Shown piece after piece: positions 1-42,014 of a stretch of DNA of 42,014 bases; the stretch's first letter is position 1; every line of letters starts with the position of its first letter. The notes below the pieces were generated by a model. The model was not told where the DNA came from, ran no database searches, and saw only the letters and a list, made by a program, of their open reading frames with translations. The stretch is taken from NCBI GenBank assembly GCA_902513935.1, contig CABXOR010000008.1, forward strand, positions 1 through 42,014. Direction: 5' to 3'. The stretch comes from an uncultured SAR324 cluster bacterium. Its GTDB lineage: Bacteria > SAR324 > NAC60-12. The translations under genes and the position numbers were made by a program.

Positions 1-390
1 TTCCGGTAACCATTGTTTTTGTTCACCTTTGATGACATCAACTGAATTCAGTTGCAGACGGATGGTGTCATTTTCAACTATGCGCTCCTGTATCCTTCCA
101 TTCAGCATAATTGCTTCTTCTGCAGAAATCTCTTCCTGCAGCCATTTCAGGATGTTTGGAAGTACTACAAACCATTGGTGCAGCAAGGTACCTGCGATCA
201 AAAGAAGCAAAAAGAGTGGTAGATATAACTTATGACGCAGACACCATAAAAAACCAAGGCCAAGACCCAGAATAATCCATTCCGGGTAAAGCAAATAAAG
301 TGTGTCCTGGTAACGGAAGAAAATCCAAATCAGCGCAGCCAGTAAAAAAGTCAATTCGATCAAACCGGTTTTGTGCCATTTGAACTGCAT
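1..390 (-). CDS. comEC: ComEC/Rec2-family DNA uptake channel protein, N-terminal part
   Basis: The frame is open from an ATG at 390 to the window edge (130 codons), so this is the 5' end of a longer gene. The translation begins with MQFKWHKTGLIELTF, has two or three hydrophobic helices (roughly residues 9-25, 32-50 and 54-72), then a soluble stretch containing GRIQERIVENDTIRLQLNSV. Helices followed by a small beta domain of this type are the N-terminal layout (DUF4131) of ComEC/Rec2, the inner-membrane channel that brings single-stranded DNA into the cytoplasm during transformation. The competence and metallo-beta-lactamase parts would lie outside the window. It follows gspC by 44 bp on the same strand and may be co-transcribed with it. 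The assignment rests on layout and partial resemblance only; another multi-pass membrane protein is possible. Confidence 0.62.
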   Translation of the reverse strand, partial: MQFKWHKTGLIELTFLLAALIWIFFRYQDTLYLLYPEWIILGLGLGFLWCLRHKLYLPLFLLLLIAGTLLHQWFVVLPNILKWLQEEISAEEAIMLNGRIQERIVENDTIRLQLNSVDVIKGEQKQWLPE

Positions 391-434
391 TCTGCAAAAT
401 GCGCATTATAGTGTGCTATTTTCAGCCCTGGTGC

Positions 435-1466
435 TCAATCAATGTAGTAATGAAATTGCATAGGTTCCCCTTCCCGTTCAACCTTTAGAGAGATTTCCCT
501 TTCAGATTGAAGCACTTCCAGTAACCTGAGAGCCTTACCTACTGTGTCCACCAGAAAGCCGTTAATTGCTAAAATGATATCGTTTGGTTTCAATCCCAAT
601 TTTTCATAAATACTGTTTTCTTTGATGTACTGAAACATGAAATAAGGTTTTTCATCTTTCATTGTAGGAACAACTCTGGCGTCATTCAGCAGCTGCCCAA
701 AATTTTCAAGTTGTTCATCTACCCAGACCCGCTGAAAATGAAAAGTATTTTCACCTTCAGCCGGAATTGACGGTAAAGCAGAATTTTTAGTAACAGCTTT
801 TTCTTTTGGTGGAACTACAAGGGCAGTAGTTTTTTGCGTCGCTTTAGTTTTAGGTTGAACATTCTTTGGTTGAACTGTAGTAGACACTTCTTCTTCTACT
901 GAAACTGGACTTACCATCCAAAGGGCCTGTTTTGTCTCCTTGTGAAGAATCAAAACCCAGCGATCCTTGATATCAAGTAGTTTTACACTCTCAGAACCAC
1001 ATTCTTTTTCACGCAGAATTGTCTTTGCATCAAAACATTCTCCAATTCCATATATGACATATTTTTGCAGACTGTCTTTCTTGCTAATGAATGCAAATGA
1101 ACTTTTAGCCCCATAGATCATTGTACCTGCAAGTGCTATAGCCAATCGGGTATGTTCGACTGCTTCTTCATCTGTAGTTTCCTGAACTATTATTTCTGGT
1201 TCCGGAAGCAGTGGTGGTAATTCTATTTCCGTTTTTTGGGCATTAAAAATATTTCGCTCCAGAATTACTTCAAAAGATTTTATGGATTTACCAGAATCTA
1301 TGGGTAGCTTCTCAGTTTGAATCTGGTAAGATTCTGGAAGTGAAACGGATATCGACAAGACCTCCTTCTGTAGCCACGTACTCAGAAGTGAGCCTCCCAT
1401 GTACGAGGCAACTCCCGCAAGAAAAACGTTGAATGATAAAAAAATGGTGGTTGAGGAAATTCTCAT
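435..1466 (-). CDS. gspC: Type II secretion system protein C (GspC-like) with C-terminal PDZ domain
   Basis: GspC is the inner-membrane clamp of the type II secretion system that contacts the outer-membrane secretin. From the ATG at 1466 the protein is 343 residues. It has one N-terminal membrane helix (about residues 6-24), then the GspC homology region with FEVILERNIFN followed by a beta-rich segment (LAIALAGTMIYG, DRWVLILHKETKQALWM), a Thr/Lys/Pro-rich linker, and a PDZ domain over the last 80 residues (YIKENSIYEKLGLKPNDIIL, then INGFLVDT). The frame is open further upstream to 1544 but that would overlap aroQ, so the internal ATG just before the membrane helix is preferred. No strong ribosome site is visible. 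No other gsp gene is in the window, so the rest of the apparatus must be elsewhere. Confidence 0.82.
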   Translation of the reverse strand: MRISSTTIFLSFNVFLAGVASYMGGSLLSTWLQKEVLSISVSLPESYQIQTEKLPIDSGKSIKSFEVILERNIFNAQKTEIELPPLLPEPEIIVQETTDEEAVEHTRLAIALAGTMIYGAKSSFAFISKKDSLQKYVIYGIGECFDAKTILREKECGSESVKLLDIKDRWVLILHKETKQALWMVSPVSVEEEVSTTVQPKNVQPKTKATQKTTALVVPPKEKAVTKNSALPSIPAEGENTFHFQRVWVDEQLENFGQLLNDARVVPTMKDEKPYFMFQYIKENSIYEKLGLKPNDIILAINGFLVDTVGKALRLLEVLQSEREISLKVEREGEPMQFHYYID

Positions 1467-1509
1467 AACAGGCAGTAAAATCGGGAGGGTCCGATGGTGA
1501 ATAATAGGA

Positions 1510-1968
1510 TCATCTGTTGCCAGCAGATGTTTCTTTCTGCTCAATAAAATCTACAGCAAATTGGGCCGCCAGCAAATATCCTTTGACTCCAAGCCCAACC
1601 AATGACCCAAATGCGACGTCTGAAAAAAAAGAGTGATGCCGAAATTTTTCCCGTTGATGAACGTTGGAAAGGTGGATTTCCAGAAATGGTATTTCTATAC
1701 CCTGCACGGCATCCCGCAGCCCAATACTGGTGTGGGTCAGTGCTCCCGGATTCAAAAGCAAAAATTCTGCAATCTTGTGCTGATGAAGCCAGTCAATAAG
1801 TTCTCCTTCTGAATTAGACTGGAAGGTTTCACATTTGATTTTGTGTTCATTAAGTAAGGCTGAAACTTGTTCTTCAATTTCACTTAAATTCATTGAACCG
1901 TATATTTCTGGCTCACGAGTTCCCAGTAAATTAAGGTTTGGACCATTTAGCAGAAGTACGGTAGGCAT
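1510..1968 (-). CDS. aroQ: 3-dehydroquinate dehydratase, type II
   Basis: This enzyme removes water from 3-dehydroquinate to give 3-dehydroshikimate in the shikimate pathway, in the cytoplasm as a dodecamer. The 152-residue length is typical. All family signatures are present: GPNLNLLGTREPEIYG at residues 9-24 with the catalytic tyrosine at 23 and the arginine in the flexible lid, SNSEGELIDWLH at 51-62, NPGALTHTSIGLRDA at 73-87, and EIHLSNVHQREKFRHHS at 97-113 with the catalytic histidine at 99. It starts with ATG at 1968 and lies 43 bp ahead of gspC on the same strand, so the two may share a transcript. Confidence 0.96.
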   Translation of the reverse strand: MPTVLLLNGPNLNLLGTREPEIYGSMNLSEIEEQVSALLNEHKIKCETFQSNSEGELIDWLHQHKIAEFLLLNPGALTHTSIGLRDAVQGIEIPFLEIHLSNVHQREKFRHHSFFSDVAFGSLVGLGVKGYLLAAQFAVDFIEQKETSAGNR

Positions 1969-2106
1969 AGTACAGAAATCAGTTGAATTAATTGAATGTG
2001 TTGGATAATTATTTTCTATTTGAGCAGTCCGGAACTAATATTTATCTGATAAAGCTAAAGCCTGAGCTGAAAAAACGCAAGTGAATTGGCACACAAGTTT
2101 TCGGTG

Positions 2107-2952
2107 TTATCTATCAAGCAAGTTCCGGACGAATTGGGACATGAATTCCAAAGTTTGTGTTTCCTGATCCCGATGCGGAGAATGACCACAGTTGTCCAGA
2201 AAGCGTGTTTCTACTAAACTTCCGGATTGACGGACAATAGCCTCGACCTGGGCAGAGGTTCCATATTCGTCGTCGTTACCCTGGATGACTAATTGCGGGA
2301 CCATAATTTTTGGTAAACACGATTCGATGTTCCATTCTGCAAAATCGGGATGAAGCCAGACGTCCAGCCATCCTTTGAAAGCACAGTTGATATTAGTTCC
2401 ATGATGTTTTTTGAGAAGTTCCTGGAGATTCCCGGAGCGAAACTGCTCACCCACTTTTTCGATGGAATGAATCGTGAGCTGTTCACAAAAAACGTGTGGT
2501 GCCTCTGTAACTATTCCAAGTAAAGATTCTGTAGAGTTTTCTCCTGCATAAATTAAAGCAATCGAAGCTCCATCTGAGTGACCCACTATAATGCATTTGT
2601 TGATTTTACATTGCACTATAATTTCCGGAAGTACTTCTAATCCCTCCGGATGCAAAAAATTTAAAGAACGAGGAAGTTCACACGCATCCGAATCACCGTA
2701 ACCAAGCCTGCTGTATACCATGGCACCGCATCCGGTTTTTTGAGAAAGTTTTTCAGGGAAATCGCGCCACATCGAAACACAGCCTAGGCCTTCATGCAAA
2801 AAAACGAGCGTCGGGGCTTCTTCCGGAGGTGGACCATACCAGATTGATTCTAGTTTTTTTCCGTTTGATAAGAGATTCAAAACTTTTGAAAATTGTGGTA
2901 GATGCAGCTCAGTCTGGTTGGAGGACACATTGTCCTGGAAGAAAAAAAGCAA
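2107..2952 (-). CDS. Alpha/beta hydrolase of unknown substrate
   Basis: A serine hydrolase fold protein of about 281 residues. Visible elements are the oxyanion-hole segment VFLHEGLG (about residues 50-57), YSRLGYGDSD, the nucleophile elbow GHSDGA with serine in G-H-S-D-G, a probable acid residue in IQGNDDEYGT, and the catalytic histidine in NCGHSPHRD. The order Ser-Asp-His is canonical. The substrate cannot be told from sequence; ester, lactone or C-C bond hydrolysis are all possible. The longest frame begins at TTG 2952 and overlaps the MFS remnant by 44 bp; GTG 2928 or TTG 2880 are alternative starts, and no clear ribosome site decides between them. Confidence 0.85.
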   Translation of the reverse strand: MLFFFQDNVSSNQTELHLPQFSKVLNLLSNGKKLESIWYGPPPEEAPTLVFLHEGLGCVSMWRDFPEKLSQKTGCGAMVYSRLGYGDSDACELPRSLNFLHPEGLEVLPEIIVQCKINKCIIVGHSDGASIALIYAGENSTESLLGIVTEAPHVFCEQLTIHSIEKVGEQFRSGNLQELLKKHHGTNINCAFKGWLDVWLHPDFAEWNIESCLPKIMVPQLVIQGNDDEYGTSAQVEAIVRQSGSLVETRFLDNCGHSPHRDQETQTLEFMSQFVRNLLDR

Positions 2953-3238
2953 TGGCTGCTACACTGCCTGCCAATAAAACCATTAGTCCGTATAGCCAGA
3001 GAAAACTTACGGTGAGATTAAAAATCCATCCGGACAAATAAATCCCTGAGGCAGCAAATCCAAAACCCAACAAAAATTTCATACCGAAAAACAGGCCATG
3101 CCTGAGACTTTGAACATAGCGGACAAGCAAAGTATTTTCCACAGGTAGTGCTACGGTGCTCAAAAAGACAACGAGCATCATGATCAAAACCAGCGGTATT
3201 TCAGTGAAACTGTTTCTTTTTATTTTTGTATCTTGATT
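2909..3238 (-). pseudogene. C-terminal remnant of an MFS transporter
   Basis: Only about 110 codons are open, bounded upstream by an in-frame TAA at 3239-3241. The product resembles the last three helices of a major facilitator transporter: a helix ending VALPVENTLLVRYVQ, the cytoplasmic turn RHGLFFGMKFLLGFGFAASG, and two further helices. An intact MFS protein has about 400 residues and 12 helices; nothing upstream supplies the first nine, because the neighbouring gene is an unrelated small membrane protein. The only start candidates are weak (TTG 3187, ATG 3181 or 3178). I read it as a 5'-deleted relic. A genuine small three-helix protein is the alternative. Confidence 0.55.
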
Positions 3239-3242
3239 TTAT

Positions 3243-3617
3243 TTACTTTTCGACATCTTCTACATCTTTCTGTTTTGATGCAAGCACCTTATCCAGATCA
3301 CTTTTTAATTTATTCAGATGATATTCTTTATTCAGCGAGATGTGAATAATGGCAAAAAGAGTTGCAACCGGAGAGGCAACGGCGTATGCGTACCGGTTGA
3401 TCAGGTACAAATCAAAAAAAAGAGCACCCGTTTCAAGAAGTTTGACCAGGTCAAAAATCAAACGGTGACGTAGCACAAGCCACAGGGACACTCCATGAGA
3501 TACAACAGTTAAAACTACAGTTCCGGCCCAGATGTATAAAGCAAGGTCCAACGTTGCCAATCCGAGCATCAAAGTCAATGATGCAGTGAGTGCCCGTTCA
3601 ATTGATTCTTTTGTCAT
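3243..3617 (-). CDS. Small membrane protein, function unknown
   Basis: A 124-residue protein starting at ATG 3617. It has four hydrophobic segments (about residues 10-28, 29-50, 55-75 and 78-95) followed by a charged, Lys/Asp/Glu-rich C-terminal tail (LNKLKSDLDKVLASKQKDVE) predicted to form a cytoplasmic helix. I do not recognise a family; the pattern is that of a small integral membrane protein. It precedes the MFS remnant on the same strand with its stop only a few bases before that fragment, so it may sit at the edge of an old deletion. No strong ribosome site is visible. Confidence 0.6.
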   Translation of the reverse strand: MTKESIERALTASLTLMLGLATLDLALYIWAGTVVLTVVSHGVSLWLVLRHRLIFDLVKLLETGALFFDLYLINRYAYAVASPVATLFAIIHISLNKEYHLNKLKSDLDKVLASKQKDVEDVEK

Positions 3618-3647
3618 GAGGATCTTAACAGGATGAATTTTTACTAA

Positions 3648-3857
3648 TTGAATTTAGTTAATAAAGATCACTTTATATTAGTTGACCTGCAGGCAAAGAG
3701 TCAAACATCTATTGATGTTACCGATCGTTATTTTCTGGATAGACCTGGATTCAGGCCTTTTGATAGACACGAAAAAGTCAAAGAGGAAACTGTGGAAGGA
3801 CTTAATGCTCGACTTGCGAGTCTTGTTGGAGAGAATGGAGCCCAGTTATTAGGGTGA
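3648..3857 (+). CDS. Possible small hypothetical protein
   Basis: An open frame of 69 codons beginning at TTG 3648, immediately after an in-frame TAA. It is divergent from the membrane protein gene, with 30 bp between them. The product is hydrophilic (IDVTDRYFLDRPGFRPFDRH, then a predicted helix KVKEETVEGLNARLASLVG) and its codon choice looks like that of neighbouring real genes, which is why it is listed. No family is recognised, the start is poor and no ribosome site is seen; it may be a fragment or a chance frame. Confidence 0.3.
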   Translation: MNLVNKDHFILVDLQAKSQTSIDVTDRYFLDRPGFRPFDRHEKVKEETVEGLNARLASLVGENGAQLLG

Positions 3858-3969
3858 TTTAGGGTAACCTTACTTGTACCAGAACTTGAGGAATTTTACA
3901 AGAATTGGGGATTTTACTTGGAGGGGTGTCTGACTGTGAAGAATTAGTTGTAGTTACTCTCGCATAAAT

Positions 3970-4440
3970 TTAGGATAATTCATTTAAAGTCGAGCATTGA
4001 TTGCGAAATATTCTATCATGCTTTAATACAATCTCTAACCTTTGTCCAAGAGCTGCACCATTATTTTTAGGATTTTCAAAAAGATAACTAAAATGTATCC
4101 GTATCAGTTGTTGAAACCGATCTTTGTTATTGATAGAGCAACCCCTGAAAGATAATAAAGCATCAAGATATGGCCCATGGCCTTGAGCAGCGTTTTCAGC
4201 GATTTGATCATAACTAAGCTCTATAAAACTAGTGTATTCATCACATTTGGTGGATATAGATGAAAATGCTGCAGTTCCTTCAAAACTAGTTAAAAAACCA
4301 CTTTGTCGACTCTTTGGGCTGTGCCCTCTAAGAGTTGGATACATCCCACTACTCGCTTCCTCGTGACAAGCCATCAAATATTCACAGCCAAAAGTAAATA
4401 TGAAGATGATAAATATTGAAAATAAACTTAATCTTTTCAT
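3970..4440 (-). CDS. DUF3015-like exported protein (downstream copy of a tandem pair)
   Basis: A 156-residue protein with a signal peptide (MKRLSLFSIFIIFIFTFG; a Cys follows, so a lipoprotein is possible). The mature part contains a block shared with the gene just upstream: KCDEYTSFIELSYDQI, then AAQGHGPYLDAL and a Cys shortly after (FRGC). This arrangement (Cys, a repetitive Ser/Thr segment, Y-T-x-F, then an A-x-G-x-G-x-x-LDAL motif) resembles DUF3015, a secreted family of unknown function. Several cysteines (after the signal, before the DEYT motif, after LDAL and near the C-terminus) could form disulfides. A good ribosome site, GGAAAG, lies seven bases before the ATG. It is 10 bp from its paralogue, so the two form an operon. 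Confidence 0.72.
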   Translation of the reverse strand: MKRLSLFSIFIIFIFTFGCEYLMACHEEASSGMYPTLRGHSPKSRQSGFLTSFEGTAAFSSISTKCDEYTSFIELSYDQIAENAAQGHGPYLDALLSFRGCSINNKDRFQQLIRIHFSYLFENPKNNGAALGQRLEIVLKHDRIFRNQCSTLNELS

Positions 4441-4450
4441 TATTCTTTCC

Positions 4451-4891
4451 TTATACTTTTCTACAATACAATTTTAGTCTAGAATTTGAATCTATTATCT
4501 GTTCAATCCCATTCCTTAATGCTTGTGGATTATTGTGATCATTGAATAATTCAATGTAATTGACATGCAAAGCTTTAGAGAACTCAGTTCTGAGCCGTTC
4601 TTCACAACCATTTATCATTGCAAGGGCATCAAGATGTGGCCCATGTCCATAAGCCACCTGTTGCTGAATAAAATCATATTCATTATCCAGAAATGCTGTA
4701 TAGAAATCACAGGAAGTTGTAGTTGAAACTGAAATAGTTGAATTTTCCGTGAATTGCAATATTCCTATATTCCTTCCAAATTTGTGATGGCCCTTGCCGC
4801 TACTTTCAAAATCTCCTTCCTGACAGGCCAAAGCATTTGACGCAAAGGATATAAGTAAAAGTAACAGAGCAGGTTTTAAAAACGTTTGCAT
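4451..4891 (-). CDS. DUF3015-like exported protein (upstream copy of a tandem pair)
   Basis: A 146-residue protein with a clear signal peptide (MQTFLKPALLLLLISFASNA, cleavage near ALA-CQ). The mature part has GRNIGILQFTENST followed by a Thr-rich run, then SCDFYTAFLDNEYDFIQ and VAYGHGPHLDALAMINGC, matching the motif order of its downstream neighbour and of DUF3015 proteins. Overall identity between the two copies is moderate and concentrated in this central block, so the duplication is old. Function is unknown; location is presumably periplasmic or outer-membrane associated. The 247-bp region upstream (4892-5138) separates it from prmA, which ends there on the same strand. Confidence 0.74.
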   Translation of the reverse strand: MQTFLKPALLLLLISFASNALACQEGDFESSGKGHHKFGRNIGILQFTENSTISVSTTTSCDFYTAFLDNEYDFIQQQVAYGHGPHLDALAMINGCEERLRTEFSKALHVNYIELFNDHNNPQALRNGIEQIIDSNSRLKLYCRKV

Positions 4892-5138
4892 GAGATTACC
4901 TAAGTTTATTGCATTTATTTAAGTGTTTTTACTAAATTATGTTAATGTTGAAATCAAAATATTAAACCAAAGGAATGAACTTGTTTGTGGTTGCAAATAA
5001 AGGTTAAATCAATTTCCGGCACCACAACCTAAAATACCATTGAATACTCAAATGTCAAGTGGTGAGTACGACAAGACCAACATAGAAATAAAAAAAGAAC
5101 AGACAATTGGGTAAGATTGCCACATATGTTTTATCACA

Positions 5139-6041
5139 TCAGCTTTCTTTACTAAAACGTTGAAACTGAATCGAATTCCAGTTTTCCCGCTCCAACGAAG
5201 CACGATAGACAAAACCAATTTCCGTTAAAGAGTTTCTTAATTCATCTTCTTGTTTTCCAAATAATCCGCTGCAGATCAAAGTCCCACCTGAACTTGTCAG
5301 CCTAATTAGATCCAGACGTATATCCAACAATTCAGACAGAAGCATATTACTGATTACAAGAGGTGCTGGTTTTTCCAGAAAGGAAGGTTGTCCTACGTGG
5401 CCAATGATCCTTCCTGACAGGCCATTCAGTTCGCAGTTACGTTCAACTTCCACTACTGCTTCAGCTTCAATATCCAAAACTGTAACTTTCTTGATCCCCA
5501 GACGGCAGGCTGCAATAGCAAGGATTCCGGAACCAGTCCCAAGATCAAGCATGCTTTCCGGTAAAGTATCCGTTTCCATAAGACATTGCTCCAGCATCTC
5601 CAATGCGAGAGCCGTCGAAAGATGATGCCCGGTTCCAAAACCTTGACCTGGGTCAATCCACACCGGATGTCTTCCGGAAAGTTCTATTCCGGTCTCCCAT
5701 GATGGAAGAATGATCAGTGATTGTCCTACCTTTACTGGATGAAAATGTTCACGCCAGTTTGCCTGCCAATTTTCAACCGGATGGCTACCTTCTTCGTGAA
5801 TTCTAATTTCTAGCTTTGCATTCATTTCCTTTTGGAAACATTCAAATAATTTCTGTGCACCACCGTCTGGTTTTTTTGGGAAGAAAATCTTGAGTCTAGA
5901 CTCCAGTAAAGATTCTTGCAAAGTTTCAGTACCAAGCGCACCTTTTTCAAAACAAAACCAATTCCATAGTTCTACCAACTCTGCAGGAACGGCACAACAA
6001 AAACTGAAATAGGTTTCGTTAAGAGCTAAATTATTTTGCAT
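5139..6041 (-). CDS. prmA: Ribosomal protein L11 methyltransferase
   Basis: PrmA uses S-adenosylmethionine to methylate lysines and the N-terminus of ribosomal protein L11. About 300 residues, the usual length. After a divergent N-terminal substrate-binding domain come the family signatures: NWQANWREHFHPVKVG, WIDPGQGFGTGHHLSTAL, the SAM-binding loop DLGTGSGILAIAACRLG, the acidic residue in VTVLDIEAEAV, and the catalytic-region motif ISNMLLSELL in place of the more usual N-x-L-A form. The preferred start is ATG 6041-6039, which overlaps the TGA of the preceding small gene as TGATG, implying translational coupling. Confidence 0.94.
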   Translation of the reverse strand: MQNNLALNETYFSFCCAVPAELVELWNWFCFEKGALGTETLQESLLESRLKIFFPKKPDGGAQKLFECFQKEMNAKLEIRIHEEGSHPVENWQANWREHFHPVKVGQSLIILPSWETGIELSGRHPVWIDPGQGFGTGHHLSTALALEMLEQCLMETDTLPESMLDLGTGSGILAIAACRLGIKKVTVLDIEAEAVVEVERNCELNGLSGRIIGHVGQPSFLEKPAPLVISNMLLSELLDIRLDLIRLTSSGGTLICSGLFGKQEDELRNSLTEIGFVYRASLERENWNSIQFQRFSKES

Positions 6042-6304
6042 CACTGAATATTTTTTTTCTCGCCCGCGACATAAACCTTGAACCCATCCTCGAGGAGTCC
6101 GCGGAGACGCGGATCATTTTTTGTTTTGGCATTTTCACATAATTTACATTTACAATCGATGTGGTGAGTTTTTTGAAATTTCTTGAGTTTTAAGCTGGAT
6201 AAATCCTTTCCACTAGTCTGCATTTCTTTCAACATTTTTTCGATTTGACGCATGGCCAGAGAGAGGATTTGTTCCTGTTGACTTGGAGATCTAAGTTTTA
6301 ACAT
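6041..6304 (-). CDS. Small hypothetical protein with CxCxxC motif, coupled to prmA
   Basis: An 87-residue basic protein. The first half (residues 8-45) is helical and charged (QEQILSLAMRQIEKMLKEMQ); the second holds HHIDCKCKLC, with cysteines spaced CxCxxC after two histidines, suggesting a metal site, and ends in NDPRLRGLLEDGFKVYVAG. The family is not recognised. Its stop codon overlaps the prmA start (TGATG), so both products are made from one message and it may be conserved with prmA. It is divergent from hflC across 164 bp. Confidence 0.7.
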   Translation of the reverse strand: MLKLRSPSQQEQILSLAMRQIEKMLKEMQTSGKDLSSLKLKKFQKTHHIDCKCKLCENAKTKNDPRLRGLLEDGFKVYVAGEKKNIQ

Positions 6305-6468
6305 ACTTTATTTAAATTAGATGGAGCTTCTGGCTTGTTTAACTATTTCAACTTGACAAGAGTTACGTCATTTCCGACAATTATGAACAGGAAAATAGTT
6401 GCCACTATTATTTTGTCAATAATTGGTGTCAATTTCTACTTTTTCATTTTATAACTAGGTAATAAAAC

Positions 6469-7323
6469 ATGTCTGGGAATCTGTCAAAATTTGGGGGAAT
6501 TATTTTCCTCCTTGCTGTAGGCACCATTTTTTTGAGTACATATATTGTAGATAAGACTCAATATGCAATTGAAATTTTATTAGGTGATCCAGTTGACATT
6601 GTCATGGAGCCTGGACTAAATTTCAAGTTACCATTTGTCTCTCGAATCATTTTCATGGAAAACCGACTGCAGGATTATGATGCAGATCCTGGTGCGGTAT
6701 TCACCAAAGATAAAAAAGAAATGAAGGTTGATACCTATTCAAAGTGGAGGGTTTCTGATCCTCTTAAATTTTATGAAACCGTACGTACAACTAACGGAGC
6801 TCATGCTCGGCTGGATGATATTATCTATTCACAAACCCGTGAAGTCCTTGGACAGCATACGCTTGTGGAAATCGTATCAGGAAATCGTAAAGAAATTCGT
6901 GAAGCGATAACTTTGCGTTCCCGGAAAAATGCTGAGAAATTTGGAATTGAAATTCTGGATGTCCGGATTAAACGTGCCGACCTGCCTGAACAAAATAGTC
7001 AGGCGGTTTTTGGAAGAATGAACGCAGAACGAAGACGACAAGCAAAACTATACCGCTCTGAAGGTGAAGAGGAATCCTTGAAAATTCGTTCTGATGCTGA
7101 CAGAGAGCGTGTTGAAATCATTGCGGAAGCAAAGAGAATAAACGAAGAAACTCGTGGTGTAGCTGATGCTGAGGCCACCAAAATTTATGCTGATGCATAT
7201 CAGAAAGACACCGATTTCTTTAAATTCCTGCGTTCACATGATGTTTATCGAGACAGTCTGCAAGAAGGTACTACACTGCTGATGGATGCAAATAGTAAAT
7301 TTTTCAAGTACCTTAAAGATTAG
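6469..7323 (+). CDS. hflC: HflC-like SPFH/band 7 membrane protein
   Basis: HflC normally forms a ring with HflK in the inner membrane that surrounds and restrains the FtsH protease. The 284-residue protein has one N-terminal membrane helix (residues 9-27), then the SPFH domain (VDKTQYAIEILLGDPVDIVM, GLNFKLPFVSRIIFMENRLQ) and a long charged coiled coil (about residues 180-245; NAERRRQAKLYRSEGEEESL), ending with the family's DTDFFKFLRSHDVYRDSL region. AGGTAA precedes the ATG as a ribosome site. The partner hflK is not in the window: upstream is the divergent prmA cluster and downstream is folC. Confidence 0.9.
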   Translation: MSGNLSKFGGIIFLLAVGTIFLSTYIVDKTQYAIEILLGDPVDIVMEPGLNFKLPFVSRIIFMENRLQDYDADPGAVFTKDKKEMKVDTYSKWRVSDPLKFYETVRTTNGAHARLDDIIYSQTREVLGQHTLVEIVSGNRKEIREAITLRSRKNAEKFGIEILDVRIKRADLPEQNSQAVFGRMNAERRRQAKLYRSEGEEESLKIRSDADRERVEIIAEAKRINEETRGVADAEATKIYADAYQKDTDFFKFLRSHDVYRDSLQEGTTLLMDANSKFFKYLKD

Positions 7324-7458
7324 GTCTTTTTTCAGTACTGTTTTAGTTAAACCTGAAAAATTAATTTTTCCCGCCATTTCCAGCTAAAACCGGACTTCTA
7401 TTCTTTAAATTCGATTTTCTTAAAGAAACTTCGGCTGCATTCCTCCTGAGAAATCATA

Positions 7459-8769
7459 ATGTCTCCGCCTTATAAAAGTTATTTGCAAGTTTTTTCTGAA
7501 CTGGAGCAATGGGGAAGTTACGAAACTAGTGCTCAACCACGCGACATCAGTAAATTGGGAGGCATCCGGCTTTTACTTAAAGATTTGGGGAATCCAGAGA
7601 GAGCATTTAAGATTATCCACATTGCCGGAACCAACGGCAAAGGCCTGACCGCAAAAATGATCAGCCGATTATTATGTATTCAGGGATTTGCCACAGGTTG
7701 CTACACATCTCCACATTTGATTGATATTAGAGAGAGGATCGCTCTGAATGATCAATATGTTTCAAAACATATCTTTGTACAAAGTGCATCCCTCGTTTTG
7801 GAAATTGCACGCAGTTACAAAGGATCACCATACCTTTCATATTTTGATGTTTTAACAGCAATTGCTTTTCATGTATTCATGGCAGAAAACATGGAGTGGG
7901 TTGTCCTGGAAACCGGATTGGGTGGACGAGCAGATTCTACCAATGTGACTGACAAAAAAATATGTGTTTTGACAAGAATTGGTTTGGATCATATGCAAGT
8001 TCTTGGCAGAAGTTTGAAGGAAATTGCGGCTGAAAAAACTGGAATCGCCCGCACAGGAATTCCAGTAATAATTGCACCGCAAGCGACTGGATTAAAACCT
8101 TGGCTGCAAAAACACTTCAACAGTGAAAACGTTCCTGTTTATTTTGTAAATGATTTTTTCCATGAGCAGTTTCTAGAAGCAGGCATTACTGCCAATTTTA
8201 TTCCAATTCCATGGCTGGAATGTTTTAAGACAAGTTTATGTACAATGCAGGTATTGTTTAACGAAGACAGATTAAAGAAACAAATCTGGTTTGAAGCCGT
8301 CAAAAAAGTAAAATTAGCTGGTCGTCTAGATTTACGGCAGAATGTTACTTGGAGCAAACATTCCCTCGACTTCAAAACCATGCTGCTGGACGGAGCCCAT
8401 AATCGTGATGCCCTGATGGCGCTTTCAGAATACATCTCAAAGAACAATCTTATACCATTTACACTGATTTTGGGAATGGCCTCTGACAAATTGGATGATA
8501 CACTGCGGCCTCCTCTAGTGGAATTGTGCTCGCAAGCTGAGAAATTGATTATTACGCCGATTCCATCACCAAGAACAGCAAGCCCAGAAATGATGGGGAA
8601 ATTTTTAGATGAGTGCGGTGCATTGGCGCATTCTCCTGAAATAAAGGATGTCAATTCTGCAGAAGAGGCACTGAAAGTTTCTTTAGATTATCGGGAACAA
8701 CCGGTTGTCGTTACAGGATCGATTTATTTGGTAGGGCTTGTTTTGCAGATCCTTGAAAAACTAGCATAG
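7459..8769 (+). CDS. folC: Folylpolyglutamate synthase / dihydrofolate synthase
   Basis: FolC joins glutamate to dihydropteroate (or further glutamates to folates) using ATP, by a Mur-ligase mechanism. The 436-residue length is typical. Motifs: P-loop AGTNGKGLTAKM (about residues 56-67), TSPHLIDIRERI, ETGLGGRADSTNV, the IGLDHMQVLG segment, EIAAEKTGIARTG with the carbamylated-lysine-type region, and LLDGAHNRDALMAL in the C-terminal domain. One oddity is that the P-loop serine of the usual GTNGKGS is leucine here, followed by threonine. It starts with ATG 7459, 135 bp after hflC, and probably has its own promoter. Confidence 0.93.
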   Translation: MSPPYKSYLQVFSELEQWGSYETSAQPRDISKLGGIRLLLKDLGNPERAFKIIHIAGTNGKGLTAKMISRLLCIQGFATGCYTSPHLIDIRERIALNDQYVSKHIFVQSASLVLEIARSYKGSPYLSYFDVLTAIAFHVFMAENMEWVVLETGLGGRADSTNVTDKKICVLTRIGLDHMQVLGRSLKEIAAEKTGIARTGIPVIIAPQATGLKPWLQKHFNSENVPVYFVNDFFHEQFLEAGITANFIPIPWLECFKTSLCTMQVLFNEDRLKKQIWFEAVKKVKLAGRLDLRQNVTWSKHSLDFKTMLLDGAHNRDALMALSEYISKNNLIPFTLILGMASDKLDDTLRPPLVELCSQAEKLIITPIPSPRTASPEMMGKFLDECGALAHSPEIKDVNSAEEALKVSLDYREQPVVVTGSIYLVGLVLQILEKLA

Positions 8770-9443
8770 TTCTTAAAAGGATTAAAGCATATGAATATAA
8801 TTAATTGATATTATAATATATTATTTAATATGAGTAACAAAATTGTAACAATTTTGCCACAAAGAAAGGACAATCAAGAACCAGTTTAGTAACGGGTTTT
8901 GGTTGGAATAGGGACTGATTTGATCAAGTGTTACCGAATTACACTGAATATCAGGGCTGATAGACACCTATATGGACCCCTGATAATTTGCCTCGTGCGT
9001 ACGTGTAGTGATTTTTTTCTTGCGGTCAATTCCACCTCTGGCCACCGCAAAATAGTCAATATTTTCTGTGATTAATTCCAAATCATTGTTTTATTTACAA
9101 GTCTCCATAATTCTGCCAATTATTGCCAGTATGTCCTAAAAATGGCTAACGGTCTTGCATTTATTGCTAAATTACTGCCAATTATTTTCTTTACTTAGTA
9201 CAAGATTTTTCAGTAAAAAATATACTCCAGATACCTGAGTTAGTTTCTTCATCAGCTTCCAACTAAATAATACTTTAAACTAACATGAGAGACTTGCTTT
9301 GCAGTAATTCAGAACATTTTATCAGAGCATAATCTTACTGCAAACTAAAAGCATTATAATCCACTCTGCGCTAAAATGGCTTTTCTCCTGAAGACGCTTC
9401 TGCTAGAAAAATAGGAGAACTTTAAAACTTAATTTAATGGTTA
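8770..9443. other. 674-bp non-coding region with palindromes
   Basis: No credible coding frame or RNA gene is visible here. It contains a perfect 9-bp inverted repeat with a 1-nt centre (8838-8856), an 8-bp stem with a long loop (8949-8956 with 8978-8985), and two copies of CTGCCAATTATT at 9113-9124 and 9175-9186. The right end presumably carries the promoter of the DUF3187-like gene. It may include decayed mobile DNA. Confidence 0.5.
8838..8856. repeat. Perfect palindrome CAAAATTGT-A-ACAATTTTG
   Basis: Two 9-bp arms pair exactly around a single A. The compact dyad lies about 70 bp after the folC stop. It has the shape of a dimeric repressor operator; as a terminator it would be weak because the stem is A/T-rich, and there is no U-tract after it. 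Confidence 0.5.
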
Positions 9444-10451
9444 ATGAAAAATTTATTTCTGTTTGGATGTTTCATCTTTGGATCTTTAGTACATGCTGCT
9501 GAATGTAATAATCCAATGCTACATCGTAACCAACAGCCAATGTCAGGAATTTTTCTTGAATTGACTCCGCTCAAACCTTGTACTCTCGAATCAGGTTTTT
9601 ACAAAATAGAGACAATGTTTCAGGCCAGTAACACAATAATTATCGACCCCCCGGGCGAACTCTCTGCTTCACGCATGATTCTGGATCATGAACGCTGGGA
9701 ACAGACGCTTGTTTTCCGGATTGGAACAGGGTTTAAAACTGATTTTGGACTGACTTTACGTTACGTAGAAGAAGGTCCAGGTAACTGGGACAATATTTTG
9801 CGGGAATATCACGACATAACCGGTTTGCCCTATGAGGCCCGTAAATCTCAACAGAACGTTGAATACCGTTATTGGCAGTATAATCCGGATACTAAGGAAA
9901 AAATTGAGACAACATCACCTCAACGTGGAATTGGAGATATGGTGCTTAGTTTTCGTCATGAGTTGGGAAAAATAAAAATCTGGGAAAATCCAATTCGATG
10001 GGGTTGGCGCATTGAGTCCAAGCAGCCTTCACGTTCCGATTTGCCCACAATCAGTTCCGGGAACTCGGATGTCGGCATCGGATTAATTGCTTCTACTTCA
10101 GGAAATATTAGCGGCTTTCCCTCAGCATTTTGGCTGAACATCGGTGCTGTACGTCCGGGAAATACAAAGCACAAAGTTTATCCGCAAAAACCAACCTTTT
10201 TTAGTGGTGGAACTGGAATTAATGTAGATCTTTCAAACACTTGGAATGCTGTTGTGCAAATTCTAGGTGCATCTGCACGATATGAAGTGCCTGCTTCAGT
10301 ACGTGGATTAAACCACCGGCAAACGATACTTGTAATCGGGCTGCGTCACTTAATTGGTTCTCACAGTTTCTCTTTGGGATTCACTGAAGATATTGACTAT
10401 TATTCATCTGAAGACGTCAGCCTTTTGATTGGCTGGCAGTTTTCCAGCTAA
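9444..10451 (+). CDS. DUF3187-like exported, probable outer-membrane protein
   Basis: A 335-residue protein with a signal peptide (MKNLFLFGCFIFGSLVHA, cleaved near HAAEC). The mature part is rich in alternating polar/aromatic strands (SGFYKIETMFQASN, WEQTLVFRIGTGFKTDFGLT, NVEYRYWQYNPD) and ends with strand-like segments HSFSLGFTEDIDYY and VSLLIGWQFSS, as expected for an outer-membrane beta-barrel. The layout is that of DUF3187, a family of unknown role; that name is from recall and less certain than the location. It stands alone between two non-coding regions. Confidence 0.7.
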   Translation: MKNLFLFGCFIFGSLVHAAECNNPMLHRNQQPMSGIFLELTPLKPCTLESGFYKIETMFQASNTIIIDPPGELSASRMILDHERWEQTLVFRIGTGFKTDFGLTLRYVEEGPGNWDNILREYHDITGLPYEARKSQQNVEYRYWQYNPDTKEKIETTSPQRGIGDMVLSFRHELGKIKIWENPIRWGWRIESKQPSRSDLPTISSGNSDVGIGLIASTSGNISGFPSAFWLNIGAVRPGNTKHKVYPQKPTFFSGGTGINVDLSNTWNAVVQILGASARYEVPASVRGLNHRQTILVIGLRHLIGSHSFSLGFTEDIDYYSSEDVSLLIGWQFSS

Positions 10452-10537
10452 ACCTGTTGTTGAATTTGCCGTGTTGAAATAGCTTATGTTTGACAATTAA
10501 ATATATAAATACCTCAGTAGAAGCTCTAAACGATGTA

Positions 10538-10864
10538 TCAGGAAGGTAAATTCTGCTTTTGACAAGTAAACATACAGGGTTGATTTTTGAAGATGTATTG
10601 CCATGCATCATCAAATGCCTTCTCTTTGGCCTCAAGACTCAAATCAACTGCATAAAATGTTTGGTATTTCTCTGTATTATTATCTGAATTACTTCTCTCA
10701 TCGAAACCCTGCAGATAGAAAAAGTTTTGCATGGGGGCAACCTCTATGTCAAAGAAAAGCTCTCTTTCAGAATCTGGTAGTTCAACGACCTCAGTTAAGT
10801 AAAGTTCAGGATTTTGGCTTTTTACTTGGTAAGCACGTGCCTTGAACAACCGTAGGCTCTCCAC
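10538..10864 (-). pseudogene. Fragment of a TM0106-type RecB-like nuclease gene
   Basis: About 80 codons resemble the middle of TM0106-family proteins, which carry a RecB-like nuclease followed by an RNase H-like exonuclease domain. The recognisable part runs from ARAYQVKSQNPELYL through LPDSERELFFDIEVAP (the FFDIE motif carries the metal-binding acids of the exonuclease fold), then FFYLQGFDER, FYAVDLSLEAKEKAF and DDAWQYI, after which the frame ends in unrelated sequence. The intact family has several hundred residues, so both ends are missing. It abuts a moaA fragment at about 10850-10860. Confidence 0.55.
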
Positions 10865-11009
10865 CTGTTAATCTTATCTTGCAAACACCTAGTTCTGGTA
10901 AAGCTTTAACTAGTCTTGATATTTCTTCAACAGACAAAAAACTTCTTCTATCTCCTAGATTTTTTATAACCTTGAGGTAAACAATATGTACATCTAAAGT
11001 TGCATACAT
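10806..11009 (-). pseudogene. moaA: Fragment of moaA (GTP 3',8-cyclase)
   Basis: The segment 10854-10943 encodes FLSVEEISRLVKALPELG followed by VCKIRLTGGEP, which is the MoaA block just after the radical-SAM cysteine motif (usual form: eI-x-RLV-x-x-x-x-x-LGV-x-K-x-RLTGGEPL). The CxxxCxxC cluster before it and everything after GGEP are missing, so no functional MoaA can be made. The frame then runs into the nuclease fragment. This is a scar of molybdenum-cofactor gene loss or rearrangement; whether an intact moaA exists elsewhere is unknown. Confidence 0.68.
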
Positions 11010-11076
11010 CAGTAATAGACAATCTTATATAAGGAATTATTCTATCAAAGTTATAGTATTAAACTAATGGGAGAAT

Positions 11077-11694
11077 ATGTTACGTTATCAAATAAAAAAA
11101 ATACTTGGCATCACTTTATATTTGACAGTATTCCAATATAGTAATGCTGCTCCTGTATTTGCGGATTCAATTGGTGCTTCTTTTATTCTTTTGACCGTTC
11201 ACACCAACCCTGGCATACTCGCCTTAAGGGAACAATATCCTCGCAAAATTGATGCAAAAGGCAAATATGTATTCACACCTGGTGTTGAAGGCTACTATCA
11301 ACAACAGTTTGCATCAAGCCCCTTGAAGATGAACTCAATGCGTTTCGCTATTGGTGCAGGTTATGATTGTGCTGATATGAAATTCGGATATATGCATTGG
11401 GGAGGACGTTGGGTTTTCCCGTGGACAGACCAACTCCTTCTTGATGTTGGTCTAGGTCCCTCACTCATTTTTAGAGAATCTTGGAAAAAAAGATTTGCAG
11501 AACTAGTTGCTGATGAGGAAGGTTTCTGGGTTGAATCCGATGAATTTATACCAGGATATCAGTATAAATGGCTGATCGGGGGGAATTTGGAATTACAATA
11601 TGAGTTTGCTACAAATTGGCATGCTTATTGGGCAGTAGTGCCTGCAATCAATATTTTGGTGATTAATTCTATGGGAGTAAAATATTCATTCTAG
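11077..11694 (+). CDS. Probable outer-membrane protein, unknown
   Basis: A 205-residue protein with an N-terminal signal region (basic start MLRYQIKKILG, hydrophobic core, cleavage near SNAAPVFA). The rest is strand-rich with many aromatics (KFGYMHWGGRWVFPW, QLLLDVGLGPSLIFRES, LELQYEFATNWHAYW) and ends in GVKYSF, a C-terminal phenylalanine typical of outer-membrane barrels recognised by the Bam machinery. No family is recognised. A GGGAG ribosome site sits five bases before the ATG. The gene lies directly beside the moaA fragment. Confidence 0.65.
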   Translation: MLRYQIKKILGITLYLTVFQYSNAAPVFADSIGASFILLTVHTNPGILALREQYPRKIDAKGKYVFTPGVEGYYQQQFASSPLKMNSMRFAIGAGYDCADMKFGYMHWGGRWVFPWTDQLLLDVGLGPSLIFRESWKKRFAELVADEEGFWVESDEFIPGYQYKWLIGGNLELQYEFATNWHAYWAVVPAINILVINSMGVKYSF

Positions 11695-11853
11695 TGAAAG
11701 TTTTTATCAAATATAGTGGACCCCATAAATGAGACAATGTGCTAATAAGTATAGCTCTTTTGAGAACCATAATATTTATCTGGACAAGGCCTCTCTAAGA
11801 CAAAATTAACATATCCCCCCTTTATGTTGTTATTTTTTTTATAGGTCTTTTTC

Positions 11854-12792
11854 TTAAAAGGAATATGTCCATGAAATACGTGTTATTCCTCCCGGCATTC
11901 CTACCTTTGACGGTAATTCTTCTCCGCGGTCATTATAAGTTGAGTCGTAGACTGTCGAATCGATGATGGTGTTTGTCGCAAATGGGTTGTCTATGAATTT
12001 ATTTTTTCCAGGGAATAAAAATTCCAGCATAAAACCAAAACTGTCTCCTCCGGATGCAATCCCCATTCGCCTAAACGGCAGCGTTCCACTTGAACCGCTG
12101 AGTTCAGTCTTTGTGCTTGAAGCATATTCATAAATTGTGGGATCCTCGCGTATTCCATATCTCAAAGTACTTTCAACTCTTGACAGTCCGAAGCCCATAA
12201 AAATATCCAGGTCGTCTGGTCTTGGTACTCCGAATGGATGAAGTGAGGCAGAAAACATATAGAAATGAGAAGCCATACGCAACAGAGGTGTTGCATATGC
12301 TGGATCGGCACCTTGAGTGGCTGCCCTGACTTTTATATCATCCAGCCAAATATTTGTGTAGGCAAAGGTCAAGCCGATGCCAACATCGTAATCTGTAGGA
12401 AGTATGTATTCCAGGGAAAAAGAAGGCAGTCCCTTTAGAAATGGGATATTGCTGAATAATTTGGTTAAAAAACCGTCTTTACTGCCGTGCTCATCGTCAT
12501 TTTTATTGTAGATATTAGGAGTTAAATTGTTTTTTTCTGGATCAAGAGTTGTCAGGCCAAAAAACCCTTTTCCACCTTTGAACCGGTTTGTACCAGTCAT
12601 TTGATAAAAAGGATGTAAATCATCACTGCTGAATGTCTGATGAAGGATCTCCCAAAAACCAATACGCCATGCAGCTATACTGCCTACTGTTTGCACGGCT
12701 TCTTCTTCCTGAGCATAAGTACCAGGCACAAGCAATAGCAGTATAATTACTGCAGGTACAACTTGCTTTCGTAAGATTTTTTGGAACAACAT
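11854..12792 (-). CDS. Probable outer-membrane beta-barrel protein, unknown
   Basis: About 312 residues from ATG 12792 (the frame is open to GTG 12798, but ATG is preferred). A signal peptide (MLFQKILRKQVVPAVI onward, cleavage near GTYAQ) is followed by strand-rich sequence: FSLEYILPTDYDVGIGLTFA, YMFSASLHPFGV, DIFMGFGLSRVESTLRYG, FGFMLEFLFPG, and the terminal RISWTYSF with C-terminal Phe. These suggest a surface porin-like or assembly protein. No family is recognised. It is 83 bp downstream of the HAD hydrolase on the same strand. Confidence 0.65.
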   Translation of the reverse strand: MLFQKILRKQVVPAVIILLLLVPGTYAQEEEAVQTVGSIAAWRIGFWEILHQTFSSDDLHPFYQMTGTNRFKGGKGFFGLTTLDPEKNNLTPNIYNKNDDEHGSKDGFLTKLFSNIPFLKGLPSFSLEYILPTDYDVGIGLTFAYTNIWLDDIKVRAATQGADPAYATPLLRMASHFYMFSASLHPFGVPRPDDLDIFMGFGLSRVESTLRYGIREDPTIYEYASSTKTELSGSSGTLPFRRMGIASGGDSFGFMLEFLFPGKNKFIDNPFATNTIIDSTVYDSTYNDRGEELPSKVGMPGGITRISWTYSF

Positions 12793-12875
12793 GAACACAT
12801 CAGAATCATCAAAAATAAAAATCCGAGTAGTACATCATCAATTCGGAAAAATCCAAATAGTTCAGGTAGGTTTGG

Positions 12876-13478
12876 TTATCGAGCGGGAATAATATTGGAT
12901 TTTTCAAGTACATCACTCCAATCTTTGGCCCTGCGAATTTCCGGGTGCTCAAAATCATTATTAAAAGGCCGGGACATCAACCAAATTTCTGCATCTGGGA
13001 ATGATTCACGAACATTGAGACAATTGTCTGGATGATCATCCACAAATAGAATTTTTTCTTCTTCTTGCTGTAATTTCTGGATAACATCCGCTTTTGTCTG
13101 TACTGGATGGCCGTCATAATTTATAAATCCGGCACAGTGTGCAGAATCAAATTTGAATCCTGCATTTCTTAAATTCGATTTTCTACGTTCCAGACAATCC
13201 GGGGGTATATTTGTGATAAAATGTACTGGATATGCCCCAAATTTAGCATTGAAATGTTCCGGATCAACCATTGGCTGGAGTTGTTCAAATTCTGGACTAT
13301 GGACAAAAAAATCCCATCCTTCCGTAACTTGCTCCTTTGTCAGTAAATCAGAGAACCAAAAACTTTTGGATGAAAAATAATCAGGAATATCTAATTGAAA
13401 ATAATCTTTGATTGCCTTCATGAAACCACCCTCAAAGTCCAACAAAACACCATCTACATCAAAAAAACTACTATACAT
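12876..13478 (-). CDS. HAD-superfamily hydrolase (nucleotidase-like)
   Basis: A 200-residue cytoplasmic phosphatase of the HAD fold. Motif I is FFDVDGVLLDF (DxD at residues 7-9, nucleophile first), motif II is VHFITNIPP, motif III lysine is in QTKADVIQKL, and motif IV is ILFVDDHPDNC with paired acids. The small helical cap between motifs I and II, and the LMSRPFNND tail, recall 5'(3')-deoxyribonucleotidases, but the substrate is not settled. It starts at ATG 13478. The 521 bp upstream are non-coding. Confidence 0.82.
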   Translation of the reverse strand: MYSSFFDVDGVLLDFEGGFMKAIKDYFQLDIPDYFSSKSFWFSDLLTKEQVTEGWDFFVHSPEFEQLQPMVDPEHFNAKFGAYPVHFITNIPPDCLERRKSNLRNAGFKFDSAHCAGFINYDGHPVQTKADVIQKLQQEEEKILFVDDHPDNCLNVRESFPDAEIWLMSRPFNNDFEHPEIRRAKDWSDVLEKSNIIPAR

Positions 13479-13999
13479 TTTATTTCTTCTGCGGGAATAC
13501 TAAATTAAAGGGCTTAGAATAAGTTGCATGAACACAAAGTCTGCAATGTTAAATTTGTACAAAAAATATTAAAATTAAAAAAGAAGGGATTAACCGGAGG
13601 TTATCTTGATTCAAGCTTGTTTCACCCCAGTTAGATATAATAGTGACCAGACATCTTCCAACCTTAGTCTGCATCGATTTTCCTGGTATATGGAATCTTT
13701 CAACATTTTGAAGAGAGGAGCTGAAAACCAAGATTTCCCTAATACACCACAATGCTTTTGCGGGGGTGTTCTATGTTTTCGCCAGTCTATTGTGAGACTA
13801 CATAATATTTGGCGACTTAAAAAGGTTAATTCATTCTAAAGAATTTCTTAACAAAAGTAAAGCTTTATTGTATGAAATTGAACTACTCATCGACAGTAAA
13901 ATGTAAATCATCTGGAAATGTGTGGTTAGAATAAACTGAGAAAAGAACTGAGATGAAATATTTGTCTTTTAGTGGCATTTAATTTTCTGATACAATTAG
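13479..13999. other. 521-bp region without a recognisable gene
   Basis: Short frames of under 80 codons occur on both strands but give low-complexity or unlikely products and lack starts with ribosome sites. No RNA gene, terminator with U-tract or insertion-sequence end was recognised. It separates the minus-strand HAD gene from the plus-strand M50 gene and so should hold both promoters. Confidence 0.5.
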
Positions 14000-14689
14000 G
14001 TGCAAAAGTCCAAATTATCTATCCCCGATCACACGTTTCTGCTGCTAGAATCATCTGTGTTATTTAGCCTGCCACCACAAGTTTTAATCATTCTAGTTTT
14101 CTGTTTGATATTTGCTCTCACTTTCCATGAGTTCGGCCATGCTTATGTAGCCCATCTTTGTGGAGACGACACTGCAAAAATTGCTGGTAGAATGACACTG
14201 AACCCTATCGTTCATTTAGATCTCTTTGGCAGTATAATGTTGCTCATGGCAGGTTTTGGCTATGCCCGTCCGGTGCCGGTTAATCCTAGAAATTACCGTA
14301 TCAGTAATGCAGATTTTTATGTTGCTTCTGCGGGGCCCATTATGAATTTACTGTTAGGATTTGTTGCTGCTTTTTTGTTTCGCTTTCTGGCACTGAATAA
14401 CTTGACAGTACTGGCTGGAGTACCAGTACTGGAAATCCTTTACCTGTTTATTTTAATTAATTTTAATCTTTGCCTTTTTAACTTAATTCCACTTGGCCCA
14501 CTTGACGGGAATTCAGTGTTTCCTCAATTTTTACCTACAGACTTGAGAAGACGTTTCCAGAACTGGAATTACCGTTATGGCTCACAGGTCTTGATAGTGT
14601 TGGTATTGTTAAGTATGTTTTTACCGGGATTCAGTGCTTTCAGCTGGATTTCGAGCATAAGTAAAAGCATGATTAGCAAACTTCTTTAG
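14000..14689 (+). CDS. Site-2-protease-type M50 family membrane metallopeptidase
   Basis: About 229 residues, a polytopic membrane zinc protease. The zinc site HEFGH lies in a helix (ALTFHEFGHAYVAHLCGD), followed by GRMTLNPIVHLDLFGSIMLL and the second ligand region NLIPLGPLDGN (LDG motif), matching the short rhomboid-neighbour class of M50 peptidases that lack a PDZ domain. Such proteases cut membrane or signal peptides; the substrate is unknown. The annotated start is GTG 14000 and there is no better nearby ATG before the first helix. It is 63 bp before the glutamate-cysteine ligase on the same strand. Confidence 0.85.
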   Translation: MQKSKLSIPDHTFLLLESSVLFSLPPQVLIILVFCLIFALTFHEFGHAYVAHLCGDDTAKIAGRMTLNPIVHLDLFGSIMLLMAGFGYARPVPVNPRNYRISNADFYVASAGPIMNLLLGFVAAFLFRFLALNNLTVLAGVPVLEILYLFILINFNLCLFNLIPLGPLDGNSVFPQFLPTDLRRRFQNWNYRYGSQVLIVLVLLSMFLPGFSAFSWISSISKSMISKLL

Positions 14690-14752
14690 ATTGCCTATTT
14701 TCAACTTTTGAAATCCTCAGACACAACACTAAATGTTTTTTAATAATTACAA

Positions 14753-16108
14753 ATGACGCTTGAAGAATTAAAATCACTTTTCCTAGGGTATTGCCGTAAA
14801 GAGGACGGTGCTCCAGACAAACAACTTTTTGGCTTGGAGTATGAAAACTTTGTGATGGCTCCTAACAATGAAGACGGTGAAGAATGTTTCCACCCCTTAC
14901 CTGTTGAAGGAGAATTCGGAGTTTTCAGGGTTTTGGAAAATTTAGTAGAACTGACCCAAAACAGTGATGATCCACTGGAAAAAGTATATGAAAAAGACAT
15001 GCTTTTAGCACTGATTAGTCCTGCAGGATCAAAAATAACGGTTGAGCCTGGAGGGCAAATTGAACTTTCTGATGCACCAAGAAAATCTCTTTTAGATGCA
15101 TATAACTCATTCCAGGATTATTTAAAGCTGCTTGAAAAAGCGGTTTCAGATTTTAAAGGAAAGCTTTTGTTTCAGGGCGTGCAGCCGGTCCATTCTTTGG
15201 AGACATTACCGTTTTTTCCAAAAAACCGTTATAAGATTATGTTTAAACACATGTTAAGAACCGGTACACTCGGCCAATGTATGATGAAAGGATCTTCTGG
15301 AGTACAGGTCAGTATTGATTATGCTTCCTTAGAGGATTTGCAGAGAAAATTTATTTTTCTGAATCGCCTCTCGCCTTTTTTGACTGCTATGTTTGCTAAT
15401 AGTCCTTTGAATGCTGGGAGTCCCTCCGGTTTTCTTTCTTATCGCTCACATATTTGGGAGAACACGGATAATTCACGTTGCGGTCTTCCTGAAATATTTT
15501 TAAGAGACAGCTTCCGTTTGGAGGACTACATCAATTGGGCATTAAAGGCAGCACCATATCATTTGATGCGTGAAGGTGAAATTGTGGAGACAACTGATTG
15601 GAATTTCAAACAACTTTTAGAAGGGGAACATCCGGATCTAATAATTACTCCTGAAGACTGGGAAGATCATTTAGGAATGTTGTTTCCAGACATCAGAATT
15701 AAATATATCCTGGAAGTGCGTGTTGTTGACAGCGTACCGCCTAAATATACAATGGCGATTCCAGCATTAATAGGAACATTGCTCTATAATGAATCAGCTT
15801 TTTCTTCCGCACAATCTTTACTAATGGACCTGCCGCAGGATGAATTCCAATTGTATAAAAAAGCGGCTGCAAAGGATGCATTGCAGGCAGAAGTTAATCA
15901 AACTAACTTTGCAAAGACAGGAAGGAAACTAGCAGAAATCGCCCTGCAGGAACTTGGTTCAAAAGATGAAAATTGGTTTCTGCCTTTTTTTGAAGAATTC
16001 ACCAAAGACGGTCGATCTCCGGCAAACGAGACTCTGGACCAGTTCTGGGAATGTGGAGAAGGCCCGGACAAGTGGCTTGCTAAAGTCTTAAACAATCCGG
16101 ATTACTGA
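14753..16108 (+). CDS. gshA: Glutamate-cysteine ligase, plant/alphaproteobacterial type (GCS2)
   Basis: Catalyses ATP-dependent gamma-glutamylcysteine formation, the first step of glutathione synthesis. At 451 residues it matches the plant-type family. Motifs: LFGLEYENFVM near residue 27 (start of the catalytic fold), TVEPGGQIELSDAP (about 97-110), MLRTGTLGQCMMKGSSGVQV, SIDYAS, and NSPLNAGSPSGFLSYRSHIW with NTDNSRCGLP, which form the substrate and metal sites of the GCS2 family. It starts at ATG 14753. Its TGA overlaps the stop of convergent fliM by a few bases. No gshB was found in the window. Confidence 0.92.
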   Translation: MTLEELKSLFLGYCRKEDGAPDKQLFGLEYENFVMAPNNEDGEECFHPLPVEGEFGVFRVLENLVELTQNSDDPLEKVYEKDMLLALISPAGSKITVEPGGQIELSDAPRKSLLDAYNSFQDYLKLLEKAVSDFKGKLLFQGVQPVHSLETLPFFPKNRYKIMFKHMLRTGTLGQCMMKGSSGVQVSIDYASLEDLQRKFIFLNRLSPFLTAMFANSPLNAGSPSGFLSYRSHIWENTDNSRCGLPEIFLRDSFRLEDYINWALKAAPYHLMREGEIVETTDWNFKQLLEGEHPDLIITPEDWEDHLGMLFPDIRIKYILEVRVVDSVPPKYTMAIPALIGTLLYNESAFSSAQSLLMDLPQDEFQLYKKAAAKDALQAEVNQTNFAKTGRKLAEIALQELGSKDENWFLPFFEEFTKDGRSPANETLDQFWECGEGPDKWLAKVLNNPDY

Positions 16109-17046
16109 CTGGGCCAGGTTACTTGTTTAAATGCCATCTCCTCCTGAATTGCGGAAGGTTTTTTGTCTTCAATTCCACGAGTCACTTGAACAGAATAATG
16201 ACCATCAGATTCCCCCGTATAACCTTGTAACGCAGGAGTCCCGTTAATACGTATTGTTGCCAGATTTTCTTTACCCAGTAATGGCAGTAACTGTCCCACT
16301 TCCAACTTTCCTTTTGTTTCGCCCAAATCTGCATTCCCCAAATCTGCAACAACCGAATATTCTTTCTTTTCCAGAATATCCATGAAATGACGTTTAACAT
16401 GCGGAGAATAATTTTCTATGGATTCAGGCGCAATAACTCTTTTATTTTCAAGATGACTAAGCAGTGGATCAATCCCCGAAGAAGGTAAACAGAGTAAAAT
16501 CTCTGATTGAATATCTTGAACACTAAGCCGAACACTACCAACGAAACAATATTCGTAGGGCAACATGATTTTTGCCCTTTGAGGGTAAATGGTTACACGA
16601 TTGAGATTAAGCTCCACATCTGCAATATTGAGCCAGCTTTTTTCAAAGTCTTCTATCATAGATTGCACCAAAGCGAGTAAATCTTTCTGGTGTTCCTTCA
16701 TCAACTTGCCCAGGGAAGAACGTTCAAGCGTTATTCCCGCCTTTGTGTTCAAGATCAACTTTAAAAAAAATGTATTGTCTACAAGGAACAGACCACGGCT
16801 CTGGTTCGGCGTTTCAAAAACATAGATTGGCTGTTTAGAAACAGAATTCAAAAATTTTTCAAAACGTATTTTTTTCACATTTTCCGTAGAGACCTCAAAC
16901 ATCAGGTTCTTTTTCGCATAAAGCCTGTCCTGTAAAAGAGATGCCCATCTGCGGAATACAACGTCCATTAATTGGTGTCGTCCTGTCGTCAGATGAACTT
17001 CAGCCAGTTCAAAAGTTTTTACGGGAATGTCTGTTCGGTGAATCAT
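16102..17046 (-). CDS. fliM: Flagellar switch protein FliM-like, short N-terminus
   Basis: FliM sits in the cytoplasmic C-ring, binds CheY-P and sets rotation direction. This 314-residue protein aligns with the FliM middle domain (LTTGRHQLMDVVFRRWASLL, FEKFLNSVSKQPIYVFETP, RGLFLVDNTFFLKLI, SSLGKLMKEHQKDLLALVQS) and has a C-terminal SPOA segment (residues about 232-300; DLGETKGKLEVGQLLPLLG, LATIRINGTPALQGYTG). It lacks the usual first 30-40 residues, where canonical FliM carries the EIDALL CheY-binding motif. It lies 8 bp behind fliN, so the two form an operon. Confidence 0.8.
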   Translation of the reverse strand: MIHRTDIPVKTFELAEVHLTTGRHQLMDVVFRRWASLLQDRLYAKKNLMFEVSTENVKKIRFEKFLNSVSKQPIYVFETPNQSRGLFLVDNTFFLKLILNTKAGITLERSSLGKLMKEHQKDLLALVQSMIEDFEKSWLNIADVELNLNRVTIYPQRAKIMLPYEYCFVGSVRLSVQDIQSEILLCLPSSGIDPLLSHLENKRVIAPESIENYSPHVKRHFMDILEKKEYSVVADLGNADLGETKGKLEVGQLLPLLGKENLATIRINGTPALQGYTGESDGHYSVQVTRGIEDKKPSAIQEEMAFKQVTWPSQ

Positions 17047-17054
17047 AGTTTAAA

Positions 17055-18365
17055 TTATTCCTGAACGATACCAACAATTCGAATACCAAGTTTATCATTG
17101 TTGATTTGTATAACTTCCCCAAGAGCAATTGTTTTACCGTCGAGTACCAAATTCACCGGTTCTCCTGCAACTTTATCTAGTTCAATAATGCTCCCATAAG
17201 TTATCTGTGTGATCTCTTCACCTGTAAGTTGAGTGCGTGCTATTTCAACCACGGCTTCATGGTGAAATTTTAACAGCATGTCTGCATCTAAGGGGACTGC
17301 TGATGTTTCTGATGCCTCAGTTTCAATTGGCATCTCGCTCTCTACTTTTTCAATAACAGGTGTTTTCTCAATTTCAGGCTCTACTTCTACGGAATCAGAT
17401 GCATCCATTTGCTCACCTGATACCTCATTCTCTTCCTGAGAATCTGCTGATGTTTCTGATGAAGAATTATCCTCCGTTTCATTATCAAATTTTAGTTCGT
17501 CAATTTCACTTTCTTCGATATCAACCAGATCAGTCTCAGCCTCTTCAGAATCTTTTTTGTCATCCAAAGCATCAATTCCAAGCTCCAGATCTTCTGTATC
17601 ATTTGCTTCATTTTCGGCACTTTCTTCAGGAATATCTGGGTCGTGCAGCATTTCCAAAACCTCAGACGACTCAGTATCAGCTTCCTCAGCGGGGGGGCTT
17701 TCTCCGGATTCTTCTACTGCATCAGTTTCACCTGATGAATCAGTCAATTCCTCTGGATCAAGATCTTCGGTAAGATCCATATTTTCCGACAGATCTAATT
17801 CTTCTGATTCTTCTTCTGATTCTTCTTCTGATTCTTCTTCTGATTCTTCTTCTGATTCTTCTTCTGTACTTTCTCCAGAAATTTCTACACCGTCTGATGC
17901 CTCAGACTCACCTACATCTAATGCTTTGTCAATTTCTCCATCAATATCATCTAAAGAAGAATCGTCAGAATCTGAGTTTTCTTCACTTTCGTCACCATCC
18001 AGTTCATCCAGCAGGCTTTCTACGGAATCACTACTCCCTTCTTCAGTTTCTTCTTCAAACACCATATCTTTTTCTCCATTTACTGATTCATCAGTTTCTT
18101 CTTGTTGAACATCCATTTTTAAATCCTCAACAAGATTCCCAATTTCATCCATGCCAAGATCTATTGGCTCTTCATCCGGTTCACTGTCTAATTCCTCTGA
18201 CTCAGTGTACATATCATCCAAACCAGATTCAGCAAGCCCTTCTGAAGAATCATCTGTGATTTGATCATCATCTAACAGTTCTGTATTTCCAGGTTCAACA
18301 AAAATGTCGGTCGGACTGTCTTCATCAGATAGTTCAATTTCAAAATCATCAGACTTTTCTGCCAT
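17055..18365 (-). CDS. fliN: FliN-like switch protein with a very long acidic N-terminal extension
   Basis: The last 70 residues are a clear FliN SPOA domain (VVEIARTQLTGEEITQI, GSIIELDKVAGEPVNL, VLDGKTIALGEVIQINND, GIRIVGIV), the part that builds the lower C-ring. In front of it are about 360 residues almost wholly Glu, Asp and Ser with few aromatics, including the repeated ESEE run near residue 170. Typical FliN is 80-150 residues. The extension should be disordered and strongly negative. It starts at ATG 18365 and runs without frameshift, so the acidic part is genuinely fused. The codon pattern is purine-rich throughout. fliM follows by 8 bp. Confidence 0.88.
   Translation of the reverse strand: MAEKSDDFEIELSDEDSPTDIFVEPGNTELLDDDQITDDSSEGLAESGLDDMYTESEELDSEPDEEPIDLGMDEIGNLVEDLKMDVQQEETDESVNGEKDMVFEEETEEGSSDSVESLLDELDGDESEENSDSDDSSLDDIDGEIDKALDVGESEASDGVEISGESTEEESEEESEEESEEESEEESEELDLSENMDLTEDLDPEELTDSSGETDAVEESGESPPAEEADTESSEVLEMLHDPDIPEESAENEANDTEDLELGIDALDDKKDSEEAETDLVDIEESEIDELKFDNETEDNSSSETSADSQEENEVSGEQMDASDSVEVEPEIEKTPVIEKVESEMPIETEASETSAVPLDADMLLKFHHEAVVEIARTQLTGEEITQITYGSIIELDKVAGEPVNLVLDGKTIALGEVIQINNDKLGIRIVGIVQE
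17806..17865. repeat. Five perfect 12-bp tandem repeats inside fliN
   Basis: The unit GATTCTTCTTCT (plus strand) occurs five times without mismatch; on the coding strand each encodes Glu-Glu-Glu-Ser in rotation. Because the unit is a multiple of three, gain or loss of copies by slippage keeps the frame and changes only the length of the acidic segment. Confidence 0.95.
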
Positions 18366-18764
18366 TGACCCTCAAATTAGACGTTTCTCTTTTACTGAAA
18401 GTTAATAATTTTTTTAAATAGTGTATTGACTTAAGAATATAATCTTCGCTTTTTTTAAATTTAATCATTTTCCACGAATGATCTTCACTAAAAATGCCAT
18501 ATCCGGCTTGGTTTTAGCAAGTCATTTCTGAGAATAGGTAATTATTTTAGCAATTTTCAGTTAACAAAAGAATTATGAATCCCTTTTAAATTCTTTGAAC
18601 CTGCTACTTTTTTAAATTAATCATATCATTGTTCAGGATTAACTTTTGATTTACACAGGGATTTACAATCATGACACCTTCGGTTATGATAAAGTTTAAA
18701 CTTGGCAGTACACTTTCTGTAATACTACTTGAGCTAATCTGACTCTCAGGCTAACACAATATAA
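18366..18764. other. 399-bp divergent intergenic region
   Basis: It separates minus-strand fliN-fliM from the plus-strand TPR-ExbD-like pair and should contain both promoters. It is very A/T-rich with no coding frame above 20 codons of any merit, no RNA gene and no strong hairpin that I could see. Confidence 0.5.
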
Positions 18765-20549
18765 ATGAAAATACTCAAAAAATTTTTTGCGGCTGAAGAC
18801 TCCCTCAAGGATGTCAATGCCATTCTTGCCCGTGGTAAAAGTCTGCTTGAAAAAAACTTCTTTGAATGGGCAACAGTAGAATTTAACAAAGCTCTTGCAC
18901 TGGACCCAAAACTTGCTGCAGAAACTGTAACCAAACTATTTCAGGAAATGCAAGGTAGCGGCAACCCTGACGGGACAATAAGCCTGGGTACAATTGTTCT
19001 AAAAATGGACCCAAAAAACGTAGATCTTGCCAATCAACTTGGTAATACATATCGCAAAAAACAAGATTGGAATCATGCAAAAAATATGTACTTGCACTGC
19101 CTGAAGTATGATCCTGATTATAAAAACGCTGCTTATAATCTGGCTGCAACCACAGCAAAAGTTGAAGTTGCAGATGGCATGGCTATCTCCGCCATTGACG
19201 AGTTTGAAAAAATGACGGACTTTGTACTTCCTGACATTGAAGATGGAATGGGTAAATTAGTCGAAATGCAAACTAATTTTGCTGTTGATTCGGTTGAGGT
19301 TAATCAAGAACAAAGTCCAGACGAAAAAAATGAAACAAAAGTAATGCCTGAAAAAGAGAAGAAAGAAGACGATAATGAAAAGGTCAAGGTTGACACTGAT
19401 GGTGATTGTGATGATGACAAGGATGATTTAGACAGTATTGACGCTGTTCAAACTTTCAAATACATTACTTCCAATCTGGAAGAAGGGAGCACAGAAGAGA
19501 GGAATGCTGTCTTCACACTTGGTATTTATTGTTTAAAAAATAATGAAACAAAGATCGCCCAATATTCTTTGAAACGATTGCTGATGCGCGATAAAGAAAA
19601 TGTGGATTTACGTTGTTTCCTCGTTCTTGCAATTTCTCTCGACGGTAATATAAATGATGAAATAAAAACACTACAAAGCATACTTGGCCGAAATCCCAAT
19701 CACCGCTACACCAATGTAAACATGGGGATCCTGTTAAGACGCAAAGGAAAGATTCAGCAATCACGAGTTAGTTTTTTCACGACTTTCAGGCTACTTGAGA
19801 GATCTCAGGGAGACTATGATATAAAAGCATGTTTGGAAAATGCAGAAAAATTATTCAACGACAATCTTGAGAAAAAAGCTCTTGAAATATATGAACCACT
19901 TATTTCTGAAATTACATCTGAAGTATTGCTGCATAGAATCGCCAAGATTTATCTTGATAAAAATTTATTGGATGATGCGCTTGAAATTTATAAACGTATT
20001 TTTCGTAAAAACCGTCAAAATAAAGAGGCTCGTGAAGGTATTAAATCAATTCATGCAGCATATTTGATTGAATTCGAAAACTTTCTTAAAAAAAATGACA
20101 AAATAAATGCAGCAGTGAAAATTGAAAAAGCTCTAAAAATTGCCGCAGGTACTAACCTGATTCAAAAAGCTATTAGTATCAACATGCTGCTCAAAAATGA
20201 AAATAGAGTAGTGGAATTAGAGGAGATGCTGAAAGATATCAAAACAAAAGAGATTCGAAGTAAAGTTCAGGAAAAAATCAACCAGGCTGAAGAGGCTGAA
20301 AAAAGGGCTGATTACAAAGGAGCTATCCGTTACTTTCAAGAGGCAATCAAGATTGAACCACAAAACAGTACATTAAAGAAATTAATTGACCTTTGCGCCC
20401 ACATCAATCGTCCTGATTTAACTGAAAAAATAACAGATTGGTTTAACAAGTATCAGCATTCTCTTCTGGAAAAAGAAAAAAAACAAGTTCGTGAGGAGTT
20501 GGAGCAAAGCAAAAGTAATGGAGATGAATCTCATAAAAATGGAATTTGA
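18765..20549 (+). CDS. Tetratricopeptide-repeat protein with acidic linker
   Basis: A 594-residue, largely helical cytoplasmic protein with no signal peptide. N-terminal TPR units span about residues 20-150 (FEWATVEFNKALALDPK, VDLANQLGNTYRKKQDWNHA, KNMYLHCLKYDPDYKNAAYN). A charged, disordered linker follows (about 185-225; CDDDKDDLDSIDA). A second, longer TPR array covers about 235-560 (NVNMGILLRRKGKIQQSRVS, LLDDALEIYKRIFRKN, DYKGAIRYFQEAIKIEPQNS). TPR arrays scaffold protein complexes. Its TGA overlaps the start of the next gene as TGATG, so its partner is probably the small membrane protein encoded there. The divergent neighbours are fliN and fliM. Confidence 0.85.
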   Translation: MKILKKFFAAEDSLKDVNAILARGKSLLEKNFFEWATVEFNKALALDPKLAAETVTKLFQEMQGSGNPDGTISLGTIVLKMDPKNVDLANQLGNTYRKKQDWNHAKNMYLHCLKYDPDYKNAAYNLAATTAKVEVADGMAISAIDEFEKMTDFVLPDIEDGMGKLVEMQTNFAVDSVEVNQEQSPDEKNETKVMPEKEKKEDDNEKVKVDTDGDCDDDKDDLDSIDAVQTFKYITSNLEEGSTEERNAVFTLGIYCLKNNETKIAQYSLKRLLMRDKENVDLRCFLVLAISLDGNINDEIKTLQSILGRNPNHRYTNVNMGILLRRKGKIQQSRVSFFTTFRLLERSQGDYDIKACLENAEKLFNDNLEKKALEIYEPLISEITSEVLLHRIAKIYLDKNLLDDALEIYKRIFRKNRQNKEAREGIKSIHAAYLIEFENFLKKNDKINAAVKIEKALKIAAGTNLIQKAISINMLLKNENRVVELEEMLKDIKTKEIRSKVQEKINQAEEAEKRADYKGAIRYFQEAIKIEPQNSTLKKLIDLCAHINRPDLTEKITDWFNKYQHSLLEKEKKQVREELEQSKSNGDESHKNGI

Positions 20550-21205
20550 TGCACAGAAAACAGGGATTAAATGGCGACTTTCATAATTTATTAAACTTAG
20601 ATTCGTTGGTTGACATTGTTTCCAACAATGTAGGAATACTCGTTATATTAGCTGTGTTCATGGCAATGTTTTCACTATTGGGAAAAAATGAGCAGGTAAC
20701 TTCAATAACAAATCCCACAGAAAATATTGAAAAACTGAAAATCCCCTGGTCTCATGTATCACAAAAAAACAACCTTTTGATTTTTCTTAGGAGTAACCGT
20801 TTATTGTATTTGGATCGTACATTGGTTTATCAAAGGCTAAAAAATTATCTCTCTGGTAGTGAGCCTTTACCAAAACATGTCAATCTGGATCAATTTTCCA
20901 TTGAACTCACAGTCGGAAGTGGACACGCACACTGTCTTAAATTTTCCCCTTCTCCCGGAGTAGGACAGTGGTGGCATCAGTTTTCTCAGCGTAATGGGGT
21001 GATGAAAAAATTAATGAAAAAATATTCTCCGGAAGAAAACTACTTTTTTTTCTGGGTCGACCCAGACAGTTTTGAAATGTTCCGTGAAATAAGAAGATCT
21101 TTGTGGGATCTAAACTATGAAGTAGGTTGGAAGCCAATCCGAATTAAAACCCCTTTGCTTTACTGTAGTGGGGTTGGTCAAGCACGAGAATTTCTACCAC
21201 AATAA
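20549..21205 (+). CDS. Single-pass membrane protein, ExbD/TolR-like N-terminus
   Basis: About 218 residues from ATG 20549, whose A is the last base of the upstream TGA, so translation is coupled to the TPR gene. One membrane helix near the N-terminus (NLDSLVDIVSNNVGILVILA, about residues 17-40) has a short cytoplasmic lead and a conserved-looking Asp at the helix start, as in ExbD/TolR proteins that act as stators with an ExbB/MotA partner. The rest is periplasmic, with DQFSIELTVGSGHAHCLKFS and YFFFWVDPDSFEMFREIRRS. No exbB-like gene is adjacent. The family match is by pattern only. Confidence 0.55.
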   Translation: MHRKQGLNGDFHNLLNLDSLVDIVSNNVGILVILAVFMAMFSLLGKNEQVTSITNPTENIEKLKIPWSHVSQKNNLLIFLRSNRLLYLDRTLVYQRLKNYLSGSEPLPKHVNLDQFSIELTVGSGHAHCLKFSPSPGVGQWWHQFSQRNGVMKKLMKKYSPEENYFFFWVDPDSFEMFREIRRSLWDLNYEVGWKPIRIKTPLLYCSGVGQAREFLPQ

Positions 21206-21209
21206 CAAT

Positions 21210-23441
21210 ATGCTCAAAACAGCAATAATGCCTGTCACCAAAAAGACAGCTAGTTCAGCCAGTGATAAAGCCTTGATTGCAAAGTTAGTCAAGCAAGTTC
21301 GGAACTATGTTCAGGAATACGGTACAGTTAAAGATTCAGAGTTGCTTGAACAAGCCATTGCTGATATCCGGAAACACCACAAACATCAAAAACGTAAATC
21401 CGGACAACCAGTCATTATTCACCCCCTTCGTGTGGCAAACTATATCTGTCGAGCAGGACTGGATGCCCCAACAGTTGTAGCAGCCATTCTTCACGATATC
21501 ATTGAAGATACTAAAATTACACACAAAGACATCAAAAATCGATATGGGGCATGGTATGCAGATATTGTCAAAGGGCTAACTAAAATAAAAAATCCGGAAA
21601 GGCCAAAAGAAGGAGAAGCAGATAATTTAGACGCAACTTATCAGCGTATGTTGAAAGCCATGACACAGGATGTTCGTGCTTTACTGATCAAGCTGTTTGA
21701 CAGACTCGATAACATGAGAGACATGGAAGCCATGCCCCGCCACAAACAGCGTAGAATCAGTCTTGAAACTCTAAATGTATATGTACCTATAGCCGAAAGA
21801 CTGGGACTAACACAGATTTGTCGGGAGCACACCGAACTCTGTTTCAAACTACTGTACCCAAAGAGATATAATAAAACATTCATAGAAATTGATGAACTGA
21901 AAAAAGCCCGTGCTTCAACAATAAATGGCATGAGGATTTCTTTGCTGAGAACTCTGGAAAAGAATAATTTAGCATATAAAACGATCGAGCCGCTATTTGT
22001 TCATCCTGCTTCCAGAATTCAGGAAAGAGGCCCTATTGACCATGTATTGGAAGGTTTCAGGATTATTGTCAAAAACAACTTGGACTGTTTTAAAGCTCTT
22101 GGAATAGTTCATACAAGTTTTTATGTAATTCCTTTGAAAATTAGAGATTACATCAGCAACCCTCTCTGGAATGGTTATGAAGGAATCCAGACAGAATTAA
22201 GAATTGAGGGTGAACAAACATGTATTGAGATCGTTTCAGAAGAAATGCTGAAAAAAAATCAGTATGGAATCATAGCTCATTGGCAGGGAAGTCCAACTGA
22301 GCTAGCTGACTATTATAGGATATACCTCAATCAACTTGATCAGTTGGCTGGTGATAAAGACGTTCGCATGCTCGAAGTTATGAGCTATATACAGTCTGAT
22401 CAGGTACAGGTCTATAGTCCCAAAGGTGATATGTTTGTTTTTCCAAAAAGTGCTACTGTGCTAGATTTTGCTTATGGGATTCATTCAGAACTTGGAAACC
22501 ATTGCATTGGTGCCCTGGTAAATCCTTTTTCAGTAGGAACAACAAAAAAAAGGGTCCCTCGTGAGCGTCAGTTGTTTGCAGGGGAAGCTTTGCAGATTCT
22601 CACAGACCGTGGAGTTCAGCCAAGAGAAGAGTGGCTTGAACAAGTTAAAACTGCAAAGAGCCGTGCACAAATTAAACGTGCTTTGGAACAACAAAAAATA
22701 ATCAGTGCCAGAAATTCTGGGCGGACATTATTGGAGCATAAATTGCGAAATTATGGTGATGAGCAAGGCACAGAGAAATGGATCAAATCCAAGGCTGTAA
22801 AAGAGGCTCTTAAAGCAGAAAAAATATCAGCAAACAAATTTTTTCAAGAAATTGGACTGCAAAAACGTCCTCTAAAAATGTTTCTCAGAAAATATAAATT
22901 GCTTGAGTATCAACATACTGGTCGTATAAAAGAGATGATAGGTTCAGAATTTTGGGGGAATATATTTGGTGGCGAAAAAAACATTTTTTTGATCGATGAT
23001 ATTCAAAACCCCTTAATCCGATTGGCTAGTTGTTGTTTCCCCATTCCTGGAGACAAAATCACAGGTTTTATATGTAATGATCATGAAATTGAAATACACG
23101 TCACAAATTGCTCCAAATTAACTCGTAAAAATAAACGTCTGCAGCAAAACAAAATTCCAATTGATGTGGCTTGGAAAATCTCTAAAAAAACAACTCGTTC
23201 TCACATTATTCATTTCCAAGTGATTGATGGAACAGGGATTCTTTTTCAAATAACGAAAATAATAAAGGATGCAGGTGTGGCAATAATTAATTCCGAGACA
23301 GCTGCTAAGAAAAATAAAGAGGCAGATATTCGTATAAAACTTGAATCGGTTTCCTGGCCTGTTTTTCATAAAATAGTTGAGAAGTTGAGACCATTAAAAT
23401 TTGTAAAGGAAATCTGGGAAGAATCTCCCGATAGTGTTTAG
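21210..23441 (+). CDS. spoT: RelA/SpoT-family (p)ppGpp hydrolase/synthetase
   Basis: A 743-residue long RSH protein that sets alarmone levels. HD hydrolase domain: HPLRVA (H71), ILHDIIEDT (HD 95-96, ED 99-100) and KLFDRLDNMRD (D164, N168), so the metal site looks intact. Synthetase domain: EGFRIIVKNNLDCFKALGIV and IRDYISNPLWNGYEGIQTEL; here the usual QSLHT is EGIQT and the E-x-QIRT motif is IEIVSEE, so synthetase activity may be lost. Then TGS (VQVYSPKGDMFVFPK, VLDFAYGIHSELGNHC), a Cys-containing zinc-finger-like region (RLASCCFPIPGDKI) and a C-terminal ACT domain. ATG 21210 is preferred over an overlapping upstream GTG. Confidence 0.9.
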   Translation: MLKTAIMPVTKKTASSASDKALIAKLVKQVRNYVQEYGTVKDSELLEQAIADIRKHHKHQKRKSGQPVIIHPLRVANYICRAGLDAPTVVAAILHDIIEDTKITHKDIKNRYGAWYADIVKGLTKIKNPERPKEGEADNLDATYQRMLKAMTQDVRALLIKLFDRLDNMRDMEAMPRHKQRRISLETLNVYVPIAERLGLTQICREHTELCFKLLYPKRYNKTFIEIDELKKARASTINGMRISLLRTLEKNNLAYKTIEPLFVHPASRIQERGPIDHVLEGFRIIVKNNLDCFKALGIVHTSFYVIPLKIRDYISNPLWNGYEGIQTELRIEGEQTCIEIVSEEMLKKNQYGIIAHWQGSPTELADYYRIYLNQLDQLAGDKDVRMLEVMSYIQSDQVQVYSPKGDMFVFPKSATVLDFAYGIHSELGNHCIGALVNPFSVGTTKKRVPRERQLFAGEALQILTDRGVQPREEWLEQVKTAKSRAQIKRALEQQKIISARNSGRTLLEHKLRNYGDEQGTEKWIKSKAVKEALKAEKISANKFFQEIGLQKRPLKMFLRKYKLLEYQHTGRIKEMIGSEFWGNIFGGEKNIFLIDDIQNPLIRLASCCFPIPGDKITGFICNDHEIEIHVTNCSKLTRKNKRLQQNKIPIDVAWKISKKTTRSHIIHFQVIDGTGILFQITKIIKDAGVAIINSETAAKKNKEADIRIKLESVSWPVFHKIVEKLRPLKFVKEIWEESPDSV

Positions 23442-23502
23442 CGGGATAGAAAATTTAGAGGTATGTGTACAAAACAATAAAAAAATAGCACTCTAATTTA
23501 TT

Positions 23503-24342
23503 ATGGAACTTCCAACCTGGCTGGAAACCCGCTTGATGCAGGTTTGTGACTTGGTCTTTGCAGTCATACCCCAACAGACTCCTACTCTGGAAAAATTAGG
23601 GGGTTGTAAAATTATTTCTCACCGCGGGCAGCATGACAACCAAAAAATTTTTGAAAACACTTTGACTGCATTTGATCATGCGCTAGAAACGGAAGGAATT
23701 TGGGGTATTGAACTGGATTTTCGCTGGACAAAAGACTTGTATCCAGTTGTTTCCCATGATCCGGATTTAATGAGATTGTACGGTTCTAATACCAGGATTT
23801 CAGAAACAAAACTTGAAGATCTAAATCGAATCTGCCCTCATATTCCAACACTGGAAGAAGTACTTCAGCGCTACGGGGGGAAATTGCATTTAATGGTGGA
23901 GGCCAAAGAAGAATATTATCCTCAACCCGAAAAACAAAACAAGATACTGAAAGAACTTTTTTCTCAGTTAAAACCTCAAAAAGATTTTCATTTGCTCTGC
24001 CTGATTCCAGAAATGTTGAAATTAGTGACTTTTACCGAAAATTCAGCAAAAATTTTGGTTGCAGTTTTTAATGAAAAAATATTAAGCAATATCTCGTTGA
24101 ATGAAAACTATGCTGGTCTTGGTGGGCATTATCTGTTACTTCACAGAAAATTAGTAAAGCAACATTTGGACTGCGGACAAAATATTGGAGTTGGTTATCC
24201 CAGGTCTAAAAATAATCTTTTTCGAGAAATTAACCGTGGAGTGGAATGGATTTTCTGCAATGACGCAGTAGGTTTGAGTACCCTTCTTCAAGCAGAATTG
24301 AAGAAGGCTCAATCACTTGTTGTGGAAGGAAGTGTCAACTAA
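23503..24342 (+). CDS. Glycerophosphodiester phosphodiesterase family protein
   Basis: A 279-residue TIM-barrel phosphodiesterase that would split glycerophosphodiesters from phospholipid turnover into glycerol-3-phosphate and an alcohol. Signatures: ISHRGQ (first catalytic His, about residue 40), FENTLTAFDHAL, GIELDFRWTKDLYPVVSHDP with the metal-binding Glu/Asp and the second His, IPTLEEVLQRYG, LMVEAKEE, and near the end GVEWIFCNDAVGL. No signal peptide, so it is cytoplasmic. It lies 20 bp ahead of the MurG-family gene, pointing to one operon dealing with envelope lipids. Confidence 0.88.
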   Translation: MELPTWLETRLMQVCDLVFAVIPQQTPTLEKLGGCKIISHRGQHDNQKIFENTLTAFDHALETEGIWGIELDFRWTKDLYPVVSHDPDLMRLYGSNTRISETKLEDLNRICPHIPTLEEVLQRYGGKLHLMVEAKEEYYPQPEKQNKILKELFSQLKPQKDFHLLCLIPEMLKLVTFTENSAKILVAVFNEKILSNISLNENYAGLGGHYLLLHRKLVKQHLDCGQNIGVGYPRSKNNLFREINRGVEWIFCNDAVGLSTLLQAELKKAQSLVVEGSVN

Positions 24343-24362
24343 CAGGAAAAGAGACGCAAGCT

Positions 24363-25460
24363 ATGAGTGATAAAACTGTTAGAGTTTTATTCACAGGGGG
24401 AGGTTCTGGTGGTCCAACAATACCCCTGCTGGCTTTGGCACAGGAAATTCGAGTACTAAAAAAGAATTCCGAATTTCTTTTCTTAGGCAGTAAATTTGGT
24501 CCGGAAAGAAAAATGGTAGAGCAAGCTGAGATACCGTTTTCCACCATTCCTTCCGGGAAACTCAGGCGTTATTTGAACTGGAAAAATTTTATCGATCCTT
24601 TGTATATTCTCGGAGGTGGAATAACAGGTTTGATTTATTTGCTCCGTTTCCGCCCACAGGTTATTGTTTCTGCTGGAAGTTTTGTTAGTGTACCGGTAGC
24701 TTATGCCGCCTGGCTTTTAAGGATCCCTCATGTGATTATGCAAATGGATTTGCGCTCCGGACTGGCTAACCGCTTGATGGCTCCAGTCAGCAGTGCGCTT
24801 GTATTCTATTTTGATAGTACAGCCAGTCAGTTTCCTTCCATATCTTTGAAACGAAAAATAGGCTCGGTTGTACGTCAGGAAATATACTCTGCCAGTGCAA
24901 AACGTGCAAATGAACGTTTTGGTCTACATCCGGAACGCCCGCTTATACTTATCACAGGAGGCGGTCAGGGAGCAGTTGGTTTGAATCAAGCCATCTTTCC
25001 CTTGATAAAACATTGGCTTGTTGATTTTCAAGTTGTACACCTCACTGGAACAAAATGGAAGAATTCTTTGGAACAAGAATCTTCCGCTTTTTCTCATCCG
25101 GATTACCACCAGATAGAAACTATCCATGAAGGTATGGGCGACTTGCTTTCCAGGAGTGAAATAGTGTTTACACGTGCAGGAATGGGGATTCTAGGTGAAC
25201 TTGCTGTTTTACAAAAAGATACTGTTCTCATTCCACTTCCAAGGACACATCAGGAAGATAATGCTTTGATTATCAAAAAATACAAGGCTGCAGAAATAGT
25301 TTCCCAGGTAGATTTAGCCTCCACTGGCCTAGAATGGTGGAATAGTTTTTTGGAAAAACGTGTTCCGGGAGAAATGGGGAAAAGGCTTCATGAAATTCTG
25401 CAGGATGGTGGGACAAATGATTTTGCACAGTTGGTTTTTGAGATAACTGATGAAAGGTGA
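24363..25460 (+). CDS. murG: MurG-family glycosyltransferase, variant active site
   Basis: A 365-residue GT-B glycosyltransferase. MurG transfers GlcNAc from UDP-GlcNAc to lipid I to make lipid II on the cytoplasmic membrane face. Family features: N-terminal glycine loop LFTGGGSGGPTIPLLALA (residues 9-26), the IVSAGSFVSVPVAYAAWLL segment, LANRLMAPVSSALVF, the second-domain loop LITGGGQGAVGLNQ, and the donor-binding RAGMGILGELAVLQK with HQEDNALIIKK. Differences: the usual GGTGGH has Pro for His, and the HEQN stretch reads IMQMD. It may be a MurG paralogue with another acceptor, or simply divergent. Its TGA lies 3 bp before a tiny gene. Confidence 0.78.
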   Translation: MSDKTVRVLFTGGGSGGPTIPLLALAQEIRVLKKNSEFLFLGSKFGPERKMVEQAEIPFSTIPSGKLRRYLNWKNFIDPLYILGGGITGLIYLLRFRPQVIVSAGSFVSVPVAYAAWLLRIPHVIMQMDLRSGLANRLMAPVSSALVFYFDSTASQFPSISLKRKIGSVVRQEIYSASAKRANERFGLHPERPLILITGGGQGAVGLNQAIFPLIKHWLVDFQVVHLTGTKWKNSLEQESSAFSHPDYHQIETIHEGMGDLLSRSEIVFTRAGMGILGELAVLQKDTVLIPLPRTHQEDNALIIKKYKAAEIVSQVDLASTGLEWWNSFLEKRVPGEMGKRLHEILQDGGTNDFAQLVFEITDER

Positions 25461-25462
25461 AA

Positions 25463-25651
25463 ATGTTTCTAAAATCAAAATGTTGCAAATTTTTCAATGC
25501 TCTAGTTTTGCAAGTACGACATAGTAAAGGTTTGTACATAGTAATCCTTTTATTATTCTTTGGTACCACATCATGCGCACTTGGAAGCGGGAAGTTTTAC
25601 GAGTGGTGCAAAAAAAGAGAGTTCCCGGCCATTTGTAAAAAATATTTTTAG
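25463..25651 (+). CDS. Small possible lipoprotein, 62 residues
   Basis: ATG 25463 lies two bases after the murG-like stop, within GGTGAAAATG, which gives a ribosome site. The product has a basic N-terminus with paired Cys (KSKCCKFFN), one hydrophobic helix (LYIVILLLFFGTTS) followed by Cys in a lipobox-like setting, and a short Cys-containing tail (FYEWCKKREFPAICKKYF). No family is recognised. The tight spacing and the exported-lipoprotein look support a real gene, but the length leaves doubt. Confidence 0.5.
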   Translation: MFLKSKCCKFFNALVLQVRHSKGLYIVILLLFFGTTSCALGSGKFYEWCKKREFPAICKKYF

Positions 25652-25672
25652 TCAATTATATTTGTGTCTTTG

Positions 25673-26368
25673 ATGAAAATTGGAATCCTTTGCGCCATCC
25701 CCAAAGAAATACATTTTTTTAAATTGATTCCAAATTCTGGACAGCGGGTTGGTGGTAGAACTTTTTTCAAAAGCAAACATTCTTTCCATGAGCTGATTAT
25801 AGTTGAATGTGGGATAGGGAAAGTCAATTCAGCGATGGTTTCCACGATTCTAATTCAGGAATTTAAGTGTGAAATTCTTATTTTTTCCGGAATCGCGGGA
25901 GGTATTGATCCGGATATAGAAATTGGCGAAGTTTTGATTGGTGAGTTTTTGGTTCAGTATGATTACGGTGCACTGAAAGACGGGAATATCCGAGTTTACC
26001 GAGCAGGGGAAATACCGATGGGGCTGCAGAAAAATAAAGCAGAATTTGTTCTAGATCCGGTGATAAAGGGAAAAATCAATACCTCACTTCCAGATGTCCG
26101 GATGGGTACTATCCTGACCGGAGATGTTTTTCTTCAGTGTCAAGAAACTAGGAAAGAGTTGTATGAAAAATTTGGTGCGCAGGCCATTGAAATGGAAGGA
26201 GGAGCAATTGCTCAGGTTGCAGAACATTTTGGAATACCTGCAATCGTGGTCCGTTGTCTCAGTGATTTAGCTGGAGAAAATGGACACAAACTTTCCTCTA
26301 CATCCATAAAAAAAGCCGTAAAGAATTCATTCGAAACTGTACAGTCCATTTTGAATGTTTTACTCTAA
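25673..26368 (+). CDS. mtnN: 5'-methylthioadenosine/S-adenosylhomocysteine nucleosidase
   Basis: Removes adenine from methylthioadenosine and S-adenosylhomocysteine, recycling products of SAM use. About 231 residues from ATG 25673 (an upstream GTG is less likely). Family features: MKIGILCAIPKE with the catalytic-region Glu, VECGIGKVNSAMVST, ILIFSGIAGGIDPDIEIG, MGTILTGDVFLQ, IEMEGGAIAQVAEHFGIPAI and the catalytic Asp in VVRCLSDLAGE. All key positions are kept. It is 21 bp after the small lipoprotein-like gene and convergent with a minus-strand gene only 10 bp away. Confidence 0.94.
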   Translation: MKIGILCAIPKEIHFFKLIPNSGQRVGGRTFFKSKHSFHELIIVECGIGKVNSAMVSTILIQEFKCEILIFSGIAGGIDPDIEIGEVLIGEFLVQYDYGALKDGNIRVYRAGEIPMGLQKNKAEFVLDPVIKGKINTSLPDVRMGTILTGDVFLQCQETRKELYEKFGAQAIEMEGGAIAQVAEHFGIPAIVVRCLSDLAGENGHKLSSTSIKKAVKNSFETVQSILNVLL

Positions 26369-26378
26369 TTGCCGATCT

Positions 26379-26786
26379 TCAATAATAGCAGCGCAGTTCA
26401 AAATAGGGTGAACCTGCGCCTAATTCCGGATTGATCCGAAATCCATCTTTTGCAACTGGATAAAGCTCTTTGACCCTGTAGTATTTGCGGTTAAGGTGAT
26501 TGTCTCTGCAAACAACGCTGACGGATTGCCTTTTGTCTTCAAAAACACAGACCAAAGTTTTTCCTTCCAGCAGCAACTCAGATTCTATTCGAGTCCAAAA
26601 ACTTGCTATCCTGCACTCAGCCAAATTGGTTGCAGATTTGATTTTTCCTTCTGAATCAACAGGGATAGTGTGGCTCTCAGTTCCGTAACCATTTTCGGAA
26701 ACCAGAATCTCCCATTTAAAATAGTCTGCAAATAATTCCGTAGAGAGGATGAGTGAAATTAATAAAATAAACAACCATTTAAGCAT
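26379..26786 (-). CDS. Small exported protein, unknown
   Basis: About 135 residues from ATG 26786; the frame is open a further 45 bases upstream but the internal ATG sits directly ahead of a signal peptide (MLKWLFILLISLILSTELFA). The mature part is beta-rich with four cysteines (LAECRIASFW, TLVCVFEDK, VSVVCRDN, FELRCYY), probably two disulfides, so periplasmic or secreted. No family is recognised. It lies 111 bp downstream of argS on the same strand and converges with mtnN. Confidence 0.65.
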   Translation of the reverse strand: MLKWLFILLISLILSTELFADYFKWEILVSENGYGTESHTIPVDSEGKIKSATNLAECRIASFWTRIESELLLEGKTLVCVFEDKRQSVSVVCRDNHLNRKYYRVKELYPVAKDGFRINPELGAGSPYFELRCYY

Positions 26787-26897
26787 AAATGATCTTATTG
26801 TAGAATCTTGTTCCAGTACCATAAAAGACATACAAAATAGTTCTCTCGAATGGTTCTGGAATTCTAAAGTCTTAGTCCAAAAATATTTCCAATCTTA

Positions 26898-28652
26898 TCA
26901 CATCCGTTCTGGTGGTGAGATTCCAATGAGGTGAAGACCCTGCAGGAGAGTGTCAGCAACACAGTGAAATAAAAGTAATCTGGCAGCTTGCAGCATTTCA
27001 GTTTCAGCATGCTTTACTGAACATGTGTTGTAGGCACGGCTGAAATCTTTGGAAAACTCATAGAGCATCCGGGCAAGTAAGGAAGGACGGTATTGCTCAC
27101 CGGATTTAAATACAGTGCGATTGAAATCCAGCATCTGTCGTAAAAGCTTTTTTTCATTGGGATGTGCTAATAGTGAAAAGTCCACATCAGCGACCACTTC
27201 ACACGAAATTTGCCGACAAATGCTCCTGATTCGTACGTAGGCATATACCAGATAGGTGCCGGTATCTCCTTCAGAAACCAGCCAGTCGTCCATTGAAAAC
27301 ACAATCTGCTTATTTGAGTCTTGATTTAGCATACCGTATTTAATGGCTGCCACTGCAATTTTTTGAGCCGTTTCTTCAAGTTCTTTATTACTCCATTCCT
27401 GCCGATGTTCTCCCAGATGATTGGATTGGATACTTTCAATGATTCCTTTACGCAACTGCGAAAACAGAATCACATTCCCTGCACGAGAACTCATTTTTCC
27501 TTCTGGAAGCATCACAAGTGCATACGGCAAATGGAAACACTTGTCGACTTGCTCATAGCCCATTCTTTTGAGGGTGGCAAAAACTTGTTTAAAATGCAGC
27601 GTCTGTTCAGCCCCAACCACATAAATTGAGCGCTTCACTCCAAACTGGTCAAATTTGTGTTGTGCAAGTGCAAGATCTTTAGTGGAATAGAGGGTGTTCC
27701 CATCTGATTTAAGGAGCATAAAAAATCCAAGTTCTTCCTCCTCAAGATCAATCCCAATTGCACCTTCTGAATACTGAAAAATCCCTTTTTTTTCTCCTTC
27801 AATTACAATTTGCCTGCCTTCTTCATCAACCTCGGACTCATAGAAAATATGGTCAAAACTTACATCCAGCCACTCATATATTTCTTGAAAATCCAACAAA
27901 GACCATTCCCGCGTATTTTCCCATTCTTGAATGAATTGCTCGTCTTTTGCTTCCAGTTTTTGCTGAATTTGACTGATTTCTTTCTGAAACTTAATTTTCT
28001 CTTGACCTTCTGCTTCATCCAGTTTTTTTACAGCATGCGTGTAAAGTTCGCCTAACCACTCTCCACGAAATTTTTCCGGAGGAGTTTCAGAGTTGTAATT
28101 ACTATAAAACCACAAACATTTTGCGATATGTGCTCCAACGTCACCAATGTAGTTTGCTCCGACTACTTCATAGCCGTTGTAACAAAAGATACGGCACAAA
28201 CTATCCCCAAGCGCCACATTACGCATATGACCAACATGAAAACCTTTGTGTGTATTTGGTTGAGAAAATTCAATCATCACCCGTTCACGGGAAATGTTGG
28301 AGGGCTCTGTGAAATACTTTCCACAGAAAACATCAGGTAAGACTACTTCAGCCATTACAGCAGCAGAAACAGTAAAATTCAGATAGGAGTCTTTTGCTTG
28401 GATTGAAATTAAAGGGGTTTCCGATGAGATATACGATTGAAGTTGCTCTGCCAGTTCCACAGCAATTTGAAAGGGGGGGCGTCGCAAACTTTTAGCAAAG
28501 CTAAAGCAGGGGAGTGCATAATCTCCTATATCAGGATTGGGTGGTTTCTCAACTAATTCGTTGAATGATGATGCATCCCAAGTTCTTGAATCATCAATGT
28601 TGTTTAGAACCTTTGCGGTCCAATCACAGATCGTTTGTTCAAATATATTCAT
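26898..28652 (-). CDS. argS: Arginyl-tRNA synthetase
   Basis: Class I synthetase that charges tRNA-Arg, 584 residues, a normal length. Domain order: N-terminal additional domain 1 (about 1-110), the Rossmann catalytic core with IEFSQPNTHKGFHVGHMRN (HIGH-type motif HVGH at about 138-141) and NYIGDVGAHIAKCLW, then LPYALVMLPEGKMSSRAGN (KMSKS-type motif as KMSS), and the alpha-helical anticodon-binding domain (YVRIRSICRQ, RMLYEFSKDFSRAYN) ending HLIGISPPERM. It starts at ATG 28652, 100 bp behind infA on the same strand. Confidence 0.97.
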   Translation of the reverse strand: MNIFEQTICDWTAKVLNNIDDSRTWDASSFNELVEKPPNPDIGDYALPCFSFAKSLRRPPFQIAVELAEQLQSYISSETPLISIQAKDSYLNFTVSAAVMAEVVLPDVFCGKYFTEPSNISRERVMIEFSQPNTHKGFHVGHMRNVALGDSLCRIFCYNGYEVVGANYIGDVGAHIAKCLWFYSNYNSETPPEKFRGEWLGELYTHAVKKLDEAEGQEKIKFQKEISQIQQKLEAKDEQFIQEWENTREWSLLDFQEIYEWLDVSFDHIFYESEVDEEGRQIVIEGEKKGIFQYSEGAIGIDLEEEELGFFMLLKSDGNTLYSTKDLALAQHKFDQFGVKRSIYVVGAEQTLHFKQVFATLKRMGYEQVDKCFHLPYALVMLPEGKMSSRAGNVILFSQLRKGIIESIQSNHLGEHRQEWSNKELEETAQKIAVAAIKYGMLNQDSNKQIVFSMDDWLVSEGDTGTYLVYAYVRIRSICRQISCEVVADVDFSLLAHPNEKKLLRQMLDFNRTVFKSGEQYRPSLLARMLYEFSKDFSRAYNTCSVKHAETEMLQAARLLLFHCVADTLLQGLHLIGISPPERM

Positions 28653-28752
28653 CCAAGATCAATCGTTAAATCTTGGGGAAACCAGTTTTCCATAGTACCC
28701 AACAAACCTGCTTTCCATCATTATTAATGAAACTTTAAAGATAAAATTTCTT

Positions 28753-28974
28753 TCAAACCTCAACTTTTTCCCGCCGCACTATTCTTCCACGCTTCAGATC
28801 ATAGGGGGAAAGTTCTATTGTGACTGTATCTCCGGGAAGTACACGAATCTTATACATTTTCATTTTTCCCGACAAATGACCAATAACAACATGATCATTT
28901 TCAAGTTTTACCCGAAAAATGCCTTTGGAGGATTCAAGTACAATCCCCTCGACTTCTAGTTTATCTTCACTCAA
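28753..28974 (-). CDS. infA: Translation initiation factor IF-1
   Basis: A 73-residue S1/OB-fold protein that binds the ribosomal A site during initiation. The sequence is typical: [60 protein letters not shown]. The start is TTG 28974, supported by a strong Shine-Dalgarno sequence AAAGGAG ending eight bases upstream; no in-frame ATG is available at the right place. It precedes argS by 100 bp on the same strand. Confidence 0.96.
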
Positions 28975-29248
28975 ATGCCGTTCTCCTTTACTAAAAAATT
29001 ATCTCAGTTATTTTAGTTTAATATAAATAATTAACAACTTATACTAATCAAATTCAAGGATATATCAAGTGATTTGAATAGTTCAGACTTTCTTTTTCCC
29101 TTAACCGAAAATTGATTAGCATGCATCCGGTTTTTATATCTTCTTTTTATCCGGTGAAAATCTAATTAAAATCCGTTATAATCTATGATAGTCAATAAAA
29201 AAATTTCCAAACATAAATTATTCTCACATCCGGATAGAAACGTTTAAA

Positions 29249-30568
29249 ATGGACCCATGGAAAGAACGTCGCGCTCCTTCCGGTGTTCAACGGAAAGACG
29301 ATCACCGTGAGGATTATGAGCGAGACAGAGCACGGGTAATTCATTCTTCAGCATTCCGAAGATTGCAGGCTAAAACACAAATACTCGGAGTGTTAGACGG
29401 AGATTTTCATCGTACACGTCTGACACATTCAATGGAAGTAGCTCAAATTGGACGAGGTCTTGTACTTAATTTTGTAAATCTATATCCGGGACTCAAAGAT
29501 CTGCTTCCGCGACTTGAACAGATAGAAACGGCAGGATTGGCCCATGATATGGGACATCCACCTTTTGGACACGGCGGAGAGACTGCTCTCAATTTTGCAA
29601 TGTACGACTATGGAGGATTTGAAGGCAATGGACAGACATTGCGAATCCTCACAAAACTGGAATCACACACACCCGAGTATGGATTAGATTTAACGCGCCG
29701 TAACCTTCTGGGAGTTCTAAAATATCCTGTACCCTATTCCAAACTTCGTCAAAAACAACTGCCGAAAATTTCCAGCACTTCTAAAAATACAAATGAGCAA
29801 CAAGCTTGGCAACCTCCAAAGTGTTATCTGGATACAGAGCAGGAAGTACTTAACTGGATTTTAGAACCCCTTTCAGATTCAGACCAAAAACATTTCCGCG
29901 AGCAAACTTTACCTACTCAATCAAAACATGGTTTTTCGTTTCACAAAGCTCTGGATACCTCACTGTTGAATTTGGCAGATGATATTGCTTATGGAGTTCA
30001 TGATTTTGAAGATGGTATTGTTTTGCGATTGTTGACTCTCGACCACTGGCAGGAAGTCACAAAACATTTGGATCCAAAATGGGCAGAGGATAATAATCTT
30101 CTGCAAATTGAAAAAAAACTTTTCAAACATGGAGAAAACTCCGGGCACAACCGCAAACAAGCTGTTGGAGCACTGGTTCATGCACTTATTACTTCTGCAG
30201 AATTGAAACTTAATGAAGAATTTGAAGAACCCCTCCTGGGATGGAATGCAGTTCTTTCGGAAGAACCTCTGCAATTCCTCAAATCACTGAAAGAAACTGT
30301 TTCGCGTCATGTCATACAACTAAATACTGTACAAGCTGCAACATATCGGGGACGTAAGGTTGTGCTTTCCCTGTTTGAAACACTCTCATCTGAAGCTGAG
30401 ATGCTTTTACCGTCATCTTTTCAGATTTTATGGAAAGATGCAAAAAGTGTTCGGGATCAAAATAGAATAGTTTGTGACTATATTGCCGGCATGACAGATC
30501 AATACGCAAATCGCTTTTATGAACGCCTGTTTCTCCCTGGACATGGCTCCGTGTTTGACAGACTATGA
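29249..30568 (+). CDS. dgt: Deoxyguanosinetriphosphate triphosphohydrolase-like HD protein
   Basis: dGTPases cut dGTP to deoxyguanosine and triphosphate and help balance dNTP pools. 439 residues. HD-domain metal and substrate residues are visible: FRRLQAKTQILGVLDGDFHR, TRLTHSMEVAQIGRG (H60), TAGLAHDMGHPPFGHGGE (HD 99-100), and LLNLADDIAYGVHDFEDGI with the last metal Asp. Typical start WKERRAPSG close to the ATG. It is divergent from infA over 274 A/T-rich bases, in which TATAAT at 29177-29182 is a possible -10 element. ispG follows 67 bp later. Confidence 0.92.
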   Translation: MDPWKERRAPSGVQRKDDHREDYERDRARVIHSSAFRRLQAKTQILGVLDGDFHRTRLTHSMEVAQIGRGLVLNFVNLYPGLKDLLPRLEQIETAGLAHDMGHPPFGHGGETALNFAMYDYGGFEGNGQTLRILTKLESHTPEYGLDLTRRNLLGVLKYPVPYSKLRQKQLPKISSTSKNTNEQQAWQPPKCYLDTEQEVLNWILEPLSDSDQKHFREQTLPTQSKHGFSFHKALDTSLLNLADDIAYGVHDFEDGIVLRLLTLDHWQEVTKHLDPKWAEDNNLLQIEKKLFKHGENSGHNRKQAVGALVHALITSAELKLNEEFEEPLLGWNAVLSEEPLQFLKSLKETVSRHVIQLNTVQAATYRGRKVVLSLFETLSSEAEMLLPSSFQILWKDAKSVRDQNRIVCDYIAGMTDQYANRFYERLFLPGHGSVFDRL

Positions 30569-30635
30569 AACTATCTTGTTTGCAGAAATTTTTTCACACT
30601 CAATAAAAAATTAAACCCAAAAACAATAGGCTAAA

Positions 30636-31802
30636 TTGCTCTCCACTAGACGTCATACCAACACTGTTTCAATCGGTTCCATAAAGATCGGAGGTTCTGA
30701 GCCTGTTCGGATTCAGTCAATGCTGACTTCTGACACCACCAATGTTGAATCATGCATTGAAGAAATTGCGCGATTAGATGCAGTGGATTGTGAAATTATC
30801 CGCCTGACAGTCCCAAATCAAAAATCAATTGACAGTCTGCCCGCAATCCGTACTGAAATGAATAAGCGTGGAATCGAACGTCCCCTGGTAGCGGACATTC
30901 ATTTTAATCCGCAATTGGCAGTTAATGTGTGTGAATTTGTGGAAAAAGTCCGCATTAATCCAGGCAATTTTGTCGACCAGAAAAAATTTGAAGTACGCGA
31001 ATATACTGATCTGCAGTATCAGGAAGAATTAGAACGTGTTGAAGAAAAATTGCTCCCACTGATACAAAACTTGAAAAAATACGGATGCGCTCTGAGAATT
31101 GGTACAAACCATGGTTCACTCTCAGATCGACTAATGAACCGCTTTGGAGATTCGCCGGAAGGAATGGTTGAATCTGCTATGGAATTTTTACATATTCTCC
31201 GGAAGCATAATTTTGAGGATACAGTACTCTCCATGAAATCCTCTAATCCCCTGGTGATGATTGAGTCATATCGGCTACTTGTACGAGTAATGAATGATGA
31301 AAACATGCACTATCCTCTGCATTTGGGAGTTACTGAAGCAGGTAATGAACTGGATGGACGTATAAAAAGTGCAGTTGGAATCGGCACCTTGCTTTGCGAC
31401 GGTTTGGGAGACACAATCAGAGTCTCACTTACAGAACCGTCAGAAAATGAAATCCCTGTAGCCCGTTCTATTTTACAATCCACACGCTCCAGAATTTTTA
31501 ATGCAGATTTTATTTCTTGCCCATCATGCGGTCGTACGTTTTTTGACTTAGAAAGTACCACTGAACAAATAAAAGTACACACTTCACACCTCAAGGGAGT
31601 TAAAATTGCGGTCATGGGGTGCATAGTAAACGGTCCGGGTGAAATGGCAGATGCGGATTTTGGCTACGTTGGCGCTGCTCCTGGCAAAATCAATCTCTTT
31701 CACGGAAAAACATGTAAGGAACGCAACGTTCCTGCTGAACGAGCTGTGGAACGATTAATTGACCTGATCAAGGAGAAAGGGGAATGGGTTGACCCTGCTT
31801 GA
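30636..31802 (+). CDS. ispG: 4-hydroxy-3-methylbut-2-en-1-yl diphosphate synthase
   Basis: Iron-sulfur enzyme of the MEP isoprenoid pathway that converts MEcPP to HMBPP. 388 residues. Motifs: VRIQSMLTSDTTNV near the start, RPLVADIHFNPQLAV, VRINPGNF, LGVTEAGNE, and the 4Fe-4S region CPSCGRTFFDLE with MGCIVNGPGEMADADFGYVG. The start appears to be TTG 30636, because an in-frame TAG lies seven bases upstream (30627-30629) and no ATG fits; AGG six bases before it may serve the ribosome. Its stop TGA coincides with the left end of a MITE-like repeat. Confidence 0.95.
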   Translation: MLSTRRHTNTVSIGSIKIGGSEPVRIQSMLTSDTTNVESCIEEIARLDAVDCEIIRLTVPNQKSIDSLPAIRTEMNKRGIERPLVADIHFNPQLAVNVCEFVEKVRINPGNFVDQKKFEVREYTDLQYQEELERVEEKLLPLIQNLKKYGCALRIGTNHGSLSDRLMNRFGDSPEGMVESAMEFLHILRKHNFEDTVLSMKSSNPLVMIESYRLLVRVMNDENMHYPLHLGVTEAGNELDGRIKSAVGIGTLLCDGLGDTIRVSLTEPSENEIPVARSILQSTRSRIFNADFISCPSCGRTFFDLESTTEQIKVHTSHLKGVKIAVMGCIVNGPGEMADADFGYVGAAPGKINLFHGKTCKERNVPAERAVERLIDLIKEKGEWVDPA

Positions 31803-31915
31803 TGGTTTCGTAAAAATCTGAAATCAACAATATGTCATTCCGATCGTTGGGAGATATCTTAATGATATTAGTACAGTAGCGTATGAAAGATTTAGGACTT
31901 TTTACAGGTTCATCA
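31800..31915. mobile_element. MITE-like repeat with imperfect terminal inverted repeats
   Basis: The left end TGATGgtttcGTAAAAA (31800-31815) is matched inverted by the right end TTTTTACaggttCATCA (about 31899-31915). Inside is GTCATTCCGATCGTTGGGA followed by GATATCTTAATG, which resembles the dispersed GTCATTCCGAGCG...AGGAATCTT repeats found in many proteobacterial genomes. At 116 bp with no coding capacity this is a non-autonomous element. It supplies the ispG stop codon, and its fold-back may act in transcript ending. The next 218 bp (31916-32133) show only a T-run and nothing else recognisable. Confidence 0.6.
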
Positions 31916-32133
31916 TGCTTAATACAAAATTTTTTGGAGAATCCATTACTTACCCCCTGGCTTTTTTTTTAAAAATTTTGAATTTTTTAACTGATTAACA
32001 TTTTTGTGTAACCACAAAGTTCAGTGAATTAGAGGTATTTCAGCCTTTCTCAATTAACGTAAGTAAGACGTGGTATTTGTTGATGTCACAGAAGATTTAG
32101 ACTGATAGAGCAATTCCAGACGACTCTTTTCTC

Positions 32134-32700
32134 ATGTACAGTAGCCCAGATTCATTCTATTTAGAAACTGAGCGCTTGTTGCTTCGACCATGGAAATCAT
32201 CTGATTATCATAATTTTTCCCGTTTAGCAAAAAATCCCCAAATAATGCGTTTAGTCAATCAGGGAAAACCTTGGAGTGACAAACGAATTCGGAGCTTCAT
32301 TCATAAGCAGGAGGAGTTGTTTCGGAAAGAAGGTTATTGCCGCTGGGTCGTAGAGGATAAAATAAAGCGTAATTTTGTCGGATTATGTGGAGTGGGAGTG
32401 TTTGATCCTCCAGGTTTCTTAGAGATCGGCTGGTGGATTGCAAAAAGATTTTGGGGGCAAGGTTATGCAACAGAAGCCGCACGTTGTGCTTTGGAACACT
32501 CTTTCAGGAAAATCCGTATTCCACACTTAAAATCAGTTGCGAATCAGGGAAACAAGGCTTCAATTGCCGTAATGCACAAGATCGGTTTTCAACAAAAAAT
32601 GAGTGGTTTTCTAGGTGATTACCTGCGATCTCCTAAATATTTACCAATTGTTACTTATTCGTTGGACAATCCATATCTTGATTCCTCTCTCCAAAAATAG
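32134..32700 (+). CDS. GNAT acetyltransferase, RimJ/RimL type
   Basis: A 188-residue acetyl-CoA-dependent N-acetyltransferase. It opens with the family's ETERLLLRPWKSSDY, has the central strand-helix region EIGWWIAKRFWGQGYATEAA, where R-x-W-G-Q-G-Y-A is the acetyl-CoA pyrophosphate loop, then HLKSVANQGNKASIAVMHKI with the N-x-x-S-x-x-V-x-x-K-x-GF element. The substrate (protein N-terminus, antibiotic or small amine) is not determined. Its last 50 bp overlap the end of the convergent yggS gene. Confidence 0.88.
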   Translation: MYSSPDSFYLETERLLLRPWKSSDYHNFSRLAKNPQIMRLVNQGKPWSDKRIRSFIHKQEELFRKEGYCRWVVEDKIKRNFVGLCGVGVFDPPGFLEIGWWIAKRFWGQGYATEAARCALEHSFRKIRIPHLKSVANQGNKASIAVMHKIGFQQKMSGFLGDYLRSPKYLPIVTYSLDNPYLDSSLQK

Positions 32701-33370
32701 CACTTCCCACTCGAATCATAGTTGCTCCCTCCTGAATAGCCCAATGAAAATCAGCTGTCATACCCATTGAAAGTTCCGTGATTTCTGCAGAATCAAGTTC
32801 TTGCTGAAGTTTATCACGCCATACGCGGAGTTTCTCAAATATTTTTCGAGTTGGAGTCTCTCCCATATTTGGTCCAGGAATAGTCATCAGTCCACGTAAT
32901 TTAAGCCATTTCCCGGATAGTATAGTTTCTGATACTTGCAATATATCCTCCCAGTCATGAAGTCCGGATTTGGTAATTTCCTGGGAAAGATTAACTTGAA
33001 GCAGCACATTGATTTTCTTTTGTGCAAAATCACTACGGGCTTCTAATTTTTCTGCTAATTCGGTAGAATCAAGCGTATGAATCCACTGAAAATTTCCGGG
33101 ACAGAACTTTACTTTGTTTTTTTGCAAATGACCAATCAAATGCCATTCTACCAAGGGGTTTTCAGTCAGGGCCTCGATTTTTCCAAGAGCTTCTTGAACC
33201 CGGTTTTCACCGAATGATATCTGCCCGGCGGCTAGGGCCTGCAGTATCATTTCAGTAGATTTGGTTTTACTAACTGCAATCAGCCGGATGTCTCCCGGAG
33301 TACGTCCGGACTGGATTGCCGCTTGTTTTAATTGTTGCTGAACGATTGCTAAATTATCTTTGATTGACAC
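32651..33370 (-). CDS. yggS: YggS/PROSC-type pyridoxal phosphate homeostasis protein
   Basis: A 239-residue single-domain TIM barrel that binds PLP and buffers its level; no catalytic activity is established for the family. Motifs: RLIAVSKTKSTEMI with the PLP lysine (about residue 35), FGENRVQEAL, EWHLIGHLQKNKVKF, QVNLSQEITKSGL, RGLMTIPGP, and the C-terminal ELSMGMTADFHWAIQEGATM with VRVGSAIFG-type end (IRVGSAIFGER). The start is GTG 33370 with a weak AGAGAT ribosome site. It is divergent from the selenoprotein gene with only 25 bp between the start codons, and 50 bp of its 3' end overlap the GNAT gene. Confidence 0.94.
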   Translation of the reverse strand: MSIKDNLAIVQQQLKQAAIQSGRTPGDIRLIAVSKTKSTEMILQALAAGQISFGENRVQEALGKIEALTENPLVEWHLIGHLQKNKVKFCPGNFQWIHTLDSTELAEKLEARSDFAQKKINVLLQVNLSQEITKSGLHDWEDILQVSETILSGKWLKLRGLMTIPGPNMGETPTRKIFEKLRVWRDKLQQELDSAEITELSMGMTADFHWAIQEGATMIRVGSAIFGERNQDMDCPTNK

Positions 33371-33395
33371 TTTATTTTATCTCTAAAAATTTTTG

Positions 33396-34187
33396 ATGTT
33401 AAAAGAATGTTTAATTGACAAACTTTGGGTTACGCTTTTTCGTATTCCTATACTGAAAAATTATTGGACACGCAGTTATGAAGCAGTACTCTTTGATCAT
33501 GTGCCATGGACAAAGCTTAACAAACCACTGCCAGAATGCAAAATTGCCTTATTTACAACTGGTGGTATTCATTTGAAATCCGACAAAGCTTTTAATCTGA
33601 TTGATCCACAAGGAGACAGTTCTTTCCGCCGAATCCCTTACAGTGTCACCAAAGAAGATTTAACCATTTCTCACAAATATTACGATCACCGTGACGCAGA
33701 TTTGGATCCAAATCTGATCCTGCCATTTGAGGTCCTATTAGAACTCCAAGCTGAAGGCAGAGTCGGTCCCTCCAACAAATTTCATTACAGTTTCATGGGA
33801 CACATAGAAGAACCTAATTTGACGACTTTAATCCAAAAAAGCGCAGTTGATGCAGCAAAAGAAATCAAGCAGCAGAAAGTTGATATAGTTTTGTTGGTGC
33901 CCGCCTGAGGTATCTGCAACCAGACGGTCGGTTTGGTTCAGCGTGAAGTCGAGAGACAAGGAATTGCGACAGTAGGCATTTCGATTGCCCGTAAGATTAC
34001 CGAGTCGGTTAAACCGCCGCGTACATACCATTTGAAATATCCATTCGGTCATGCCATGGGTGAAGCATTTAATCGGCCTCAGCAAAAGCAAATTTTCCTG
34101 GATTGTCTGGATATACTGGGAACTGCAAACGAACCGGGAATAATCATTGATAGCCCTTATCGCTGGAGGCGACATCAGTTTGAATAA
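33396..34187 (+). CDS. Selenocysteine-containing GrdB-like protein (glycine/sarcosine/betaine reductase selenoprotein B family)
   Basis: Read through the in-frame TGA at 33906-33908, one 264-codon gene (263 residues) results. The N-terminal part has the family blocks (VPWTKLNKPL, IALFTTGGIHLKSDKAF, IDPQGDSSFRRIP, DLTISHKYYDHRDADLDPN, LELQAEGRVG, YSFMGH); the part after the TGA continues the same family (ICNQTVGLVQREVERQGIAT, SIARKITESVKPPRTYH, YPFGHAMGEAFN). The junction LLVPA-U-GICNQT gives a UxxC redox motif where homologues have UxxC or CxxC. A SECIS-like hairpin follows at once. ATG 33396 is preferred over the TTG just before it. A redox role is likely; no other grd genes are present. Confidence 0.9.
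33906..33941 (+). promoter_or_regulatory. Selenocysteine UGA and bacterial SECIS hairpin
   Basis: The TGA (33906-33908) is followed after five bases by a stem of 11 base pairs: 33914-33916 plus 33918-33925 pairing with 33931-33941, with one bulged C at 33917 and a five-base apical loop GGTCG (33926-33930). A GGU in a small apical loop about 18 bases from the UGA is what bacterial SelB recognises, as in the formate dehydrogenase SECIS. Confidence 0.85.
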
Positions 34188-34233
34188 AATTACTGGATTG
34201 TTGAAAGTCCAATTAAATCTTTTGCCTGAAAAC

Positions 34234-34875
34234 CTACTGCAACTCTGCTTTCCAAAGCCCGACTTTAAGTTGTTGGGCTTTATTTTCTGCAGAAAGTAAA
34301 TCTTTATGCTCCAGAGGCAGTTCTTTTTCCAGCAGATAGAATGACCAGCCATTCCGGATTAACCAAATATTTATGTTTGTGTCACCAGTCCAGACCATTC
34401 CATCCAGCCGAAATAATTTGTCTGAGTAATCATAATTGATTCTTACCTGTCTGTTGTAAAAAATCTTTTGCATCTCAAAAGCAGCTTTTTTACGGAACCA
34501 CTCGTTATACTCATTGCCGTGACTGATGGAAAGTTTTGGTGAAACATATTTAAGCCAAACACGTACTTCCTGACGCGGTAAATTCAGATTTTTCTTGGAT
34601 AGTTTGAATGTCCATTTGCGATATTCTGAACGTCTTTCAATACGGATCCAAACGCTTTCTGAATCAGTAACTCTGCTGAAAACTCCTATTAAGATGTTTT
34701 CACTGACCGTACGTAGAGGCTTAGACTTCTTCCTGTCATCCATCCGTCCAAAAAGTTTCTGACGGATACTTTCTGTTTTTAATAATCCTTCCTCCGCGCG
34801 TACTTCGTGGAACTCGCTAATCAGACTTCCGAATAAAAAGATAATTGCCATTAATAAAAAACTATAAAACTTCAT
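34234..34875 (-). CDS. Exported SNase-like (thermonuclease-fold) protein
   Basis: A 213-residue protein with a signal peptide (MKFYSFLLMAIIFLFGSLIS, cleavage near VRA-EEG). The C-terminal half resembles the staphylococcal-nuclease OB fold: NEWFRKKAAFEMQKIFYNRQ, VRINYDYSDKLFRLDGMVW, NINIWLIRNGWSFYLLEKEL, and AENKAQQLKVGLWKAELQ, the usual LxxAExxAxxxxxGLW ending. The usual catalytic Arg/Glu positions are not clearly present, so activity is uncertain. Location is periplasmic or secreted. It converges with the selenoprotein gene and is divergent from lptD. Confidence 0.75.
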   Translation of the reverse strand: MKFYSFLLMAIIFLFGSLISEFHEVRAEEGLLKTESIRQKLFGRMDDRKKSKPLRTVSENILIGVFSRVTDSESVWIRIERRSEYRKWTFKLSKKNLNLPRQEVRVWLKYVSPKLSISHGNEYNEWFRKKAAFEMQKIFYNRQVRINYDYSDKLFRLDGMVWTGDTNINIWLIRNGWSFYLLEKELPLEHKDLLSAENKAQQLKVGLWKAELQ

Positions 34876-34950
34876 TATTTTGCACCTTAACTAATTGTTA
34901 TTGGAATTAATCTGTCAGCTGCCTTGCCTAGAATACTATGAAAATACAGC

Positions 34951-34990
34951 ATAATCCAGCTGTTTTGATTTGGAAAGCAGCCTGGATTAT
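34951..34990. repeat. Hairpin in the SNase-lptD divergent region
   Basis: ATAATCCAGCTG (34951-34962) pairs with CAGCCTGGATTAT (34978-34990), 12 base pairs with one bulged C and a 15-base loop. It lies about 75 bp upstream of the SNase start and 180 bp upstream of lptD. No U-tract follows, so a terminator is unlikely; a regulator site or RNA leader structure is possible. Confidence 0.5.
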
Positions 34991-35171
34991 TTAGAATAAG
35001 TATAGACATGGTACTGGAGATGCAATAAGTTTGCATGTGTTACCTAATTTCATATAAAGTACAGTAAATTCTTCGTTTTTCATAAGATTGGAACTTGTAG
35101 TTTTGCGTCTTCAATGAGCGACCTAAAGAGTTGTTGCAGTCATTTTAACGTTTTTCCATTTCCCGCCAATT

Positions 35172-37784
35172 ATGAGTCCTTTGCCTTCATCGGAGTTCTT
35201 CTCATCAACGCACCGGCAATCTATATCTGTCCCAAATAGTACATTCCCCCGCATTATACAGTCCACAAAATCTCTTATTCCATGGTTAATGTTGTTTTTT
35301 GTTTCCCTTCCTATTCAAGTATTTTCTCAAAACGACATTGATATACCTCAACTTTCTATTAAGACACAATCTTACTTTCACAATCCGGATACTGGATCGT
35401 TTATTTATCGTAACGCAAAAGTAGAGTGGGAGGGAATTACTGTGGAAAGCACAGAAATCCATTACCACCCGGAAACAAACATATTAACTGCAAAAGGTTA
35501 TGTCCGGGTTACAGAAGGAGAAATTGTTGCGGTGATGGATGAATTGGAGATAAACGTCAAAGACCGTAATGGAATTTTTCGTGACACTATCGTTTATGAT
35601 GCTTCAAACAAAGCATACATGACTGCAAAAGAAGTTCGGAGAGTAGGGCCAAATCAATATGTGGCACAAACCTGTACTTTCACAACCTGTAATCCAAAAT
35701 CTCCAGCTTGGCAAATAACTGGAAGTGAAGTCAACTATTATACTAATAATTTTTCATCGTCGCGCAGCTCAATTTTAAAGGTAGGAGGAATACCGGTTTT
35801 TTATTTCCCATACCTTGCCTGGCCTACAGTTAAACAAAGGCAATCTGGATTTCTTCCTCCTGAATATTTGATTGTACGCAGCAGTTTAACAAAATGGGAT
35901 TTGGGATATCGTATTGGTATACCTTACTTCTGGGCAATCGATCCTGAACAGGATTTAACTGTTACTTATGACTGGGTGGAACGACGTGGACCAGGATTTA
36001 GTTTTGATTATCAATACGCATGGACTGAGGGAGTGAGAGGTGAAATAAAATACCAGGAATATTTTGAGCGTGGTCCACGTGATCCAGAGAATGAGTCCGG
36101 AAGCATGAATGCGGACGAGATAGAATCATCCGAATTGCATCCTCGACGCTTTAAATTCCAATTTAACCATAATCAACAACTGGATGGCCAGAGCCGTCTG
36201 ATTACTTCAGCTCTGGTTTTCAGCGACAGTCAGTTTCAAAAGGAATATGAACTGATTGAGAATCCTGCCCCAAACACCGCACAAAATTTTTCTGCAAACA
36301 TCAACAGACAATTTCCAAAAGGAAGTATTTCACTTTCTGCAACTCAAATCCGTGTATTCAGCGAATTAGCTCTGTTAAACAGAAAAATTGATCTCACACA
36401 AGTACAATATCTGCCTGCACTTACATTTCAATTTAGTGATGCATTTTGGCGTAGTGGAAAATCATCGTTGTCAGGTTCAATCGATGGTTCTGTGATTCGT
36501 TATTATAGAGTTCAAGGATACAATGGAGAAGGGATTGTTGCCACTCCAAGTTTTAATTTCCAGTTCCCTTTTTTTCAGATTTTTAACACCAGTTTTAAAA
36601 TTGGAAAAAGAGTTTCCAGTTTCAAAGTACGTGATCCGGATGTACCGGGAAGTGATGATGAATATGGATTTGAAATATTGGACGGAATAGCAGAAATCAA
36701 CACAACTCTTTCACGAATATTTAAACAAGAATCAGGAATATTCAGCCGTTTCAAGCACTTGTTGATACCACGCCTCCAATTCGATTACATTGAAGATGTA
36801 CAGCAAATATCTGATTCCGGAGTTCCCTTCGGTGGATTAATTTCAACACGCAGAATAACAACATTTCGGTTGGAAAATGTCTTGCTGGCCAAAAGACGTT
36901 ACTTTGAGAGAAGCGTGAAACTAACATCTCTCTCATTAAATAGAATGCGCAGAAGGCACATGGATGAAGCCTTAATTCGAAAGTTAGGACTAATTCAAGG
37001 AAAGGAATTTGCTTCAGATAAATTGTTTCTCGACCAGGTAGATAAGCTGTTTGGAGGTACATTAAGCGCTCAACAAAAAGAGATTGTCCTGGCCTATGCT
37101 GAGAAAGGAGTAGTTCCACTTATTAGCAGCAAGATACGAGGCCAGACTCGTGAAGGAAAGAGTTGGAACATGGCAAGTTTAAACTTTGTTCAGCATTATG
37201 ATGTCTTAAAAATAGATCCAGATTTTCAGCCAATCGGTCCGGCAGTAAAGGGGAATGAAACTGATTCAGGCCAACCATTATTACCTCTCAGAACTACTTT
37301 GAGTTTCAATCCCGGTCCGGGTTTCTCCATAAATTATTTCAATCGATATCATCATCAGAAACGCCAGATTGTAGAATATTCCACAAGTTTTGGTTTCGGC
37401 CTTAGCGATCACAACAAAGCATCAGTGAACTTCCATAAAAACGAATTTGCATATCAAACACCTTTTGGTAATGATGTTGCTGCTGCCAACACATTTGGTT
37501 TCAGTAACAGCTTTGAAGCAAGCGATCATTTAGCATTTGGATTTTCTGGAACTGTAAATTTGGATGCGGACAGTTACACTTTACGACGACGTCTGACTTC
37601 AAGTGCTTTTACTTTGGATTACCGTCCGGACTGTTGGAACATTAGGCTTGCTCTGACAGAAAGTGTTGACAAAACGTCAACCAGCAGTGGACGTGAAAAA
37701 GAATACATTAACCGGACTCTTTATGCCTACATAAACCTGGGCGGCATTAAGCTTCCGGAACAGATTTTGCCAGATATGGAATAG
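35172..37784 (+). CDS. lptD: LPS-assembly outer-membrane protein LptD
   Basis: LptD forms, with LptE, the outer-membrane translocon that places lipopolysaccharide on the cell surface. 870 residues. A hydrophobic export segment at about residues 33-53 (SLIPWLMLFFVSLPIQVFSQ) suggests a start nearer to it than the ATG 35172, though no better start is marked. The periplasmic OstA/jellyroll domain follows (about 60-200; AKVEWEGITVESTEIHYHPE, LTAKGYVRVTEGEIVAVMDE), with a CTFTTC cysteine pair near residue 175, then the conserved VGGIPVFYFPYLAWP and a large barrel (FSFDYQYAWTEGVRGEIKYQ) to the C-terminus. An outer-membrane protein gene follows by 4 bp. Confidence 0.93.
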   Translation: MSPLPSSEFFSSTHRQSISVPNSTFPRIIQSTKSLIPWLMLFFVSLPIQVFSQNDIDIPQLSIKTQSYFHNPDTGSFIYRNAKVEWEGITVESTEIHYHPETNILTAKGYVRVTEGEIVAVMDELEINVKDRNGIFRDTIVYDASNKAYMTAKEVRRVGPNQYVAQTCTFTTCNPKSPAWQITGSEVNYYTNNFSSSRSSILKVGGIPVFYFPYLAWPTVKQRQSGFLPPEYLIVRSSLTKWDLGYRIGIPYFWAIDPEQDLTVTYDWVERRGPGFSFDYQYAWTEGVRGEIKYQEYFERGPRDPENESGSMNADEIESSELHPRRFKFQFNHNQQLDGQSRLITSALVFSDSQFQKEYELIENPAPNTAQNFSANINRQFPKGSISLSATQIRVFSELALLNRKIDLTQVQYLPALTFQFSDAFWRSGKSSLSGSIDGSVIRYYRVQGYNGEGIVATPSFNFQFPFFQIFNTSFKIGKRVSSFKVRDPDVPGSDDEYGFEILDGIAEINTTLSRIFKQESGIFSRFKHLLIPRLQFDYIEDVQQISDSGVPFGGLISTRRITTFRLENVLLAKRRYFERSVKLTSLSLNRMRRRHMDEALIRKLGLIQGKEFASDKLFLDQVDKLFGGTLSAQQKEIVLAYAEKGVVPLISSKIRGQTREGKSWNMASLNFVQHYDVLKIDPDFQPIGPAVKGNETDSGQPLLPLRTTLSFNPGPGFSINYFNRYHHQKRQIVEYSTSFGFGLSDHNKASVNFHKNEFAYQTPFGNDVAAANTFGFSNSFEASDHLAFGFSGTVNLDADSYTLRRRLTSSAFTLDYRPDCWNIRLALTESVDKTSTSSGREKEYINRTLYAYINLGGIKLPEQILPDME

Positions 37785-37788
37785 TTAA

Positions 37789-38538
37789 ATGTGCAATTAC
37801 AATTACTTAGAAAATTGTAGATTTTATATTTTTCATATTTTCTGCAATCCCATCAGGTTCATATTGATGCTGTCCTTTTGTATTTTTTTTGCGGCAGGAA
37901 GCTATGCACAGGAAAAAAATACTCCTGTGTCTAGTGAAATGGATAAACGCATTCTTGAATCACGAATTGCAGCACCGGAACCTGAGTTCTTTGTTTCCGG
38001 AACATCCTCACGCTGGCAGGGGTTCTATTTTGGTGTTGGTTTCCGGAAAGTCGGGCTAAAAGTTACGGATGATGTGATAATTTCAGATTCGGATGGAGAA
38101 GCAAACGGAATCGGTGTTAATTTGGGTTATTTTTGGGATGAGCAGGTTATAGAATATGAACGGCAAATTTCAATTGTTGAAGTTTCAAAAACTATTTTTC
38201 ATGATGGAAAATCTGGACAAAGATTAGAAATTATCCAAAACAATTTCTGGTATTCTCAGTACCCAAAAATCAGCAGAGACTTCTATTTACACTATGGTGC
38301 AGGTGTACAATTTACCAAAACTCGTTTTGCTGCAACCGGAAGCAACAAATCTTTTGAGGATGAAATTGCATTAGGAGTTGAAACTGGAGCCTCTTATTTT
38401 GTCACGTATAATTTCTTGTTATATTATCGTTTTTCGGTTGGTCAACAGATTCCCTTTCTTTCCGCCACAGATTCAAGTCCTTTTTTGAAACAAAGTCAAC
38501 TGCATACTTTTTATCTAAATTATTACTTTCCACTCTGA
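37789..38538 (+). CDS. Probable outer-membrane beta-barrel protein downstream of lptD
   Basis: About 249 residues from ATG 37789, four bases after the lptD stop, so probably co-transcribed. A hydrophobic stretch (IRFILMLSFCIFFAAGSYAQ) with a signal cleavage site near SYA-QEK lies 20 residues in; ATG 37867 inside it is a less likely start. The mature part is strand-rich: GFYFGVGFRKVGLKVTDD, ANGIGVNLGYFWDEQVIEYE, FYLHYGAGVQFTKTRFA, and the terminal HTFYLNYYFPL, as in small eight-stranded barrels. No family is recognised. Confidence 0.7.
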   Translation: MCNYNYLENCRFYIFHIFCNPIRFILMLSFCIFFAAGSYAQEKNTPVSSEMDKRILESRIAAPEPEFFVSGTSSRWQGFYFGVGFRKVGLKVTDDVIISDSDGEANGIGVNLGYFWDEQVIEYERQISIVEVSKTIFHDGKSGQRLEIIQNNFWYSQYPKISRDFYLHYGAGVQFTKTRFAATGSNKSFEDEIALGVETGASYFVTYNFLLYYRFSVGQQIPFLSATDSSPFLKQSQLHTFYLNYYFPL

Positions 38539-38598
38539 CTAGTTTTTCAGATTCTCAGATTTTTCGCACGAAAATCTGTGACAAGTTTTTAAATTGTA

Positions 38599-38995
38599 CT
38601 ATTCATAAGTTCTTCCTTCTCGTACTGAAAAAATACTGGGTGGTGCCGTTTGTTCCGAACACTGAATATTGTCTAGTGGACAGCGTTCGCACGTCTGATA
38701 TACTTTCTCCACTACATTTTTAAATTGTGATCCCAAAAATCTGAAAAGGGTTTGAACCTAGAACTGATGAAGGAAAAAACGGTCCCGAGATTTGACCGAG
38801 CCGACCAGTCATACTGATGGGAACCAAGTAATCGTATTCAACTCCTAATCCTTCAGCTAACATCATTATTTTTTCTGCTTTTGGGTACTTTCCCCCATTT
38901 TCTATTTCATTAATATATGAAGCAGATAACCCAGTCAGTACGGCAAGTTGTTTAAGACCAAATCCTTTTTCTTGTCTAAAACAGCGGAACTTCAT
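38599..38995 (-). pseudogene. HTH (XRE-type) transcriptional regulator with internal deletion
   Basis: The N-terminal 91 codons (38720-38995) encode an XRE helix-turn-helix (FRQEKGFGLKQLAVLTGLSA, SYINEIENGGKYPKAEKI, then LGVEYDYLVPI and NPFQIFGITI). This is the start of a long regulator class of about 450-500 residues, in which the HTH and the FGI-type segment precede a large sensor part. In another frame, 38599-38727 reads QFKNVVEKVYQTCERCPL, then CSEQTAPPSIF and a stop, matching the cysteine-rich C-terminus of such regulators. The middle of the gene is missing. The short HTH peptide might still be made. Confidence 0.62.
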
Positions 38996-39069
38996 CCCAA
39001 AAATATAACGTAAATTAAATTTACCTGAGTTAGATGTCAGCTCCGGTTAATTACGTATCTTTTCCCCAA

Positions 39070-40266
39070 TTATTTAGTCTCAGTACCTGCACAAACCCCA
39101 TCTTTTCTTAACTTTTCGATTTGTTCCAAATTATAACCAAGTTCTTTCAAAATAATATCCGTTTGCTCACCAAGCTCTACACCAATGTGCAGATATTCTG
39201 GTTTGCTTCCGGAAAACTTGAATGGGGATGCAATTTGTTTCTGAAAAGAACCATCAGGAGCAGGAACATCTGTAATCATTCCTCTGGCTTTAAACTGCTG
39301 ATGTTCCATAGCTTCCGGAAATTCCAAAACCAATTCAACGCACGCATCGCAATCGGCAAAAACAGATTCCCATACAGTCCACGGACGTTCCAAAAATCGA
39401 TCCCGGAGTATCCTCTTTAGTCGCCTTTGGGCTTCCGGATCAGTCAATTTTGTTTTGAACAAAGTCTCCGGAAGCCCCATAGCATCTATCAATGCAGCAA
39501 GAAATTGAGGTTCCAAACTACTAACAGAAACCCAGCGACCATCTTGCGTTAGGAAATAATCATAAATAGTTCCGCCATTGAGCCAAGTTGATTCTGGTTC
39601 TGCTCCTGGCCCTCCTGCCAGCCAGTTTGCACTTTCAAATACTTTCATGCTGAACAAAGCATCTGCCATACTTATATCGACACTCTGTCCTTCTCCTGTT
39701 TGCTGGCGATGAATTACTGCTGCTAAAATTCCCATTACTACATGATATGAACCTCCAGCAATATCCGCAATCTGAATACCCAGCGGCACAGGTGATTCAT
39801 TTTTTCGACGACTGTAATTACTTATTCCGGAAAGAGCGAGATAATTCAGGTCATGACCGGCACGGTTACGGTAAGGTCCGGTTTGCCCATAACCAGTCAG
39901 TGAACAAAAAATGAGTGCAGGATTGTGTCTGCGGAGTTCCTCATAGTCCAATCCCAACTGCTTCATCACCCCAGGACGAAACTGTTCCAAAACGATATCA
40001 TATTTGCTGACCAATTGTTTAACAATTTTGACGGCATCAGGATTTTTCAAATTTAAGCCAATGGAGTTTTTGGAACGATTAATTGTCGCATGAGTCGCTG
40101 AACCACCTTTTACTTGAATCGGCAGCATTCTCACTAAATCTGGTCGTGTGGGAGATTCTACCCTTAAAACCTTTGCCCCTAAATCTGCAAGTATCATCGA
40201 AGCAAAAGGTCCCGGCAGTAACGTCGAAAAATCAAGAATTTTTAATGAGGAAAGGAGAGCAGGCAT
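39070..40266 (-). CDS. CaiB/BaiF-family CoA transferase (alpha-methylacyl-CoA racemase-like)
   Basis: A class III CoA transferase or racemase of about 398 residues. Motifs: LKILDFSTLLPGPFASMILA, DLGAKVLRVESP, RSKNSIGLNLKNP, VLEQFRPGVMKQLGLDYEEL, FCSLTGYGQTGPYRNRAGHD (with the catalytic Asp region), LGIQIADIAGGSYHVVMGIL and GEGQSVDISMADALFSM. The N-terminal DLG and GHD-LNY segments fit the racemase/CoA-transferase group. ATG 40266 is preferred; a longer frame would overlap maoC. It is one base behind the MaoC gene, so a three-gene acyl-CoA operon is evident. The substrate is not determined. Confidence 0.9.
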   Translation of the reverse strand: MPALLSSLKILDFSTLLPGPFASMILADLGAKVLRVESPTRPDLVRMLPIQVKGGSATHATINRSKNSIGLNLKNPDAVKIVKQLVSKYDIVLEQFRPGVMKQLGLDYEELRRHNPALIFCSLTGYGQTGPYRNRAGHDLNYLALSGISNYSRRKNESPVPLGIQIADIAGGSYHVVMGILAAVIHRQQTGEGQSVDISMADALFSMKVFESANWLAGGPGAEPESTWLNGGTIYDYFLTQDGRWVSVSSLEPQFLAALIDAMGLPETLFKTKLTDPEAQRRLKRILRDRFLERPWTVWESVFADCDACVELVLEFPEAMEHQQFKARGMITDVPAPDGSFQKQIASPFKFSGSKPEYLHIGVELGEQTDIILKELGYNLEQIEKLRKDGVCAGTETK

Positions 40267-40267
40267 A

Positions 40268-40684
40268 TTATTCCAGGGCGACCACAGCTTCTGCGATAAT
40301 GGTCTGTGCCTGTGGGGTGTTTGTCTGTAACTCAAGGCGCACCAGTTTTTCTCCGCCTTCCTCAAACTTTTCAGTAATTTTTCCGGTGCAGGTTACTATG
40401 TCACCGATATGAGTCATTGCAGTGAAACGATTTTTCCAGTTCCTCAGAGTAGATTGTGGAACCCAGTTGGTGATCATCCTGGCCAGGTATCCTGTTGAAA
40501 GCATTCCGTGTGCAATTACATCATCAAATCCAGATGATTTAGCAAAATCAATATCCACGTGAATCGGATTATGGTCTCCGGAAGCACCGCAATAGAGTGC
40601 CAGCGTATGCCGTGTTACTGGAGGAGAGATTAAAGAAGGAATTTCTTCTCCTACTTTTAGAGAGTCGAATGAAGGTGTTTTCAT
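40268..40684 (-). CDS. MaoC-like (R)-specific enoyl-CoA hydratase/dehydratase
   Basis: About 138 residues, hot-dog fold, from ATG 40684 (the longer frame starts inside the upstream gene). The hydratase motif is complete: TLALYCGASGDHNPIHVDID, with the catalytic Asp-x-x-x-x-His pair, then AKSSGFDDVIAHGMLSTGYL, followed by RFTAMTHIGDIVTCTGKI. It would add or remove water across the C2-C3 bond of an acyl-CoA. The preceding gene encodes a MaoC-like protein with a different half, so the two may pair as a heterodimer like mycobacterial HadAB. Confidence 0.88.
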   Translation of the reverse strand: MKTPSFDSLKVGEEIPSLISPPVTRHTLALYCGASGDHNPIHVDIDFAKSSGFDDVIAHGMLSTGYLARMITNWVPQSTLRNWKNRFTAMTHIGDIVTCTGKITEKFEEGGEKLVRLELQTNTPQAQTIIAEAVVALE

Positions 40685-40691
40685 ATTTTTT

Positions 40692-41135
40692 TCATTTATG
40701 ATTGAAAACATAATTGGTGCAGGTTTCAGCCACAATTTCGCCTGCCTGATTGGTGAAGGTGTTTTCTGAAATCACAAACTGTAAAGTTCCTTCTTTTTTA
40801 TCAATGATATCAGAAATTTTTTTGCAGACAGTGATTTTATCACCTGCATATATTGGTGCAAAGTATTTGAAATTTTCTTCTCCGTGCAGCAATTTTTCCA
40901 GGCTTTCACCCAACAAACTCATAAATGCCACCAAATCCAGTGCGTCTATTTCCAGCATAAAAGGAAAAGTTGGAGGTGCCAGCAATCCCGGAAGCCCAGC
41001 AGCTATTGCTGCATCCGTATTTGTATAAATATCTCTAGTTTCACCAAGTGCTTTTGCCAAAAATTTTAACCGCCCCTCTTCGACTGGTAAAGTTACTGGA
41101 AGGAATTCATGGCCTATGTGTTTTTTGTCAATCAT
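40692..41135 (-). CDS. MaoC N-terminal-type dehydratase subunit (FAS1-like hot-dog)
   Basis: A 147-residue hot-dog protein of the MaoC_dehydrat_N type. Features: VTLPVEEGRLKFLAKALGET near the start, AAGLPGLLAPPTFPFMLEI (the L-x-A-P-P-T-F-P turn typical of this family), EENFKYFAPIYAGDKITVCK (the central helix region) and QFVISENTFTNQAGEIVAET. It lacks the catalytic D-x-N-P-x-H motif found in the next gene, consistent with a non-catalytic partner subunit. The genes are 7 bp apart. The start is ATG 41135. Confidence 0.86.
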   Translation of the reverse strand: MIDKKHIGHEFLPVTLPVEEGRLKFLAKALGETRDIYTNTDAAIAAGLPGLLAPPTFPFMLEIDALDLVAFMSLLGESLEKLLHGEENFKYFAPIYAGDKITVCKKISDIIDKKEGTLQFVISENTFTNQAGEIVAETCTNYVFNHK

Positions 41136-41271
41136 GTTTTCAGTGTAAATTTGCCCTATTATTGCTCATAAAACATTTTTTGCATTTCTTAATTGGTATT
41201 TTTACAAATCATTGATGATACACGTGATATTTAACTGTTTATTTCTCAATTAATAATGTTAGTAGATTATA

Positions 41272-42014
41272 TCACAATCTTTTGCAGAACTCAGACAGGT
41301 GTGGAAGTTCCCTTTGACAGAGAGTACTTGCACAAGCTTCAATTTTGTTAAGACTCGGTCTTGAAGCCGGTAGTAAGTTTTTTGTGCGGTTACGTACCTT
41401 CAACAAACACTGAAGTAACCGCTGTTCCTGCTGTTTGACACTCATATTCCCTCCAATACAGTAAGTACGCGCCACGTTAAAAGTTGACCATGCTGGAAGA
41501 CGGTTCAGATCAAAAACCAATGATTTCCGTATGTCTCTTAAATGTTCTGAATATTTTGCTCCCTGTCTGTTTGTGCTGCAAACTGAAACAGATTTTTTGC
41601 TGCTGTTCAAAGAAAACAATGAAAACCGACTGGCAATCAAGAACATAGAGGTCATTCCTAAAAATAATACTACTGCAATCATCAACCAAATCAGCCACTT
41701 TTTCCAATTTCTGGCGCCAACCCCGTTCGGATTGAATTGTTGTATTTTACCCAATACATATTCCACGAAGGCACCGACTGCAGATGGGACTTCAAACTTT
41801 TTTGGTTCTTCTTGCGGATTAATCTCTTCTTCATCAATGCTAGAATGTTCTTCTTTTTTCTTTTTTTTCTTTTGTGTTGATTTCCCAGATTGAAATTTCA
41901 GGTCTAACAAATTAGGATCAACTTCTGGTAGTTCAGGTAATTCACCACTTTTATGTTGTGCAATAATCAGTTCGTATAAATCAAACTGTGATTCTAACAG
42001 TTCTCGGATACTTG
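41272..42014 (-). CDS. Membrane protein of unknown function, 5' end outside the window
   Basis: The frame is open to the window edge, at least 247 codons including sequence upstream of the TTG at 41910 (LLESQFDLYELIIAQHKSGE, then LPELPEVDPN), so the true start lies beyond 42014. Next come a run of lysines (QKKKKKKEE), an acidic linker, one membrane helix (WLIWLMIAVVLFLGMTSMF) and a C-terminal domain with six cysteines (VSVCSTN, TYCIGG, LLQCLLK, EACASTLCQ, EFCKRL). No family is recognised. Orientation is probably cytoplasmic N-terminus and periplasmic Cys domain. Confidence 0.6.
   Translation of the reverse strand, partial: SIRELLESQFDLYELIIAQHKSGELPELPEVDPNLLDLKFQSGKSTQKKKKKKEEHSSIDEEEINPQEEPKKFEVPSAVGAFVEYVLGKIQQFNPNGVGARNWKKWLIWLMIAVVLFLGMTSMFLIASRFSLFSLNSSKKSVSVCSTNRQGAKYSEHLRDIRKSLVFDLNRLPAWSTFNVARTYCIGGNMSVKQQEQRLLQCLLKVRNRTKNLLPASRPSLNKIEACASTLCQRELPHLSEFCKRL

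Follow-up and report, generated by a model that had tools for sequence, protein, structure and literature searches.

A TGA-interrupted PrdB/GrdB-family gene of SAR324 bacteria predicted to encode a selenoprotein that appears to work without a pyruvoyl partner subunit

The window, meaning the whole stretch of 42,014 nucleotides that was analysed, carries on its forward strand a gene of the PrdB/GrdB family whose reading frame is interrupted once. Reading and translation of the sequence placed a TGA as the single in-frame stop ahead of the terminal TAA (Table 1). The read-through product comprises 263 residues, with the motif U171-G-I-C174 in the context V-P-A-U-G-I-C-N-Q. The upstream neighbour, which we take to be of the YggS type, is divergently oriented. 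Its start and that of the selenoprotein gene enclose only positions 33371-33395, a gap in which two promoters would hardly fit. Close relatives show a similar distance between the two starts. Pfam searches of ten window neighbours returned Ala_racemase_N, SNase-domain, GNAT, GcpE, HD-domain, HTH, CoA transferase and MaoC proteins, with two neighbours unmatched. Elsewhere in the window, positions 17055-18365 hold an ORF of 436 residues that has a very high content of Glu, Ser and Asp, contains repeats such as SEEE and has long antisense ORFs opposite.

Table 1. Features at the TGA-interrupted locus (window coordinates)
Feature	Positions	Strand	Remarks
PrdB/GrdB-family gene, predicted selenoprotein	33396..34187	+	ATG 33396; Sec at residue 171; TAA 34185-34187
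UGA codon predicted to be read as selenocysteine, U of U-G-I-C	33906..33908	+	Column conservation; Cys in distant homologues
Cys174 codon; Cys174 is predicted to act with Sec171 (UxxC)	33915..33917	+	Invariant in 15/15 aligned sequences
Putative SECIS-type hairpin	33919..33937	+	7-bp stem, GGUCG loop; comparative and folding analysis
Ala_racemase_N (YggS-type) gene, not in the system	32651..33370	-	Divergent, 25 bases off; Pfam
SNase-domain protein gene, not in the system	34234..34875	-	Convergent; Pfam

One genome scan yielded 23 relative loci. The nearest, L001 and L002 (96% and 93% identity over the best segment), come from records titled SAR324 cluster bacterium, and the DNA of the window was therefore assigned to the SAR324 cluster. 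Within the reach of the contigs, 16 of the 23 loci shared the gene order around the window gene. As a wider set we used 52 genomes of the phylum to which the closely related genome G002 belongs, a phylum that its members' record titles identify as SAR324.

The codon at the selenocysteine column was TGA in all 22 relatives in which it could be assessed, down to 37% identity; L021 was excluded from this count because it ends ahead of the column. All but one of the 22 had the motif U-G-I/L-C, the exception being L023 with U-P-I-C. Across the SAR324 phylum, the PrdB model gave 68 matches in 45 of the 52 genomes searched, and 67 of them contained exactly one internal TGA, the lone match without it being a truncated sequence. 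Since these 68 matches take in paralogues as well as one true GrdB, they describe the wider family. On inspection of 35 loci (L040-L061, L063-L074 and L079), the TGA was found at the selenocysteine column in each. Two of these, L070 and L071 (- strand), read U-P-L-D, in which Asp replaces the Cys that UxxC would have, so that the resolving Cys is not universal across the wider family. We also observed a second, TGA-interrupted paralogue of the PrdB/GrdB family with the motif U-P-V-C (L063, L064, L066 on the - strand and L065 on the + strand; genomes G010, G012, G011 and G023), of which L065 and L066 end at contig edges. Genome G049 of the phylum holds four family matches.

The two parts of the gene were compared with those of seven relatives. 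Values of dN/dS against the window gene were 0.09-0.19 upstream of the TGA (6 computable) and 0.03-0.19 downstream of it (5 computable, with dS > 1 in 4). The low downstream values indicate that this part is translated and selected in the same frame, and by this measure purifying selection is seen to act on both halves of the gene. Among 15 aligned distant protein homologues from databases, which are full-length at about 290-307 residues, the selenocysteine column was occupied by Cys in 14. The exception, P0122, is a full-length homologue of 40% identity with Arg at this column (RGWC), which may reflect loss of selenocysteine or a sequence variant. In 15 aligned sequences the Cys corresponding to Cys174 was invariant, and the residue at +6 after U was always T or S.

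The UGA is followed by a hairpin with the arms ACCAGAC (33919-33925) and GUUUGGU (33931-33937) and the loop GGUCG (33926-33930), whose first base lies 18 nt past the UGA. Bacterial SECIS elements sit at about such a short distance from the UGA. Folded alone, the 37-38 nt segment was more stable than shuffled versions (z -2.4 and -2.6). Within 61- and 81-nt contexts the energy was ordinary (z -0.6 and +0.4) and, as the longer contexts are unremarkable, single-sequence folding energy is weak evidence. Rfam held no model matching the hairpin region.

The comparative evidence for the predicted hairpin is strong. We aligned 23 sequences (20 distinct) and tested eight pairs, giving 160 cells, of which 89.4% were paired. 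The outermost tested pair, 33918-33938, held in 6 of 20 sequences and was left out of the stem. Changes on both sides occurred in three of the eight pairs (U-A to and from C-G, G-C to and from A-U, A-U to and from U-A). None of 500 shuffles matched the percentage of paired cells, the number of double-change cells or the covariation score; two further measures were less exceptional, as 34 of 500 shuffles had as many doubly changed pairs and 44 of 500 as many pair types. Shifting the partner by one to three columns lowered pairing to 14-53%. When codons were resampled synonymously 5000 times, 128.9 +/- 4.8 cells were paired (maximum 148), as compared to 166 of 184 observed. The mean share of the commonest codon was 0.76 at 9 codons within the hairpin region, as against 0.61 at 83 codons elsewhere. 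On this comparative footing the putative SECIS-type hairpin is kept via compensatory changes, beyond the effect of synonymous codon choice.

The genomes of the relatives were searched for the selenocysteine machinery. Over the family cut-offs, SelB was found in 23 of the 23 genomes, SelD in 20, SelA in 19 and tRNA-Sec in 14. ARAGORN confirmed all 14 tRNA-Sec with a UCA anticodon and assigned two near misses to tRNA-Ser. Thus, above threshold tRNA-Sec was missing in nine of these genomes, SelA in four and SelD in three, gaps that may be due to draft assemblies. In the SAR324 phylum, SelA was present in 44 of 52 genomes, in 43 of them over the cut-off. As a separate observation, every one of the 20 over-cut-off SelD matches (e.g. 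L036-L039) itself contains an in-frame TGA, and SelD is probably a selenoprotein in its own right there; the SelD match in G002 also holds TAG and TAA stops.

An earlier note on this DNA had read two apparent ORFs, split by the TGA at 33906, as a single selenoprotein with a U-G-I-C motif and a GGUCG-loop hairpin 18 bases after the UGA. Translation confirmed the motif, and the hairpin proved to be both present and conserved among relatives. The single-gene reading is strengthened by the conserved TGA, the dN/dS values, the covariation of the hairpin and the 67 TGA-interrupted matches in the phylum. The note had also implied SelA, SelB, SelD and tRNA-Sec, and all four, the last with a UCA anticodon, are present in the genomes G001 and G002 of the closest relatives. 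The homologue alignment that it had proposed as a check likewise set U against Cys, with P0122 as the one departure. The gene product is thus almost certainly a selenoprotein, as far as comparative genomics can tell. There is very little chance that translation simply stops at the UGA, leaving two separate genes or one gene broken by a nonsense codon. Database gene calls do measure 148-233 aa among the matches listed (120 of 134), the entry P0105 ends one residue before the UGA, and TTG 33933 could begin a second ORF. However, an identical TGA recurs in every testable relative, the stretch from the TGA to this TTG has conserved residues (21 of 22 relatives with G-I/L-C, L023 with P-I-C), purifying selection extends past the TGA, and the Cys homologues are one chain. 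If the organism decoded TGA as a standard amino acid such as tryptophan, the frame would be open just as well, but 12 of the 33 window genes counted end in TGA, distant homologues have Cys at the column, and a hairpin and the selenocysteine machinery are present, leaving this reading with a negligible probability.

Which family the predicted selenoprotein belongs to was assessed with curated models. The best named family was NCBIfam PrdB (TIGR04483), with E 3e-42, 144.6 bits and an alignment spanning model positions 19-236 of 238. NCBIfam GrdB (TIGR01917) followed with E 5e-17 and 62 bits against a cut-off of 602.2, and Pfam GRDB (PF07355) scored 43.2 bits, above its gathering cut-off of 22. 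The TIGR04483 score stays below the curated cut-off of 300, which places the protein outside the NCBI PrdB equivalog, and none of the 52 genomes of the SAR324 phylum reached this cut-off. Judged by profile scores, the protein is a member of the PrdB/GrdB superfamily that is nearer to PrdB than to GrdB. The GrdB-family assignment of the earlier note accordingly holds at the level of PF07355, whereas the closer likeness is to PrdB.

We looked for the subunits that would accompany such a protein. PF09338, which we take to be the pyruvoyl-precursor family PrdA/GrdE, was matched in none of the 23 relatives' genomes, in a search in which no control genome matched either. In the SAR324 phylum it was found in one of 52 genomes (G033), immediately after a separate GrdB (L079). 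As a positive control, the same search was run on 198 genomes from the phylum to which G023 belongs and matched 6 of them. GrdA was also found in one of the 52 (G028), not the same genome, and neither genome is a close relative. PrdC did not exceed its cut-off in any of the 52 genomes, with sub-cut-off matches in 12. At the thresholds applied, neither PF09338 nor PF04723 nor the PrdC model was matched in the closest genomes, G001 and G002. Absence of a partner in a single draft genome is weak evidence. No known partner subunit occurs among the identified window neighbours, and the neighbours differ in more distant loci. The earlier note had seen no other reductase subunit nearby and had proposed a stand-alone redox enzyme. 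The former is borne out by the window genes scanned and extended here to whole genomes of relatives. Of the latter, the stand-alone part is supported, because PrdA/GrdE and GrdA were not found in the closest genomes and the neighbours are no known partners; the redox part is consistent with the sequence evidence. We consider it likely that the protein works without PrdA/GrdE.

The selenocysteine subunit of the characterised D-proline and glycine reductases acts together with a carbonyl (pyruvoyl) subunit (PMC9908766). A protein that works without PrdA/GrdE and GrdA is therefore probably no classical D-proline or glycine reductase, and a D-proline reductase role without the pyruvoyl subunit is unlikely. 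One might instead suppose that the gene encodes the selenocysteine subunit of a genuine D-proline reductase, with the gene for the pyruvoyl subunit lying elsewhere or too diverged to be recognised. PrdB as best named family, the sub-cut-off PrdC matches and the labels 'D-proline reductase subunit gamma' or 'PrdB' that some sources give to relatives speak for this. Against it stand a bit score far under the PrdB cut-off, which no genome of the phylum exceeded, the single PF09338 match behind a separate GrdB, the lack of any over-cut-off PrdC in the phylum, and the closest genomes, which matched none of these models; we regard this reading as quite improbable. Rather less improbable, though still unlikely, is a GrdB-like protein that needs no pyruvoyl group to cleave a small acid at a carbon-halogen or carbon-nitrogen bond, as has been proposed for the fluoroacetate system FarB/FarE. 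For fluoroacetate reduction, a GrdB-like selenocysteine protein has been proposed, and the substrate cannot form a Schiff base (PMC10838667), so that the chemistry need not depend on a carbonyl. The distant Cys homologue P0127 is named as from Synergistales, in line with such a reading. The fluoroacetate system nevertheless retains a GrdE-family partner, which the SAR324 protein seems not to do, and the host of the fluoroacetate system has grdA; neither was found here. Moreover, no transporter or radical SAM protein occurs among the ten window neighbours by Pfam, two of them being unmatched.

We consider it very likely, on the genomic data, that the gene encodes a single-chain PrdB/GrdB-family selenoprotein, and propose that it is a Sec/Cys reductase without a pyruvoyl partner. 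AlphaFold2, run with a 15-sequence alignment, predicted one confident domain (pLDDT 88.8, pTM 0.88), a continuous alpha/beta fold in which U171 sits between strand 164-168 and helix 172-187; among solved structures, no significant relative was found. H98, D104, D163 and R209 are further conserved residues. In the proposed mechanism, the hairpin after the UGA would guide SelB so that selenocysteine is inserted at residue 171. The U171 selenolate may then attack an electrophilic or oxidised small substrate, the resulting intermediate, either Se-substrate or Se-S, would be resolved by C174, and a thiol system, e.g. thioredoxin, could re-reduce the enzyme, with neither GrdA nor the pyruvoyl subunit (PrdA/GrdE) taking part. 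That the enzyme is a nucleophilic C-X or disulfide reductase, as opposed to one using other selenocysteine chemistry, is a tentative proposal, somewhat short of even odds.

The family itself is not new, and the SAR324 gene adds a further member to it. Proline reductase prdB, with 42 genes and a UxxC motif, was the third most abundant selenoprotein family in the Sargasso Sea study of 2005 (PMC1088965). The GOS study of 2008 lists PrdB among the most abundant, with 235 selenoproteins and 110 Cys homologues (PMC2398784). Two SAR324 strains appear in a table of PMC5029168, the only paper retrieved that combines SAR324 with selenoproteins or selenocysteine. The open-licence literature searched yielded no description of the gene in SAR324 and none of its missing partners, and the wording PrdB-like or GrdB-like occurred there only in work on Synergistota. 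Gene callers stop at the UGA, and what enters the databases is consequently a piece of about 170 residues that lacks the active site; among the matches listed (120 of 134), all database entries are shorter than the full protein. A protein present in most genomes of the SAR324 phylum is therefore annotated as a fragment. Reading through the TGA, together with partners not being found, turns the settled-looking label 'marine D-proline reductase' into a testable question on the role of selenium in SAR324.

Compared with known systems, the predicted protein is homologous to the C-terminal half of GrdB (TIGR01917, PF07355), where it covers 202-384 of the 431 profile positions, and has selenocysteine in the same place, but has 263 residues against a model of 431, and neither GrdE nor GrdA was found. 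GrdB reads S-T-U-G-T-C-T-R-C, as in the GrdB-type genes beside PF09338 at 3 of 4 loci of another phylum (L075, L076 and L078; the motif pattern used detected no GrdB-type gene in L077), and the GrdB of G033 (L079), with an in-frame TGA, reads A-T-U-G-T-C-N-R-C. The SAR324 protein reads P-A-U-G-I-C-N-Q-T and thus lacks the second Cys of UxxCxxC. The UGSC family selenoprotein (NF041046) is weakly similar in the immediate surroundings of U, at 12 bits (E 0.16) and thus far short of the cut-off of 125 bits. PrdB (TIGR04483) is similar in length, its model having 238 positions, and in selenocysteine followed by xxC; PrdB of D-proline reductase carries UxxC (PMC13188914). It differs in that the SAR324 protein has half the cut-off score, PrdA was not found and PrdC matches are sub-cut-off. 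The accepted D-proline reductase function is probably inapplicable here. With the marine 'PrdB' selenoproteins of the two surveys, the gene shares the UxxC motif (pfam07355 in the GOS table) and abundance in the ocean; the function given in the Sargasso study was borrowed from D-proline reductase, whereas here PrdA/GrdE was not found in the closest genomes and the host lineage is identified. Matched by description, the marine 'PrdB' and the SAR324 gene are very probably one family. On balance, we favour the view that the ocean 'PrdB' in SAR324 is a distinct single-subunit Sec/Cys enzyme with no pyruvoyl partner and an undescribed substrate, its TGA being present in every complete match of the phylum.
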